From Pseudomonas serboccidentalis (GTDB taxonomy: Bacteria; Pseudomonadota; Gammaproteobacteria; Pseudomonadales; Pseudomonadaceae): a DNA stretch of 64,000 nt. Position 1 is the first letter of the stretch, and the number at the start of each line of letters is the position of its first letter. The stretch is taken from contig NZ_CP101655.1 of the NCBI RefSeq assembly GCF_028830055.1, positions 2,536,398-2,600,397 on the forward strand. The letters run 5' to 3'. Shown in pieces: positions 1-64,000 of the stretch. The notes beneath the pieces are model-generated. The model was not told where the DNA came from. It did not search any database and saw only the letters and a program-made list of their open reading frames with translations. The position numbers and the translations under genes were made by a program.

Positions 1-421
1 CAAGCTGATGCACCACTTGCTCGGCATCTTCGAAGTCATGCATGCGGCCGCTGCGGGTCAGCAGCTCGTTGACGGTCTGCGGGCCGCGCAGAAACATCAG
101 CCCGGTGAGAATCACCTGGGCCGGCACCAGTTCCAGCGCCTTGTCGAGCTTGTGCTCCCAGCGATCGGCGCGGCTGCCCATGACCAGTTTGGTGTAACCG
201 TGGCTTTCCAGCGCCCGCAGGCTCTGGCCGACCTGACCCTGGGTCAGGTTCATCACCGGCTCGCGGCTGGTTTTCTGATTGCAGGCCAGCACCAGCGCAT
301 TGAGGGTCAGCGGGTAGGTTTCCGGGCTGGTGGCCTGTTTCTCGATCAGCGAACCCAGGATGCGGATTTCCGTGGCGTTGAGCCGGGGTTCGTCGGTGGT
401 GGTTTCAAGTTCGGTAGTCAT
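1..421 (-). CDS. yceH: YceH family (DUF480) protein, partial
   Basis: The reading frame starts at an ATG at 421 and runs off the left edge, giving about the first 140 residues. It begins with a short acidic segment ([20 protein letters not shown]) and continues with the family motifs [18 protein letters not shown] and [15 protein letters not shown], then a winged-helix-like region ending in [15 protein letters not shown]. These are hallmarks of the YceH/DUF480 family, normally about 215 residues, so roughly a third is missing here. The biochemical role is not established; the fold suggests DNA or protein binding. Confidence 0.88.
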
Positions 422-546
422 CGCGCGTTCCCTCTGCAGTCGAAGGCGCCTAGCCTAATCCTTGGCTAACAAAAGGCAAGCCGTGTGGTCATCAAGCATG
501 GCTATAATCGCCTCCACGTTCCACCCAGCCACCACACGAGACTGCC

Positions 547-1056
547 ATGACCATTTCCCTGTACGCCGCATCCGTCCCGGTTTTTCAACAAATGCTCAAC
601 GCCCTGAGCGATGTCCTGAAAAAGGCTGAAGCCCACGCCACCGAGAAAAACATCGACCCGAACGCCTTCCTGCAAGCGCGCCTGTACCCGGACATGTTCC
701 CGCTGGTGCGTCAGGTGCAGATCGCGGTCGACTTCGCCAAGGGCGTTTCCTCGCGTCTGGCCGAAGTCGAAATCCCGAAATATGACGATACCGAAACCAC
801 CTTCGCCGAACTGCAGGCGTTGATCGCCAAGGTCCTGGCCTACATCGGCGAGATCAAGCCGGAGCAGATCAACGGCAAGGAAGGCATCGAAATCGTTACC
901 CGCCCGGGCACCCCGAAAGAGAAGCGCTTCAGTGGCCAGGCCTACCTGCTGAGCTACGGTCTGCCGCAGTTCTTCTTCCACGTCACCACCACCTACGCGC
1001 TGCTGCGTCACAACGGTGTTGAAGTGGGTAAACGCGATTACATGGGCGCGTACTAA
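547..1056 (+). CDS. DUF1993 domain-containing protein
   Basis: A 169-residue cytosolic protein with no signal peptide or membrane segment. It has the DUF1993 pattern: an N-terminal helix ending in a QMLNALSDVLKKAEAHA segment, a RLYPDMFPLVRQVQ motif near residue 50, and a C-terminal FFFHVTTTYALLRHNGV stretch close to GKRDYMG. The four-helix layout resembles DinB-like proteins, but no function is known. It stands alone between yceH (divergent) and a strong terminator. Confidence 0.85.
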   Translation: MTISLYAASVPVFQQMLNALSDVLKKAEAHATEKNIDPNAFLQARLYPDMFPLVRQVQIAVDFAKGVSSRLAEVEIPKYDDTETTFAELQALIAKVLAYIGEIKPEQINGKEGIEIVTRPGTPKEKRFSGQAYLLSYGLPQFFFHVTTTYALLRHNGVEVGKRDYMGAY

Positions 1057-1070
1057 AACACCCGGCAACA

Positions 1071-1108
1071 AAAAAGCCCGCCAAGGTTTGTGCCTTGGCG
1101 GGCTTTTT
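1071..1108 (+). terminator. Rho-independent terminator after the DUF1993 gene
   Basis: Perfect hairpin with arms AAAAAGCCCGCCAAGG and CCTTGGCGGGCTTTTT around a 6-base loop. The A-run on one side and T-run on the other could let it work in both directions. Confidence 0.9.
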
Positions 1109-1120
1109 GTTGGGTGAATC

Positions 1121-1201
1121 AAAAGATCGCAGCCTTCGGCAGCTCCTACATTTGAATGCGTTTCCTGTAGGAGCTGCCGAAGGCTGCGATCTGTTGATCT
1201 T
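1121..1201. repeat. REPIN (paired REP, GATCGCAGCC-TTC-GGCAGCTCC type)
   Basis: Two inverted copies of a REP unit (AAGATCGCAGCCTTCGGCAG followed by CTCCTAC) separated by about 18 bases. The element abuts the last base of sstT. The same unit recurs eight more times in the window. Confidence 0.9.
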
Positions 1202-2433
1202 CAAGCAGAACGCTGAATTTTCTCTTCCTCACCCAAACAAGCCGCTGCGGTAAACAGTACGTCGGTGGACGAGTTCAGCGCGGTTTCCGCCGAATCCTGC
1301 AGCACACCGATGATGAAACCGACCGCCACCACCTGCATGGCAATTTCGCTCGGAATGCCGAACAGGCTGCACGCCAGCGGGATCAGCAGCAGCGAGCCGC
1401 CGGCCACGCCCGAGGCACCGCAGGCACAGATCGCCGCCACGACGCTGAGCAGGATCGCAGTCGGAATATCCACGGCAATGCCCAGCGTGTGCACGGCGGC
1501 CAGGGTCAACACGGTGATGGTGATCGCCGCGCCGGCCATGTTGATGGTTGCGCCCAGCGGGATCGACACCGAGTAGGTGTCTTCATGCAGGCCCAGGCGC
1601 TTGCTCAATTCCAGGTTGACCGGAATGTTCGCCGCCGAACTGCGGGTGAAAAACGCGGTGATGCCGCTTTCACGCAGGCACTTGAGGGTCAGCGGGTACG
1701 GGTTGCGACGCAGTTTCCAGAACACGATCAGCGGGTTCATCACCAGCGCCACGAACAGCATGCAGCCCAGCAGCACCGCCAGCAGGTGCGCGTAACCGAT
1801 CAGCGCGCCGAAGCCCGAGGTGGCGAGGGTCGAGGCCACCAGGCCGAAAATGCCCAGCGGGGCGAAGCGAATCACCACGCGCACGATCACGGTCACGCCG
1901 TTGGACAGGTCGCCCAGCACTTCACGCGTGGTGTCACCGGCATGGCGAATGGCGACGCCCATGCCGATCGCCCAGGCCAGAATGCCGATGAAATTGGCGT
2001 TCATCAGCGCGCTGACCGGGTTGTCGACCACGCTCAGCAGCAGGCTTTGCAGGACCTCGGCGATGCCCCCCGGTGCGGTGACCGCCACGTTATCGGTGGA
2101 CAGCACCAGATGGGAGGGGAATGCCATGCTGGCGACAACCGCCACCACGGCTGCCGCGAAGGTGCCGAGCAGGTACAGGAACAGGATCGGCCGGATGTGG
2201 GTTTCCTGACCATGCTTGTGGTTGGCAATCGACGCCATCACCAGCACGAACACCAGAATCGGTGCCACGGCTTTCAGCGCCGAGACAAACACTTTGCCGA
2301 TAAACGCAGAACCTTTCGCCGCTTCCGGGGCGAACAGCGCCAAGGCGATACCGGCAATCAGGCCGATCAGGATCTGCGTGACCAGGCTGAGGTTTTTCAG
2401 GCGTTGCAATAGAGAAGGGGAAGAAGCGGTCAT
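1201..2433 (-). CDS. sstT: Na+/serine-threonine symporter SstT
   Basis: A 410-residue inner-membrane protein of the dicarboxylate/amino acid:cation symporter (SDF) family. Substrate-binding signatures are present: SSAANIPVN at residues 265-273 and GATINMAG at 294-301, with re-entrant hydrophobic segments around them. The N-terminus ([19 protein letters not shown]) and overall length match SstT rather than GltP. It imports serine and threonine with sodium. A long divergent intergenic region separates it from an MFS gene, and a REPIN touches its stop codon. Confidence 0.93.
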
Positions 2434-2768
2434 AACGGCATCTCTGATTTTTTATAGGGTGCAAGGTTGCGTGAAACCGGTGATACATCGGGGGCAGGTC
2501 ACCGGCACGAACCGAAAGGGCTGACGCGCCATCAACGCTGTTAAACAGGCCGCTGAATAGGGTGTACGTTTTTCAGGGCGCGGACTTTATCACAGCGTAG
2601 GCCTGATCCTTCAGGTGTGTGACGATCTGCCACCCGATTGATCGGCAAGTCGGCAGGTTTGTGCAAGTCAGTGCCGAAACACTCTGTTAAGATTCGCCAT
2701 CCTCATTTTAATAGTTGCCAGCGGGCCGTTCGGTCATCGCTGGTGTCGTCGTTTTGCTGGAGTTGCTC
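2434..2768. other. Divergent intergenic region, sstT / MFS gene
   Basis: About 335 bases without a gene. It must hold the promoters of both flanking genes, but no -10/-35 pair with good spacing stood out. A short palindrome CCGATTGATCGG lies near 2634. No RNA gene or riboswitch was recognised. Confidence 0.5.
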
Positions 2769-3932
2769 ATGCTGTTGCCCATCCTTCTGTTGTCCGCCGC
2801 CGGATTCACGGTGCTGACCACGGAGTTCGTTATTGTCGGCCTGCTGCCGGCGATTGCCCGCGACCTGGCGGTAACCATCCCGCAGGCCGGTCTGCTGGTG
2901 ACGCTATTCGCGTTCACGGTGGCGATGTTCGGTCCATTCCTGACCGCGTATTTCGCCCGCTTCGAGCGGCGCAAGCTGTTCATCACCATTCTGATCATGT
3001 TCGGCCTGGCCAACACCGTGGCAGCGCTGGCACCGAACATCTGGGTCATGGCCATCGCCCGACTGATTCCGGCGCTCGGCCTGCCGGTGTTCTGGGCGCT
3101 GGCCAGTGAGACCGCGGTGGACATCGTCGGTCCGGATTACGCCGGCCGCGCCATCGCCAAGATCGGCTTCGGCATCGTCTGCGCCACGGTGTTCGGCATT
3201 CCGGTGGGCACGTTGATTTCCGACGCGTTCGGCTGGCGCAGTGCCTTTGCGATTCTGGCAGTGATCGCCTTCGCCAAGGCCTTGCTGCTGTTTGTCTACC
3301 TGCCGAAAACCAGCCTGCACCAGCATCAGGTCAGCTTCGCCTCGCAGTTCAAGATCCTGCGCAGCCCGCTGATGATCGGCCATGTCGTGTTATCGATCCT
3401 GGTGTTCAGCGGCATGTTCACCGCCTACACCTATCTGGCCGACATCCTTGAGCGTCTGGCCGGGTTTAACGGTACCGTGGTCGGCTGGTGCCTGATGGGC
3501 TTTGGTGCGGTCGGTTTGATCGGCAACTCGCTGGGTGGCCGTGCGGTGGATCGTCATCCGTTGGGGGCGTCAGTGCTGTTCTGCGCGTTCATGATTGCTG
3601 GCATGGTCTCGCTGGTGCCGAACATTCATTCGCCGCTGGGGCTGGCGGTAGCGATGGGCATTTGGGGCGTGACCCAGGCTGCGTTGTTCCTGGTCAGCCA
3701 TGTGCGCCTGATGAAGGCCGCGCCAGAAGCGCCAGCCTTTGCCGCTTCGCTGAACATCGCCGGGGCCAACCTCGGAATCGGTCTGGGCGCGATGATTGGC
3801 GGTCGGGTGATCGACAGTGCCGGTCTGAGCTTTCTCGGCTTCGCTGCAGCCGGATTCATTCTGTTGTCGGTCTTCCTCGCCATGGTGCTGATGACGCTCA
3901 AGCCGCGCGAAACCTGCGCCCAGGCGTCATAA
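2769..3932 (+). CDS. MFS transporter, DHA1/AraJ-like
   Basis: A 12-helix major facilitator of 387 residues. Helix 1 begins MLLPILLLSAAGFTVLTTEF and is followed by the drug:H+ antiporter-like TTEFVIVGLLPAIARDL segment; the central motif GIPVGTLISDAFGWRSAF matches the sugar-efflux/AraJ subgroup. The ATG at 2769 was chosen because GGAG lies six bases upstream; an in-frame TTG at 2715 has no ribosome site. Substrate cannot be deduced. The last 6 bases overlap the convergent nhaR gene. Confidence 0.85.
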   Translation: MLLPILLLSAAGFTVLTTEFVIVGLLPAIARDLAVTIPQAGLLVTLFAFTVAMFGPFLTAYFARFERRKLFITILIMFGLANTVAALAPNIWVMAIARLIPALGLPVFWALASETAVDIVGPDYAGRAIAKIGFGIVCATVFGIPVGTLISDAFGWRSAFAILAVIAFAKALLLFVYLPKTSLHQHQVSFASQFKILRSPLMIGHVVLSILVFSGMFTAYTYLADILERLAGFNGTVVGWCLMGFGAVGLIGNSLGGRAVDRHPLGASVLFCAFMIAGMVSLVPNIHSPLGLAVAMGIWGVTQAALFLVSHVRLMKAAPEAPAFAASLNIAGANLGIGLGAMIGGRVIDSAGLSFLGFAAAGFILLSVFLAMVLMTLKPRETCAQAS

Positions 3933-4826
3933 CGCGGTAAACAGTTCGCGTCGGGCACCTTCGGTAATCGCAACGATGCCGGGGTGCTTGACCTTGCGCT
4001 CCACCGAAATGGCGTAGAACGACTCGGTTACCGCGTCGGTCTGGCCAATCACTTCGACGCCGTACTGGCGTTTGACTTCATCGGCAATCACGCTCGGGCC
4101 GATGAAAATCCCGCTGCCCGATTGGCCAAAGGCCTGCATCAGGGCGCTGTCATCGAATTCCCCAACGATTTTCGGCTGGATCTGCTGCTCGGCAAACCAG
4201 CGCTGCAAACGGCTGCGGACCACGGTTTCCGCGCCGGGAATCAACAACGGTGCGCCGTTGAGGTTGCGCGGAAAGTCCTGCCCGTATTGTGCTGCCAGCT
4301 GCGCGGTGGCGAAGAAACTGATCCCGCATTCCCCAAGCTTCTGGCTGTAGCCCTTGATGTCGAGATGCGAGGGCATCGGGCTGTCGGAAATCACCAGGTC
4401 CAGACGCTGGATCGCCAGGTCCGCCAGCAGACGTTCGAGTTTGTCTTCGCGGCAGGTGATGCGCAGCGGCTCGTTCAGCTCCATGGTCGGCGCAATCAGG
4501 CGATAGACGATGGATTTGGGCACCACATCCGCTACGCCGACGCGGAACAGGATCTGCTGTTCATTGGGCTGGGCGCGCAGCATCAGCTCCAGCTCACCAC
4601 CCAACTGGAACATCTGTTCAGCGTAGGGCAGGGCTTGGCGCCCGGCTTCGGTCAGCTCCAGTTGGCGGCCGACTCGTTGAAACAGTTCGATGCCATAAGT
4701 CTGTTCGAGCAGCGAAATCTGCCCGCTGATGGTCTGCGGGGTCAGGTTCAGCTGTTCGCAGGCGCGCACGATGCTGCCGGTCTTGGCGACCACCCAGAAG
4801 TAATGCAGTTGTCGGTAATTGAGCAT
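3927..4826 (-). CDS. nhaR: LysR-family transcriptional activator NhaR
   Basis: A 299-residue LysR protein whose N-terminus MLNYRQLHYFWVVAKTGSI and wing segment LTPQTISGQISLLEQTYG are characteristic of NhaR, the sodium/pH-responsive activator. The substrate-binding half follows from about residue 90 (FRVGVADVVPKSIVYRLI). The ATG at 4826 has AGGGGA eight bases upstream, better placed than the GTG one codon earlier. No nhaA antiporter gene is adjacent, so its local target may be the neighbouring lipoprotein or lie elsewhere. An inverted repeat lies about 105 bases upstream. Confidence 0.85.
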   Translation of the reverse strand: MLNYRQLHYFWVVAKTGSIVRACEQLNLTPQTISGQISLLEQTYGIELFQRVGRQLELTEAGRQALPYAEQMFQLGGELELMLRAQPNEQQILFRVGVADVVPKSIVYRLIAPTMELNEPLRITCREDKLERLLADLAIQRLDLVISDSPMPSHLDIKGYSQKLGECGISFFATAQLAAQYGQDFPRNLNGAPLLIPGAETVVRSRLQRWFAEQQIQPKIVGEFDDSALMQAFGQSGSGIFIGPSVIADEVKRQYGVEVIGQTDAVTESFYAISVERKVKHPGIVAITEGARRELFTAL

Positions 4827-4840
4827 CACGCGGTTCCCCT

Positions 4841-4917
4841 GTAGGAGCTGTCGCAGGCTGCGATCTTTTGACGTTTAAAAACAAGATCAAAAGATCGCAG
4901 CCTGCGGCAGCTCCTGC
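4841..4917. repeat. REPIN (GCAGCCTGCGGCAGCTCC type)
   Basis: Inverted pair of REP units immediately upstream of nhaR. The left unit has a T in GGAGCTGTCGCAGG and the right unit ends CTCCTGC, so both arms have diverged slightly from the family consensus. Confidence 0.85.
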
Positions 4918-4929
4918 ATGAATATCTGG

Positions 4930-4968
4930 ATTCGTATAAACCGAAGTATAGCCGCTAAAAATACGAAT
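4930..4968. promoter_or_regulatory. Inverted repeat ATTCGTAT-N23-ATACGAAT, candidate NhaR operator
   Basis: A perfect 8-base inverted repeat in the nhaR/lipoprotein divergent region. LysR regulators usually bind such separated half-sites beside their own gene, so assignment to NhaR is inference from position. Confidence 0.5.
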
Positions 4969-5051
4969 TTTCCTGAAGTGTTTGACTCCCTAGAATGCCC
5001 AGCCAGCGACGAGTGGTCTGTGACCTTGTCTGTTCATTCGAAGGAAGTCTT

Positions 5052-5294
5052 ATGAAATACACAATTCCAGCACTGATGTTTACGTCTTTACTGCTTATGG
5101 CCGGTTGTGATCAGGCCGAGAAAAGCGCCCAGCAGTTGATGGGCAAGGCCGCCGAGAGCGCCAAGCAGGCGATCGACGACACGCACAAAGCCGCGGAACA
5201 AGCGCTCAGCGACGCCACTGGCGGCCTGATCGAGAAAAAAGCAGCACCGGAAGCAGACGCGGAAAAATCCGAATCTTCCTCCAAGACCATTTAA
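5052..5294 (+). CDS. Small lipoprotein, hypothetical
   Basis: An 80-residue protein starting at an ATG with AAGGAAG four to ten bases upstream. It has a lipoprotein signal peptide with the lipobox LLMAGC, so Cys19 is the likely lipidated residue, followed by Asp. The mature part is a charged, alanine-rich helix with repeated AAE/KQA heptad-like spacing (residues 25-60), then an acidic low-complexity tail. Family function is unknown. It lies between nhaR (divergent) and the TerC gene 29 bases downstream, with which it may be cotranscribed. Confidence 0.75.
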   Translation: MKYTIPALMFTSLLLMAGCDQAEKSAQQLMGKAAESAKQAIDDTHKAAEQALSDATGGLIEKKAAPEADAEKSESSSKTI

Positions 5295-5323
5295 ACCGTC
5301 TTACAAAGAGTCAGGACTGACCC

Positions 5324-6073
5324 ATGGAATATCTGTTAGAACTCGCCGCCAGCCCCGCCGCCTGGGTTGCATTGGCCACACTGGTGGTGATGGAGATCGT
5401 GCTCGGCATCGATAACCTGATCTTTATTTCGATCCTGACCAACAAGCTGCCTGTGCAGCATCGGCAGAAGGCCCGTCGGATCGGTATCGGCATGGCGCTG
5501 ATCCTGCGTCTGGCCCTGTTGAGCACCATCGCCTTCATCGTGCAACTGACCGAACCTGTGATCGAAATCATGGGCCAGGCGTTCTCCTGGAAGGACATGA
5601 TCCTGATTGCCGGTGGTCTGTTCCTGGTGTGGAAAGCCACGACCGAGATCCATCACAGCATGGATCCGGCGCCGGAAGACCCGAAAACCGCGACGTCGAC
5701 CGTGACCCTGGGCTTCGCTGCCGCGATCGGTCAGATCCTGATGCTGGACATGGTGTTTTCCATCGACAGCATCATTACCGCGGTGGGCATGACTGAGCAC
5801 TTGCCGATCATGGTGATTGCGGTAGTGGTTTCGGTGATGGTGATGCTGTTTGCGGCTGAGCCTCTGGCCAAGTTCATCAACGACAACCCGACGGTGGTGA
5901 TGCTGGCTCTGGGCTTCCTGATCATGATCGGCATGACGCTGATCGCCGAAGGCTTCGGCGCCCACGTACCGAAAGGTTATGTATACGCGGCCATGGCCTT
6001 CTCGGCAGCGATTGAGGTGCTGAACATGATGTCGCGCCGGACGAAGCAGAAGAAACTGGCTCAACAGGCGTAA
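5324..6073 (+). CDS. TerC family integral membrane protein
   Basis: A 249-residue protein with about seven membrane segments. The two TerC signatures are visible: [12 protein letters not shown] near residue 25 and [14 protein letters not shown] near residue 140; their acidic residues within helices are thought to bind metal. Members of this family take part in metal efflux, notably manganese in E. coli Alx-type and Bacillus proteins. Substrate is not evident here. The gene ends at a strong terminator. Confidence 0.88.
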
Positions 6074-6086
6074 TCTGCAACAAATC

Positions 6087-6125
6087 AAAAGGCCGGCTGG
6101 ACTCCTGGAGTCCAGCCGGCCTTTT
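6087..6125 (+). terminator. Rho-independent terminator after the TerC gene
   Basis: Hairpin with arms AAAAGGCCGGCTGGACTC and GAGTCCAGCCGGCC followed by five T, seated 14 bases after the stop codon. Confidence 0.9.
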
Positions 6126-6140
6126 TGCCTTTCGCCTTAT

Positions 6141-6226
6141 GTAGGAGCTGCCGCAGGCTCGGGCCGCGATCGGACGATCTTTTGACTTTAAAGATCAAAA
6201 GATCGCAGCCTGCGGCAGCTCCTACA
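6141..6226. repeat. REPIN with an expanded left arm
   Basis: Inverted REP pair of the GCAGCCTGCGGCAGCTCC type. The left arm carries extra bases (GGCTCGGGCCGCGATCGGACGATC), apparently a small insertion in the usual GGCTGCGATC. Confidence 0.85.
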
Positions 6227-6256
6227 GGGGGGCATATCAGGCGACGTGGTAAAGGT

Positions 6257-6424
6257 TCAGTGCGCAGTCGCGTGGCGCACGCGTTGTTTTTCTGGCTTAT
6301 GAATCGGGGGCGATTCGACCGGGTGATGGTGGCGCCGCGAAATCCGCAGCACGCCCCACAGCATGGCGGCAGCAACGGCCAGCCAGCCGGCTATCAACAT
6401 TACGATGGTCATGGTCAGGCTCAT
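6257..6424 (-). CDS. Small single-pass membrane protein, hypothetical
   Basis: A 55-residue protein with an ATG at 6424 preceded by GAGGAGGC at ideal spacing. One membrane helix (residues 5-26, MTIVMLIAGWLAVAAAMLWG) is followed by a basic, histidine-rich cytosolic tail (RISRRHHHP). No known domain. The good ribosome site and a typical small-membrane-protein layout support a real gene; the role is unknown. Confidence 0.6.
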   Translation of the reverse strand: MSLTMTIVMLIAGWLAVAAAMLWGVLRISRRHHHPVESPPIHKPEKQRVRHATAH

Positions 6425-6658
6425 CTGTGCCTCCTCTTTGCCCTGCGTCGGGCACACGCTTTTTCAATTCGCTCTGTTTCAGTGACAGTCTAGTCAACGG
6501 CGTGTTTCAGACTATTGACCAAAGGTCGGTGAAGACCAATCAGTTCGCTCTATGCAATCGATCGGTCTGCGGTTTAAGGCTATACCGCGGGCGTGCGCCG
6601 CCCTATGATCGCAGGCGTTGCCGGAACACGATGACCGGCGTCTGATCAGAGAGTGACG

Positions 6659-7330
6659 ATGGTGCAGGTATTGACTCGATTGCGAGGGGCGCTGCTGGTG
6701 GCCGGTTGCGTGGCCGTGTTGGCGGGGTGTGCAGGCAGTGTGGCGCCGCAGGTCAAGCGCCTGCCGGAGCGGGTCGAACTCAGCGGCACGTTCTATCGGG
6801 GTGAAGCCAACCAGAGTGGCCCGCAAGTGCTGGCCAGCCTGTTGTCGCAGCAGGGCGTCATGATTACGCCGGGCTTGCTGGAAAAGCCATTGCATCTGCC
6901 GGGTGCACAGGATCAGTTGCAGCAGAACCTGCAAAATCTTGCGCGCGAATACGGCATGGTGGTCTATCCGCTGGACAGCAACTTGCCGGCCTTGCTGACC
7001 CAGGTGGCGGCCGGTTATCCGGTGATGGTGCGTTTCAGCGAAGGCTCGGCATTCTGGGCTGAACCGCGTTACGCGATCCTTTCCGGTTACGACCGGCGCA
7101 AGCAGAAAGTGCTGTTGCGCGCTGGCATGAACCATCGTGAATTGATGAGTTTCAGCTCCTTTGAATCGGCGTTCGAAAAGTCGGGCGGCTGGGCAGTGCT
7201 GATCCAGAAACCGTCGCAGATTCCTGCCGAGGTCGATCGCCAGCGCTGGCTCAAGGCGGCGGACGAACTGGCGCAGGCCGGACAGGAGCGTGAAGCGGCG
7301 CAAGCCAAAAAGGCCTTGGCCGCACATTAA
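6659..7330 (+). CDS. Lipoprotein with degenerate C39 peptidase-like domain
   Basis: A 223-residue protein with a signal peptide ending in the lipobox VLAGC (Cys24). The mature part follows the layout of C39/papain-like bacteriocin-peptidase domains: YRGEANQSGPQVLASLL (residues 46-62), a PGLLEKPLHLPG segment, and PRYAILSGYD (136-145). In active members these read QCGP and HYAVV; here the catalytic Cys is Ser53 and the His position is Arg137, and the mature chain has no cysteine. It is therefore probably a non-catalytic, peptide-binding relative. A helical charged tail closes the protein. The ATG at 6659 was preferred to the GTG two codons earlier on ribosome-site spacing. Confidence 0.72.
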   Translation: MVQVLTRLRGALLVAGCVAVLAGCAGSVAPQVKRLPERVELSGTFYRGEANQSGPQVLASLLSQQGVMITPGLLEKPLHLPGAQDQLQQNLQNLAREYGMVVYPLDSNLPALLTQVAAGYPVMVRFSEGSAFWAEPRYAILSGYDRRKQKVLLRAGMNHRELMSFSSFESAFEKSGGWAVLIQKPSQIPAEVDRQRWLKAADELAQAGQEREAAQAKKALAAH

Positions 7331-7418
7331 GCTCCGTTCGTCATCTGCCGGGCACCCTCACGCCCGGCAGGCCTCTCATTGATAGAGCCCGAATGTGCGG
7401 GTGAATCAGGAGGCGAGC

Positions 7419-7625
7419 ATGGCAGATTCCCCATCCCCGAAAGGCCCACACTCAAGCGAGCATTCGTCCGGTCATGATCTGGGCTTCGATCCGGATTCCC
7501 CGGACCTCGACGATCCCCAGGTTGACCCCGTCGGCCCCGCCAAGGCGCCGAAAGACGTGCAACCCGACGAAGACAGCAAGCGCCCGGCCAAACCTTATGA
7601 CCCGTTAGCCGATCTGAAACCCTGA
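7419..7625 (+). CDS. Small acidic disordered protein, hypothetical
   Basis: A 68-residue protein with a strong AGGAGG site four bases before the ATG. It is rich in Pro, Asp and Ser, with no hydrophobic core, and contains GFDPDSPDLDDP. It is probably intrinsically disordered and cytosolic. The next gene, 12 bases downstream, encodes a protein of identical length that shares the DPDSP motif, so the two probably form an operon of related proteins. Function unknown. Confidence 0.65.
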   Translation: MADSPSPKGPHSSEHSSGHDLGFDPDSPDLDDPQVDPVGPAKAPKDVQPDEDSKRPAKPYDPLADLKP

Positions 7626-7637
7626 AGTGAGGTGCGT

Positions 7638-7844
7638 ATGAGTACCGATTCCAGCTTCGACGATAAACATCCGGACAGTGTGCCGACCACGCCTGAAGAA
7701 GAGGTGGACCCGGTACTGGATCCGGACAGCCCGCTGCGTGATCCGTTGGCTCGGCCGAATGTGGTGACGCCTGAGCATCATCGTGATCCGAGTGCCGGTG
7801 ATGGCATTCCCGATGACGATAAAATGCCGTTACCCAATGATTGA
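7638..7844 (+). CDS. Small acidic disordered protein, hypothetical
   Basis: A 68-residue Pro/Asp-rich protein. The ATG at 7638 has GAGG six bases upstream. It carries VLDPDSPLRDPLARPN, echoing the DPDSP motif of the preceding gene, and ends GDGIPDDDKMPLPND. No domain is recognised; a disordered cytosolic protein is likely. Confidence 0.62.
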   Translation: MSTDSSFDDKHPDSVPTTPEEEVDPVLDPDSPLRDPLARPNVVTPEHHRDPSAGDGIPDDDKMPLPND

Positions 7845-7878
7845 GTGACGGGTATTTAACGACTGGCTAATTACCTCT

Positions 7879-7979
7879 GTGGCGAGGGAGCTTGCTCCCG
7901 CTGGACTGCGCAGCAGGCCTTTCTTGTTAAAAAAGAAGGTCCGCTACGCGCCCCAGCGGGAGCAAGCTCCCTCGCCACC
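7879..7979. repeat. REPIN (GTGGCGAGGGAGCTTGCTCC type)
   Basis: Inverted pair of TGTGGCGAGGGAGCTTGCTC units around a 50-base centre. This REP family differs from the GATCGCAGCC type. It lies in the convergent gap between the acidic-protein gene and pbpG. Confidence 0.88.
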
Positions 7980-7994
7980 GTTGGGTATTTCGAG

Positions 7995-8933
7995 TTACTT
8001 GGAGGCTTCGACTACGCCGCTCTGGCGACCCTTGAGGTTTTTCTCGGCCTTGTATTGTTGCGCGACCGCCGGGACATTGGTGCTCCGGCCGGTTTCCATC
8101 CAGCTGCGGATACGGCTCGCATCGGCGAAATGGGTGTATTTGCCGAACGCATCGAGAATCACCAGGGCGACCGGACGGTTGCTCATCCGCGTCACCAGTA
8201 CCAGACAGTGGCCGGCGGGGTTGGTGAAACCGGTTTTGGTGATCTTGATGTCCCAGTCGGCCTTGTTCACCAAATGATCGGTATTGCGGAAACCCAAGGT
8301 GTAGTTGGGTTTGCGGAACGACACGGTTTTTTCCTTGGTGGTGGTCAGCTCACTGAGGATGGGGTGCTTGCTCGCGGCTACCAGCAGTTTGCTCAGGTCG
8401 CGAGCGGTGGAGACGTTGCGCTCGGACAGCCCCGTCGGCTCAACGTAGTGCGTATTGGTCATGCCCAGTGCCTTGGCCTTGGCGTTCATTGCCGCGATGA
8501 ACGCCGCATAACCGCCCGGATAGTGATGGGCCAGGCTGGCGGCAGCGCGGTTTTCCGAGGACATCAGGGCGATCAGCAGCATCTCGCGGCGCGGCAGTTC
8601 GCTCTTGAGTTTGACTCGGGAGAACACACCTTTCATTTCCGGCGTGTGACTGATGTCGACGTCGATCCATTCGTCCATGTTCTGGTGCGCTTCAACCACG
8701 ACCAGTCCGGTCATCAGCTTGCTCACCGAAGCGATCGGCACGATCACGTCCGGGTTGCTCGAATAGATGACTTTATTGGTCTGCAAATCCATAAGCAGGG
8801 CGCTGCCGGAGGCGATCTTCAGTTGCGAGGCATCGCGTGGCGCGGCGGTGGTTTCAGCGGCGTTGACAGTTGGCGTGACGAATGTGCCTGAAACAGCAAA
8901 AACCAGGCTCAGGATCGAAAGACGAATTTTCAC
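7995..8933 (-). CDS. pbpG: D-alanyl-D-alanine endopeptidase PbpG (PBP7)
   Basis: A 312-residue periplasmic S11-family penicillin-binding protein with a cleavable signal peptide ending near TVNAAE (residue 26). Catalytic motifs: SVSK (Ser69, Lys72), SEN (126-128) and KTG (233-235). It cleaves D-Ala-meso-DAP cross-links in peptidoglycan, contributing to cell wall remodelling. Length matches PBP7 rather than DacA/DacC. The start is a GTG; the nearby upstream ATG is out of frame and stops after five codons. Confidence 0.93.
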
Positions 8934-9116
8934 GCGGGCGAACTCATAAAAGTTGGATATTCCGTTAGTTTGTAACGGGTTATTTCTTCAAAGCGTCGCA
9001 TTCTAGGAGTATGGCTGAAGATCTGTCGATGGTTGTTTGACTGACCTGAAAATCTCGTGAAAAGGCCTGTAAAAAGAGGGGTTTCCGGCGAACGGTTAGT
9101 GTTTTTTCTCAGACAC

Positions 9117-9147
9117 GAAAAACCCCGCACCAGGCGGGGTTCTTTTA
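9117..9147 (-). terminator. Terminator of folD
   Basis: Hairpin AACCCCGCCTGGTGCGGGGTT followed by a T-run on the minus strand, 16 bases after the folD stop. Confidence 0.8.
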
Positions 9148-9162
9148 CCGGGGGAAAACGCC

Positions 9163-10017
9163 TCAGGCGTGCAGGGTTTCTGCCGCGTAAAGGGTGTTTT
9201 CCAGCAGGCAGGCGCGGGTCATCGGGCCGACACCGCCCGGAACCGGAGTGATCCAGCCGGCGCGCGGCAGGGCGGTTTCGTACACTACGTCACCCACCAG
9301 CTTGCCGTCTTCCTGACGGTTGATGCCGACGTCGATGACGATCGCGCCTTCCTTGATCCACTCGCCCTTGACCAGGCCCGGCTTGCCGGCGGCCACGACC
9401 ACCAGATCAGCCCGACCGACGTGGCCGGCCAGATCCTTGGTGAAGCGGTGCGTGACGGTCACGGTGCAACCGGCCAGCAGCAGTTCCATCGCCATCGGGC
9501 GACCGACGATGTTGGACGCGCCAACCACCACCGCGTCCAGACCATAAAGGTCCACGCCCGTGCTTTCCAGCAAGGTCATGATGCCTTTTGGGGTGCATGG
9601 ACGCAGCAGCGGGATGCGCTGGGCCAGGCGACCGACGTTATAAGGATGGAAGCCGTCGACGTCTTTGTCCGGGCGGATGCGTTCCAGCAGTTTGGAAGCG
9701 TCCAGGTGCTCGGGCAGCGGCAGTTGCAGCAGCACGCCGTCGATCGCCGGGTCGTCGTTGAGGCGATCGATCAGATCGGTCAGCGCTTGCTGAGTGGTTT
9801 CGCAAGGCAGGTCGTAGGCTTGAGAGAGGAAGCCGACCTCTTCACAGTCTTTACGCTTGTGCGAGACATAAACCTGAGAGGCAGGATCGCTGCCGACCAG
9901 GATCACCGCGAGGCCGGGAGTGCGCAGGCCTTGCTGGCGACGCTCGGCAACTCGTTGGGCGATCTGCTGGCGCAGGCTGGCGGCGATCGATTTGCCGTCG
10001 ATTAGTTGTGCAGTCAT
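9163..10017 (-). CDS. folD: Bifunctional methylene-THF dehydrogenase/methenyl-THF cyclohydrolase
   Basis: A 284-residue cytosolic enzyme that interconverts 5,10-methylene-, 5,10-methenyl- and 10-formyl-tetrahydrofolate with NADP. Signatures: [14 protein letters not shown] around residue 50 with the catalytic Lys, QLPLPEHLD near 98, the NADP-binding [14 protein letters not shown] near 163, and the C-terminal [11 protein letters not shown]. Standard length. It is transcribed away from the tRNA cluster. Confidence 0.96.
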
Positions 10018-10148
10018 TGCGCGTGATTAACCATCGAGAGGGGAAAAAAAGAGAACGCATTCTCGCATGTCAGGCGGTGAGGGCAAAGGCGCTTGGTCAG
10101 CTAATTCCCCTAACTCCTTTAATTAAATGAATTTTTTTCAAAAAGGAT

Positions 10149-10175
10149 TTGACGACCTTGGGAGCGCTCTATACT
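10149..10175 (+). promoter_or_regulatory. Sigma-70 promoter of the tRNA cluster
   Basis: TTGACG at 10149-10154 and TATACT at 10170-10175, spacing 15 (TACTAT two bases on would give 17). It lies about 120 bases before tRNA-Arg, as expected for a long 5' leader removed by processing. Confidence 0.65.
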
Positions 10176-10292
10176 ATTCGTCGCACTTGTCGGGCACAGC
10201 CTAGCACTGGTTAAGAAGGTCGAGCGGAATTACGGTTCTGCAAGACTGGAAAGCATTTAGTTTGTAGTCCTCCAAGAGTACAGATTAATAAG

Positions 10293-10369
10293 GCGCCCGT
10301 AGCTCAGCTGGATAGAGCATCCGCCTTCTAAGCGGATGGTCGCAGGTTCGAGTCCTGCCGGGTGCGCCA
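10293..10369 (+). tRNA. tRNA-Arg (TCT)
   Basis: 77-nt cloverleaf with acceptor stem GCGCCCG/CGGGTGC, anticodon loop CTTCTAA giving anticodon TCT, T-arm GCAGG-TTCGAGT-CCTGC and an encoded CCA end. Confidence 0.95.
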
Positions 10370-10401
10370 TTAGGCAGCTTTGGCACAAGTAGCGCGATAT
10401 G

Positions 10402-10477
10402 GTGGGCGTAGCTCAGTTGGTAGAGCACGGGATTGTGACTCCCGTTGTCGTGGGTTCGATCCCCATCGTCCACCCCA
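10402..10477 (+). tRNA. tRNA-His (GTG), copy 1
   Basis: Acceptor stem GTGGGCG/CGTCCAC, anticodon loop ATTGTGA giving GTG, encoded CCA. The extra G-1 of histidine tRNA is present in the DNA at 10401, opposite discriminator C. Confidence 0.95.
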
Positions 10478-10484
10478 TATTTCG

Positions 10485-10516
10485 AAAGGCGCCAGATGTA
10501 ACAGTCTGGCGCCTTT
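10485..10516 (+). terminator. Hairpin after tRNA-His copy 1
   Basis: Arms AAAGGCGCCAGA and TCTGGCGCCTTT with an 8-base loop. The weak T-run (TTTGCTTT) suggests a processing or partial terminator inside the tRNA operon. Confidence 0.7.
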
Positions 10517-10534
10517 GCTTTAAAAGCTTCATCT

Positions 10535-10619
10535 GCGGATGTGGTGGAATTGGTAGACACACTGGATTTAGGTTCCAGCGCCGCGAGGCGTAAGAGTTCG
10601 AGTCTCTTCATCCGCACCA
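10535..10619 (+). tRNA. tRNA-Leu (TAG)
   Basis: 85-nt class II tRNA with a long variable arm, acceptor GCGGATG/CATCCGC, anticodon loop TTTAGGT giving TAG, and encoded CCA. Confidence 0.95.
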
Positions 10620-10695
10620 ATTAAAGCTTCATTCATGCCGCAGGCCGGATGAAGTTCAGCAAAGAAGTTGAATGGCTTTTTTGTGATGCAATATG

Positions 10696-10771
10696 GTGGG
10701 CGTAGCTCAGTTGGTAGAGCACGGGATTGTGACTCCCGTTGTCGTGGGTTCGATCCCCATCGTCCACCCCA
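10696..10771 (+). tRNA. tRNA-His (GTG), copy 2
   Basis: Identical to the first tRNA-His, again with G-1 encoded at 10695. The duplication includes the downstream hairpin. Confidence 0.95.
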
Positions 10772-10778
10772 TATTTCG

Positions 10779-10813
10779 AAAGGCGCCAGATTTAACAGTC
10801 TGGCGCCTTTTTT
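10779..10813 (+). terminator. Terminator of the tRNA operon
   Basis: Same 12-base-arm hairpin as after copy 1 (one loop base differs) but followed by a proper T-run, so this copy is the operon end. Confidence 0.85.
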
Positions 10814-11082
10814 GTTTTACGGCTTGTGGTTTGGCTGTGCAGGGTCTCGGGTCGCAGGGGCGGGGCGTTTCGTCGTGTTTCCGGGCTTGAGGCTGGCGTG
10901 CCGACCACCGGCCATGTTTGCGGGATCCGCCGTCAGGGAGATGGCTCGCAGGCGCTTCTATATATAGAGGCGGTTGAAGCAGAGCCCTGGCGTGATGGTC
11001 CTTATTCGTCTTCGGGGTGGAGTGCATTGCTGCATTCACACCTATAAATGGCCTGCTGTTTTTTTACCCGTTTTCAGTAGGG

Positions 11083-11110
11083 TGACTTCTTGAGTTTGAC
11101 CCACTAGAAT
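11083..11110 (+). promoter_or_regulatory. Candidate sigma-70 promoter of tig
   Basis: TGACTT at 11083-11088 and TAGAAT at 11105-11110 with 16-base spacing, about 60 bases before the tig ATG. Confidence 0.45.
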
Positions 11111-11171
11111 GCATGCCCTTGATTCTGGGGTCGGAAACGGCCGGCTAACGTCTGTGCAACGAGGAATATCC

Positions 11172-12482
11172 ATGCAAGTTTCTGTTGAAAATACTACTGC
11201 TCTTGAGCGCCGCATGAGCGTCACCGTGCCGGCTGAGCGCATTGAGAGCCAGGTCAACAAGCGTCTGCAGCAGACTGCCCAAAAGGCCAAGATTGCTGGC
11301 TTCCGTCCAGGCAAAGTGCCAATGAGCGAAATCAAGCGCCGTTTCGGTGCTGACGCTCGTCAGGAAGCTGTTGGTGATGTCATCCAGTCCTCCTTCTACG
11401 AAGCTGTGGTTGAGCAGAAGCTGAACCCTGCCGGTTCGCCTTCGATCGAGCCGAAGTCGCTGGAAGCCGGCAAGGACCTGGAATACGTAGCCGTATTCGA
11501 AGTGTTCCCTGAGTTCACCGTTGCCGGTTTCGACGGCATCGCTGTCGAGCGCCTGAGCGCTGACGTGGCTGACGCTGATCTGGACAAGATGCTGGACATC
11601 CTGCGCAAGCAGAACACCCGTTTCGAAGTGGCCGATCGCGCTGCGCAGAACGAAGACCAGCTGAACATCGATTTCGTTGGCAAGGTTGACGGCGAAGCAT
11701 TCGCTGGCGGCTCCGCCAAAGGCACTCAGCTGGTGCTGGGTTCCGGTCGCATGATCCCGGGCTTCGAAGAAGGCCTGGTTGGCGCCAAGGCGGGCGAAGA
11801 GCGCGTTCTGAACCTGACCTTCCCTGAGGACTATCAGAACCTGGACCTGGCTGGCAAAACCGCCGAGTTCACCGTGACTGTCAACACTGTTTCCGAGCCT
11901 AAGCTGCCTGAGCTGAACGAAGAGTTCTTCGCTCAATTTGGTATCAAGGAAAGCGGCATCGACGGTTTCCGCACCGAAGTTCGCAAGAACATGGAGCGTG
12001 AACTGCGTCAGGCCATCAAGTCCAAGGTCAAGAATCAGGTAATGGACGGTCTGCTGGCCACCAACCCGATCGAAGTGCCAAAGGCTCTGCTGTCCAACGA
12101 AGTTGACCGTCTGCGCGTGCAGGCTGTTCAGCAGTTCGGCGGCAACATCAAGCCTGACCAACTGCCGGCCGAGCTGTTCGAAGAGCAAGCCAAGCGCCGT
12201 GTAGTGCTGGGTCTGATCGTGGCTGAAGTGGTCAAGCAATTCGACCTGAAGCCTGACGAAGCCCGCGTTCGTGAAATGATCCAGGAAATGGCTTCGGCTT
12301 ATCAGGAGCCTGAGCAGGTTGTGTCCTGGTACTACAAGAACGAGCAGCAACTGAACGAAGTTCGTTCGGTTGTGCTGGAAGAACAAGTTGTGGATACTGT
12401 TCTGCAGAAAGCTAGCGTGACCGACAAATCGGTCTCTTACGAAGAAGCGGTCAAGCCGGTAGAAGCTCCAAAAGCCGACTGA
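11172..12482 (+). CDS. tig: Trigger factor
   Basis: A 436-residue ribosome-associated chaperone and peptidyl-prolyl isomerase. The ribosome-docking signature GFRPGKVP is at residues 43-50; an FKBP-type domain follows near 155-240 ([31 protein letters not shown]); the C-terminal half is the helical arm domain. It shields nascent chains at the exit tunnel and hands them on. The ATG at 11172 has GAGGAA upstream. The order tig-clpP-clpX-lon is the usual gammaproteobacterial one. Confidence 0.97.
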
Positions 12483-12508
12483 TTGTTTTTGCGTTAAGAA
12501 GTACACAC

Positions 12509-12534
12509 ATAAGCCAGCCTTCGAGCTGGCTTAT
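12509..12534 (+). terminator. Hairpin between tig and clpP
   Basis: Arms ATAAGCCAGC and GCTGGCTTAT without a T-run. It may attenuate rather than end transcription into clpP. Confidence 0.45.
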
Positions 12535-12574
12535 GCGTATTCAAGACATAACTATTTGGGAGTGACTGCAGAGC

Positions 12575-13210
12575 ATGTTCCGTAATTCGTATATTCAGCA
12601 GAACTCTGATATCCAGGCCGCAGGCGGCCTGGTCCCGATGGTTGTCGAGCAATCTGCTCGTGGCGAGCGCGCCTATGACATCTACTCGCGCCTTCTGAAG
12701 GAGCGCGTAATCTTTCTGGTGGGTCCTGTAGAGGACTACATGGCCAACCTGATCTGTGCGCAATTGCTGTTCCTTGAAGCGGAAAACCCGGACAAGGACA
12801 TCCATCTTTACATCAACTCCCCGGGCGGTTCGGTGACAGCGGGCATGTCGATCTACGACACCATGCAGTTCATCAAGCCAAACGTATCGACGACCTGCAT
12901 TGGTCAGGCGTGCAGCATGGGTGCATTCCTGCTGACCGCCGGTGCACCTGGCAAGCGTTACTGCCTGCCGAACTCGCGCGTGATGATTCACCAGCCACTG
13001 GGCGGTTTCCAGGGCCAGGCGTCGGATATCGAAATCCATGCCAAGGAAATCCTCTTCATCCGCGAGCGTCTGAACACGCTGATGGCCAAGCACAGCGGTC
13101 GTACGCTTGAAGAAATCGAGCGCGACACCAACCGCGACAACTTCATGAGTGCAGAAGCTGCGAAGGAATACGGCCTGATCGACGAAGTCATCAGCCAGCG
13201 TCCCGCGTAA
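12575..13210 (+). CDS. clpP: ATP-dependent Clp protease proteolytic subunit
   Basis: A 211-residue serine protease that forms the tetradecameric chamber used with ClpX or ClpA. The catalytic triad is Ser114 (in [11 protein letters not shown]), His139 (VMIHQP) and Asp188 (TNRDNF). A short N-terminal propeptide precedes [20 protein letters not shown]. ClpP with ClpX degrades ssrA-tagged and regulatory proteins. clpX follows after 112 bases. Confidence 0.97.
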
Positions 13211-13322
13211 AATAAGCAGCTCAAAATAGGGTTGGTCGGCAGGTCCGACCACCAGCGGGCTTGAAAAAGCCCGCAATAGCCTTCATCTTGTGTTGCAAGC
13301 CTATCGGATTTGGATCGAACGA

Positions 13323-14606
13323 ATGACTGACACCCGCAACGGCGAGGACAACGGCAAGCTGCTCTATTGCTCCTTCTGTGGCAAAAGCCAGCATGAAGTG
13401 CGCAAATTGATTGCCGGCCCCTCGGTCTTTATCTGCGACGAGTGCGTCGACCTGTGCAATGACATCATCCGCGAGGAGGTGCAGGAAGCACAGGCCGAAA
13501 GCAGCGCGCATAAATTGCCTTCGCCTAAAGAAATCAGCGGCATCCTTGATCAGTATGTAATCGGTCAGGAGCGTGCGAAAAAGGTTCTGGCCGTAGCGGT
13601 GTACAACCACTACAAGCGCCTGAACCAGCGTGACAAGAAGGCTGACGACGTCGAACTCGGCAAGAGCAACATCCTGCTGATCGGCCCGACAGGCTCCGGT
13701 AAAACCCTGCTGGCCGAAACACTGGCCCGCCTGCTGAACGTTCCGTTCACCATCGCCGACGCAACCACCCTCACCGAGGCCGGTTACGTAGGTGAAGATG
13801 TCGAGAACATCATTCAGAAACTGCTGCAAAAGTGCGATTACGACGTGGAAAAAGCCCAGATGGGCATTGTCTATATCGACGAAATCGACAAGATTTCCCG
13901 CAAGTCCGACAACCCGTCGATCACCCGCGATGTTTCCGGTGAAGGCGTGCAGCAGGCCTTGCTCAAGTTGATCGAAGGCACGGTCGCTTCCGTTCCGCCG
14001 CAAGGTGGCCGCAAGCATCCGCAGCAGGAATTCCTGCAGGTCGACACCCGTAACATCCTGTTCATCTGCGGTGGTGCGTTCTCTGGTCTGGAAAAGGTTA
14101 TTCAAAACCGTTCCACCAAGGGCGGCATCGGTTTCAATGCAGAAGTGCGCAGCAAGGAGGAAGGCAAGAAAGTCGGTGAATCCCTGCGTGAAGTCGAGCC
14201 TGACGATCTGGTCAAGTTCGGTCTGATCCCGGAGTTCGTCGGTCGTCTGCCGGTCCTCGCGACGCTGGACGAGCTGGATGAGGCTGCGCTGATGCAGATC
14301 CTCACCGAGCCGAAAAATGCTCTGACCAAGCAGTATGCCAAGCTGTTCGAGATGGAAGGCGTGGATCTGGAATTCCGGACCGACGCACTGAAATCGGTCG
14401 CCAAGCGTGCCCTGGAGCGTAAAACCGGTGCCCGTGGCCTGCGTTCGATTCTCGAAGGTGTGCTGCTCGACACGATGTACGAAATTCCCTCGCAGTCCGA
14501 GGTGAGCAAAGTCGTCATCGATGAAAGCGTGATCGAAGGCAAGTCCAAGCCACTGTATATCTACGAAAACAGTGAGCCGACGGCCAAGGCAGCGCCGGAC
14601 GCGTAA
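13323..14606 (+). CDS. clpX: ATP-dependent Clp protease ATP-binding subunit ClpX
   Basis: A 427-residue AAA+ unfoldase. The N-terminal zinc finger uses Cys16, Cys19, Cys38 and Cys41; Walker A is GPTGSGKT at 121-128 and Walker B is VYIDEIDK. The ClpP-docking loop and sensor regions follow. It recognises degrons and feeds substrates to ClpP. A hairpin (GCGGGCTT-GAAA-AAGCCCGC, 13256-13275) lies in the clpP-clpX gap without a T-run. Confidence 0.97.
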
Positions 14607-14628
14607 GCGTTCACACTGCCGGAACAAA

Positions 14629-14657
14629 GAAGGGGCCTTCGGGCCTCTTTTTTTTTA
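14629..14657 (+). terminator. Terminator of clpX
   Basis: Hairpin AGGGGCC-TTCG-GGCCTCT with one G-T pair and a TTCG tetraloop, followed by eight or more T. Confidence 0.88.
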
Positions 14658-14682
14658 TGTCGTTTTTTACATCCGCTTTGCG

Positions 14683-14711
14683 CTTGTTTTTTTTCAAGGC
14701 AGCCCCCATCT
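14683..14711 (+). promoter_or_regulatory. Sigma-32-type (heat-shock) promoter of lon
   Basis: CTTGTTT at 14683-14689 and CCCCATCT at 14704-14711, close to the sigma-32 consensus CTTGAAA/CCCCATNT with suitable spacing; about 60 bases before the lon ATG. Confidence 0.7.
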
Positions 14712-14769
14712 TGGTTTCAAGCTTAATTCCATCTGATTACGGCCATATGGCCGCCGTAGAGGCGAAATC

Positions 14770-17166
14770 ATGAAGACAACCATCGAATTGCCTCTCCTGC
14801 CATTGCGTGATGTCGTGGTTTATCCGCACATGGTTATCCCGCTGTTCGTGGGGCGCGAGAAATCCATCGAAGCCCTCGAGGCTGCGATGACGGGCGACAA
14901 GCAGATCCTGCTGCTGGCCCAGAGAAACCCGGCTGATGATGATCCCGGTGAAGACGCTCTCTATCGCGTAGGGACCATCGCGACTGTGCTGCAGCTGCTG
15001 AAGCTGCCGGACGGTACCGTCAAGGTTCTGGTCGAAGGTGAGCAGCGCGGCGCTGTAGAGCGCTTCAGCGAAGTCGACGGCCATTGCCGTGCCGAAGTCT
15101 CGCTGATCGAGGAAGTCGACGCCGCCGAGCGCGAGTCGGAAGTCTTTGTGCGCAGCCTGCTGTCGCAGTTCGAACAATATGTGCAGTTGGGCAAGAAAGT
15201 CCCGGCTGAAGTCCTGTCGTCGCTCAACAGCATCGATGAGCCTGGGCGCCTGGTCGATACCATGGCTGCGCACATGGCGCTGAAAATCGAGCAGAAGCAG
15301 GAAATCCTCGAGATCATCGATCTGTCGGCCCGGGTCGAGCACGTGCTCGCCTTGCTGGATGCCGAGATCGATCTGCTGCAAGTTGAAAAACGCATTCGTG
15401 GCCGCGTCAAAAAGCAAATGGAGCGCAGCCAGCGCGAGTACTACCTGAATGAGCAGATGAAGGCCATTCAGAAAGAGCTGGGCGACGGTGACGAAGGTCA
15501 CAACGAAATCGAAGAGCTGAAAAAGCGCATCGATGCTGCCGGGCTGCCGAAAGATGCCCTGGCGAAAGCCACCGCCGAGCTGAACAAGCTCAAGCAAATG
15601 TCGCCGATGTCCGCTGAAGCCACCGTGGTGCGCTCCTACATCGACTGGCTGGTTCAGGTGCCGTGGAAGGCACAAAGCAAGGTACGCCTCGACCTGGCGC
15701 GTGCTGAAGACATTCTCGATGCCGATCACTACGGCCTCGAAGAGGTCAAGGAGCGCATCCTTGAGTACCTCGCCGTGCAGAAGCGCGTGAAGAAGATCCG
15801 TGGCCCGGTGCTGTGCCTGGTCGGCCCTCCTGGCGTGGGTAAAACCTCGCTGGCGGAGTCGATTGCCCACGCCACCAACCGTAAATTCGTGCGTATGGCC
15901 CTGGGTGGCGTGCGTGACGAGGCGGAAATTCGTGGTCACCGCCGGACCTACATCGGTTCGATGCCGGGAAGATTGATTCAAAAGATGACAAAAGTGGGCG
16001 TGCGCAACCCGCTGTTCCTCCTTGACGAAATCGACAAGATGGGCAGCGACATGCGTGGCGATCCGGCGTCGGCGTTGCTGGAAGTGCTCGATCCGGAGCA
16101 GAACCACAACTTCAACGATCACTATCTGGAAGTCGATTACGACCTGTCCGATGTGATGTTCCTGTGCACCTCGAACTCGATGAATATCCCGCCGGCGCTG
16201 CTGGACCGGATGGAAGTCATTCGCCTGCCGGGCTACACCGAAGACGAAAAGATCAATATCGCCGTGAAATACCTCTCGCCGAAGCAGATCGCTGCAAACG
16301 GTCTGAAGAAGGGCGAGCTGGAATTCGACGAAGAAGCGATCCGCGACATCATCCGTTACTACACCCGTGAAGCGGGTGTGCGTGGCCTTGAACGGCAGAT
16401 TGCCAAAGTCTGCCGCAAGGCCGTCAAAGAGCATGCGCTGGAAAAACGCTTCTCGGTAAAAGTGACAGCTGATCTGCTGGAACATTTCCTCGGTGTGCGC
16501 AAATTCCGCTACGGTCTGGCTGAACAGCAGGATCAGATCGGTCAGGTGACTGGCCTTGCCTGGACGCAAGTGGGCGGCGAATTGCTGACCATCGAAGCGG
16601 CTGTGGTGCCGGGTAAAGGTCAGTTGATCAAGACCGGTTCGCTGGGCGACGTAATGGTCGAATCGATCACTGCCGCGCTGACCGTTGTGCGCAGCCGTGC
16701 GAAGAGTCTGGGTATTCCTCTGGACTTCCACGAGAAGCGCGACACCCACATTCACATGCCGGAAGGGGCAACGCCGAAAGACGGTCCTAGCGCCGGTGTG
16801 GGCATGTGCACGGCACTGGTTTCGGCATTGACCGGGATCCCGGTGCGCGCCGATGTCGCCATGACCGGTGAGATCACTCTGCGTGGTCAGGTGCTGGCGA
16901 TTGGTGGTCTGAAGGAAAAACTGCTCGCGGCGCATCGCGGCGGAATCAAGATTGTGATTATTCCGGAAGAGAACGTGCGCGATCTGAAGGAGATTCCTGA
17001 CAATATCAAGCAGGATCTGCAGATTAAACCGGTTAAATGGATTGACGAGGTCCTGCAAATTGCGCTGCAATACGCGCCGGAGCCCTTGCCGGATGTGGCT
17101 CCGGAGATAGTTTCCAAGGACGAAAAACGTGAGTCTGATTCAAAGGAAAGAATTAGCACGCATTAA
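14770..17166 (+). CDS. lon: ATP-dependent protease Lon
   Basis: A 798-residue cytosolic AAA+ protease that removes misfolded and regulatory proteins. Domains: N-terminal substrate-binding domain ([20 protein letters not shown]), coiled coil near 200-270, ATPase with Walker A GPPGVGKT at 352-359, and the C-terminal S16 protease with catalytic Ser674 ([10 protein letters not shown]) and Lys717 (GGLKEKL). The 43-residue Ser-Lys spacing matches E. coli Lon. A heat-shock promoter precedes it. Confidence 0.97.
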
Positions 17167-17190
17167 TACGTTTTTGCCTGGGGGGCTTCC

Positions 17191-17220
17191 TTGACAGCTT
17201 TTTAGAGCCCTTGTTATAAA
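17191..17220 (+). promoter_or_regulatory. Sigma-70 promoter of hupB
   Basis: TTGACA (17191-17196) and TATAAA (17215-17220), spacing 18, about 95 bases before the hupB start. Confidence 0.8.
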
Positions 17221-17314
17221 GCGGCTCTTAAGTGTCTGTAGGCCATTCAGCACTCGTTTTTGCTTTCACCAAAAAACTTAGAATCATCTCAAAATAGATA
17301 TAAGGGGACTTAGA

Positions 17315-17587
17315 GTGAACAAGTCGGAACTGATTGATGCTATCGCTGCATCCGCTGATATCCCGAAAGCTGCTGCTGGCCGTGCGCTGGACGCTGTAAT
17401 CGAATCCGTCACTGGCGCTCTCAAGGCTGGCGACTCCGTTGTTCTGGTTGGTTTCGGCACTTTCTCCGTGACTGATCGTCCAGCTCGCGTTGGTCGTAAC
17501 CCACAGACCGGCAAGACGCTGCAAATCGCTGCTGCTAAAAAGCCAGGTTTCAAAGCCGGTAAAGCACTGAAAGAAGCAGTCAACTAA
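17315..17587 (+). CDS. hupB: DNA-binding protein HU-beta
   Basis: A 90-residue histone-like protein that bends DNA and helps compact the nucleoid. The signature [20 protein letters not shown] (DNA-clamping beta arms) and the start [11 protein letters not shown] are typical of HU. The start codon is GTG with AAGGGGA upstream. The location lon-hupB-ppiD is conserved. Confidence 0.96.
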
Positions 17588-17644
17588 GTTAGTTTGTTTC
17601 AGGTTTTTACCCATCCGGGTCGGGGTCATGCCTGACTTGGCAGC

Positions 17645-17720
17645 GGAGCGGTAGAGCAGGTCGCTGAAACAGTGGTCTGTAACGCCGGGATCGAGGGTTC
17701 GAGCCCTGTCCGCTCCGCCA
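17645..17720 (+). pseudogene. Degenerate tRNA-like sequence
   Basis: 76 bases with a perfect acceptor stem GGAGCGG/CCGCTCC, discriminator G, encoded CCA and a TTCGAGC T-loop, close to bacterial tRNA-Asp overall. The D-stem (GAGC/AACA) does not pair, the anticodon stem (GTGGT/GCCGG) has a G-G clash and wobbles, and the T-stem is weak. The anticodon position would read GTA rather than GTC. It is either a decayed tRNA gene or a tRNA-mimicking RNA in the hupB 3' region. Confidence 0.6.
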
Positions 17721-17728
17721 GTTACGAG

Positions 17729-17752
17729 AAGGCGCATCCTCGGATGCGCCTT
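17729..17752 (+). terminator. Terminator after the tRNA-like sequence
   Basis: Hairpin AAGGCGCATCC-TC-GGATGCGCCTT followed by TCTTCT; ends either hupB or the tRNA-like transcript. Confidence 0.78.
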
Positions 17753-17823
17753 TCTTCTATCCGGATTCTACCCACGCTCCACGGTTGCCAAATTTTTGAA
17801 GTTCAACCGTTTCTGGGGGACGC

Positions 17824-19695
17824 ATGCTGCAGAATATCAGGGACAATTCACAAGGCTGGATTGCCAAGACCATTATCGGGGTCATCGTTGCACTGATGGC
17901 TTTGACCGGTTTCGATGCCATTTTCAAGGCCACCACGCACACTAACGATGCGGCCAAGGTCAATGGTGAAGAAATCAGCCAGAACGAGCTGAGCCAGGCC
18001 GTTGACATGCAACGCCGTCAGCTGATGCAACAGCTGGGCAAGGACTTCGATGCTTCCTTGCTTGACGAAAAAATGCTCCGCGAATCGGCCCTCAAGGGGC
18101 TGATCGATCGCAAGCTGCTGCTGCAAGGCGCAGAACAATCGAAATTCGCTTTCTCCGAAGGTGCACTGGATCAAGTGATCCTGCAGACCCCTGAATTTCA
18201 GGTGGACGGCAAGTTCAGCTCCGAGCGCTTTGACCAGGTGATCCGTCAACTGGGCTACACCCGCATGCAATTCCGCCAGATGCTGGCTCAGGAAATGCTG
18301 ATCGGTCAGTTGCGCGCCGGTGTGGCAGGCAGCGGTTTCGTCACTGACGCCGAAGTGCTGGCCTTTGCCCGTCTGGAAAAACAGACCCGCGATTTCGCCT
18401 CGCTGAACGTCAAGGCCGATCCGGCCGCAGTCAAGCTGACCGACGATGAGGTCAAGGCCTACTACGACGAGCACGCCAAGGAGTTCATGACTCCTGAGCA
18501 AGTGGTTGTCGATTACGTCGAGCTGAAGAAGTCTTCGTTCTTCGACCAGGTTGCCGTCAAGGACGAAGACCTGCAGGCGGCGTATCAGAAAGAGATCGCC
18601 AACCTGTCGGAACAGCGTCGCGCGGCGCACATCCTGATCGAAGTCAACGACAAGACTACCGACGCTCAGGCCAAGGCGAAGATCGAAGAAGTCCGGGCGC
18701 GTCTGGCCAAGGGCGAGAAGTTCGAAGCGCTGGCCAAGGAGTTCTCGCAGGATCCGGGTTCGGCCAACAATGGCGGTGACCTTGGTTTCGCAGGTCCTGG
18801 CGTCTACGATCCAGCCTTCGAAAAAGCCCTGTACTCGCTGAACAAGGACCAGGTGTCGGAGCCGGTGCGTACCGATTTCGGTTACCACCTGATCAAGCTG
18901 CTGGGTGTTGAAGCACCGGAAGTACCGACCCTGGCCAGCCTGAAAGACAAGCTGACCCGCGAGCTGAAGACTCAGCAGGTCGAGCAGCGTTTCGTCGAAG
19001 CCACCAAGCAACTGGAAGACTCGGCGTTCGAAGCATCTGACCTGGCTCAACCCGCGGCGGATCTGAAACTGACCGTGCACACCTCCAAGCCGTTCGGCCG
19101 TGAAGGTGGCGAAGGTATTGCGGCCAACCGTGCTGTGGTGGCGGCGGCATTCAGCCAGGAAGTGCTGGAAGAAAACGCCAACAGCACCGGCATTGAGCTG
19201 GACCCGGAAACCGTGGTCGTGTTGCGTGCCAAGGAACACCTGAAGCCTGAGCAACTGCCGCTGGAAGCCGTTAACACGGCAATTCGCGCCCAACTGACCA
19301 AAGAGCACGCCAGTGCTGCCGCCAAGACCAAGGCAGAGCAGTTGATTGCCAGTCTGCGTGATGGCAAAACTGCGCTGGACAAGGCGGTTGACGGTCAGAA
19401 CTGGAAGGTTGTGACGGCGGCGACTCGCGCTCAGGAAGGGGTTGACCCGACTGTGCTGCAGGCGCTGTTCCGCATGCCGAAACCGGCGGCCAAGGGCAAA
19501 CCGACTTTCAGCAGCGTGACGTTGCAGGACGGTAGTCTGATGATCGTGCGCCTGGACGGTGTGAACGAGGCCGTTGCGCCGACTGACGAAGAGAAGGCGC
19601 AATACCGTCGTTTCCTCGCTTCTCGTGAAGGTCAGCAGGACTTTGCGGCGTTCCGCAAGCAGTTGGAGAGTCAGGCGGACATCAAGCGGTATTGA
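17824..19695 (+). CDS. ppiD: Periplasmic chaperone PpiD (SurA N-terminal/parvulin)
   Basis: A 623-residue inner-membrane-anchored periplasmic protein. One membrane helix (residues about 13-32, IAKTIIGVIVALMALTGFDA) is followed by a SurA-like chaperone region and a parvulin domain near 260-360 (AAHILIEVNDKTTDAQ, GGDLGFAGPGVYDPAF, YHLIKLLGVE). PpiD works at the Sec translocon exit and assists outer-membrane protein folding. It sits in its usual place after hupB. Confidence 0.94.
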   Translation: MLQNIRDNSQGWIAKTIIGVIVALMALTGFDAIFKATTHTNDAAKVNGEEISQNELSQAVDMQRRQLMQQLGKDFDASLLDEKMLRESALKGLIDRKLLLQGAEQSKFAFSEGALDQVILQTPEFQVDGKFSSERFDQVIRQLGYTRMQFRQMLAQEMLIGQLRAGVAGSGFVTDAEVLAFARLEKQTRDFASLNVKADPAAVKLTDDEVKAYYDEHAKEFMTPEQVVVDYVELKKSSFFDQVAVKDEDLQAAYQKEIANLSEQRRAAHILIEVNDKTTDAQAKAKIEEVRARLAKGEKFEALAKEFSQDPGSANNGGDLGFAGPGVYDPAFEKALYSLNKDQVSEPVRTDFGYHLIKLLGVEAPEVPTLASLKDKLTRELKTQQVEQRFVEATKQLEDSAFEASDLAQPAADLKLTVHTSKPFGREGGEGIAANRAVVAAAFSQEVLEENANSTGIELDPETVVVLRAKEHLKPEQLPLEAVNTAIRAQLTKEHASAAAKTKAEQLIASLRDGKTALDKAVDGQNWKVVTAATRAQEGVDPTVLQALFRMPKPAAKGKPTFSSVTLQDGSLMIVRLDGVNEAVAPTDEEKAQYRRFLASREGQQDFAAFRKQLESQADIKRY

Positions 19696-19717
19696 TGTTT
19701 GACTGAGCGGTAAAAGG

Positions 19718-19751
19718 GAAGCCCCGATCTTATGGTCGGGGTTTTTTTTGC
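19718..19751 (+). terminator. Terminator of ppiD
   Basis: Hairpin AAGCCCCGATC and GGTCGGGGTT followed by eight T, 25 bases after the stop. Confidence 0.88.
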
Positions 19752-19814
19752 CCCAACGTTCGGCCCTCGCCGTGGCTCGGGTTCCTTCGTTACGGGGTAG
19801 ACATCCAATCCCAC

Positions 19815-19844
19815 TGTAGGAGCGAGCCTGCTCGCGAAGGCGGC
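19815..19844. repeat. Single REP unit (GTAGGAGCGAGCCTGCTCGCG type)
   Basis: A lone palindromic unit TGTAGGAGCGAGCCTGCTCG without its inverted partner; other members in this window are paired. Confidence 0.7.
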
Positions 19845-19888
19845 CTGCCAGTCACTCAGTCCTTGGCAGACACACCCCAATATCCCGC

Positions 19889-21085
19889 TCACGCAAACCC
19901 ATGACCCCGCGCCCTGAGCGCCGCACCCAAGGTCAATGCCAGCAACCCCACAACAATCCACGGAAAGGCCCCAACCCCCGGATTCCCCAGCAGCAAGCCA
20001 CCGGCCAGCCCACCGCCGGCAATCCCGACGTTCCACAGTGTCACCAGCATCGATTGCGCCGTATCTGCAGCTTCTGCGGCGGTTTTTGCTGAGGCGGTCT
20101 GTAGGAGTGAAGGCATTGCACCGAATGCCAGGCCCCACACGGCGACGGCGATGTAGACCGCTGTCGCCGATTCACGCCAAAGGCCGAGAGCGATGGCTGA
20201 GAGCATGAACAGCGCCGTGCTGATCAGCACCAGTTCGCGCAGCCAATGATCGATCAGGCTGCCGACGATCCACAGGCTCAGCACCGAGGCCAGGCCGAAT
20301 ACCAGCAGCACCCGGTCGATATCGCCGCCCAGTCCCGACGGTTGCAGGAACGGCGCGATGTAGGTGTACAGCAGGTTGTGAGCGACCACGTAGGACAAGG
20401 TCACGAACAATACCGAGCGCACCCCGGGCAGGGTGAAGACCTGACGCAGGGGCAGGCGTTTTCCTGCGCGTTCACCGGCAAAGTCCGGCACTTGCCAGCG
20501 CACCCAGATCACCAGCAGCAGCGTCAGTGCGGTCATGATGGCGAAGCTCAGGCGCCAGCCAACCAGGGTGCCGAGCAGCGTGCCCACCGGGATGCCCAGT
20601 GACAGCGCCAGCGGCGCGCCGAGCATGGCTACGGTGATCGCGCGGCCTTGCAGGTGTGGGGCGACCATGCGACTGGCATAGCCTGCCAGCAATGCCCATA
20701 GCAGCCCGGCAAATATCCCGGCGAGCAAGCGTGCGATCAAGGTCAGCCAGTACAGCTCCGACAGGGCGGTGATGCTGTTGGCGACGGCAAAGCCACCAAT
20801 GGCTGACAACAGTAATGGCCGGCGGCGCCAGCCGCGTGTGGCAATGGTCAGCGGGATGGCTGCCAGCATCGAGCCGATGGCGTACAGCGTGACCAATTGC
20901 CCGATCAGCGCCTGCGACACATTCAGGCCCGCGCTCATCTGCGGCAGCAGGCCGGCGGGCATGGCCTCGGTCAGCACGGTGATGAAGCCCGCGGTGGCCA
21001 GGGCCAGCAGCGCACCGAGGGGTAAGCGTTCGCGGACCTCGGCCGGGTGGGCGAGGCCTGAGGAGGTCAGTTGTGCGTCGTTCAT
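19889..21085 (-). CDS. MFS transporter, DHA1/sugar-efflux type
   Basis: A 398-residue 12-helix major facilitator. It carries the ITVLTEAMPAGLLPQMSAGL start of TM1 typical of the SotB/YdhP/CmlA-like efflux group and the mid-protein motif GIPVGTLLGTLVGWRLSF. Substrate unknown. It is divergent from a LysR gene, a common arrangement for regulator and regulated exporter, and a palindrome lies between them. Confidence 0.87.
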   Translation of the reverse strand: MNDAQLTSSGLAHPAEVRERLPLGALLALATAGFITVLTEAMPAGLLPQMSAGLNVSQALIGQLVTLYAIGSMLAAIPLTIATRGWRRRPLLLSAIGGFAVANSITALSELYWLTLIARLLAGIFAGLLWALLAGYASRMVAPHLQGRAITVAMLGAPLALSLGIPVGTLLGTLVGWRLSFAIMTALTLLLVIWVRWQVPDFAGERAGKRLPLRQVFTLPGVRSVLFVTLSYVVAHNLLYTYIAPFLQPSGLGGDIDRVLLVFGLASVLSLWIVGSLIDHWLRELVLISTALFMLSAIALGLWRESATAVYIAVAVWGLAFGAMPSLLQTASAKTAAEAADTAQSMLVTLWNVGIAGGGLAGGLLLGNPGVGAFPWIVVGLLALTLGAALRARGHGFA

Positions 21086-21162
21086 GAGTCAGCGTCCATT
21101 TGCCGAAGGAGATGAAGGCTCTAGGCTAGGGTGCTGCGCATTAGAGAAAAATGGGTTACGGT

Positions 21163-21177
21163 TCCGAACATATCGGA
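21163..21177. promoter_or_regulatory. Palindrome TCCGA-N5-TCGGA, candidate LysR operator
   Basis: Perfect 15-base inverted repeat in the 120-base gap between the divergent MFS and LysR genes. Assignment to this regulator is inference from position. Confidence 0.5.
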
Positions 21178-21205
21178 TACGGATGTCGTGAATGGGAGGA
21201 TTGGG

Positions 21206-22105
21206 ATGGACAGCCTGGGCGGTATTTCGGTGTTTGTGCAGGTCGCCGAGACCCGTAGTTTTACCGAGGCCGGGCGACTGCAGGGCGTCTCGTCCTCGGC
21301 GGTCGGCAAGAGTATTGCGCGGCTTGAAGCGCGACTCGGCGTGCGCCTGTTTCATCGCACCACCCGCAGCATCACCCTGACCAGCGAGGGCGCACTGTTC
21401 CTTGAGCGTTGTCGCAAGATCCTCGCCGAGGTGGAGGCTGCCGAGTTCGAACTGTGCAATTCGGCGTCACAGCCGCACGGCAAGCTGCGCATCAGCCTGC
21501 CGCAGGTGCACGGGCTGGTCATGCCGGTGATGAACGCGTTCATGGCGCTGTATCCGCAGATCGAGCTGGATCTGGACCTGACCGATCGTATGGTTGATGT
21601 GGTCGAGGAGGGTTTCGATGCGGTGATTCGGACCGGGCAGCCGCGAGATTCACGGCTGATGGCACGGCCTTTGGGCGAGTTTCACATGGTGTTGGTGGCG
21701 AGTCCGCTGTATCTGCAGCAGCGCGGTGTCCCGCAGGCGCCTGCTGATCTGGTGCAGCATGCCTGCCTGCGGCACACCTTTCATGCCACCGGCAAACTCG
21801 AACCGTGGCCGTTGATCCGCGAAGAGGGCGCGCCGGAGCCGAGCTTGCCGACGCGACTGGTCAGCACGTCCATCGAAGCCATCAACCATGCCGCCCTGGC
21901 CGGAATGGGCATCGCCTGCCTGCCGGACTTCATGGTTCATGAGGATGTGGCGCAGGGGCGTTTGCAGCGGGTCCTCGATGCGCATCTGCAACACGTCGGT
22001 CAGTTCTGGGTGCTGTGGCCTTCGAGTCGCCATGCAACCGCCAAATTGCGGGTATTTATCGATCATTTATCGGCGCGGCTTTTTCCAGACGCCCATCATC
22101 GGTAA
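21206..22105 (+). CDS. LysR-family transcriptional regulator
   Basis: A 299-residue LysR protein of the CrgA/AaeR-like subgroup: N-terminal helix-turn-helix (SFTEAGRLQGVSSSAVGKSI, residues 19-38), then FHRTTRSITLT, and a C-terminal effector domain (GKLRISLPQVHG onward, VDVVEEGFDAVIRTG). The ATG at 21206 has GGGAGGA upstream. It probably controls the divergent MFS exporter. Confidence 0.9.
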   Translation: MDSLGGISVFVQVAETRSFTEAGRLQGVSSSAVGKSIARLEARLGVRLFHRTTRSITLTSEGALFLERCRKILAEVEAAEFELCNSASQPHGKLRISLPQVHGLVMPVMNAFMALYPQIELDLDLTDRMVDVVEEGFDAVIRTGQPRDSRLMARPLGEFHMVLVASPLYLQQRGVPQAPADLVQHACLRHTFHATGKLEPWPLIREEGAPEPSLPTRLVSTSIEAINHAALAGMGIACLPDFMVHEDVAQGRLQRVLDAHLQHVGQFWVLWPSSRHATAKLRVFIDHLSARLFPDAHHR

Positions 22106-22197
22106 AGTTGTAACTGTTTTAAGACACTAATCCGTACGCCGCGGGGCCGCGATCTGTTGCACAATACGCCCCGGACCGTTTTCCCTCAGGATGTTTA

Positions 22198-23094
22198 ATG
22201 TTGATTTCAACTCCCATGCGTGTCGTTGGGTTGGCGCTGTTGTTGACCGCTGTCGCCGGCTGTTCGAAAGACAAGCCGATCTATGAGCATGAGAATTTCG
22301 ACGATTCCGGTACGTATTCTCGCAATTACCCGGTGGCCGATGTCGCCAGTTGCGAGGCGGCCCGTCGTGCGCTGCTCAGCCAGGGTTACATCATCACCAG
22401 CAGTGACCCGAAGCTGGTCAGTGGCCACAAGAGCTTCCAGCAGACGGGTGAAACCCACCTGGAAATCAGCTTCAACGTGGTGTGTGCCGAAGATGGCAGT
22501 GCCAAGCACCATGCCACGGTATTCGCCAATGCCCTGCAGGATCGCTATGCGCTGAAGAAGACCAACAACTCCGCCAGCCTCGGGGTCGGCGTGTTGGGCT
22601 CGGTGTCGATGCCGATCGGCTCGTCGGACGATTCGATGGTCAAGGTCGCCAGTGAAACCGTGACCTCGCAGAAGTTCTACGAGCGTTTCTTCACCCTGGT
22701 CGAACTGTTCCTGCCAGCAGACGCGAAGAAAGCCGCGCACATCGAAGAAAAGCCCAAGACCGATCTGGGTGTGCCGGAGCCGAAGCCTGCCGCTGTAGCG
22801 CCGGCAACTCCCGCAACACCTGCGCCGGCAGTAGAGACAGCGCCTGCGCCGCCGCCGGCAGGGATTGTCGAGCCGGCCCAGATCATGGCGCCGGCAGCTC
22901 CGGCAGCGACACCCGCGCCGACCCCGGTTTCACCGACACCGGTGGGGTCCGAGCCGGTGGTGCCTCCCGCCGAGTCGGCGCCGATCATCCCGGCACCGAG
23001 TGCAGAACCTGCGCCGGCCACCGAAACAATCACACCGCCGGCCAACCCGACCAATATCCCGCCGCCATCGGAGCCGATTCCGGCGATGCAGTAA
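22198..23094 (+). CDS. DUF2242 lipoprotein with Pro/Ala-rich tail
   Basis: A 298-residue lipoprotein; lipobox AVAGC gives Cys22 as the first mature residue. The globular DUF2242 part spans about 30-185 (FDDSGTYSRNYPVADVASCE, DPKLVSGHKSFQQTGETH). From about 195 onward the chain is a low-complexity Pro/Ala/Thr tail, probably spanning periplasmic space or contacting the cell wall. Function is unknown; lipid anchoring places it in the envelope. Confidence 0.82.
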   Translation: MLISTPMRVVGLALLLTAVAGCSKDKPIYEHENFDDSGTYSRNYPVADVASCEAARRALLSQGYIITSSDPKLVSGHKSFQQTGETHLEISFNVVCAEDGSAKHHATVFANALQDRYALKKTNNSASLGVGVLGSVSMPIGSSDDSMVKVASETVTSQKFYERFFTLVELFLPADAKKAAHIEEKPKTDLGVPEPKPAAVAPATPATPAPAVETAPAPPPAGIVEPAQIMAPAAPAATPAPTPVSPTPVGSEPVVPPAESAPIIPAPSAEPAPATETITPPANPTNIPPPSEPIPAMQ

Positions 23095-23111
23095 TTCCGG
23101 GCACGAAACCC

Positions 23112-23143
23112 TGTGGGAGCAAAATAGCTCCCACAGTTGTTTC
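23112..23143. terminator. Hairpin after the DUF2242 gene
   Basis: CTGTGGGAGC-AAAATA-GCTCCCACAG followed by TTGTTT; looks like a terminator derived from a REP unit. Confidence 0.6.
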
Positions 23144-23325
23144 TGCCGTATGTGAAATCTCGTTACATTCCCCCGACAAAAATCCCGCGATAAATTCCTG
23201 ACCACCTGCTACGTTTTATTTCATGAAGGCCGGGTTTCACTTTTCCTTCATACGGGCACGATATGCTCGAGGCACTGGTCATTTGACCGGGCTATTTTTC
23301 AAGCGGGCAGCAGGGGGATGACACG

Positions 23326-23412
23326 ATGGACGACTATCAAGAAGAACTGCTCGAATACCAGGCGTTTGAACTGGATCAGCCAGAGCCGGCCGAAGACGCC
23401 ACAGAGCTGTAA
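23326..23412 (+). CDS. Candidate 28-residue microprotein
   Basis: ATG at 23326 with AGGGGG eight bases upstream and a TAA at 23412. The product is very acidic, starting MDDYQEELLEYQAFELDQ. It ends five bases before the convergent AraC gene. Supported only by ribosome site and composition. Confidence 0.4.
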   Translation: MDDYQEELLEYQAFELDQPEPAEDATEL

Positions 23413-23416
23413 GGCG

Positions 23417-24457
23417 TCAGGCGGTTTTGCGGTGACTGCGGCGAAACTCGCCGGGCGTCTGGCCGCTCCAGCGTTTGAAGGCGCGTTGAAACGCCTCGGC
23501 TGAGGCAAAGCCCAGCAGGTAGGCAATCTCGCCGAACGCCAGTTCGGTGTCGCGGATATACGTCATTGCCAGATCGCGGCGGGTGTCATTGAGGATCGCG
23601 CGAAACTGCGTGCCTTCTTCGGCCAGTTTGCGGCGCAAGGTCCAGGTTGGCAGCTTCAGGCGTGCCGCCACTTCTTCCAGGTCGGGTTCCCGGCCACCAT
23701 TGAGCAACGGCCCCAACAGCTGAGTGATGCGTTCACGCAGGCTGCGGGTGCGGGTCAATTGCTCCAGTTCCCGCTCACACAATGCAAGCAAATGCTTCCA
23801 GGTGCTGGGGCAGTGTTCCGGGTTGCGCAGGGCGAGGCTGTTCAGGTTCAGGCGCAATTGATTGCGTTCGGCGCCGAACTGGATCGGGCAGTCGCCCAAC
23901 ACACTGTAGGCATCGCGATAGTCCGGCTCGGCGAATTCGATGTCGATGCGCTCGGCGCGCAGTGGCTCGCGGCTGACGCTGGACAGCTGATGCAGCCAGC
24001 CGGCGATGATCGAATCCACCACAAAGCGGTTATAGGCGTTGTACGGGCTGATCGAGTAGAAGCGCAGCCAGGCGCCATGGGCGTCTTCGTGAAAGCTCGA
24101 CTGTCCGCGATAGTTGGAGCCGTACAGCGGCTCGAAGCGGATCAGGCAACGGGCGGCTTCGCGCACGGTCGGCGCCTGTGCGGCGGTGACCCCGGCCAGT
24201 CCGGCCTGGCTCAAGCGGCTGAGCTGGCCCATGCGCAGGCCCAGCGCCGGATCGCCGGTCAACTGGATCGCGCTGTGCCCCAGACGCATGTAGCGCGGGA
24301 TCGACAGCCGCGCACCAGCCTCGGCCAGTCGCGCCGCGTCCAGGCCATATTGTTCGAGCAACGGTTGCGGGTCGGCGCCATGGCTGCGCACCGCATCGGC
24401 CAGGCTGTGAACGAAGCCTACCGACAGATCCCCAAGGCGCATCGGCAGCGGCTTCAT
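23417..24457 (-). CDS. AraC-family transcriptional regulator
   Basis: A 346-residue regulator with an N-terminal Arabinose_bd-type (PF12625-like) domain (PQPLLEQYGLD, GDPALGLRMGQLSRLS) and a C-terminal AraC helix-turn-helix pair near 250-340 (AARLKLPTWTLRRKLAEEG, FGEIAYLLGFASAEAFQRAF). It starts 3 bases after the stop of the nitrilase-fold gene, so the two are cotranscribed. Its target is not shown; fadH, divergent from this operon, is a candidate. Confidence 0.9.
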   Translation of the reverse strand: MKPLPMRLGDLSVGFVHSLADAVRSHGADPQPLLEQYGLDAARLAEAGARLSIPRYMRLGHSAIQLTGDPALGLRMGQLSRLSQAGLAGVTAAQAPTVREAARCLIRFEPLYGSNYRGQSSFHEDAHGAWLRFYSISPYNAYNRFVVDSIIAGWLHQLSSVSREPLRAERIDIEFAEPDYRDAYSVLGDCPIQFGAERNQLRLNLNSLALRNPEHCPSTWKHLLALCERELEQLTRTRSLRERITQLLGPLLNGGREPDLEEVAARLKLPTWTLRRKLAEEGTQFRAILNDTRRDLAMTYIRDTELAFGEIAYLLGFASAEAFQRAFKRWSGQTPGEFRRSHRKTA

Positions 24458-24460
24458 GGT

Positions 24461-25591
24461 TTACAACCAGATGTTCAGCAGACGCGCGCCACGGGCTTCG
24501 CCATCGGCGAATTGCTGGCCGTTGCTGCTGAGGAAGCTTTGCCCCGCACTGGGCTTGTCCCAGAACTGCCCGCGCAGGAATACGCTGATGCCGGCGATCG
24601 CCCGGCTGCTCGGTGGCTGCGCGGTCAGGGTCAGGCGATGCCAGGCCTGGCCTTCACTGATTTCCCCGGGCTTGAGGCTGACCGACCCCGGCGTACTCGA
24701 ACCCTTGTAGCCGCCCCACGGCTGATTCCACGCACCGTGGCCGACCACAAACGCTGGCACCGCCACCAGTTGCGCGCCGAGTTCGTCGAGTTGGCGATAG
24801 TTGTCCGGGTACCAGCTGTCACTGCCGATCAGGACACCGAGACGCCCGGCCGGGGTGTCGACCACGGTGATTGCGTGCTCGTCTTCGCTTTCGATCACGT
24901 CGCGTTGTTCGAAGATCGGGTGCATCTGCCGCTGTGGCTGGCCCAGCGGCACGCCATCACGGCCAAACACCACGCTGCTGTTGAACAGCGCGCCGCTGCC
25001 CGGTTTGAGCTGGCCGTCGCGGATACTCGGTTCGGGCAGCACGATGGAACCGGCCACCAGCGTCACACGGAATTCCTTGGCAAGCCCCCCGAACAACGCC
25101 TGGTAATCCTTGGCCATGGACTTGGACTTCATGCGCAGATGCGCGTCGTCGAGGCGATTTTCGCCCTTGGCACTTAGCCAGGCGCGGGCGAACAGCAGCG
25201 GGTTGCTCGCCGCCAGCCAGTTCATTGCTTCGGCGAGGGTCGGGGCCTGATACAGCTCGTCTTTCTCGCCGCTGATCATCAGCCAGGTGCCGACATGCTC
25301 GGGCAGGACCACCACGGTTTTTTCGTTCAGCAGCCCCTGATCCTGCGCCTGCTGCAGATAGGCCGCGAGTTTGCGGTGCAGGCGCTCGGGGCTCTGGTAG
25401 TCGGTGGGGAACAGTTCCGGTTGAATCCCCAGCAAATTGCCACGGTCGGCCGGCGTGCCCTGATCGACCGCCAGTTTGATCCGCAGGTCCGACAGGTAAT
25501 GCCCCGCCGGCCGGTCCGCCGCCCACATGGCGTAGGTGGTCAGGGCGGCAACGATGGCCATGGAGAAAAACAGGTACAGAAGTTTGCGCAT
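24461..25591 (-). CDS. Membrane-anchored nitrilase-fold protein lacking catalytic residues
   Basis: A 376-residue protein with an N-terminal membrane helix (LLYLFFSMAIVAALTTYAMW) and a carbon-nitrogen hydrolase-like domain. The first catalytic residue of the superfamily seems kept (Glu98 in VVVLPEHVGT), but the Lys position reads QPQRQMHP near 221 and the nucleophile motif, normally Cys-x-Asp, reads LIGSDSWYPD (Gly256). The whole chain contains no cysteine. It is therefore probably a non-hydrolytic, periplasmic-facing nitrilase relative. The ATG at 25591 starts the membrane helix directly; longer in-frame starts would add an unlikely tail. Confidence 0.75.
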   Translation of the reverse strand: MRKLLYLFFSMAIVAALTTYAMWAADRPAGHYLSDLRIKLAVDQGTPADRGNLLGIQPELFPTDYQSPERLHRKLAAYLQQAQDQGLLNEKTVVVLPEHVGTWLMISGEKDELYQAPTLAEAMNWLAASNPLLFARAWLSAKGENRLDDAHLRMKSKSMAKDYQALFGGLAKEFRVTLVAGSIVLPEPSIRDGQLKPGSGALFNSSVVFGRDGVPLGQPQRQMHPIFEQRDVIESEDEHAITVVDTPAGRLGVLIGSDSWYPDNYRQLDELGAQLVAVPAFVVGHGAWNQPWGGYKGSSTPGSVSLKPGEISEGQAWHRLTLTAQPPSSRAIAGISVFLRGQFWDKPSAGQSFLSSNGQQFADGEARGARLLNIWL

Positions 25592-25776
25592 GAAAACCAA
25601 CAACAACCGGGTACAGAGTGTGGCGACTAGGGTAGGGCGCATGCCAGCGCTTGCCAAGGGGCGCTGCGCATTTGGATCAATAAGTTGTCAGTTTCGGTCA
25701 TTGAGTGACAGCAGTGCGACTCTTAGTCTGTCGAACATGACTGACGGGGGACGCAGAGCTCCCGCAATTTCCGTGA

Positions 25777-27837
<2,061 letters not shown>

Positions 27838-27844
27838 GCCCCCC

Positions 27845-27930
27845 TGTAGGAGCTGCCGCAGGCTGCGATCTTTTGACTTTGCTTTTAAAGACCAAGATCA
27901 AAAGATCGCAGCCTGCGGCAGCTCCTACAG
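27845..27930. repeat. REPIN (GCAGCCTGCGGCAGCTCC type)
   Basis: Inverted REP pair starting seven bases after the fadH stop; the loop includes TTTTGACTTT and AGATCAAAAG, giving extended pairing. Confidence 0.9.
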
Positions 27931-27978
27931 GATGTTTTGGTGCTGATAGAATTGGTTTTTTCTGATGCTGTTGCGCCC

Positions 27979-28905
27979 ATGCTTCTTTCTCCCGCCAACT
28001 GGCTACCCCAGGCTCCCCTCGAACCGCTGCTACTCGACTGGCTCACCCGCGCCGGAATCGAGGTCGCGATCCTGCGTCTGGACCAGATCGACCCGCTGAT
28101 CAGCGGCAACAAATGGTTCAAACTCATCGAGCACCTCAAGGCCGCTGACCGCGCCGGGGCGCAGGGCGTCATCAGTCTCGGTGGTGCGCACTCCAATCAT
28201 CTGCACGCCTTGGCCGCTGCCGGCAAGCGTCTGGGTTTCGAAACGGTCGGTCTGTTGCGCGGGCATCCACAGCAAACGCCGACAGTGGCGGATTTGCAGG
28301 CGTTCGGCATGCAACTGCACTGGCTCGGTTATGGCGGCTATCGGGCGCGGCATGAACCCGGGTTCTGGGAGCCGTGGCAGGCGCAGTACCCGAATCTGTA
28401 TGCGGTGCCCGAGGGCGGTGGCGGATTGGCGGGGGCGTTGGGCTGCAAGGCGCTCAAGGAACAAGTGAGCGTGCAGTTGAGCAATCTGGGCTGGAGCGAT
28501 TATCACGGCTGGTGGCTGGCCTGCGGCACCGGGACGACGCTGGCAGGGCTGGTGCTCGCCGAGGCGGGTGTGCATCCGGTGTACGGCGCGCTGGCGGTGC
28601 CCGATGATCATGGGGTGGCGCCGCAGGTGGCGGCGATTGTTCGGGAGGCGGGTTTGCAGATATCGGCTTATGAGCTGATTGACGCCAGTCGAGGTGGTTT
28701 CGCCAAGGTTGATCCGGTGTTGCTTGAATTCATCGAGAACGCTGAACAGAGCTGCGGCGTGCCGCTGGAGCCGTTGTATACCGGCAAGGCGTTGCTGGCC
28801 CTGAAGCAGCAGGTGGAAGCGGGGAGGTTCGAACATGGCACGCGGTTGATCTTCGTGCATACCGGTGGTTTGCAGGGGCGGCGAGGACTTATCTCCTACA
28901 GTTGA
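27979..28905 (+). CDS. PLP-dependent D-cysteine desulfhydrase / ACC deaminase family
   Basis: A 308-residue fold-type II PLP enzyme. Lys45 in ISGNKWFKL should bind PLP; SLGGAHSNHLHALAAAGKRL binds phosphate/substrate, and ACGTGTTLAGL is the PLP phosphate loop. Members deaminate 1-aminocyclopropane-1-carboxylate or desulfurate D-cysteine; which applies cannot be told from sequence alone. The ATG at 27979 has no clear ribosome site, so the start is less certain. Confidence 0.8.
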   Translation: MLLSPANWLPQAPLEPLLLDWLTRAGIEVAILRLDQIDPLISGNKWFKLIEHLKAADRAGAQGVISLGGAHSNHLHALAAAGKRLGFETVGLLRGHPQQTPTVADLQAFGMQLHWLGYGGYRARHEPGFWEPWQAQYPNLYAVPEGGGGLAGALGCKALKEQVSVQLSNLGWSDYHGWWLACGTGTTLAGLVLAEAGVHPVYGALAVPDDHGVAPQVAAIVREAGLQISAYELIDASRGGFAKVDPVLLEFIENAEQSCGVPLEPLYTGKALLALKQQVEAGRFEHGTRLIFVHTGGLQGRRGLISYS

Positions 28906-28910
28906 ACGTC

Positions 28911-29043
28911 TGTGGCGAGGGAGCGTGCTCCTGCTCGGCGGTGCAGCCGTCGTAACCCCGGCGAATGCGGCCTGCCTGACAGTCCGCATTTTCAGGATTC
29001 AGGTCTGTTGCGCAGACCGGCGGGAGCAAGCTCCCTCGCCACA
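28911..29043. repeat. REPIN (GTGGCGAGGGAGC type), divergent left arm
   Basis: Left unit TGTGGCGAGGGAGCGTGCTC and right unit GAGCAAGCTCCCTCGCCACA, separated by about 90 bases, in the convergent gap before the cytochrome b561 gene. Confidence 0.85.
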
Positions 29044-29065
29044 GGGAGTTTCACCCAGGCAATGT

Positions 29066-29614
29066 TCAACCGCGCTTGGGCATCATCCGCAACAGCGTGT
29101 TATCGCCCACCACATAATGGTGATAGAGCCCCGCCAGCGCATGCAGGCCGATCAGCCAGTAGCCAATGTTGCCGATCAGCACGTGCCAGTGTTCCACCTG
29201 CTTGGCGAGCGCCTTGTCTTCATTGACCAGCAACGGCAGATCGAAGCCGTAGAACATCACTTGATGCCCCTCGGCGCTGGTGATCAGCCAGCCGAGAATC
29301 GGCATGCTGATCATGAACAGGTACAACAGCCAGTGCATCACCCGCGCCAACAGGGTTTGCCATTGCGGCGAGGCCGGGAAGATTTTCGGTGCCGGGCCAA
29401 GGCTGCGCGCTACCAGACGAAACCACACCAGCACAAACACGGTCAGGCCGAGCATGTAGTGCACTTCACGGATCAGCGAGCGACCGCCGCTGCCTTTGGG
29501 AAAGATCCCGCGCAACTCCATGCTGGCGTACACCAGGATCAACAGGACCAGCATCAGCCAGTGCAGCAGGACGGACACGGTGCTGTAGCGTGATTCGGAA
29601 CTTGTCCACGGCAT
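29066..29614 (-). CDS. Cytochrome b561 family protein
   Basis: A 182-residue four-helix inner-membrane b-type cytochrome. Heme-ligand histidines appear in LLHWLMLVLL (TM1), REVHYMLGL (TM2) and VEHWHVLIGNIGYWLIGLHALAGLYHH (TM3-4). These proteins oxidise quinol or pass electrons to periplasmic acceptors. The ATG at 29614 has GAGGAA seven bases upstream. No partner gene is adjacent. Confidence 0.88.
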   Translation of the reverse strand: MPWTSSESRYSTVSVLLHWLMLVLLILVYASMELRGIFPKGSGGRSLIREVHYMLGLTVFVLVWFRLVARSLGPAPKIFPASPQWQTLLARVMHWLLYLFMISMPILGWLITSAEGHQVMFYGFDLPLLVNEDKALAKQVEHWHVLIGNIGYWLIGLHALAGLYHHYVVGDNTLLRMMPKRG

Positions 29615-29745
29615 ACGGTGTTTCCTCACAGATCAGGGTCGCCACGCGCCGTTCTTGTGCGACGGCATGCTTTAACTGTAATCCGCTTTGGCGGATTTGC
29701 CTGATGCTGACCGGAGTTTCACTGCGCTGAGTCAGCGCTTTAACG

Positions 29746-29784
29746 AAAAAAAACGCCAGTGTCGCGAAGACGCTGGCGTTTTTT
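29746..29784 (-). terminator. Terminator of phnX
   Basis: Hairpin AAAACGCCAGCGTCTTCGCG paired with ACACTGGCGTTTTTTTT, 22 bases after the phnX stop; T-runs on both strands allow bidirectional use. Confidence 0.85.
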
Positions 29785-29806
29785 GTGTTTTGGCGAACAG
29801 GCGCGA

Positions 29807-30634
29807 TCAGCTCGATTGCGGCATCTCACCCTTGGCCAGACGCTTGTTGATGTCGGCAATCACTTCCGGCAGGTCGCTGATGGTATCGATCATGTAGTGC
29901 GGGCGCGAGCCGGCGAACAGCGCGTGGATGCGCTCACGTTCGCTGGCCAGTTCGTCGCTGCCCAGCGCACGGTAACCGGCGTAGTCCAGGCCCAGCGCAT
30001 TGCCCGAGCAAATCAGCGCCACGGTCCACATCCCGGCACGCCGGCCTTCGAGGATGCCCGGCACGGTGTCGTCGATCTTCACGCAGGCGCCGACGTCGTC
30101 GATGCCCAGGGCGATCACGTTGGCCAGGGCCTGAGCTGGCCATGGGCGACCGTTCGGTACCTCGTCGGTGGCGACCACGTGGTCGGCGACGTAGCCGTTG
30201 GTGGCAGCCAGGGCCACGACCTTGTCCATCACCTGTTTCGGGTAGCCGGAGCAGGAACCGATCTTGATCCCTTGCTGGCGCAGGTGGGCGATGGTTTCCA
30301 GCGCGCCGGGAATCAGCGCCGAGTGTTCGGCGATCTTCTCGATCTGCAACGGCATGAAGCGGTTGTAGATCGCGGTCACGTCATCATCGGTCGGGGTGCG
30401 ACCGAACGCCTTGCGATAGCGCTCGGCGACCTGCGGCTGATCGCACAGGGTGCGGATGTGGTCCCACTTGCCCATGCCCATCGGGCCGCGAGCCTCTTCG
30501 ATGGTGACCTGAACGTCGAACTCGGCGAAGGCTTCGACGAAGATCTGCGTGGGTGCGAACGAGCCGAAATCGACCACGGTGCCGGCCCAGTCGAGGATCG
30601 CGGCTTGCAGTTTGGCTGGATTTGCGTAGTTCAT
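29807..30634 (-). CDS. phnX: Phosphonoacetaldehyde hydrolase
   Basis: A 275-residue HAD-superfamily enzyme that splits phosphonoacetaldehyde into acetaldehyde and phosphate. Nucleophile Asp15 ([11 protein letters not shown]) and Schiff-base Lys56 (MGMGKWDHI) have the 41-residue spacing known for PhnX; later HAD motifs are SCSGYP and KIDDTVPG. It follows phnW on the same strand across a REPIN-containing gap. Together they degrade 2-aminoethylphosphonate. Confidence 0.95.
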
Positions 30635-30671
30635 GGCAATCAAATTCCTGAGTTGAAATGCAATTCAAACG

Positions 30672-30760
30672 GTAGGAGTGAGCCTGCTCGCGATAGCGGT
30701 TGATCATTCAACACCTTCGTCGACTGACACGGCCTCATCGCGAGCAGACTCGCTCCTACA
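30672..30760. repeat. REPIN (GTAGGAGTGAGCCTGCTCGCG type) between phnW and phnX
   Basis: Inverted pair within the phnW-phnX operon gap; such hairpins often stabilise the upstream mRNA. Confidence 0.88.
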
Positions 30761-30778
30761 GGGGATTTGTGTTTGGGG

Positions 30779-31888
30779 TTAGATTTCCAGGACTTCCATC
30801 TCGCGCAGCACTTCTCCCACCGCCGCCACGGCCTGGCGCATTTCGTCCGGGGTGACGTGGCCGATGCAGCCGACGCGGAAGGTTTCGACCTGGGTCAGTT
30901 TGCCGGGGTAGAGGATGTAGCCCTTGGCCTTGACCCGTTCGTAGAAGTCCTTGAACTGGTAGCGCGGGTCTTGCGGGGCATGGAAGGTGGCGATGATCGG
31001 CGCCTGGATCGCCGCCGGCAGGAAGCTGCGCAGCCCCAGCTTGCCCATCTCATCCATCAGCGCCTGACAGTTGGCGGCGTAACGTGCGTGACGGGCTGGC
31101 AGACCACCTTCTTCGTTGTATTGCAGCAACGCTTCGTGCAGCGCGGCGACCACGTGGGTCGGCGGGGTGAAGCGCCACTGGCCGGTCTTCTGCATATAGG
31201 CGTGCTGGTCGAACAGGTCCATCGCCAGCGAATGCGAGTGGCCGGCGGCAGCCGCCAGCGATTCTTTGCGGGCGAACACGAAACCCATCCCCGGCACACC
31301 TTCCAGGCACTTGCCGGAGGCGGCGATCAGCGCATCGAACGGGACTTTCTGCGCATCCACCGGCAGCGCGCCGAACGAGCTCATGGCATCGATGATCAGG
31401 CGCTTGCCGTGTTGCGCAACGACATCGGCAATTTCCGGCAGCGGGTTGAGGATGCCGGTGCTGGTTTCGCAATGGATCAGCGCGACATGGGTGATATCGC
31501 CATCGGCGCGCAGCAGACGGTCGACGTCGGCAGCGGTGGTCGGTTCGTCTTCAGCGGTTTCGAAGGTGCTGAACGAGCGGCCGAGCACTTCGCAGATCTT
31601 CGCCAGACGCTTGCCGTAGGCGCCATTGATCAGCACCAGGATTTTGCCGTCACGCGGCACCAGAGTGCCAATGGCGGCTTCGACGGCGAAAGTGCCGCTG
31701 CCCTGCAAAGGCACGCAATGGTGACTGGCGGCGCCGTTGAGGATCGCCAGCAATTGCTCGCAGAGGCTGGCGGTCAGTTGGTTGAAGCGGTCATCCCATG
31801 ACCCCCAGTCGACCATCATTGCCTGGCGGGTACGCGCCGAGGTGGTCAACGGGCCGGGAGTGAGCAGGATGGGTGCGGCAGTACTCAT
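30779..31888 (-). CDS. phnW: 2-aminoethylphosphonate-pyruvate transaminase
   Basis: A 369-residue fold-type I aminotransferase that converts 2-aminoethylphosphonate plus pyruvate to phosphonoacetaldehyde plus alanine. Start [20 protein letters not shown] is typical; the PLP lysine is Lys193 in [11 protein letters not shown], and Asp167 (IIDAMSSFG) contacts the pyridine nitrogen. The ATG at 31888 has GAGGA upstream. First gene of the phnWX operon, divergent from a LysR gene. Confidence 0.95.
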
Positions 31889-32001
31889 TCGTGTGTCCTC
31901 GCGAAAGCGCAGTGGGATGAAGCTACGGGGCATACGTTGCAATTCGGTGGATCATCAATCAAATTGTTTGTTGTTATGCCAGCCATCAGTGAGGGTTATT
32001 C

Positions 32002-32862
32002 ATGAATCTGTTCCAGCTGCGCGCCTTCGACGCCGTGGCCCGGGAAGGCAGCTTCACCCGTGCCGCCGCGCGCCTGTTCATCAGCCAGCCGGCGGTCACC
32101 GGCCACATCAAAGCGCTGGAGGAGCATTACCAGATCACCTTGTTGCGCCGTACTGCGCGCCGGGTGGAGCTGACCGAGGAGGGCACCAAACTGGCGGCGA
32201 TCACCCGCGCCATGTTCGGTCTGGCCGAGGAAGCGCAGGCCCTGCTCGAAGCCAATCGCCAGTTGCTCACCGGGCGCCTCGAAGTGGCGGCGGACGGCCC
32301 GCACATGGTCATGCCGATGCTCGCCAGCCTGCGCGCGCGTTACCCGGGGATCACGGTGAATCTGCGTCTGGGCAATGCCCAGGAAACCCTGGCGGCGCTG
32401 TTATCGGAGCATGCGGATGTGGCGGTGTTGACCGAGGTCGAACCGCGCAAGGGCCTGCACCTGCAAGCCTTGAGCGAATCGCGGATCTGCGCCCTGGTGC
32501 CCGCCGGGCATGCGTGGGCGCAGCGTTCCGGCGAGGTGCGGCTCAAGGAGCTGGATCAGGTGATCATGGTGCTGCGCGAGCCGAGTTCGATTACCCGGCG
32601 CACCTTCGATCAGGCGTGTGTGCAGGCAGCGGTCAATCCGCGGGTGCTGCTGGAACTGGACAGCCGTGAGGCGGTGACCGAAGCGGTGGCGGCTGAACTG
32701 GGGGTGGGCGTGGTGTCATCGGTGGAAGTCAGCCATGACCCGCGGGTGGTGGCGATTCCGATTGTTGGGGAGGGGCTGGTGAATCGGCATATGATCGGGT
32801 GCATGGAACGGCGGCGGGAGTTGCGGTTGATTCAGGCGTTCTTTGGTCTGGCGCCGGCCTGA
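32002..32862 (+). CDS. LysR-family regulator, probable phosphonate regulator
   Basis: A 286-residue LysR protein (MNLFQLRAFDAVAREGSFTR start; helix-turn-helix RLFISQPAVTGHIKALEEHY). Its effector domain contains AADGPHMVMPML and VLREPSSITRRTFD, resembling regulators encoded next to phnW. Divergent from phnW with a 113-base gap, so control of phnWX by this protein is the natural inference. Confidence 0.88.
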   Translation: MNLFQLRAFDAVAREGSFTRAAARLFISQPAVTGHIKALEEHYQITLLRRTARRVELTEEGTKLAAITRAMFGLAEEAQALLEANRQLLTGRLEVAADGPHMVMPMLASLRARYPGITVNLRLGNAQETLAALLSEHADVAVLTEVEPRKGLHLQALSESRICALVPAGHAWAQRSGEVRLKELDQVIMVLREPSSITRRTFDQACVQAAVNPRVLLELDSREAVTEAVAAELGVGVVSSVEVSHDPRVVAIPIVGEGLVNRHMIGCMERRRELRLIQAFFGLAPA

Positions 32863-32929
32863 TCCACCGTGGTGCCCCAATCGCCAGCAGGCTGGCTCAC
32901 ACGGGTTCTATGCCATGCACATATCCCCT

Positions 32930-33015
32930 GTAGGAGCTGCCGAAGGCTGCGATCTTTTGATCTTGTGGTGTAAATGCAAAAGTCAAAAGATCGCAGCCTT
33001 CGGCAGCTCCTACAG
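32930..33015. repeat. REPIN (GATCGCAGCCTTCGGCAGC type)
   Basis: Inverted pair in the convergent gap of the two LysR genes. Confidence 0.9.
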
Positions 33016-33023
33016 GAGGAGGG

Positions 33024-33896
33024 TCAGGTCAGACTCTCGCGCACCATATCGAGAAACGTCGCCACCACCCGCCGCGAACTCTGCTCGCGCAAGCACACCA
33101 GTGTCTCGGTCAACCGCCGGGTGCAATCGGTGATCGGCAACGCACACACCCGCGAATCCGCGCCAAACTCCGCCGCTGACACCACCCCCACACCAATCCC
33201 CACCACCACCGCTTCGCGCGCTGCTTCCCGGCCTTCGACCTGAATTGCTGGACGAATGCGAAACCCGGCGCGGGCCATTTCCTCCTCCAGAGTCTGGCGG
33301 GTCACCGAACCGTGTTCGCGCAGCACCAGCGGCGTGTCATCCAGATCAGCCAGGCAGATCGACTCGCGTTCGGCCCACGGGTGATGGCGCGAGACAAACG
33401 CCACCATCGGGTCGTTGCGCAGCGGCACGCACAGCAAACGCTCATCACTGACATCGCGCCCCAACAGCGCCAGATCGGCCTGATAGTTGAACAGGCGAAA
33501 CAGCGATTCATCGGTGTTGCCGGTCTCGATCTTCACGCTGATCCCCGGGTAGCGCTCGCAGAACCGCGCAATCTGCGGCAACACGTGCACCGGGGCGTCG
33601 ACCGCGAGAATCAGGCTGCCGGTCTGCAGCGCCTGGGATTCCTGCAGCAACTCCTGGGCTTCAGCCTCAATCACAAACAGCCGCTGGGTGATTGCCAGCA
33701 GGCGCTCACCCAGATCGGTCAGGCGCACCGAACGCTTGTTGCGGTGGAACAGCAGCACGCCGAAGCGCTCTTCGAGTTTGCGCACCTGGTCGGAAATTGC
33801 CGGTTGCGTGAGAAAAAGGCGCTCGGCGGCTTTGGTGAAGCTTCCATGGACGGCCACAGCGTGGAAGGCTTTGAGCTGGGCGTGAGACACCGACAT
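33024..33896 (-). CDS. LysR-family regulator
   Basis: A 290-residue LysR protein related to the preceding one in motif order: SFTKAAERLFLTQPAISDQV, AVDAPVHVLPQIARF and VLREHGSVTRQTLEEEM. It is divergent from the organophosphate-type permease gene, so it probably controls permease and oxidoreductase. Two LysR paralogues with similar effector domains suggest separate control of the two phosphonate transcription units. Confidence 0.87.
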   Translation of the reverse strand: MSVSHAQLKAFHAVAVHGSFTKAAERLFLTQPAISDQVRKLEERFGVLLFHRNKRSVRLTDLGERLLAITQRLFVIEAEAQELLQESQALQTGSLILAVDAPVHVLPQIARFCERYPGISVKIETGNTDESLFRLFNYQADLALLGRDVSDERLLCVPLRNDPMVAFVSRHHPWAERESICLADLDDTPLVLREHGSVTRQTLEEEMARAGFRIRPAIQVEGREAAREAVVVGIGVGVVSAAEFGADSRVCALPITDCTRRLTETLVCLREQSSRRVVATFLDMVRESLT

Positions 33897-33936
33897 GTAG
33901 CCTCCAGTAACAAGCTGAACTTATGTGTGAAATACG

Positions 33937-33955
33937 ATAAATCGATTTTATTTAT
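33937..33955. promoter_or_regulatory. Inverted repeat ATAAAT-N7-ATTTAT, candidate LysR site
   Basis: Perfect six-base arms in the LysR/permease divergent region, 40 bases upstream of the LysR start; fits the T-N11-A LysR pattern. Confidence 0.45.
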
Positions 33956-34165
33956 TAAACAGTAATTGCTTTGATCCGCTCACGCCAGCGCTGACGGCCC
34001 GCTCGGGCAGCAACGCTGGCGATGAGCCTGTGCGTGCAACAACAGGACTCATCTGACCGTTATCGCCATAGGGATGGGGCGATAGCGCAGTGCTCAACAA
34101 TAAAAAACACAGGCGTTTACTTAACGATTCTGCCGGCACACTCACACCCTGAGGTCAGAACCACA

Positions 34166-35491
34166 ATGAACAAGCACATCGGTACCCTTGCGCGTTGGCG
34201 CATGCAGATCTTTGCTATCACCTGGCTCGCGTACGCCGCTTTCTACTTCACCCGCAAAGCGTTCTCGGTGGCCAAACTGGGCATCGCCGAAGACCCGACG
34301 TTCATGCTCGACAAGATGGCCATGGCCAACCTCGACGCGATCTATCTGGCGGCCTACGCCATCGGCCAATTCACCTGGGGCATGCTTGCCGACCGCTTTG
34401 GCCCAAGGGTCGTGGTGCTGGGTGGCTTGCTGATTTCCGCCGGTGCCGCGCTGGTGATGGGCAGTTTCGCCACGCTGCCGATCTTCGCCACCTGCATGCT
34501 GATCCAGGGGCTGGCGCAGTCCACGGGCTGGTCGGGCTTGTGCAAGAACCTCGGCAGTTTCTTTCCCGCCGAACAGCGCGGGCGCGTGCTCGGTTTATGG
34601 AGCTCCTGCTACGCGTTCGGCGGTCTGGTGGCGTCGCCGTTCGCCGGCTGGTGGGCGTATACGCTGATGGGCACCTGGCACGCGGCGTTCATTTCCAGCG
34701 CGGCGGTCGTGGCGGCGGTGGCGGTGTTGTTCTTTATCTTCCAGCGCAACAAACCGGAAGACGTCGGCTTGCCGGCGGTCGAGCCGGAGCCGCAACTGAG
34801 TGCCGAAGAAACCGAAGCCAACAGCAAACTCAGCGTCTGGGAGCCATTGAAGGAAATCCTGCGCAACCGCACGGTGCTGGTGCTGGGCCTGGCGTACTTC
34901 ATGTTGAAACCGGCGCGATACGCGATTCTGCTGTGGGGGCCGGTGATCGTCTTCGAACAGATGCCGAGTGTCGGCAAGGTTGGCGCGGCGATCATTCCCA
35001 CGTCGTTCGAACTGGCCGGATTGCTCGGGCCGATCATGATCGGCATGGCCTCGGACAAACTGTTCGGCGCCCGGCGCATGCCGGCCTGCGTACTCAGCCT
35101 GTTGGCGCTGACCGTGACCCTGGCGCTGTTCATGGGCGCGTTGCACACCGGTAGCGTGATGCTGGTGGTGGCGCTGCTGTTTGTCATGGGCCTGACCCTG
35201 TACGGACCGGATTCGATGATCAGCGGCGCCGCTGCCATCGACTTCGGCAAGGCCAAGGCCGGCGCTACCGCTGCCGGTTTCGTCAACGGCTGCGGCTCGG
35301 TCGGTGCGGTGCTCGGCGGCCTGCTGCCGGGTTACTTCGATTCGGTGACGGTGTTCATCGTCTTCGCCGGCTGCGCATTGTTCTCGGCACTGGTGCTGAT
35401 CCCGCACTGGAACAGCCGCCCGGTCGGGGTGATGGAGCCGCGCGCGTCCGTTCCCAATCGCCCGCTGACGATCAAACCGCTGCGTTCCTGA
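34166..35491 (+). CDS. Organophosphate-type MFS permease, likely aminophosphonate importer
   Basis: A 441-residue 12-helix transporter of the OPA (GlpT/UhpT) family: YAAFYFTRKAFSVAKLGIAE (the Y-x-x-Y-F-x-R-K signature), GWSGLCKNLGSFFP and KAGATAAGFVNGCGSVGAVL. OPA members exchange phosphorylated organic acids or sugars; basic residues in TM1 bind the phosphoryl group. Location between phosphonate genes suggests 2-aminoethylphosphonate uptake. The FAD oxidoreductase gene follows after 73 bases. Confidence 0.85.
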   Translation: MNKHIGTLARWRMQIFAITWLAYAAFYFTRKAFSVAKLGIAEDPTFMLDKMAMANLDAIYLAAYAIGQFTWGMLADRFGPRVVVLGGLLISAGAALVMGSFATLPIFATCMLIQGLAQSTGWSGLCKNLGSFFPAEQRGRVLGLWSSCYAFGGLVASPFAGWWAYTLMGTWHAAFISSAAVVAAVAVLFFIFQRNKPEDVGLPAVEPEPQLSAEETEANSKLSVWEPLKEILRNRTVLVLGLAYFMLKPARYAILLWGPVIVFEQMPSVGKVGAAIIPTSFELAGLLGPIMIGMASDKLFGARRMPACVLSLLALTVTLALFMGALHTGSVMLVVALLFVMGLTLYGPDSMISGAAAIDFGKAKAGATAAGFVNGCGSVGAVLGGLLPGYFDSVTVFIVFAGCALFSALVLIPHWNSRPVGVMEPRASVPNRPLTIKPLRS

Positions 35492-35564
35492 AACCCCTTT
35501 GCCTCGCGGCCTGCTGCGGTGTTCGCGGCAGGCTGTGTCGTGGCCGTATGACTGGAGAAATCCC

Positions 35565-36956
35565 ATGAGACCGTTTTGGCTCGAGCAGGCCCTGCAGGCC
35601 GATCCATCCCCGACTTGCCCGCCGCTGCAAGGCGAAGTGCGCGCTGATGTGTGCATCGTCGGCGGCGGTTACACCGGGCTGTGGACGGCGATCATGCTCA
35701 AGCAGCAGAACCCTGAACTCGACGTGCTGCTGATCGAAGCCGACATCTGCGGCGCCGGTGCCAGTGGGCGCAACGGTGGTTGTGCGTTGTCGTGGTCGGC
35801 CAAGTATTTCACCCTTGAGCGCCTGTTCGGCGTCGAGGAGGCGGTGCGCTTGGTCAAGGCGTCCGAGCGCAGTATTCACGCCATTGGCGAGTTCTGCGAA
35901 CAGTACGGCGTCGACGCCGATTACCGTCTCGACGGCACACTGTACACCGCCACCAACCAGGCGCAGGTTGGCTCAACCGACGCGGTGATCGCCGCGCTGG
36001 AGCGCAATGGCATCAACTCCTTCACAAACCGCCCGCTGGCCGATGTACAGCGCATGGCTGGTTCGAGTAAACATCTGGAAGGCTGGTTCTCGCCGGCGGC
36101 GACCAGTGTACAACCGGGCAAACTGGTGCGCGGGCTGCGCCGGGTGGCGTTGCAACTGGGGGTGAAGATCCACGAAAACACCGCGATGACCGGTCTGGAA
36201 GAAGGCCGCCCGGCGCGAATCCACACGGCGAAGGGCAGCGTAATCGCCGACCGCGTGGTGCTGGCGATGAACGCGTGGATGGCCCGGGCGTTCCCGCAGT
36301 TCGAACGCAGCGTGGCGATCGTTTCCAGCGACATGCTGATCACCGAGCCACGCCCGGATCTGCTGCAGGAAATAGGTTTGACCAGCGGCGTCAGCGTGCT
36401 CGATTCGCGGATTTTCGTGCACTACTACCACAACACCCCGGACGGCCGGATCATGCTCGGCAAGGGCGGCAACACCTTCGCCTATGGCGGGCGAATGCTG
36501 TCGGTGTTCGATCAGCCGTCGCCGTACGCCGGGTTGCTCAAGCGCAGCCTCGGCGACTTCTTCCCGGCGTTTGCCGAGGTAAAAGTCGATGCGACGTGGA
36601 ACGGGCCATCGGATCGTTCGGTCACCGGTTTGCCGTTTTTCGGGCAGATGAGCGCCAGTGGCAATGTGTTTTACGGCTTCGGTTATTCCGGCAGCGGCGT
36701 CGGCCCGTGTCACATGGGCGGGCAGATTCTCGCCTCGCTGGTGCAGGGCCTCGACAACCCATGGACCCGCTCGCCACTGGTCAACGGACCGCTGGGCTAT
36801 TTTCCACCGGAGCCGATCCGTTACCTCGGCTCGTTGATGGTGCGCAACGCCATCCGCCGCAAGGAACGCGCCGAGGACCACGGGCACCGGCCGCGGCATC
36901 TGGACGTGCGCCTGGCGAAATTCGCCGCGGCGGCGGGCAAGGCTGACAAGGGCTGA
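35565..36956 (+). CDS. FAD-dependent oxidoreductase, candidate aminophosphonate oxidase
   Basis: A 463-residue DAO-family flavoprotein. FAD-binding motif VCIVGGGYTGLWTAIMLKQ at about 29-47 and GASGRNGGCALSW follow the glycine-oxidase/DadA layout; the C-terminal GFGYSGSGVGPCHMGGQI completes the FAD site. Such genes recur beside phnW/phnX, where some oxidise aminoethylphosphonate or its N-methyl forms. The ATG at 35565 has GGAGAA upstream. Exact substrate is inference. Confidence 0.8.
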   Translation: MRPFWLEQALQADPSPTCPPLQGEVRADVCIVGGGYTGLWTAIMLKQQNPELDVLLIEADICGAGASGRNGGCALSWSAKYFTLERLFGVEEAVRLVKASERSIHAIGEFCEQYGVDADYRLDGTLYTATNQAQVGSTDAVIAALERNGINSFTNRPLADVQRMAGSSKHLEGWFSPAATSVQPGKLVRGLRRVALQLGVKIHENTAMTGLEEGRPARIHTAKGSVIADRVVLAMNAWMARAFPQFERSVAIVSSDMLITEPRPDLLQEIGLTSGVSVLDSRIFVHYYHNTPDGRIMLGKGGNTFAYGGRMLSVFDQPSPYAGLLKRSLGDFFPAFAEVKVDATWNGPSDRSVTGLPFFGQMSASGNVFYGFGYSGSGVGPCHMGGQILASLVQGLDNPWTRSPLVNGPLGYFPPEPIRYLGSLMVRNAIRRKERAEDHGHRPRHLDVRLAKFAAAAGKADKG

Positions 36957-36959
36957 GCG

Positions 36960-38348
36960 TTACGGATCGGCGCTGTTGAGCAGCCAGTCGAGCAACAGAC
37001 TGCTGTCGTTTGTTGGCGCAGATTCCCGTGGCGAGGGCGGGCGCGAGTGGCTCAGGCAGAGGATCGGTCGATCCGGATCGCTGTCGAGGAAACTCACCCA
37101 CACCTCGCTGCCGGCGCGGGGCAATTCGTGGGCGGCAAGGCGGCCATTGGCGCCGGTCAGGGCAATCGGCAACCACAGGCAAGCCGTCTCGGCTGCCTGC
37201 GCCGGCCACAGACTGACGCCGATACGCCCCAGTTCATCCAGTTGCGCCGGCTGACCGGGCGTACCCAACACTCGCGCCAGATGATAGCCACCGATGTTCG
37301 GACGTGGCTGCGCCAGGGGCGGACGAAAATCGCTGGCCCAGGGCAGGGCGGTGAAGTCGTTGCGATAGCGATGCACGTCGCTTGTCGGATCGAGGATCGA
37401 GGGGTGCTGACCTTGATGGTGCAGCTCGGTGATCAGCCACTGCTCGTTGAACGCATTGATCGGGTGCTCGGTGATCTGCAGCAGATGTCCGCTGCGCAGT
37501 GCGCTGCAATCGCTGCGCCCGTGGATCGAACGGGACAGGCAGCGCTGGCGCTGCAAATGGCGACGACTGCGTTGTTCGGCGTGACGCTGTTCGCCCGACA
37601 GCTGCAAGGGCGTGAGCGCGGGCACGGGATGATTGGCCGCGTCAGCGCTGCTGACCTGCTGGCCCCGGTTGCGAATGCCATGCGCGGCCATGACCGGTGT
37701 CGCGTCATGCCGCTGAAACAGCGTGCTGAGGCGAGGTGAAGGGCTCTCGTCAGTCACGGCGAACGGTACCGGCAGCGGTTCCTGCGGCAGGCTCAGGTTG
37801 TCGTCGGCAAACACCACGACATGCCCATCCGGGCGATGCTCGAAGTGATAGTGGATGCCTTCTTCCTCGCACAGGCGTTGCAGCAAGGCCAGGTCGCTTT
37901 CCTCGTACTGAATGCAAAATGGCCGTGGCGGGTAATGACCGACGCTCATCTCGATCCGGTAACTGTGTGCTGGCAGGCCCTGCTCGTCGAGCAATTGGGC
38001 AAGGATCGCCGGTACGCTCGTCTGCGCGAACACCCGGCGCCGGGGTGATTGCGCCAGACGCTGCAACTGCGGAACCAGCGTCATTCGGTAACTGATCCGG
38101 TGGCTGGCGCGATGCTCGCAACGGACGCTGTGGATCAGGCCGTGAATGCCATGATCGACACCCAGACTCAGGTAGGCCGGTTGTCGCAGCAGGCTGCTCG
38201 GTGACAAGGCCGGGGCCAGGCCGATCACTTCAATCTCGAAACGAAAGGGCTGATTGAGCGCTTCCTTGCCGGTGAAACGCAGCACCGGCAGGCACAGTGG
38301 GCCATCGGTCAGGGTCAGGGTGAACGGGCGTTCCTGGTCATTGAGCAT
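36960..38348 (-). CDS. Short orphan VgrG-like spike protein
   Basis: A 462-residue VgrG/Pvc8-family protein. The gp27-like part (PFTLTLTDGPLCLPVLRFTG, PFCIQYEESDLALLQRLCEE GI) and a gp5-like OB domain (LARVLGTPGQPAQLDELGRI, ELPRAGSEVWVSFLDSDPDR) are visible. It stops soon after the OB fold; full VgrGs usually extend past 600 residues with a beta-helical needle. No Hcp, effector, adaptor or immunity gene is adjacent. It may be a reduced spike or a relic. Confidence 0.82.
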   Translation of the reverse strand: MLNDQERPFTLTLTDGPLCLPVLRFTGKEALNQPFRFEIEVIGLAPALSPSSLLRQPAYLSLGVDHGIHGLIHSVRCEHRASHRISYRMTLVPQLQRLAQSPRRRVFAQTSVPAILAQLLDEQGLPAHSYRIEMSVGHYPPRPFCIQYEESDLALLQRLCEEEGIHYHFEHRPDGHVVVFADDNLSLPQEPLPVPFAVTDESPSPRLSTLFQRHDATPVMAAHGIRNRGQQVSSADAANHPVPALTPLQLSGEQRHAEQRSRRHLQRQRCLSRSIHGRSDCSALRSGHLLQITEHPINAFNEQWLITELHHQGQHPSILDPTSDVHRYRNDFTALPWASDFRPPLAQPRPNIGGYHLARVLGTPGQPAQLDELGRIGVSLWPAQAAETACLWLPIALTGANGRLAAHELPRAGSEVWVSFLDSDPDRPILCLSHSRPPSPRESAPTNDSSLLLDWLLNSADP

Positions 38349-38569
38349 TCATACGGGCTCTGTGGGGCAATACGGACGGCAGAGGGTACGAAAACCCGAG
38401 CACGAATGGTCATGGCCAGTGGGTTTTTCAGAATCGCCCTACAAGGCGTGGTGAAGATGTCGATTCAACAATGAATTTTTTTGGTCGATTGCCGACTTTA
38501 GGCCGTATAAACTTGGCGCCACGCGTCGGCCAATAGATGTCTCGGCGCCACAGATCAAGAGAGTGAGTA

Positions 38570-39274
38570 ATGGGCGCACAGTGGAAGGTTAAACACAAAG
38601 AAGCGGCAGCCAACGCCAAGGGCAAGATCTTCGGCAAACTGGTGAAAGAAATCACCATCGCTGCCCGCAACGGTGCCGATACCGCCACCAACGCACACCT
38701 GCGTCTGGTGGTCGAACAGGCCAAGAAAGCCTCGATGCCCAAGGAAACCCTGGACCGCGCCATCAAGAAAGGCGCCGGCCTGCTGGGCGAAACCGTGCAA
38801 TACCACCGCGTGACGTATGAAGGTTTCGCGCCGCACCAGGTTCCGTTGATCGTCGAGTGCGTCACCGACAACATCAACCGCACCGTCGCGGAAATCCGCG
38901 TGGCCTTCCGCAAGGGCCAACTGGGCGCTTCCGGCTCGGTGGCCTGGGACTTCAACCACGTCGGCATGATCGAAGCCTCGCCGGACACCCCGGACGCCGA
39001 TCCGGAAATGGCCGCGATCGAGGCCGGTGCCCAGGACTTCGAGCCGGGTGAAGAGGGCGCGACCTTGTTCCTGACTGATCCGACCGACCTTGACGCCGTG
39101 CAGAAAGCCCTGCCCGAGCAAGGCTTCACCGTGCTGTCGGCCAAACTCGGCTACCAGCCGAAGAACCCGGTCAGCGGCCTGAGCGCCGAGCAGATGGCTG
39201 AAGTCGAGGCGTTCCTCGAAGGCCTCGACAACCATGATGACGTGCAGGACATGTTTGTCGGTCTGGCGGGCTAA
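38570..39274 (+). CDS. YebC/PmpR-family protein
   Basis: A 234-residue TACO1/YebC-family protein ([50 protein letters not shown]). Members bind DNA or act as ribosome-associated factors that help translate difficult sequences. The N-terminus is less like canonical YebC (which has MAGHSKWANIKHRK), so this is likely a second paralogue of the YeeN type. Its stop codon touches a REPIN. Confidence 0.88.
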
Positions 39275-39351
39275 GATCAAAAAATCGCAGCCTGCGGCAG
39301 CTCCTACAGGGATCCACATAACCCTGTAGCTGCCGCAGGCTGCGATTTTTC
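39274..39351. repeat. REPIN with a 3-base deletion in one arm
   Basis: Left unit is intact (GCAGCCTGCGGCAGCTCCTA); the right unit reads CCTGTAGCTGCCGCAGGC, lacking GAG of GTAGGAGCTG. Confidence 0.85.
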
Positions 39352-39353
39352 TG

Positions 39354-40667
39354 TCATTGCGCGCGCAATACCTCAATGACCTCATCAAACCCCGGCCGCG
39401 CCAGTACATCCGCCTGACAGCAACGCCGTTCCAGTTCTTGCAGCACTTCGCGCCGTTCATCGCTCAACCCCGAGTCGATCCGCGCCAGCAATTCCCCGAG
39501 CAGAATCCCGAACGCCCGCACTTCGATGCGTTGCAGCGCTCGTGTTTCCAGGTTGTCGGTGGTGGCATGGAACGACGCCGCGCCAAAATCCCCCAGCAGA
39601 CAATCGCCCTGATCGTTCAACAGAATGTTGTGTCCGTAGAGGTCGCCGTGGGTGATGCCCTGTTGATGCAGGTGTTCGGCCGCCGAAGCGATGCCTCGGG
39701 CAATGTTCAACGCCACCTCGGCACTGAACCGGCAATCTTCGCGGTAGACATCCCGCGAGCAACTGGCCAGGCTCGGCAATGCCGCAAGATTGCGGAAGCT
39801 TGGGTCGATCAGTTGCATCACCAGGCCTTGTTGCCCGTCAGGGTGACCGTGAATACGGCCCTCGACGCGAATCAGGTTCGGGTGCAGGCCGGCGGTGATG
39901 CAGGCGTTCATCTCGTGCAGCGGCGAGCCGTCGCTGGTCATCTCACCTTTGTACAGCTTGACCGCGACCGGCACCGGCGAGTGGTCGGTGCGCCGCCACA
40001 GCGCCCGGGAAATCACCCCGGAAGCCCCTTCGCCCAAACGCTGTTCCAGATGCAGCGCCGACCAGTCGATCAACGGCGTGGCTTCGAGCGCGGCGGCGTC
40101 GGCCTCGGTTTCCAGGGGATTGCCGGCATAGGCCAGCCAAGTCAGGCTCGGCAGGGTCAGCAGCCACTGCGGCAGTTCACGCAGGCGGTTGGCGGCGATG
40201 CGGATCAGCTCCAGACGATGACATTGGCTCATCGACGCCGGCAGCGCTTGCAGGCGATTGCCTGCAAGCAACAGTTTTTGCAGGTACGGGCGCTCGCCGA
40301 GTTCGCTCGGCAAGGTTTCGATGCAGTTATCGGTCAGGATCAACCAGCGCAACAGCGGCGGCAACGCAGTGCCCGGCACGTGGCTGATACGGTTGGCCTT
40401 GAAGCCGATCATCGTCAGCGCCGCACATTGACCGACGCAGGCCGGCACCTCGGTGAAGCGGTTGTCCGAGCAGAACAGAATGCGCATCCGGGTCAGCCGA
40501 TGCAGGTCGTCCGGCAGGCTGCTCAAGGCATTGCCGCTGAGGTTGAGCACCTCCAGCGTATCGGCCAGTTCAAAAATTTCCCGGGGGAACTCGGTCAGGC
40601 CGCAAGACAGGTCAAGCCGGGTAATGCCCGACAACTCGCCGGCGCGCAATTGAGCAAGGGTGTGCAT
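39354..40667 (-). CDS. Leucine-rich-repeat protein with Ser/Thr kinase-like domain
   Basis: A 437-residue predicted cytosolic protein. Residues 15-185 hold about seven LRRs (LEVLNLSGNALSSLPDDLHR, LQKLLLAGNRLQALP). A eukaryotic-like kinase domain follows: glycine loop GEGASG at 212-217, Lys237 in VAVKLYKG, catalytic HGDLYGHN at 340-347 and DFG at 360-362, all apparently functional although HRD is HGD. No membrane segment. LRR-kinase fusions are unusual in bacteria; substrate unknown. The ATG at 40667 begins the LRR domain; ribosome site is weak. Confidence 0.85.
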   Translation of the reverse strand: MHTLAQLRAGELSGITRLDLSCGLTEFPREIFELADTLEVLNLSGNALSSLPDDLHRLTRMRILFCSDNRFTEVPACVGQCAALTMIGFKANRISHVPGTALPPLLRWLILTDNCIETLPSELGERPYLQKLLLAGNRLQALPASMSQCHRLELIRIAANRLRELPQWLLTLPSLTWLAYAGNPLETEADAAALEATPLIDWSALHLEQRLGEGASGVISRALWRRTDHSPVPVAVKLYKGEMTSDGSPLHEMNACITAGLHPNLIRVEGRIHGHPDGQQGLVMQLIDPSFRNLAALPSLASCSRDVYREDCRFSAEVALNIARGIASAAEHLHQQGITHGDLYGHNILLNDQGDCLLGDFGAASFHATTDNLETRALQRIEVRAFGILLGELLARIDSGLSDERREVLQELERRCCQADVLARPGFDEVIEVLRAQ

Positions 40668-40794
40668 GGGGATGTTCACTATCAAAGGAAAGAAGCGCCG
40701 GGCGCCTGGAATGGGCGACATGATAACGGCAATGCTGGGATTTGCATTGACCCGGGCTTCGCGAACAGGCTGGCTCCCGCAAGGATTGGTGTAT

Positions 40795-41916
40795 TCAGTG
40801 TACTACCTGTAATTGTCCCAGACGGCTGCGGGTACGGGCCAGGTCGATGACGTTGCCGCTCAGGGCCGCGCACAGCGGTAACCGGCCGAGCAGGGTCAGG
40901 TGTTTGTCCTGGTCGTAGAGCACGTCGATCAGGTTGATGAAGCGCTGTTGAACGGCGATCGAACATTCGCCCAGTTCCGGCAGATCGTCGATGATCCAGT
41001 GGTCGAACCGCCGACACAGCTCCAGATAATCCATCACCGCCGTCGGTTGCTCGCACACATCGTTGAACGTGAAAGCGACCCGGCGCCCCTCGCACAGGCG
41101 CGCCTGAACGTGTCGGCTGCCCACGGGCAATGCGATGGCCGGCGCGCCCTCAGGCGGCAGTTTCAAGGCCTGACGCTGTGTCGCTGTGGCCGGCCACACA
41201 TAGTGGCCCTGGGTGAACAACTGATGCGCGTGATTGCTCGCCTGGCTGCGGTAATCGTGCGGGCCGCCGACCTCCATCACTTGCATCCGCGCGTTGATCA
41301 GGTCGATCACCGGTTTGAAACGGGCGTGATAGAGCGGGTTGGGCAGCAAGCCCTCCGGCGGATAGTTGGAGGTCACCAGCAACAGGATGCCGCGGTGGAA
41401 CAAGGCCTGGAACAGCCGGGTGATGAGCATCGCATCGCCGATGTCATGCACATGAAATTCGTCGAAACACAGTACCCGGCAATCGTGTAACAGCTCGTCG
41501 AGGGTGACAGCGAGGGCATCGTCGTGTTTGCGATGGTTGAACATGCCCTGATGCAGCCGGGCAAAGAATTCATGGAAATGCACCCGCTGTTTCTGCGCGG
41601 TGGGCAGCGCCTGGAAAAAGCCGTCGAGCAGCCAGCTCTTGCCGCGTCCGACCGCGCCATGCAGGTACAGGCTCGCTGGCGTTTGCGCGCTGGCGCCGAA
41701 CAACAGGCTGGCCTGCTGCGCCATGCAGTCGATCACCCGCTGCTGGCTGTGGCTGAGGGTATAACCCTGCCCATGGGCCTTGTGCCGGAAATACTCACGG
41801 ATCGACTGGGCGCTGGCGTCATGCCCGTTGCTGCCCGACCGGCCCCTGGCGAACCAGCGGCGCAGCGCCGACCAGCGTTGGGTCAGTGGCGATCGTTTCG
41901 GCGCTTGAGAGGGCAC
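40795..41916 (-). CDS. zapE: ZapE/AFG1-family ATPase
   Basis: A 373-residue P-loop ATPase of the ZapE (YhcM) family: Walker A GAVGRGKS at 87-94, Walker B VLCFDEFHVHD, and VTSNYPPEGLLPNPLYHARF. ZapE associates with the division ring in E. coli. The N-terminus has an extra basic stretch (QRWSALRRWFARGRSGSNG). It starts at GTG with GGAGTGA seven bases upstream. Pseudomonads may carry more than one ZapE-like gene, so this could be a paralogue rather than the orthologue. Confidence 0.8.
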   Translation of the reverse strand: MPSQAPKRSPLTQRWSALRRWFARGRSGSNGHDASAQSIREYFRHKAHGQGYTLSHSQQRVIDCMAQQASLLFGASAQTPASLYLHGAVGRGKSWLLDGFFQALPTAQKQRVHFHEFFARLHQGMFNHRKHDDALAVTLDELLHDCRVLCFDEFHVHDIGDAMLITRLFQALFHRGILLLVTSNYPPEGLLPNPLYHARFKPVIDLINARMQVMEVGGPHDYRSQASNHAHQLFTQGHYVWPATATQRQALKLPPEGAPAIALPVGSRHVQARLCEGRRVAFTFNDVCEQPTAVMDYLELCRRFDHWIIDDLPELGECSIAVQQRFINLIDVLYDQDKHLTLLGRLPLCAALSGNVIDLARTRSRLGQLQVVH

Positions 41917-42047
41917 TGTGCAGTCACTCCGTGTTCATCAAACCGGCGCCCGGAAGCGCGGCGACGTAGTGTAACCAGAGGCTGCGGCAACCCGCCATCG
42001 CGGCTCGTCGACAGTGGGCGATCTTGTGGGAGCGAACCTCGGTGAAT

Positions 42048-42803
42048 TCAGAATGGCAGGGATTGCTTGAGCATTGGCGCCGCCGGGGTATCGACCGGGC
42101 TGACCATCGCATAGTTGTACCCGCCGCCGGACCAGTAATCAGCCTGCAGATCACCATCGCTGCGACTGCCCCGTGGCAGGAAGGTGTTCTTCGGCCCTGG
42201 TGGTCGCACGTAGAAACTGACCTTGTGGCCGCTGCGATCCTCGTACATCACCATCGCCGCCGGCCCTTCGTCGGTGCTGAGCAGGCGGCCGCTGACCGGT
42301 TCGAACCCGGCGGATTTCAAGTCCGGCAAGCGACTGGCCTGAGTGAAGTAACGGTCGAGCCAGCGCTGCATGTCGCCGGCAGTGTCGACCTTGTAGTCCG
42401 CTGGCAAAATCCCTTGCTGGGCAATCAATCGATAGGCCTGCAAGGCATCGGTCATCGGCAGCACGGAGGAGCGCACCAGGGTCATTTCCCGGGCTTGCCA
42501 GCCACTGAAACCACCGATGCCGACCGCGATCAGCAACACCGCCGCGCTGGCCAGGCGTCGATGCGACTGACGCTTTAGACGCTGGCGAATCAGCGCTGGA
42601 TCAAGCTCCGGATTGGCCGGTTGCTGCAAGGCACCGCCGAGGGCGGCGCGCAATTGCTGGGCGTCCTGTTGCCAGGCGCGAACCTGCGCGGCTGCGTCCG
42701 GGTGATTGGCCAGCCAGGCATCGAGGACGCGCCGGTCGGCCTCGCTGAGTTGATGGTCGACGTACGCGTGCAGGTCGCGCTCGCTGGGGGGCATGCTGAT
42801 CAT
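42048..42803 (-). CDS. Anti-sigma factor, single-pass membrane
   Basis: A 251-residue protein with an N-terminal anti-sigma domain (SERDLHAYVDHQLSEADRRV), one membrane helix near 83-104 (ASAAVLLIAVGIGGFSGW) and a periplasmic C-terminal part. It overlaps the sigma gene by ATGA, implying translational coupling. It presumably holds the ECF sigma factor inactive until an envelope signal arrives. Confidence 0.87.
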   Translation of the reverse strand: MISMPPSERDLHAYVDHQLSEADRRVLDAWLANHPDAAAQVRAWQQDAQQLRAALGGALQQPANPELDPALIRQRLKRQSHRRLASAAVLLIAVGIGGFSGWQAREMTLVRSSVLPMTDALQAYRLIAQQGILPADYKVDTAGDMQRWLDRYFTQASRLPDLKSAGFEPVSGRLLSTDEGPAAMVMYEDRSGHKVSFYVRPPGPKNTFLPRGSRSDGDLQADYWSGGGYNYAMVSPVDTPAAPMLKQSLPF

Positions 42804-43306
42804 TTGAGTATCCGCAAAGAAGGGCTGCTGATTTCGCCGTCGCTCAGTTGGCGCAACGCCTGGCGGGCGCGGGACAGACGCGACATCACGGTGCCGGTGG
42901 GGACGTCGAGGATGTCGGCGACCTCCTTGTACGTCAGGCCTTCGACCGAGACCATCAACAACAGGGCGCGCTGCTCGGTGGGCAGGCGATCGAAGGCTTG
43001 CAGGGTCGATTGGGCGATCACGGTGCGCTCGGTCGACGGTTCGGCATCGTCGCGACCGGTGAAGAATTCCAGCATCCGCGCATAACGGCGCGAGCGTCGA
43101 TGGGCATCGAGAAATTGCCGATAGAGGATCGAGAACAGCCACGCACGCACGTCGCCCTCGGCGCGTTTACCGCCCCAGCCGGACAGGGCCCGTTCAAGGC
43201 TGGCCTGCACCAGATCGTCGGCGCTGCTGCTGTTGCGGGTCAGCGACACGGCAAAGCGACGCAATCGGGGAATGATTTCTTTCAACTGTTCGTCGAATTC
43301 GCTCAT
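42800..43306 (-). CDS. ECF sigma factor (RpoE-like)
   Basis: A 168-residue group 4 sigma factor. Region 2 (SADDLVQASLERALSGWGG, AWLFSILYRQFLDAHRRSRR) and region 4 (LPTEQRALLLMVSVEGLTYK, DVPTGTVMSRLSRARQALRQ) are intact. Cotranscribed with its anti-sigma gene and divergent from a peroxidase/cytochrome b561 operon; a candidate autoregulatory promoter lies 35-60 bases upstream. Confidence 0.92.
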   Translation of the reverse strand: MSEFDEQLKEIIPRLRRFAVSLTRNSSSADDLVQASLERALSGWGGKRAEGDVRAWLFSILYRQFLDAHRRSRRYARMLEFFTGRDDAEPSTERTVIAQSTLQAFDRLPTEQRALLLMVSVEGLTYKEVADILDVPTGTVMSRLSRARQALRQLSDGEISSPSLRILK

Positions 43307-43340
43307 GAATTTCTGCTAGTCACTACGCTGTGGACTAGGG

Positions 43341-43366
43341 AGACGTCTGCCGTTCGAGGTTATTCC
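43341..43366 (-). promoter_or_regulatory. Candidate ECF promoter for sigma/anti-sigma operon
   Basis: On the minus strand GGAATAA (43366-43360), 14-base spacer, CGTCT (43345-43341). The same signature with identical spacing occurs on the other strand 30 bases away. Confidence 0.7.
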
Positions 43367-43394
43367 ACGTTCGGAAAAATAAATACCGGGTCAT

Positions 43395-43420
43395 GGAATA
43401 AATCTCGCTGGGGTGCGTCT
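43395..43420 (+). promoter_or_regulatory. Candidate ECF promoter for peroxidase operon
   Basis: GGAATAA (43395-43401), 14-base spacer, CGTCT (43416-43420), about 45 bases before the peroxidase ATG. Confidence 0.7.
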
Positions 43421-43463
43421 TGCTGATTCTTCCTACTTGTGGCCGATGGCCCTGGAGTTGTTC

Positions 43464-44558
43464 ATGGTTGATCGTACTTCACCGCCGGGCAGGGCGCCGC
43501 GTCCGCCTTTGAGTGCCGCGAGCGCAGTGTTGCGCCTGACGGCCATTGCTGTGGTGGTTGCGGCAGTGGCCGGGGCGTTTGCCTACGTGCACGGTAACCT
43601 TGACCCACAACGTCTGACGCCCAAGGCGCTGGTCGATGTGCTGGAGAAAAACAACGGCGTGCACCCCGGGTTTCGTCGCAACCACGCCAAGGGCGTGTGC
43701 GTGATCGGGCATTTCGAGAGCAGCGGCGAGGCGCGGGCGTTTTCTTCCGCGCAGGTGTTCAATGAGGCGCAGACCCCGGTGGTCGGGCGTTTCGCGCTGC
43801 CGGCCGGCAATCCCTATGCGCCGGACAGCAGCGTGCCGATCCGCAGTCTGGCGCTGCGTTTCACCCAGGCCAACGGTCAGCAATGGCGCACCGGGATGAA
43901 CAGCATGCCGGTGTTCCCGGTCGGCACTCCCGAGGCGTTCTATCAGTTGCAGCAGGCGCAGTCGCCGGACCCGGCCACGGGCAAACCGAACCCGTCGAAA
44001 GTGCCGGCGTTCTTTGCCGCGCACCCGGAAGCCGTGCCGTTCCTGACCTGGGTGAAGAGCGCCAAACCGTCGGCCAGCTATGCCACCGAAACCTACAACA
44101 GTGTGAATGCGTTCTATCTGGTCAGCGCCAGTGGCCAGAAGCAGGCCGTGCGCTGGAGTGTCACGCCACTGGCGCGTGATGCCGCCGGTGCCACGGCGCC
44201 GGAGGGCGCGGATTTTCTCGAGAAGGATCTGGTGCAGCGTCTGGCCGAAGGGCCGTTGCGCTGGCAGTTGAACATCACCTTGGCCAACCCCGGTGATCCG
44301 GTGAATGACGCCAGCAAGTCCTGGCCCGAAGGACGCAAGGTGCTGAACGCCGGCACGCTGGTGCTGGAGAAGACTCAGCCGCAGCTCAGCGGCGAATGCC
44401 GTGACATCAACTACGATCCGCTGGTGCTGCCGGCCGGTATCGAAGGTTCCGACGACCCATTGCTCGCTGCGCGTTCTGCCGGTTACGCCGATTCCTACTT
44501 GCGTCGTACCAGTGAAGTCAGCCAATTGCCCGCCGCCAGACAGGAGGCTCGTCCATGA
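43464..44558 (+). CDS. Membrane-anchored catalase-family peroxidase (SrpA-like)
   Basis: A 364-residue protein with an N-terminal membrane anchor (about residues 22-43) that should place the enzyme in the periplasm. The small catalase fold is shown by distal His74 (RRNHAKGVCVIGHF), FALPAGNPYAPDSS, and the proximal heme Tyr341 in ARSAGYADSYLRR. Such mini-catalases usually act as peroxidases. The ATG at 43464 has GGAG upstream. It overlaps the cytochrome b561 gene by ATGA, suggesting a functional pair. Confidence 0.88.
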   Translation: MVDRTSPPGRAPRPPLSAASAVLRLTAIAVVVAAVAGAFAYVHGNLDPQRLTPKALVDVLEKNNGVHPGFRRNHAKGVCVIGHFESSGEARAFSSAQVFNEAQTPVVGRFALPAGNPYAPDSSVPIRSLALRFTQANGQQWRTGMNSMPVFPVGTPEAFYQLQQAQSPDPATGKPNPSKVPAFFAAHPEAVPFLTWVKSAKPSASYATETYNSVNAFYLVSASGQKQAVRWSVTPLARDAAGATAPEGADFLEKDLVQRLAEGPLRWQLNITLANPGDPVNDASKSWPEGRKVLNAGTLVLEKTQPQLSGECRDINYDPLVLPAGIEGSDDPLLAARSAGYADSYLRRTSEVSQLPAARQEARP

Positions 44559-45100
44559 GCACGCAACCGACTCATTTCGCGCTGTTGGCGCGGCTGCTGC
44601 ACTGGCTGATGGCGGTGATGATCATCGCCATGTTGTTCATTGGCGCCGGCATGGTCACGTCGGTTTCACAGCGGCATGAATGGCTGATTCATCTGCACAA
44701 ACCGCTGGGCATCGCGATTCTGCTGCTGGTGGTCGTACGCCTGTTGGTGCGGTTTTCCACCCGACAGCCGCCGCTGCCAGCCGATCTGCCGGGCTGGCAG
44801 GTGATGGCGGCGAAGGCTTCGCATGTGTTGTTGTACGCATTGATGCTGGTGCTGCCGGTGTTCGGTTGGGCAATGATCAGTGCGTCGGGCGAACCGGTGA
44901 TGCTCAGCACTACGTTGCAGTTACCGTCGATCCTGCCGGCCGATGCGCAGGTGTTTGCCGTGCTGCGCAAGGCGCATGGGTATCTGGCGTACCTGTTGTT
45001 CCTCACCGTGCTGTTGCACCTGGCGGCGGCGCTGTTTCACGGTTGGGTGCGCCGCGACGAGGTGCTCGACAGCATGCTGCGCGGTCGGGATCGCGGTTAG
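44555..45100 (+). CDS. Cytochrome b561
   Basis: A 181-residue four-helix b-type cytochrome. Candidate heme ligands: LLHWLMAVMII (TM1), HLHKPLGIAILL (TM2), KASHVLLYALML (TM3) and RKAHGYLAYLLFLTVLLHLA (TM4). Being translationally coupled to the catalase-fold peroxidase, it may deliver quinol electrons to it. The last 4 bases overlap the convergent MFS gene. Confidence 0.9.
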   Translation: MSTQPTHFALLARLLHWLMAVMIIAMLFIGAGMVTSVSQRHEWLIHLHKPLGIAILLLVVVRLLVRFSTRQPPLPADLPGWQVMAAKASHVLLYALMLVLPVFGWAMISASGEPVMLSTTLQLPSILPADAQVFAVLRKAHGYLAYLLFLTVLLHLAAALFHGWVRRDEVLDSMLRGRDRG

Positions 45101-46296
45101 CCTGTCTGGGTGGCGCACCGTTGGGGTGCGCCACTTTTAAGGGTCAGCCACCAGTAGCCCAGCGCCACGGCATTGATACCGGCACCGAGCAGGCACACGC
45201 CGGTCCAGCCGGCCCACGCGTACATCGCCGTCGAAAGGATCGAGCCCACTGCACTGCCGATCGAATAAAACAGCATGTAGCCGGCGGTGAGACGGCTTTG
45301 CGCTTCGGGGCGCACGCTGTAGATCAGGCTCTGACTGGTGACGTGCACGGCCTGCAAGCCCAGATCCAGAGTGATCACGCCGAGCAACAGTGCCCAGAGT
45401 GACGACTGGGTGAGGGCGATCGGCAGCCACGAGGCGAGCATCAGCAGCAGCGACAGACCACTGACCCATTGGCCCAGGCCACGATCCGCCAGATGTCCGG
45501 AGCGTGCTGCAGCCATTGCTCCGGCGGCGCCGGCCAATCCGAACAGGCCGATTTCGCTGTGTGACAACGACAGGGGCGGGGCGGCCAGCGGCAGCACCAT
45601 CGGCGTCCACAGGACCATGGCGCTGGCGAAGGTCAGCAGGGCGAGTATCGCCCGTTGTCGCAGCACCGGCTCTTGCCTGAACAGGCTGAACACCGAAGCG
45701 ATCAGCGCGACATAGCTGCTGGCCGGCTGCGCGGCCTCATCCTTGGGCAGGACACGCAACAGTAACAACGCCATCAGCAGCGTCAGCCCCGCCGACAGCA
45801 GATAGATCGCCCGCCAACCGGCCAGATCAGCCATGGCCCCGGCAATGGTGCGCGCGAGCAAAATACCGACGACGATGCCGCTGGTGACGACCCCGACCAC
45901 CCGTCCGCGTTGCGCCGGGATAGCCAGTGTCGCGGCGTAGGCCACCAGCACTTGCGTCACCACCGCGAGCAACCCGGTCAGGGTCATGCCGAGCAGCAAC
46001 CACACACTGCTGGGGGCCAGTGCGATCATCAGCAGGGCGGCTGCCGAGAGCAGGGTCTGGGTGACGATCAGCCGGCGTCGGTTTAGCAGGTCGCCGAGCG
46101 GCACCAGCAACACCAGGCCGATGCCGTAGCCGATCTGCGTCAGGGTGATGACGACGCCGATGGTTGCCGGCGACATGGCAAACGCCTCGGCCATGGCGTC
46201 CAGCAGCGGTTGCGCGTAATACACGTTGCCCACGGCCAGACCACAGGCGATGGCGAACAGCAGCACCACGCTGCTTTTGAGTGGTTGAGATTGCAT
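45097..46296 (-). CDS. MFS transporter
   Basis: A 399-residue 12-helix major facilitator. Start SSVVLLFAIACGLAVGNVYYAQPLLDAM and QIGYGIGLVLLVPLGDLLNRR match the YnfM/CynX-like DHA group common in pseudomonads. Substrate unknown. A long palindrome 23-66 bases upstream of its ATG should be the operator of an unlinked repressor. Confidence 0.87.
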   Translation of the reverse strand: MQSQPLKSSVVLLFAIACGLAVGNVYYAQPLLDAMAEAFAMSPATIGVVITLTQIGYGIGLVLLVPLGDLLNRRRLIVTQTLLSAAALLMIALAPSSVWLLLGMTLTGLLAVVTQVLVAYAATLAIPAQRGRVVGVVTSGIVVGILLARTIAGAMADLAGWRAIYLLSAGLTLLMALLLLRVLPKDEAAQPASSYVALIASVFSLFRQEPVLRQRAILALLTFASAMVLWTPMVLPLAAPPLSLSHSEIGLFGLAGAAGAMAAARSGHLADRGLGQWVSGLSLLLMLASWLPIALTQSSLWALLLGVITLDLGLQAVHVTSQSLIYSVRPEAQSRLTAGYMLFYSIGSAVGSILSTAMYAWAGWTGVCLLGAGINAVALGYWWLTLKSGAPQRCATQTG

Positions 46297-46318
46297 GCCC
46301 TGATTCCTTTTTGGGTTT

Positions 46319-46362
46319 CAAATTAAAACCAGAGTTACGGTAAGCATTCTGGTTTTAATTTG
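46319..46362. promoter_or_regulatory. 15-base inverted repeat, candidate operator of the MFS gene
   Basis: CAAATTAAAACCAGA and TCTGGTTTTAATTTG, perfect arms separated by 14 bases (with TTAC/GTAA inside). No T-run fits a terminator; position just before the MFS ATG fits a repressor site. Confidence 0.65.
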
Positions 46363-46393
46363 CAACCTGATCGGGCGAGGCGGTGGATTGCGC

Positions 46394-46427
46394 AAAAAAA
46401 AAGATCGCAGACAACGCTGCGATCTTT
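46394..46427 (-). terminator. Terminator of the M14 carboxypeptidase gene
   Basis: Minus-strand hairpin AAAGATCGCAG-CGTTGT-CTGCGATCTTT followed by a T-run, 20 bases after the stop. Confidence 0.9.
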
Positions 46428-46446
46428 GGGTGTGACGGGGGAGGGA

Positions 46447-47598
46447 TCAGCGCAGGGTGTCGACCATGTCGGCGATGGTGGTCAGCACGTCCTTGCCCAA
46501 CTGTTTGGAGCGCTTGCCGGACCAGCCCGTTTCTTTGTCGGGATGGTCGTCGTGGTCCTTGAACGGCATTTCCAGGGTCAGTGACAGGCAGTCATATTTC
46601 TCGCCGACGGCATTGCAGGCCAGGGTCATGTTGGCCTGGCCCGGTTCGTCGCGGGTGTAGCCGTACTGGGTCTGGAAGTCTTTGGTGGTGTGCTTGAGGT
46701 GCGTGCGGAAATGCTCTTCGAGCTTCTCGATACGCGGCGTGTAGCCCGGGTTGCCTTCGCAACCAGCAGTGAACACGTGGGGGATCTCTTCGTCACCGTG
46801 TACGTCGAGGAACAGATCGACGCCGTACTTTTCCATCTGCTGCTGGACGAAAAGTACCTCGGGGCTGACTTCCTGACTGGCGTTCTGCCAGGCACGGTTC
46901 AAGTCCTGACCCATGGCGTTGGTGCGCAGGTGGCCGTGGAAGGCACCGTCCGGGTTCATGTTCGGCACCAGATACAGATCGGCGCTGGCCAGCAGTTTGT
47001 TCAACACCGGGTCTTCGTGGCGTTCCAGACGCTCGATCACGCCTTCCATGAACCATTCGGCCATGTGCTCACCCGGGTGCTGCTGAGCGATGATCCAGAC
47101 TTTGCGCCGGCCTTCGGCGCCGCTGCCCTTGCGCAGCAGTTGGATATCTCGACCCTCGACACTCTTGCCGGTGGCCAGCAGCTCGGTGCCGGCCTTGGTC
47201 AGCGCCTGCTCGATCAGCCAGTCATGACGGCCGCGGCTATAGGGTTCGAAGTAGGCGAACCAGGCGTGGGTCTGCTCGGCTTCGAGGCAAAAGCGCAGGC
47301 TGTCGCCTTCGAAACTGGTAGGAATGCGGAACCAGTTGACGTGGTCGTAGGAAGCGACGGCCTGATAGCCGGTCCAGGCCTTGTTATAGGAGGATTGGCT
47401 GGCGTTGACCAGGCGAAACCAGTGCTCCTGATGCACATGCAGGCCGCTGGCCTTGAAGTGGAACCACTGAAAGTGAGCGCTGCGGGTATCCGGGCGAATG
47501 GCCAGAACCGGGTTGAGCGGATTGGAGAGGTCGATGACTTGAATGTTGCCGCTGTCGAAGTTGGCGCTGATGTCGAACGAAGATTTGGCCACGGTCAT
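46447..47598 (-). CDS. M14 zinc carboxypeptidase, cytosolic CCP-like
   Basis: A 383-residue protein without signal peptide. An N-terminal beta domain (about 1-120) precedes the peptidase domain. Zinc ligands His174 and Glu177 (QQHPGEHMAEW) and His267 (LDVHGDE), and catalytic Glu343 (LTLEMPFKD) are all present. The arrangement matches cytosolic carboxypeptidases that trim acidic tails in eukaryotes; bacterial substrates are unknown. Confidence 0.86.
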   Translation of the reverse strand: MTVAKSSFDISANFDSGNIQVIDLSNPLNPVLAIRPDTRSAHFQWFHFKASGLHVHQEHWFRLVNASQSSYNKAWTGYQAVASYDHVNWFRIPTSFEGDSLRFCLEAEQTHAWFAYFEPYSRGRHDWLIEQALTKAGTELLATGKSVEGRDIQLLRKGSGAEGRRKVWIIAQQHPGEHMAEWFMEGVIERLERHEDPVLNKLLASADLYLVPNMNPDGAFHGHLRTNAMGQDLNRAWQNASQEVSPEVLFVQQQMEKYGVDLFLDVHGDEEIPHVFTAGCEGNPGYTPRIEKLEEHFRTHLKHTTKDFQTQYGYTRDEPGQANMTLACNAVGEKYDCLSLTLEMPFKDHDDHPDKETGWSGKRSKQLGKDVLTTIADMVDTLR

Positions 47599-47780
47599 AA
47601 TCGGTTCCTGAATATGATTTTTATAGCGGCTACTTTACACGCAAGACAGGGGTGAAACCGAGGGAAATTGCGGGGTTGCGGCGGGGGCGTCCTCCATGAC
47701 GCGCAAGCAGCTTAGAGACTGTGCGATTGATTCTCAAGTGCTAATTGCCGTAAGTTTGCCCCAATGTGGCCGGGCTCCGC

Positions 47781-47808
47781 TTGCCAAGCGATATTCTTTT
47801 GATATTAT
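47781..47808 (+). promoter_or_regulatory. Sigma-70-like promoter facing PrrF
   Basis: TTGCCA (47781-47786), 16-base spacer, TATTAT (47803-47808). No start codon with a ribosome site follows; a transcript would run antisense into PrrF. Confidence 0.4.
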
Positions 47809-47876
47809 CCGCGCCATCGAATTTGCAGCACCCAAAGACTTCGTTAGCCTGAAGCCATAAGCCCGAAAAACGGGCA

Positions 47877-47987
47877 AAAAAAGACCCGGCAAAAAGCCGG
47901 GTCAAAAACCGTGATTAGCCTGATGAGGAGATAGTCCAGAAGACCGACCTAAGGTCTCTGGTCCATCGACTGATCTCGCGACCAGTT
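47877..47987 (-). ncRNA. prrF: PrrF-family iron-responsive small RNA
   Basis: About 111 nt. Starts AACTGGTCGCGAGATCAG, contains the conserved target-pairing core TATCTCCTCATCAGGCTAAT, and ends in a terminator hairpin GACCCGGC-TTTTT-GCCGGGTC plus T-run. PrrF RNAs are repressed by Fur with iron and, when iron is scarce, block translation of iron-using proteins such as superoxide dismutase and aconitase. A sigma-70 promoter and a Fur box lie directly upstream. Confidence 0.92.
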
Positions 47988-47990
47988 GCT

Positions 47991-48009
47991 TGCAATAATA
48001 ATCATTATC
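47991..48009 (-). promoter_or_regulatory. Fur box of prrF
   Basis: TGCAATAATAATCATTATC matches the 19-base Fur consensus at 15 positions by eye, including an unbroken 10-base right half. It covers the -10 and spacer of the prrF promoter. Confidence 0.85.
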
Positions 48010-48022
48010 ATTTGCAAGTCAA
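47995..48022 (-). promoter_or_regulatory. prrF promoter
   Basis: Minus strand: TTGACT (48022-48017), 16-base spacer, TATTAT (48000-47995), then 7 bases to the A at 47987 taken as +1. Confidence 0.85.
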
Positions 48023-48079
48023 ATGTTTTTATCTGCGCGATGGGAAAATTCTTTCCTGTCCGTCCGTTTGCCGTGTTCG

Positions 48080-48418
48080 TCAGAGCTGGTCGCCATCGAT
48101 CGAATGGTCGACCATCGCCCGCGCCATATCCACCATATGCACCACCGAAAAGGCCAGGTCGCGGCTCGCGCCTTGCAGGTTTTCTGCTGCCTTGAAGGCG
48201 GTGGCCGCTGCACAGCGCAACAGATCCGAGGCATGCACCAGGGCTTCTTCGCCGCTGAGGTGGCGTTTCACATCGAAAAAACGCTCTTCGACCTCGGGTT
48301 CTGACACAGCTGGTTTCAAGTAATAATCCAGCGCCCGCTGTGCTGCCGCGTTGCCTTGAGGGGAGGTGAACGTGGTGTCCATTTGCAGATCGGGCAAGTC
48401 TTCGCTGTTGATATTCAT
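48080..48418 (-). CDS. Small conserved Pseudomonas protein (DUF6124-like)
   Basis: A 112-residue soluble protein. N-terminal disordered part, then a helical segment EEALVHASDLLRCAAATAFK followed by DLAFSVVHMVDMARAMVDHS. It resembles a small family, often multicopy in pseudomonads, that carries conserved alanine-rich helices; function unknown. It reads toward PrrF and is divergent from the CI-like repressor gene. Confidence 0.7.
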   Translation of the reverse strand: MNINSEDLPDLQMDTTFTSPQGNAAAQRALDYYLKPAVSEPEVEERFFDVKRHLSGEEALVHASDLLRCAAATAFKAAENLQGASRDLAFSVVHMVDMARAMVDHSIDGDQL

Positions 48419-48548
48419 GGTGAAAGGTCACTCCTTGTTCGATTGAAAGTCCGTGCTTTCAGGATAGTACGATGCGTAGTTGTGACCAGAATTTAAATAC
48501 TACAATATGTGTTTTGCCGGCCGAAGGCGTCGACGTAAGGTGCCCCAC

Positions 48549-49208
48549 ATGGATAAATGGATTGAGTTGGTCAAGGCCAAGATGAGTGAACTCAAAATCA
48601 CTCAAACAGAGCTCGGAGAGCGCGTCGGCATGTCCCAGGGCGGCATCGGGCATTGGCTGAACAAACGTCGCGAACCGGGCATCACCCAAATGAACCGCGT
48701 GTTGCACGCGCTGGGCATGGACTTCCTCGAAGTGGTACTGGTGATCCGCGAGCCGCAGGAAGCGGCGGATGACGAGATGCCACTGGCGCAGAAGTACAAC
48801 CCGTACTTCCGCTACCCGGTCAGCGACTGGCGCACCTCGTGTGAAATTCGCGAAAGTGCAACCACAGCCTATGCCCCGGCGCATGGCAAGCAGCGCTTCG
48901 AACTGACGGATTATCACGCCCGTGGTGCGGCGTTCTGGCTGACGGTTACGGGGGATTCGATGACTGCACCCACCGGCCAGAGCATTGCCGAAGGCATGCT
49001 GATTCTGGTGGATCCGGAGGTGGAAGCGGTGCCCGGCAAACTGGTGATCGCCCAGTGGCAGGACAGCGAAGAAGCGATCTTCCGCAAACTGGACGAAGAG
49101 GGCGGCCAGCGTTACCTGGTACCGCTCAATCCGACCTGGCCGAAAGCCCTGTTCACCGACGAGTGTCGAATCATCGGCGTCGTGGTTCAGGCAACGGCGC
49201 GTTTCTAG
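48549..49208 (+). CDS. CI/LexA-like autocleaving repressor (XRE + S24 peptidase)
   Basis: A 219-residue repressor. The N-terminal XRE helix-turn-helix is at about 14-45 (KITQTELGERVGMSQGGIGH) and the C-terminal S24 domain has Ser137 (TGDSMTAP) and Lys180 (EAIFRKLD); the 43-residue spacing equals that of lambda CI. Such proteins cleave themselves when RecA is activated by DNA damage. No phage or pyocin gene is near, so it is an orphan SOS-type switch. The divergent DUF6124-like gene may be a target. Confidence 0.88.
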   Translation: MDKWIELVKAKMSELKITQTELGERVGMSQGGIGHWLNKRREPGITQMNRVLHALGMDFLEVVLVIREPQEAADDEMPLAQKYNPYFRYPVSDWRTSCEIRESATTAYAPAHGKQRFELTDYHARGAAFWLTVTGDSMTAPTGQSIAEGMLILVDPEVEAVPGKLVIAQWQDSEEAIFRKLDEEGGQRYLVPLNPTWPKALFTDECRIIGVVVQATARF

Positions 49209-49210
49209 TC

Positions 49211-49242
49211 AGATCGATCCTCGTCAGGCGTAGGATCGATCT
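49211..49242. terminator. Hairpin between convergent repressor and liuD genes
   Basis: Arms AGATCGATCCT and AGGATCGATCT with a 10-base loop but no T-run; may serve both convergent genes. Confidence 0.55.
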
Positions 49243-49248
49243 CCTCAT

Positions 49249-51198
49249 TTACACGGCTTCCAGTTCAACCAAAGCGCTGCCTTCGCCAACCATTTCGCCT
49301 TCCTGGCAATACATCGCTTTGATCACTCCCGCATGGGGCGCACGGATGCTGTGCTCCATCTTCATCGCCTCCAGCACCACCAGTTGCGCGCCGGCCTCGA
49401 CCGATTGCCCGGCCTCCACCAACACCCGCACGATACTGCCGTTCATGGGTGCCGTCAGACCGCCCTGATGACTGTGGCTGGCTTCGACGGCGCTGATTGG
49501 GTCGTAGGTCTCGATGCGGCGCAACTCGCCGTCCCATTGCAGGTACAACGAATTGCCCTGGCGAATGGCGCGCAAGGTACGACGCACGCCGTCGTGCTCG
49601 ACCCACAGTGCTTCGCCCGACAGCCTGGTGTTGCTGGCGGCACTCAAGGTCAACGCGCGATCCTGGCCTTCGCAGCTCAGATGCAAGGTGATTTCCGCCG
49701 GCAAACCTGCGCGCAAACCACTGTTCAACGCCCACGGCGAGCCCAAATCGTCCGCCCGCACCGCGCCCGGCAAACTCTGCGCGAAAGCCTGCGCTGCTGC
49801 ATGCCAGAACCCATCGCTCAGCTCACCCGGAGCCGGCAGCAGTTGTTCCTGATAGCGCGGAATAAACCCGGTATCCAGTTCCGCAGCGGCAAAGGCCGGA
49901 TGCGCAATGATCCGCCGCAGGAAGTTGATGTTGGTCTTCAAACCGCCAATGGCGAACTCATCGAGCATGCTCAACAGTCGCAGACGCGCCTGCTCGCGAT
50001 CCTCGCCCCAGGCAATCAGCTTGCCGAGCATCGGGTCGTAGAACGGCGAAATCTCGTCGCCTTCCTCAACCCCGCTATCCACCCGGCGCCCCGGACCGGC
50101 AGCCGACTCACGATACAGCTGCAGACGCCCGGTCGCGGGCAGGAAGTCATTCGACGGGTCTTCGGCATACAGCCGAACTTCGATCGCGTGCCCGTTGAGC
50201 GGCACCTGATCCTGTGTGATGGGCAACGCTTCACCGCGCGCCACACGAATCTGCCACGCGACCAGATCGAGGCCGGTGATTGCTTCGGTGACCGGGTGCT
50301 CGACCTGCAAACGGGTGTTCATTTCCATGAAGAAGAATTCGCCGCGCGCATCCAGCAGAAACTCCACGGTGCCGGCGCCGACGTAACCGATCGCCTGCGC
50401 CGAACGCACCGCCGCTTCACCCATGGCGCGGCGCAGTTCCGGGGGCAGGCCTGGCGCCGGGGCTTCTTCGACGACTTTCTGGTGGCGACGCTGGATCGAG
50501 CAATCCCGTTCGTTCAGGTACAGGCAGTTGCCGTGCTGGTCGGCGAACACCTGGATTTCCACGTGACGCGGCTTGAGCAGGTATTTCTCCACCAGCATCC
50601 GCGAATCGCCGAACGACGACTGCGCTTCGCGCTGGGCCGAGGCCAGGGCTTCGGCCAGTTGGCTGACGTCCTCGACCACTTTCATGCCTTTGCCGCCGCC
50701 ACCCGCCGTGGCCTTGAGCAGCACCGGGTAGCCAATGCGTTCACAGGCATCGCGGAAGGTGTCCAGATCCTGCGCCTCGCCGTGATAGCCCGGCACCAGC
50801 GGCACGCCAGCGGTTTCCATCAAGGCCTTGGCCGCAGACTTGCTGCCCATGGCGTCGATGGCCGAAGCGGGTGGGCCGAGGAAGATCAACCCGGCTTGTT
50901 CAATGGCGCGAGCGAATCCGGCGTTCTCCGACAGAAAGCCATAACCCGGGTGAATTGCCTGTGCGCCGCTGGCCTTGGCCGCCGCGATCAGTTTGTCGAT
51001 CTGCAGATAGCTGTCGGCGGCTTTGCTGCCACCCAGGTCGACGCGGATGTCGGCTTCGCGGCTGTGGCGCGCTTCGCGGTCGGTGGCGCTGTGTACGGCG
51101 ACGGTGGTCAGGCCCAGCGCCTTGGCGGTGCGCATGACCCGGCAAGCGATTTCGCCACGGTTGGCCACCAGCAGGGTGGTGAGAACAGGTGCGCTCAT
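49249..51198 (-). CDS. liuD: Methylcrotonyl-CoA carboxylase, biotin-carrying alpha subunit
   Basis: A 649-residue biotin-dependent carboxylase subunit: biotin carboxylase domain (VANRGEIACRVMRTAKALGL, GGGGKGMKVV, EMNTRLQVEHPVTE) and C-terminal biotinyl domain with EAMKMEHS. With LiuB it carboxylates 3-methylcrotonyl-CoA in leucine breakdown. Its ATG shares a base with the liuC stop (TGATG), implying coupled translation. Confidence 0.94.
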   Translation of the reverse strand: MSAPVLTTLLVANRGEIACRVMRTAKALGLTTVAVHSATDREARHSREADIRVDLGGSKAADSYLQIDKLIAAAKASGAQAIHPGYGFLSENAGFARAIEQAGLIFLGPPASAIDAMGSKSAAKALMETAGVPLVPGYHGEAQDLDTFRDACERIGYPVLLKATAGGGGKGMKVVEDVSQLAEALASAQREAQSSFGDSRMLVEKYLLKPRHVEIQVFADQHGNCLYLNERDCSIQRRHQKVVEEAPAPGLPPELRRAMGEAAVRSAQAIGYVGAGTVEFLLDARGEFFFMEMNTRLQVEHPVTEAITGLDLVAWQIRVARGEALPITQDQVPLNGHAIEVRLYAEDPSNDFLPATGRLQLYRESAAGPGRRVDSGVEEGDEISPFYDPMLGKLIAWGEDREQARLRLLSMLDEFAIGGLKTNINFLRRIIAHPAFAAAELDTGFIPRYQEQLLPAPGELSDGFWHAAAQAFAQSLPGAVRADDLGSPWALNSGLRAGLPAEITLHLSCEGQDRALTLSAASNTRLSGEALWVEHDGVRRTLRAIRQGNSLYLQWDGELRRIETYDPISAVEASHSHQGGLTAPMNGSIVRVLVEAGQSVEAGAQLVVLEAMKMEHSIRAPHAGVIKAMYCQEGEMVGEGSALVELEAV

Positions 51199-52013
51199 CA
51201 ACGCGGCTCCTTGGGGGTGGTTGCGGCTTGCCAGCTCGGCGCACGTTTTTGCAGGAACGCGCGCAAGCCTTCCTGGCCTTCAGGGCTGACGCGGATGCGC
51301 GCGATGGCGTTTTCGGTGTAGCGGCGCAAGGCCGGGGTCAGCGCGCCGTTGCCGACTTCGCGCAGCAGATCTTTACTGGCGCGCATCGCGGCGGGGCTGT
51401 TGAGCAGCAGGTTGTCGATCCATTGCTCGACGGCTTGATCAAGCTCGACGGCCGGATAGCTCTCGGACAACAAGCCGATTTCCCGCGCCCGCTGGCCACC
51501 GAAACGTTCGGCGGTCAGCGCGTAACGACGGGCGGCGCGTTCGCCGATGGCCTGCACCACGAACGGACTGATCACCGCTGGCGCCAGGCCGATGCGTACC
51601 TCCGACAAGCAGAACTGCGCATCATCGGTGCCAATCGCCATGTCGCAGCAACTGATCAGCCCAAGCGCGCCGCCGAACGCCGCACCTTGCACCACGGCCA
51701 GGGTCGGGATTTTCAGCTTGGCGAGGTTGTACATCAGCTCCGCCAGTTCGCGGGCGTCGTCCAGATTGGTGTGGTAATCGAGTTCGGCCGATTGCTGCAT
51801 CCACGCCAGATCGGCGCCGGCGCTGAAGTGTTTGCCACGTCCGCGCACCAACAGAAAACGCAGGCTGGCGTCGCTGGCAACCTTGTCCAGCGCCAGAATC
51901 AGCTCGCGGATCATCTCGGCGTTGAACGCGTTGTTCTTTTCTGCACGGTTGAGCCACAGCGTGGCGAAACCCCGTGGGTCGCTCTGCAGTTCGAGGGTGT
52001 TGAAGTCGCTCAT
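51198..52013 (-). CDS. liuC: 3-methylglutaconyl-CoA hydratase
   Basis: A 271-residue enoyl-CoA hydratase family enzyme (HFSAGADLAWMQQSAELDYH, QGAAFGGALGLISCCDMAIG). It hydrates 3-methylglutaconyl-CoA to HMG-CoA in leucine degradation. Third gene of liuABCD; 13 bases separate it from liuB. Confidence 0.92.
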   Translation of the reverse strand: MSDFNTLELQSDPRGFATLWLNRAEKNNAFNAEMIRELILALDKVASDASLRFLLVRGRGKHFSAGADLAWMQQSAELDYHTNLDDARELAELMYNLAKLKIPTLAVVQGAAFGGALGLISCCDMAIGTDDAQFCLSEVRIGLAPAVISPFVVQAIGERAARRYALTAERFGGQRAREIGLLSESYPAVELDQAVEQWIDNLLLNSPAAMRASKDLLREVGNGALTPALRRYTENAIARIRVSPEGQEGLRAFLQKRAPSWQAATTPKEPR

Positions 52014-52026
52014 GAGATTCTCCCGA

Positions 52027-53631
<1,605 letters not shown>

Positions 53632-53645
53632 GGGCTACTCCGTAG

Positions 53646-53731
53646 CAGCTTGAAGTTTCAAGCTACAAGCTGCAAGTTGAGGCAAGAGCGCATGTCTCTT
53701 GCCGCTTGAGGCTCGCAGCTTGCCGCTGACG
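53646..53731. repeat. AAGCTTGAAG-type interspersed repeat
   Basis: Imperfect inverted repeat built from short AAGCTGCAAG/CTTGCAGCTT-like words (GCAGCTTGAAGTTTCAAGCT ... GCTCGCAGCTTGCCGC). This A/T-richer family differs from the REP units; it fills the liuA-liuB gap. Confidence 0.65.
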
Positions 53732-53735
53732 AAAT

Positions 53736-54899
53736 TCATTTCGTTTCGTTGAACAGTTCGCGGCCGATCAGCATGCGTCGGATCTCACTGGTGCCAGCGC
53801 CGATTTCGTACAGCTTGGCGTCACGCAGCAGACGCCCGGCAGGGAATTCGTTGATGTAACCGTTGCCGCCGAGAATCTGGATCGCGTCGAGGGCCATTTG
53901 TGTGGCGCGTTCGGCGGTGTAGAGGATCACCCCGGCAGCGTCCTTGCGCGTGGTTTCGCCGCGCTCGCACGCCTGGGCCACCGCGTACAGGTAGGCACGG
54001 CTGGCGTTGAGCTGGGTGTACATGTCGGCGACTTTGCCTTGGATCAGCTGGAATTCGCCGATGCTCTGGCCGAACTGCTTGCGGTCGTGGATGTACGGCA
54101 CGATCAGGTCCATGCACGACTGCATGATCCCGGTCGGGCCGCCGGACAGCACGACGCGCTCGTAATCGAGGCCGCTCATCAGCACTTTGACGCCGCCGTT
54201 GAGCACGCCGAGGATGTTTTCTTCCGGCACTTCGACGTCATCGAAAAACAGCTCGCAGGTGTTGGAACCGCGCATGCCGAGCTTGTCGAACTTGTTGCTG
54301 CGGCTGAAGCCTTTCCAGTCGCGCTCGACAATGAAGGCGGTGATGCCGTGCGGGCCCTTTTCCAGATCGGTCTTGGCGTAGATCACGTAGGTGTTGGCGT
54401 CGGGGCCGTTGGTGATCCAGGTTTTGCTGCCGTTGAGCACGAAACGGTCGCCGCGTTTGTCGGCGCGCAGCTTCATCGAGACCACGTCGGAACCGGCGTT
54501 CGGCTCGCTCATCGCGAGGGCGCCGACGTGTTCGCCGCTGATCAGCTTCGGCAGGTATTGGCTTTTCTGCTCGTGGTTGCCATTGCGGTTGATCTGATTG
54601 ACGCAGAGGTTGGAATGCGCGCCGTAGGACAGCGCCACCGAGGCCGAACCGCGGCTGATTTCTTCCATCGCCACCACGTGCGCCAGGTAACCCAGGCCGG
54701 CGCCGCCGTACTCTTCCGGCACGGTGATGCCGAGCAGGCCCATGTCGCCGAATTTGCGCCACATGTCGGCAGGGAACAGGTTGTCGTGGTCGATCTGCGC
54801 GGCGCGTGGGGCGATCTGATCGGCGACAAAGGACTGAACCTGATCGCGCAGCATGTCGATGGTTTCACCGAGGGCGAAGTTCAGGGATGGATAGCTCAT
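53736..54899 (-). CDS. liuA: Isovaleryl-CoA dehydrogenase
   Basis: A 387-residue acyl-CoA dehydrogenase ([20 protein letters not shown] start; [40 protein letters not shown]). FAD-dependent oxidation of isovaleryl-CoA to 3-methylcrotonyl-CoA, the first liu step. The ATG at 54899 starts the conserved N-terminus. Two palindromic LiuR-type boxes lie upstream; it leads the liuABCD operon. Confidence 0.93.
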
Positions 54900-54955
54900 G
54901 GGGCACCTTTTAGCTTTTTTGTAGGGTGGGGAGGGCGGTCGAACAGCTCTCACCT

Positions 54956-54969
54956 TTACGTTAACGTAA
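54956..54969. promoter_or_regulatory. LiuR box 1 (TTACGTTAACGTAA)
   Basis: Perfect 14-base palindrome about 57 bases upstream of liuA. On the minus strand TTGACA lies at 54991-54986, so the box overlaps the -10 side. Confidence 0.72.
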
Positions 54970-54997
54970 GCCTGAGACGGAAGGCTGTCAATCACCC

Positions 54998-55013
54998 TTT
55001 ACGTTAACGTCAA
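54998..55013. promoter_or_regulatory. LiuR box 2 (TTTACGTTAACGTCAA)
   Basis: Second copy with palindromic core ACGTTAACGT, 42 bases from box 1, between liuA and the acyl-CoA synthetase gene; may serve both. Confidence 0.7.
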
Positions 55014-55059
55014 CTTGAGCGAGAGTAAGGGCAGTTCAAGATTGAAACGGAGCAGACCT

Positions 55060-55148
55060 TGTGGGAGCGAGCTTGCTCGCGAAAGCGTCAGATCAGTCAA
55101 CATGGATGTTGAATCCGCTGACCTCTTCGCGAGCAAGCTCGCCCACAG
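55060..55148. repeat. REPIN (GTGGGAGCGAGCTTGCTCGCG type), one arm deleted
   Basis: Left unit TGTGGGAGCGAGCTTGCTCG; right unit ends GAGCAAGCTCGCCCACAGG, lacking the usual TCC. Confidence 0.85.
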
Positions 55149-55193
55149 GGATTAAATCCGGCAAACCCACTAATAAAGACAATAGGGGTCGTC

Positions 55194-56888
55194 ATGGATC
55201 AACCCAGTGCAAACCCGCCACGCAGCTACACCCGTGGCGCCCAAGACAAAGCCTTACTGGCGATGACCATCGGGCAGAAGTTCGACCAGACAGTTGCGCA
55301 GTACCCGGACGGTGAGGCGCTGGTGGTGCGTCATCAGCAGTTGCGCTATTCCTGGCGGCAACTGGCCGACGCGGTGGATCTGCATGCCAGAGCCCTGTTG
55401 GCGCTGGGTTTGCAGGCGGGGGATCGGCTCGGTATCTGGGCGCCGAACTGTGCGCAGTGGTGCATCACGCAAATCGCCACGGCGAAAATCGGCGTGATTC
55501 TGGTCAACATCAACCCGGCCTACCGCAGCTCTGAACTGGAATACGTGCTCAAACAGTCCGGCTGTCAGTGGCTGGTGTGCGCCGGGGCATTCAAGTCCTC
55601 CAACTACCACGCCATGCTGCAGGGGCTGGTACCGGAACTGGCCGAGCAATCCATCGGCCAGTTGCGCTGTGAGCGTCTGCCGGAGTTGCGCGGGGTGATC
55701 AGCCTCGATGCACAGCCACCGTCAGGCTTCCTGCCGTGGTCGCAACTGGTCGATCTGGCCGCGGGTGTCTCACCCCAACAGTTGCACGAACGCAGCGACA
55801 GCCTGCACTTCGATCAGCCGGTGAACATTCAATACACCTCCGGCACCACCGGTTTCCCCAAGGGCGCGACCCTCAGTCACTACAACATTCTCAACAACGG
55901 TTACATGGTCGGTGAAAGCATCGGCCTGACCCCGAGCGACCGGCTGGTGATCCCGGTGCCGCTGTACCACTGCTTCGGCATGGTCATGGGCAACCTCGGC
56001 TGCATCACCCACGCCAGCACCATGATCTACCCCAGCGACGCCTTCGACCCGCTGCTGACCCTGCAAACCGTCGCCGAAGAACAGGCCACCGGCCTTTATG
56101 GTGTACCAACCATGTTCATCGCCATGCTCGATCAACCGCTACGTGCGGACTTCGACCTGTCGAGCCTGCGTACCGGGATCATGGCCGGCGCCACGTGCCC
56201 GATCGAGGTGATGCGCCGGGTCATCAGCGAGATGCACATGAGTGAAGTACAGATCGCCTACGGCATGACCGAAACCAGCCCGGTGTCGCTACAGACCGGG
56301 CCAAACGATGAACTGGAACTGCGCGTGACCACCGTCGGTCGCACTCAGCCGCAACTGGAAAGCAAGATCATCGACGAGGCCGGCAATCTGGTGCCGCGTG
56401 GCACCATCGGCGAGTTGTGCACCCGCGGTTACAGCGTGATGCTCGGTTACTGGAACAACCCGCAGGCCACCGCCGAAGCCATCGATGAGGCGGGCTGGAT
56501 GCACACCGGCGACCTGGCGAGCATGAACGATGAGGGTTACGTGAACATCGCCGGGCGTAACAAAGACATGATCATCCGCGGCGGCGAGAATGTTTACCCG
56601 CGTGAGCTGGAAGAGTTCTTCTTCACTCACCCGGCCGTGGCGGACGTGCAGGTGATCGGCATTCCGTGCTCGCGTTACGGCGAGGAGATTGTCGCCTGGA
56701 TCAAATTCCACCCCGGCCACAATGCCTCCGAGCTGGAACTGCAAACCTGGTGCAAGGAGCGCATCGCGCACTTCAAGACGCCGCGTTACTTCAAGTTCGT
56801 CGAAGAGTTTCCGATGACGGTGACGGGCAAGATTCAGAAGTTCCGGATGCGCGAGATCAGTATCGAAGAGCTTAAGGCGCTACATTGA
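55194..56888 (+). CDS. AMP-forming acyl-CoA synthetase
   Basis: A 564-residue ANL-superfamily ligase. Adenylate motifs: [11 protein letters not shown] at 214-224, [10 protein letters not shown], and [17 protein letters not shown]; the C-terminal lysine is in [10 protein letters not shown]. It activates a fatty or branched acid to CoA thioester. Divergent from liuA across two LiuR-type boxes, so a branched short-chain acid such as isovalerate or a monoterpenoid-derived acid is plausible. Confidence 0.9.
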
Positions 56889-56963
56889 AGATCAAAAGAT
56901 CGCAGCCTTCGGCAGCTCCTACAGGGGATCGGTGTAGGAGCTGCCGAAGGCTGCGATCTTTTA
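56888..56963. repeat. REPIN (GATCGCAGCCTTCGGCAGC type)
   Basis: Inverted pair starting at the stop codon of the acyl-CoA synthetase gene. Confidence 0.9.
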
Positions 56964-56980
56964 AAAACACAAATCACAGA

Positions 56981-57358
56981 AAGCACAAAGGGGAGCCGAA
57001 GCTCCCCTTTAATTTTGTCGTCGCGTGCTCTTTCTTATTATTGAGGGGCGGTCTGTTGTTGTTTTTGGCAACCGTGGCCCTTTACCGCTGTTTTTGGCGA
57101 CCCCCATCCGGGGTCAAGAGCAAACGTATTTTTTTGAGCGCTGATCTGCTTTCTCGCCAAGCGATCCAACCGATTCGGGAGCTACCTGAAGGTAGTTTTA
57201 TTGTTCTCTGCCCGGTTGCGGGTCACTCCTGAGAGCACCCTGAAAAGCACACCTTCTCCAAAAAAATCTGTTAGCTGCGTCTCTGCCGTGTTGTTTTTGT
57301 TATGTCAGAGTCGGTACGTCTTATTTTTATTGGTTTGCAGCTTTTTATTCTTGTTATG
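56981..57358 (-). ncRNA. crcY: CrcY-like Hfq/Crc-sequestering small RNA
   Basis: About 375 nt on the minus strand, from a sigma-54 promoter to a hairpin terminator (AAAGGGGAGC-TTCG-GCTCCCCTTT). It contains many A-rich CA motifs: AACAAGAATAAAAAG, AATAAAAATAAG, AACAAAAACAACA, AACAATAAAA, AAAAACAACAACAG and AATAATAAGAAAG. Such motifs bind Hfq with Crc and relieve catabolite repression. Position beside mvaB matches what is recalled for CrcY in P. putida. Replaces any protein gene in this 630-base gap. Confidence 0.88.
56987..57014 (-). terminator. CrcY terminator
   Basis: Ten-base-arm hairpin with a TTCG tetraloop on the RNA; followed on the minus strand by TTTGTGCTTT. Confidence 0.8.
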
Positions 57359-57369
57359 CCATAGAGATA

Positions 57370-57384
57370 GCAGAAGCCGTGCCA
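57370..57384 (-). promoter_or_regulatory. Sigma-54 promoter of crcY
   Basis: Minus strand TGGCACG-GCTT-CTGC, an almost perfect -24/-12 element (GG and GC exactly spaced), about 12 bases before the predicted +1. Confidence 0.88.
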
Positions 57385-57466
57385 ACTTTTTAAAAGCCTT
57401 GTAAATCAATGGCTTGAGTTTTTTGAAGGATTTTTCCTTCAGGGCAAACCAGACAATTTGTTTCCG

Positions 57467-57507
57467 TGTTACTCGTCTATGCCCACGTTTCGGACACAGC
57501 GGTAACA
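57467..57507 (-). promoter_or_regulatory. Candidate CbrB upstream activating site
   Basis: TGTTAC and GTAACA half-sites 29 bases apart, roughly 110-150 bases upstream of the crcY start, where an enhancer-binding protein such as CbrB would sit. Confidence 0.6.
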
Positions 57508-57516
57508 CCTTCGACC

Positions 57517-58416
57517 TCACTGTGCGTTACGGGCCTTGGCCACACGCGAACCGCTCGGGCGACCGAGCACCGCGCTGATCTGCTGACCCGCGGCAATCAA
57601 GGCGTCCAGGTCGATACCGGTCTCGATGCCCAGGCCGTTGAGCAGGTACACCACGTCCTCGGTCGCAACGTTACCGCTCGCGCCCTTGGCGTACGGGCAG
57701 CCGCCGAGGCCGGCGATAGAGCTGTCGAACACCGCGATGCCTTCCAGCAAGCTGGCATAGATGTTGGCCATGGCCTGGCCGTAGGTGTCGTGGAAGTGCC
57801 CGGCGAGTTTTTCCCGAGGCACCTGCGCCGACACCACTTCGAACAGCCGCCGGGTCGCGCCAGCGGTGCCGGTGCCGATGGTGTCACCGAGGGACACTTC
57901 ATAGCAGCCCATCGCATACAGCTCACGGGCGACCATCGCCACTTGCTCCGGGGCGACCGTGCCTTCGTACGGGCAGCCGAGCACGCAGGACACGTAACCG
58001 CGCACGGTAACGCCGTGCTGTTTCGCGGCTTCCATGATCGGTGCGAAGCGCGCCAGGCTTTCGCTGATCGAGCAATTGATGTTGCGCTGCGAGAACGCCT
58101 CGGACGCGGCGGCGAACACGGCGACTTCTTTCACGCCGGCGGCCAGCGCATCTTCAAACCCGCGCAGGTTCGGCGCCAGGGCGCCGTAGGTCACGCCGGG
58201 CTTGCGCTGGATCTGCGCGAACACCTCGGCCGAACCGGCCATCTGCGGCACCCATTTCGGTGAGACGAAACTGCCGACTTCGATGTAACTCAAACCAGCG
58301 GCGCTCAGCGCGTCGACCAGTTGCACCTTGTCAGCCACGCTGATCGGCTGGGCTTCGTTCTGCAGGCCATCGCGCGGGCCGACTTCGATCAGGCGAACAT
58401 GGGAGGGGAGGGACAT
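57517..58416 (-). CDS. mvaB: Hydroxymethylglutaryl-CoA lyase
   Basis: A 299-residue HMG-CoA lyase (also called LiuE): VRLIEVGPRDGLQNE, AGHFHDTYGQAMANI and the catalytic-loop signature GLGGCPYAKGASGN. It splits HMG-CoA to acetoacetate and acetyl-CoA, completing leucine breakdown. It follows liuR on the same strand across a REPIN; liuABCD lies beyond crcY and the acyl-CoA synthetase gene. Confidence 0.95.
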   Translation of the reverse strand: MSLPSHVRLIEVGPRDGLQNEAQPISVADKVQLVDALSAAGLSYIEVGSFVSPKWVPQMAGSAEVFAQIQRKPGVTYGALAPNLRGFEDALAAGVKEVAVFAAASEAFSQRNINCSISESLARFAPIMEAAKQHGVTVRGYVSCVLGCPYEGTVAPEQVAMVARELYAMGCYEVSLGDTIGTGTAGATRRLFEVVSAQVPREKLAGHFHDTYGQAMANIYASLLEGIAVFDSSIAGLGGCPYAKGASGNVATEDVVYLLNGLGIETGIDLDALIAAGQQISAVLGRPSGSRVAKARNAQ

Positions 58417-58454
58417 GGCGGTTGACCTGCTCTTTTGAAATCGTTGAGAACCCT

Positions 58455-58545
58455 TGTAGGAGTGAGCCTGCTCGCGATAGCCATTTCACATTCAACAGTG
58501 ATGTTGACTGACCCACCGCTATCGCGAGCAGGCTCACTCCTACAA
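58455..58545. repeat. REPIN (GTAGGAGTGAGCCTGCTCGCG type)
   Basis: Inverted pair with near-perfect arms in the liuR-mvaB gap. Confidence 0.9.
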
Positions 58546-58560
58546 GGGGATTTGTGTTGG

Positions 58561-58962
58561 TTACTGAACCGGCTGCTGACTCTTGAGCGTCTGCTCCAGT
58601 GCCTGCACGCAGCGTTCTTCAGCGGTATCGAGTTCCAGTTTCATCTGTTCGATGTCGAGCAACTGTTGCTCCAGCTGTTCGCGGCGCTCGCTGATTTTCG
58701 CCAGCATGCTGTTGAGCTGTTTGGTGTTACCGCTGGACGGGTCGTAGAGTTCGATCAACTCGCGGCATTCGGCCAGCGAGAAACCGATGCGCTTGCCGCG
58801 CAGGATCAGCTTCAGGCTGACCTTGTCGCGCGGCGAGTAGATGCGTTCCTGGCCACGGCGCTCAGGGCTGAGCAGGCCTTGTTCTTCATAAAAACGGATC
58901 GCCCGGGTGGTGATATCCAGCTCGCGGGCGAGGTCGGAAATGCTGTAGGTCTGGCTGCTCAT
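58561..58962 (-). CDS. liuR: MerR-family regulator LiuR
   Basis: A 133-residue MerR protein: winged helix YSISDLARELDITTRAIRFY at 6-25, EEQGLLSPERRGQERIYSPR, and a C-terminal dimerisation coiled coil (about 85-125). No metal-binding cysteine pair, as in regulators of acyl-CoA catabolism. LiuR controls the liu genes in Pseudomonas. A palindrome like those before liuA lies 43 bases upstream. Confidence 0.92.
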   Translation of the reverse strand: MSSQTYSISDLARELDITTRAIRFYEEQGLLSPERRGQERIYSPRDKVSLKLILRGKRIGFSLAECRELIELYDPSSGNTKQLNSMLAKISERREQLEQQLLDIEQMKLELDTAEERCVQALEQTLKSQQPVQ

Positions 58963-59004
58963 GAAAGCGCTCGAAAAAGGTCTTGGCGCTAAGCTAATGG
59001 CGAG

Positions 59005-59020
59005 TTGACGTTTACGTCAA
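59005..59020. promoter_or_regulatory. LiuR box 3 (TTGACGTTTACGTCAA)
   Basis: Inverted repeat TTGACGT-TT-ACGTCAA upstream of liuR, related to boxes 1 and 2; suggests autoregulation. Confidence 0.7.
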
Positions 59021-59028
59021 GCAAGAAA

Positions 59029-59107
59029 AAGATCGCAGCCTTCGGCAGCTCCTACAGGAAAATGCATTCCAATTGTAGGAGCTGCCGAAGGCTGCGATCT
59101 TTTGATC
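59029..59107. repeat. REPIN (GATCGCAGCCTTCGGCAGC type)
   Basis: Inverted pair with extended AAAGATCGCAG/CTGCGATCTTT ends between liuR and the LysR gene. Confidence 0.9.
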
Positions 59108-59112
59108 TTTCC

Positions 59113-60048
59113 TCAAACCACCTGCTTATCGAGTTTCTTCTCCTGCGCCGCCACCTGCTGGCACAACTCGATGATCTGCTCGCGCATCCAGCGGTTGGCC
59201 GGGTCCTGATCGGTGCTTTCGTGCCAGTACAGATGAGTCTCCAGCGGCGGCACGTCGTTGACCGGCAGGTTGAACGCATGCAAGTCGTTACGCCGGGCAA
59301 AGCGCTCGGGCACCGTCATTACCATGTCGGTCTGCTGCATGACCTGGGACGCCATCAGGTAATGCTGTGAGCGCAGGGCGATCTTGCGCTGAATGCCCAT
59401 TTTGCCGAGGGCCAGATCGACATAACCCAGGCCGCTGCGGCGGCTGGAGATATGAATGTGGGTCAGTGACAGGTAATCGTCGAGGCTGAGTTTTTCCTTG
59501 CCCGCCAGCGGATGGCCCTTGCGCATCGCGCAGACGTAACGGTCTTCCATCAGCTTGACGTGGCGCACCTGCGGGTCGGTGTTGAGCGGCGCATCCACGG
59601 CGAAATCCAGGCGTCCGGCGGCCAGTTCCTTGGTGGTTTCGCGGCGTTTGGACAGGAAGCTCTCGATGATCACCGTCGGCGCCAGACGTCGCAAACGCTG
59701 GAACAGCGGCGGCAGAATCACCGCTTCAGTGAGGTCGGTCATGCTGATGCGGTAGGTCTTGACCGCCTGGGCCGGGTTGAAAATCCGGCTTTCCTGCACC
59801 GACACCCGCAGCAGCGACAACGCATTGCGCACCGGGCCGATGATGTTCTGCGCCATCGGCGTCGGCACCATGCCCTGGGCGGTGCGCACGAACAGCGGAT
59901 CGTTGAAGGTCTCACGCAACCGCGCCAACGCGTTGGACACCGCCGGCTGGGTGATGCCGACAATCTGCCCGGCGCGGGTCAGGTTGGCTTCGGTGTAGAT
60001 CGCGTCGAAGACAATGAAAAGGTTGAGGTCGACCTTGCTCAGGTTCAT
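59113..60048 (-). CDS. LysR-family regulator (NodD/LeuO-like)
   Basis: A 311-residue LysR protein with the NodD/LeuO-type start MNLSKVDLNLFIVFDAIYTE, helix-turn-helix NLTRAGQIVGITQPAVSNAL and FNDPLFVRTAQGMVPT. The effector domain runs from about 90. Divergent from an acyl-CoA dehydrogenase gene (171-base gap), its likely target. Confidence 0.9.
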   Translation of the reverse strand: MNLSKVDLNLFIVFDAIYTEANLTRAGQIVGITQPAVSNALARLRETFNDPLFVRTAQGMVPTPMAQNIIGPVRNALSLLRVSVQESRIFNPAQAVKTYRISMTDLTEAVILPPLFQRLRRLAPTVIIESFLSKRRETTKELAAGRLDFAVDAPLNTDPQVRHVKLMEDRYVCAMRKGHPLAGKEKLSLDDYLSLTHIHISSRRSGLGYVDLALGKMGIQRKIALRSQHYLMASQVMQQTDMVMTVPERFARRNDLHAFNLPVNDVPPLETHLYWHESTDQDPANRWMREQIIELCQQVAAQEKKLDKQVV

Positions 60049-60219
60049 AACGCGGCTTCTCTTGTTTTAGGGCTGATGTTTTAAGGCCTGACGATCAGCG
60101 GATCATATATCGGTGATGAATGTTTATACACGCCGAGAATAGGCTAGGTAAATTATCAGCGCTGTTCTAGCATCGATTGCATGATCTGAACAACCTCTGC
60201 CTAAAGAAGGTAATTGCTC

Positions 60220-61449
60220 ATGGATTTCGCTTATTCGCCCAAGGTGCAAGAACTGCGTGAGCGCGTGACCGCGTTCATGGACACTTACGTTTACCCGGCC
60301 GAAGCCGTGTTCGAACGCCAGGTTGCCGAGGGCGATCGCTGGCAGCCGACCGCGATCATGGAGGAACTCAAAGCCAAGGCCAAAGCCGAAGGCCTGTGGA
60401 ATCTGTTCCTGCCGGAATCGGAGCTCGGCGCCGGGCTGACCAACCTCGAATACGCGCCGCTGGCGGAAATCATGGGTCGCTCGTTGCTCGGGCCGGAACC
60501 GTTCAACTGCTCGGCGCCGGACACCGGCAACATGGAAGTGCTGGTGCGCTACGCCAACGAAGAACAGAAACAGCGCTGGCTCGAACCGCTGTTGCGCGGC
60601 GAAATCCGCTCGGCGTTCGCCATGACCGAACCGGACGTGGCTTCGTCCGACGCGACCAACATGGCCGCCCGCGCCGTGCGTGACGGCGACGAGTGGGTGA
60701 TCAACGGCAAAAAATGGTGGACCTCCGGCGCTTGCGATCCGCGCTGCAAGATCCTGATCTTCATGGGTCTGAGCAACCCTGATGCACCGCGCCACGCCCA
60801 GCACTCGATGATCCTGGTGCCGGTCGACACCCCCGGGGTGAAAATCGTCCGTCCGCTGCCGGTGTTCGGTTACGACGACGCACCGCACGGCCACGCCGAA
60901 GTGCTGTTCGATAACGTGCGGGTGCCGTACGAAAACGTCCTGCTCGGTGAAGGCCGCGGCTTCGAAATCGCCCAAGGTCGCCTTGGCCCGGGGCGGATTC
61001 ACCACTGCATGCGTTCGATCGGCATGGCCGAGCGTGCACTGGAATTGATGTGCAAACGCTCGGTGAGCCGCACCGCATTCGGCAAACCGCTGGCGCGTCT
61101 GGGCGGTAACGTCGACAAGATCGCCGACTCGCGGATGGAAATCGACATGGCGCGCCTGCTGACTCTGAAGGCGGCGTACATGATGGACACCGTGGGCAAC
61201 AAAGTGGCGAAGAGCGAGATCGCGCAGATCAAGGTCGTCGCGCCGAACGTCGCGCTGCGGGTGATTGACCGGGCGATCCAGATCCATGGCGGGGCCGGGG
61301 TGTCGAACGATTTCCCGCTGGCCTACATGTACGCGATGCAACGCACCCTGCGCCTGGCCGACGGCCCGGACGAAGTGCACCGCGCGGCGATCGGCAAGTT
61401 CGAGATCGGCAAGTATGTGCCGAAAGAGATGCTGCGCAGCGGTCATTAA
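60220..61449 (+). CDS. Acyl-CoA dehydrogenase family protein
   Basis: A 409-residue flavoprotein of the ACAD11-like type: [40 protein letters not shown], and [20 protein letters not shown]. It oxidises an acyl-CoA at the alpha-beta position using FAD; chain preference cannot be read. The ATG at 60220 has AGAAGG upstream. No ETF or other beta-oxidation gene is next to it. Confidence 0.9.
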
Positions 61450-61463
61450 GACCGCGTCGCCTG

Positions 61464-61549
61464 CTTCGCGAGCAAGCTCGCTCCCACATTAAACCGCATT
61501 CCAAATGGAAGAATGCGATCCCTGTGGGAGCGAGTTTGCTCGCGAAAGG
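61464..61549. repeat. REPIN (GTGGGAGCGAGCTTGCTCGCG type)
   Basis: Inverted pair CTTCGCGAGCAAGCTCGCTC and GGGAGCGAGTTTGCTCGCGA in the convergent gap before the OmpA-fusion gene. Confidence 0.88.
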
Positions 61550-61579
61550 GCCTGCCCATTCAGTTCATCAACATCAGGC

Positions 61580-62914
61580 TCAATACACCCAAACCTCAAC
61601 CCGCCGATTCTTGATCCGCCCCTCATCCGCACTGTTCGCCGCCACCGGCATCAACGCGCCAAACCCGCGCACCTCGCGCAACACCACGCCGTTCTTCACC
61701 AACTCGCGGCGCACCGCCATGGCCCGCAGTTTCGACAGCAGGTCGGCCCGGGCCGGGTCGTCTTTCTCGTCACCAAAGCCCACCAGCGTCACCGCACGCT
61801 CGGTCTTGTCGTGGCGCTTTATATAGTCGAGCACCCGCGCCAGATCCTGCCGCGCCTTGTTGTCGAGGCTGGCGCTGCCTTCTTCAAAGCGGAAATTCAC
61901 TGTCAGACGTTGGGCATGCCGGCTGAGGGATTGATAACCCTCGGGCATCAGCGCATTCGGCGTGACGGTCATCGCATGGATGGTCTGGCTGATGAAACCG
62001 TTGGCCGCGACAATCTTCTGCCCCTGTGGGCTTTGCGCAAACGCCACCAGCGCTGAAGCCCACGGATTCTGGCTGGTAGGTGGCAGATAAAAGAACAGCC
62101 GTCGGGACAGTGGATAGTCTTCCGTCGCGATCAGGCTGTTGAGCGGCAACATCGATTGCGATGCACCGTCGGCGATTGCCACGGCTTTGGCCTGACGCAC
62201 ATAAGGCAGGCCGATGAAACCGATGCCTTGCGCATCGCTGCTCACCGCGTCGGACAATTGCTCGCTGGACTCGAAGCGTTTCGCCGTGGCACTCAGACTT
62301 TTCCCGCGACGACTCAGCACCAGTTCCTTGAACGTGTCGTAGGTGCCGGACTGATCATCCCGCGCATATAGATGGATCGCACCGCCGCGCCCGCCGAGGT
62401 CTTCCCAGGTTTTCACCTCACCGGCGAAGATCCGCGCCAGTTGCCCGGTGTCCAGTTGCTGCAGCGGATTGTCGGGATGCAGGATGATCGCCAGGCCGTC
62501 GATGGCGATGACTTGCTCGGCCTCAGGGCTCTTCATGTCGCCCAGCGCTTGCAGGCTGAGCAGTTCGCTGTCCTTGATCGGACGGGAGGCGGCAGCGAGG
62601 TCGGCGCTGGCGCTTTTCAGCGCAGTGAAACCAGTGCTGGAGCCGTGGGCGGCGACTTCAATCACGACCCGTTTGCCTTGTGCGGTCTGGCCAACAATGT
62701 GTTGTTCGTTGGCGGTGTCGGGGTTTTCGCGGTGGATCTTCAGCAGGCCCTGTTCCTGCAAAAAACCTTCGACCAGCGCGGGGCCGAGATCGGCGCCAAT
62801 GGTATTGGAACCCTGAATACGCAGTGCCGGGCCGTTTTCGGGGATCGGCAGGGCGGCGGCGCTGACCGTCAGCCATGCACTCAACACAAAGACGAACAGA
62901 ACACGCAGGGTCAT
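61580..62914 (-). CDS. PstS-like substrate-binding domain fused to OmpA domain
   Basis: A 444-residue secreted protein with a signal peptide ending at about residue 20 (SAAALP). Residues 30-320 form a PBP-like phosphate-binding type domain (ALRIQGSNTIGADLGPALVE, GLAIILHPDNPLQQLDTGQL, YARDDQSGTYDTFKELVLSR). The C-terminal OmpA/MotB domain (FGDEKDDPARADLLSKLRAM, EGRIKNRRVEVWVY) should bind peptidoglycan. The fusion would tether the binding protein to the wall. No phosphate ABC permease genes are adjacent. Confidence 0.86.
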   Translation of the reverse strand: MTLRVLFVFVLSAWLTVSAAALPIPENGPALRIQGSNTIGADLGPALVEGFLQEQGLLKIHRENPDTANEQHIVGQTAQGKRVVIEVAAHGSSTGFTALKSASADLAAASRPIKDSELLSLQALGDMKSPEAEQVIAIDGLAIILHPDNPLQQLDTGQLARIFAGEVKTWEDLGGRGGAIHLYARDDQSGTYDTFKELVLSRRGKSLSATAKRFESSEQLSDAVSSDAQGIGFIGLPYVRQAKAVAIADGASQSMLPLNSLIATEDYPLSRRLFFYLPPTSQNPWASALVAFAQSPQGQKIVAANGFISQTIHAMTVTPNALMPEGYQSLSRHAQRLTVNFRFEEGSASLDNKARQDLARVLDYIKRHDKTERAVTLVGFGDEKDDPARADLLSKLRAMAVRRELVKNGVVLREVRGFGALMPVAANSADEGRIKNRRVEVWVY

Positions 62915-62981
62915 GCCGGCACCGAATCAAGCCAAGGGGATTGCCGGGGAGATTAAGTCAGACGCATGACCAAAACATGAC

Positions 62982-63067
62982 AGATCAAAAGATCGCAGCC
63001 TTCGGCAGCTCCTACATTGGAATGCGATCCCCTGTAGGAGCTGCCGAAGGCTGCGATCTTTTGATCT
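62982..63067. repeat. REPIN (GATCGCAGCCTTCGGCAGC type)
   Basis: Inverted pair with AGATCAAAAG/CTTTTGATCT outer arms between the OmpA-fusion and xthA genes. Confidence 0.9.
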
Positions 63068-63076
63068 TGGTGGATA

Positions 63077-63889
63077 TCAGGCCAGTTCCAGCCAGATCGG
63101 CGCGTGATCCGACGGCTTCTCCATCCCGCGCAGTTCATAGTCCACGCCCGCATCCTTCACTCGCGGCAACAGGCCATGGGAGGCGAGGATCACGTCGATC
63201 CGCAGCCCACGTTTCGGCTCATCTTCAAAGCCACGGCTGCGGTAGTCGAACCAGCTGAACATGTCGCTCACGTCCGGGTTCAGGTGGCGGAAGCTGTCGG
63301 TCAGGCCCCAGTTCTTCAGGCGGGCCATCCACTCGCGCTCCTCCGGCAGGAAGCTGCATTTACCGGTTTTCAGCCAGCGCTTCATGTTGTCCGGGCCGAT
63401 GCCGATGTCGCGGTCTTCCGGGGAAATGTTCACATCGCCCATCACTACCAGCGGCTGTTCGTTGTGGAACTGGCTTTCCAGCAGGGTTTGCAGGTCGCTG
63501 TAAAAGCGTTGCTTGGCCGGGAACTTGGTCGGATGGTCGCGGCTTTCGCCCTGCGGGAAGTAGCCGTTCATGATGGTCACCGGCACGCCATTGGCGTCGG
63601 CGAAGGTGCCCCAGATGAAGCGGCGCTGGGCGTCTTCTTCATCGGTGGCGAAGCCTTTGTGAACGGCGATCGGCTCGTTGCGCGAGAGCAGGGCGACGCC
63701 GTAATGGCCTTTCTGGCCGTGGAAATAAACGTGATAGCCCAGCGCCCGCACTTCTTCCAGCGGGAACTGGTCGTCGTGGACCTTGGTTTCCTGCAGGCCG
63801 ATCACGTCCGGCTGATGCTTTTCGATCAGCGCTGCCAGCTGATGCGGACGGGCGCGCAGTCCGTTGATGTTGAAGGAAACGATCTTCAT
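63077..63889 (-). CDS. xthA: Exodeoxyribonuclease III
   Basis: A 270-residue Mg-dependent AP endonuclease/3' exonuclease in base-excision repair: [33 protein letters not shown] (metal Glu), [27 protein letters not shown] and [10 protein letters not shown] (catalytic His). The ATG at 63889 starts the conserved MKIVSFN; longer in-frame starts add an unrelated tail. It is convergent with nothing and ends 10 bases from a REPIN. Confidence 0.95.
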
Positions 63890-64000
63890 GGTCGGCAGTC
63901 CTGGCAAAAGGGCGATGCTAGCTGACATGGGGGAGATGGGCCAGTGTGGGGTAGGCAGATTCACCTGACTCTGTGAGATTTATGTTGTCAGGCCTGGCGC

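Follow-up and report, generated by a model that had tools for sequence, protein, structure and literature searches.

The 64-kb stretch of DNA analysed here (the window) almost certainly encodes crcY, a CbrB/sigma-54-driven decoy of the CrcZ family for Hfq-Crc, and one of two such RNAs in its genome. CrcY is a known Pseudomonas small RNA that sequesters the proteins enforcing carbon-source preference. Neither crcY nor its site behind mvaB (liuE) is a discovery, both having already been described in P. putida. The coordinates of the gene, its control elements and its neighbours are collected in Table 1.

Table 1. Features of the crcY locus, in window coordinates.
Feature	Position	Strand	Basis or remark
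crcY small RNA	56980..57357	-	5' end ~57357 and 3' end ~56980, both inferred from Rfam match, sigma-54 spacing and terminator position
crcY terminator hairpin	56986..57011	-	11 pairs, loop of 4, T-rich tail
A-rich Hfq/Crc motif clusters 1 and 2	57342-57355, 57321-57331	-	unpaired except one base (predicted fold)
A-rich motif cluster 3	57291..57301	-	motif scan, predicted fold
A-rich motif cluster 4	57198..57205	-	motif scan, predicted fold
A-rich motif cluster 5	57056..57066	-	motif scan, predicted fold
A-rich motif cluster 6	57032..57042	-	motif scan, predicted fold
sigma-54 promoter TGGCACG-N4-CTGC (TGGCACGGCTTCTGC)	57370..57384	-	GG-N10-GC spacing
IHF consensus site	57404..57416	+	between CbrB sites and promoter
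CbrB half-site GTAACA, probably R' of P. putida crcY	57467..57472	-	sequence match
CbrB half-site TGTTAC (F1)	57502..57507	-	sequence match
mvaB / liuE, hydroxymethylglutaryl-CoA lyase	57517-58416	-	NCBIfam NF004283, 497 bits, cut-off 246; directly upstream of crcY
liuR, MerR-family regulator	58561-58962	-	first gene of liuR-liuE-crcY stretch
LiuR-type palindrome TTGACGTAAACGTCAA	59005..59020		starts 58 bases before liuR; candidate operator
fatty acid CoA ligase gene	55194-56888	+	convergent; between crcY and liuA
LiuR-type palindrome before liuA	54998..55013		exact to TTKACGTWWACGTMAA
second LiuR-type palindrome before liuA	54955-54970		one mismatch
liuA, liuB, liuC, liuD (leucine/isovalerate catabolism)	49249-54899	-	gene order and translations

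A preliminary description of this DNA had named a CrcZ/CrcY-type small RNA in a gap of about 630 bases without a protein gene. The gap measures 628 bases between the CoA ligase gene and mvaB and contains no convincing protein gene. The CrcZ covariance model (Rfam RF01675), comparison with which had been suggested as a check, matched positions 57357-56955 of the minus strand over its entire length (1-398 of 398), scoring 364.4 bits (cut-off 95). The name is thus borne out by this full-length match and by the grouping of the RNA with mvaB-linked crcY copies in a tree (see below). The final ~25 bases of the Rfam match extend past the terminator into a REP-like inverted repeat. The hairpin terminator noted previously was seen at 57011-56986 with its T-rich tail, and because of its position the 3' end of the RNA is probably near 56980. 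REP-like inverted repeats (GTAGGAGCTGCCGAAGGCTGCGATC type) occur in the window at 56885-56965, where they overlap the 3' part of the Rfam match, and again near 59020-59110 and near 62953-63153.

Six or more A-rich Hfq/Crc motifs had been claimed for this RNA. It contains 12 AANAANAA motifs, which overlap and form 6 clusters, and none of 2000 dinucleotide shuffles (means of 1.6 motifs and 1.2 clusters) reached either number. The fold predicted for 56980-57357 has a z of -3.6, with none of 100 shuffles equally stable, and leaves 10 of the 12 motifs wholly unpaired and the other 2 with one paired base. Among the liu genes, liuR and liuC each contain a single occurrence of this motif, and the others contain none.

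The control region was compared across 44 mvaB-linked copies of the RNA, 20 of them from named records and 24 from genus genomes, the latter being the mvaB-linked ones of the 56 loci with the best scores. The sigma-54 promoter of the preliminary description has the correct spacing and is kept in 43 of the 44. On sequence alone the match is at chance level, with 2 matches (at most one mismatch) in the 64-kb window vs 3.1 expected; it is the position of the element, together with its conservation across the mvaB-linked copies, that makes it convincing. The upstream TGTTAC/GTAACA pair was likewise located, and both half-sites are present in all 44 copies, with a start-to-start distance of 34-36 bases in 43 of them and of 24 bases in L038. 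Searching for exact copies of the spaced CbrB sites with the window's own letters gives a unique hit by construction. The IHF consensus is a further element, absent from the earlier list, and its strict pattern recurs in 37 of the 44 copies. Prominent blocks in the alignment of these copies are GTGTTACC, GTAACAcGGAAACA and TTGGCACG..CTGCTAT. Exactly six motif clusters were counted in 42 of the mvaB-linked copies (one of the others has five, one has seven) and in 32/32 cbrB-linked copies.

Published work on P. putida crcY suggests names for these half-sites. There, CbrB enrichment by ChIP and IHF dependence have been reported, F1 (TGTTAC) is essential and matters most, and replacing R1 or an extra perfect R' (GTAACA, centred at -112) was without effect, according to the parts of that study used here (PMC6296734). 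Since the GTAACA of the window is centred at about -112 relative to the crcY start, as R' is in P. putida, the pair is probably F1 plus R'. The probable R' is kept in 44/44 copies, a retention that a dispensable site would not predict. With fixed GG and GC and at most three mismatches, no sigma-54-like sites were found before liuR (58930-59400) or before liuA (54880-55300).

Orthology was assessed with a tree of 76 copies, comprising the 20 named ones and 56 taken from the 237 matches across 119 genomes. One branch, with a support of 1.0, parts the 44 mvaB-linked from the 32 cbrB-linked copies without exception. The crcY of the window is 63% identical to the crcZ of its own genome; its identity averages 94% with the 23 other mvaB-linked copies from genus genomes and 82% with the 20 from named records. 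The host genome has two crc RNA copies, the second of which lies behind cbrA and cbrB and before pcnB, genes recognised from their translations; these neighbours identify the second copy as crcZ. The window copy is crcY, since it groups with the mvaB-linked copies and crcZ is already accounted for at cbrB. The parts, conservation, family membership and orthology of crcY are established here. Every one of the 119 sampled genus genomes, the host included, has at least one match: one in 16, two in 89, three in 13 and four in a single genome, G082, in which two of the pieces are below the cut-off.

Within the host genome, crcY and crcZ are 33.8 kb apart in opposite orientation (G000 C1:2593352-2627561, from window position 56955 to ~27 kb past the window end). 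By comparison, 30 other genomes carry exactly two copies on a single contig, and their coordinates place these at least 1.05 Mb from each other. The close spacing in the host is likely due to a chromosomal rearrangement. Tandem pairs of crc RNAs behind mvaB were seen in two genomes (G051 C1:6292288-6293200 and G086 C9:79362-80411).

The preliminary description had also linked the RNA to leucine catabolism by its place. The name liuR comes from the position of the gene in the liu cluster, its family matches being to general MerR models only and below cut-offs; liuC passes NCBIfam NF004227, and liuA, liuB and liuD, which match general families below cut-off, are named by place. Elsewhere in the window are a PrrF small RNA (47875-48022, minus strand; 159.9 bits, cut-off 90) and four consecutive tRNA matches (10293-10768, plus strand). 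For a survey of gene order, the 237 crc matches were joined with the best mvaB and the best liuB match of each of the 119 genomes. In 96 of them, mvaB is followed on its own strand by a crc RNA at a distance of 144-215 bp. liuB shares the contig in 82 of the 96: in 72 genomes it is on the same strand, downstream and within 30 kb, in 10 it is farther off than 30 kb, to one side or the other, and in none of the 82 is it within 30 kb upstream; for the remaining 14, liuB was either on a different contig or not found, G076 having no liuB match. Of the 23 genomes that have no mvaB-linked copy, 22 show the classical order, with liuB preceding mvaB by 2.7-4.2 kb on a shared strand, and the 23rd, G082, is too fragmented for its order to be judged. 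Named records gave the same picture. Among the 33 loci examined (L032-L064, of 80 fetched), those with crcY have the order liuR>liuE>crcY> in 20/20, and those that lack it have liuE directly after liuD in 13/13. crcY thus occurs where liuE has departed from the end of liuABCDE and sits behind liuR. Two of the loci, L057 and L061 (P. alliivorans and P. asturiensis), read liuR-liuE-crcY-liuABCD; for ten others (L040-L048, L059), mostly from the P. putida group, the ~10 kb flanking each side contain no liuABCD. As gene order, the link to leucine catabolism stands in 96 of 119 genomes; a functional link is putative. A limited literature search met no published description of the liuE move beside crcY or of a tie between LiuR and crcY.

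The liuR-liuE-crcY stretch starts at a palindrome of the TTGACGTAAACGTCAA type, a candidate LiuR operator. A degenerate pattern, TTKACGTWWACGTMAA, was built from the window sites and known LiuR motifs. It has three exact matches in the 6-Mb host genome, before liuR, before liuA, and between etfB and ETF-QO (both recognised from translations), and a reversed control pattern has none. Over the 119 genomes there are 234 matches vs 3 for the reversed pattern. Among the matches listed, which span 35 genomes, each with a match by construction and with G082 excluded, 26 of 29 crcY genomes have the site 450-592 bp before liuE, the exceptions being G003, G101 and G039. The palindrome is exact before liuR in 19 of the 20 named crcY loci (L059 has two mismatches). 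It also precedes liuR in 11 of the 13 named loci that lack crcY and is, for this reason, independent of crcY.

We infer that control by CbrB, IHF and RpoN and binding of Hfq/Crc hold in the present strain too. When the preferred carbon source is exhausted, phosphorylated CbrB would occupy the half-sites just behind mvaB, IHF would bend the DNA between these sites and the promoter, and sigma-54 polymerase would initiate at ~57357. The resulting RNA of ~375 nt would offer its six A-rich clusters, single-stranded in the predicted fold, to Hfq with Crc. The Hfq/Crc complex would then be released from its mRNA targets, making less preferred substrates usable.

It is very improbable that the stretch is instead a small-protein gene or a decayed, inactive copy. 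Open reading frames of 115 aa (56885-57232, plus strand), 67 aa (57201-57404, plus strand) and 71 aa (57305-57520, minus strand) exist on paper, but the 71-aa frame crosses the promoter region and the conserved upstream blocks are regulatory elements; all six motif clusters are intact as well. A different proposal would add to the CbrB/sigma-54 reading rather than replace it. Since a LiuR-type site stands at the head of the liuR-liuE stretch and crcY at its end, with no terminator-like site in between, leucine could raise processed CrcY without CbrAB: a LiuR-controlled liuR-liuE transcript would run into crcY and be processed, so that crcY would be wired both to CbrAB/sigma-54 (carbon starvation) and to LiuR-gated read-through (leucine). 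We hold this second input to be possible but doubtful. Consistent with it, the gene order is constant in the 20 named crcY loci, the exact palindrome precedes liuR in 19 of them and is one of only three in the host genome, and the minus strand between 59100 and 56800 has no terminator-like site besides crcY's own. On the other hand, the palindrome stands before liuR in the 11 loci named above that lack crcY and so is not there for crcY, the exact form is missing in 8 of 119 genomes, three of which have crcY (G030, G050 and G076), and the motif is a putative LiuR operator. Experimental reports, as far as the portions used here go, point both ways. In P. putida, where crcY also sits behind mvaB, a PP3539-mvaB-crcY co-transcript and processed forms of CrcZ and CrcY have been described, but the promoters of the long transcripts are termed constitutive (PMC6292655). 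In P. ogarae F113, a cbrB mutant still expresses crcY, for which the authors propose another regulator, such as ANR, and report an ANR box at crcY (PMC12552145); the box TTGAT-N4-ATCAA has no exact match within the 64-kb window.

The gene order may also have no regulatory meaning, a single rearrangement having joined liuE and crcY, which were never separated afterwards. We consider such a founder effect fairly probable, and it accounts for the order at least as well as a second input. The change of order and the presence of crcY coincide without exception in the judgeable genomes, which is what one ancestral event would produce. Against it, liuR-liuE-crcY is intact even where liuABCD is elsewhere (liuB more than 30 kb away in 10 of 96 genomes, and on another contig or not found in 14 of 96), a weak point, as operons cohere anyway. 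If, however, the LiuR-gated read-through were real, the liuE move would have brought a global catabolite-repression decoy under the control of a pathway-specific regulator, leucine itself would free the mRNAs of its pathway, and others, from Hfq/Crc, and CrcY and CrcZ would have different jobs. The two RNAs are often regarded as redundant decoys. Gene order offers a testable difference between them: CrcZ is boosted by cbrB read-through, as reported, and CrcY would, hypothetically, be boosted by liuR-liuE read-through, which may be leucine-responsive. A modelling proposal cited in a review holds that the co-existence of CrcY and CrcZ reflects different functions (PMC8871633, in the part used here).

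With crcY read as a CbrB/sigma-54-driven decoy, the RNA of the window can be set beside its known relatives. CrcZ (Rfam RF01675) shares the covariance model and the six clusters, but lies behind cbrB, and the host's own crcZ is 63% identical to the RNA of the window. CrcX of P. syringae is a family member under CbrB, as summarised in the available part of the same review (PMC8871633); the only two copies in the host genome are crcY and crcZ. For Azotobacter vinelandii, CrcZ-Hfq-Crc complexes have been shown, in the portion of the work seen here. The CrcY of that species resembles the one in the window in having CbrB sites and an RpoN-dependent promoter, but differs in lying between the hypothetical-protein genes Avin04820 and Avin04790, in having five motifs and, in the part of the paper drawn on, in not being described behind mvaB (PMC5429807). 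A further likeness is to CrcY of P. putida KT2440 (PP3540b), which, in the part of PMC6296734 used, is also behind mvaB and has a sigma-54 promoter, half-sites of the F1 and R' type and an IHF site. The P. putida-group copies examined have six motif clusters, as does the crcY of the window, and the two differ in their surroundings: the ten loci mostly of the P. putida group (L040-L048, L059) have no liuABCD within ~10 kb, whereas in the window liuABCD comes downstream of crcY, with the convergent CoA ligase gene in between.
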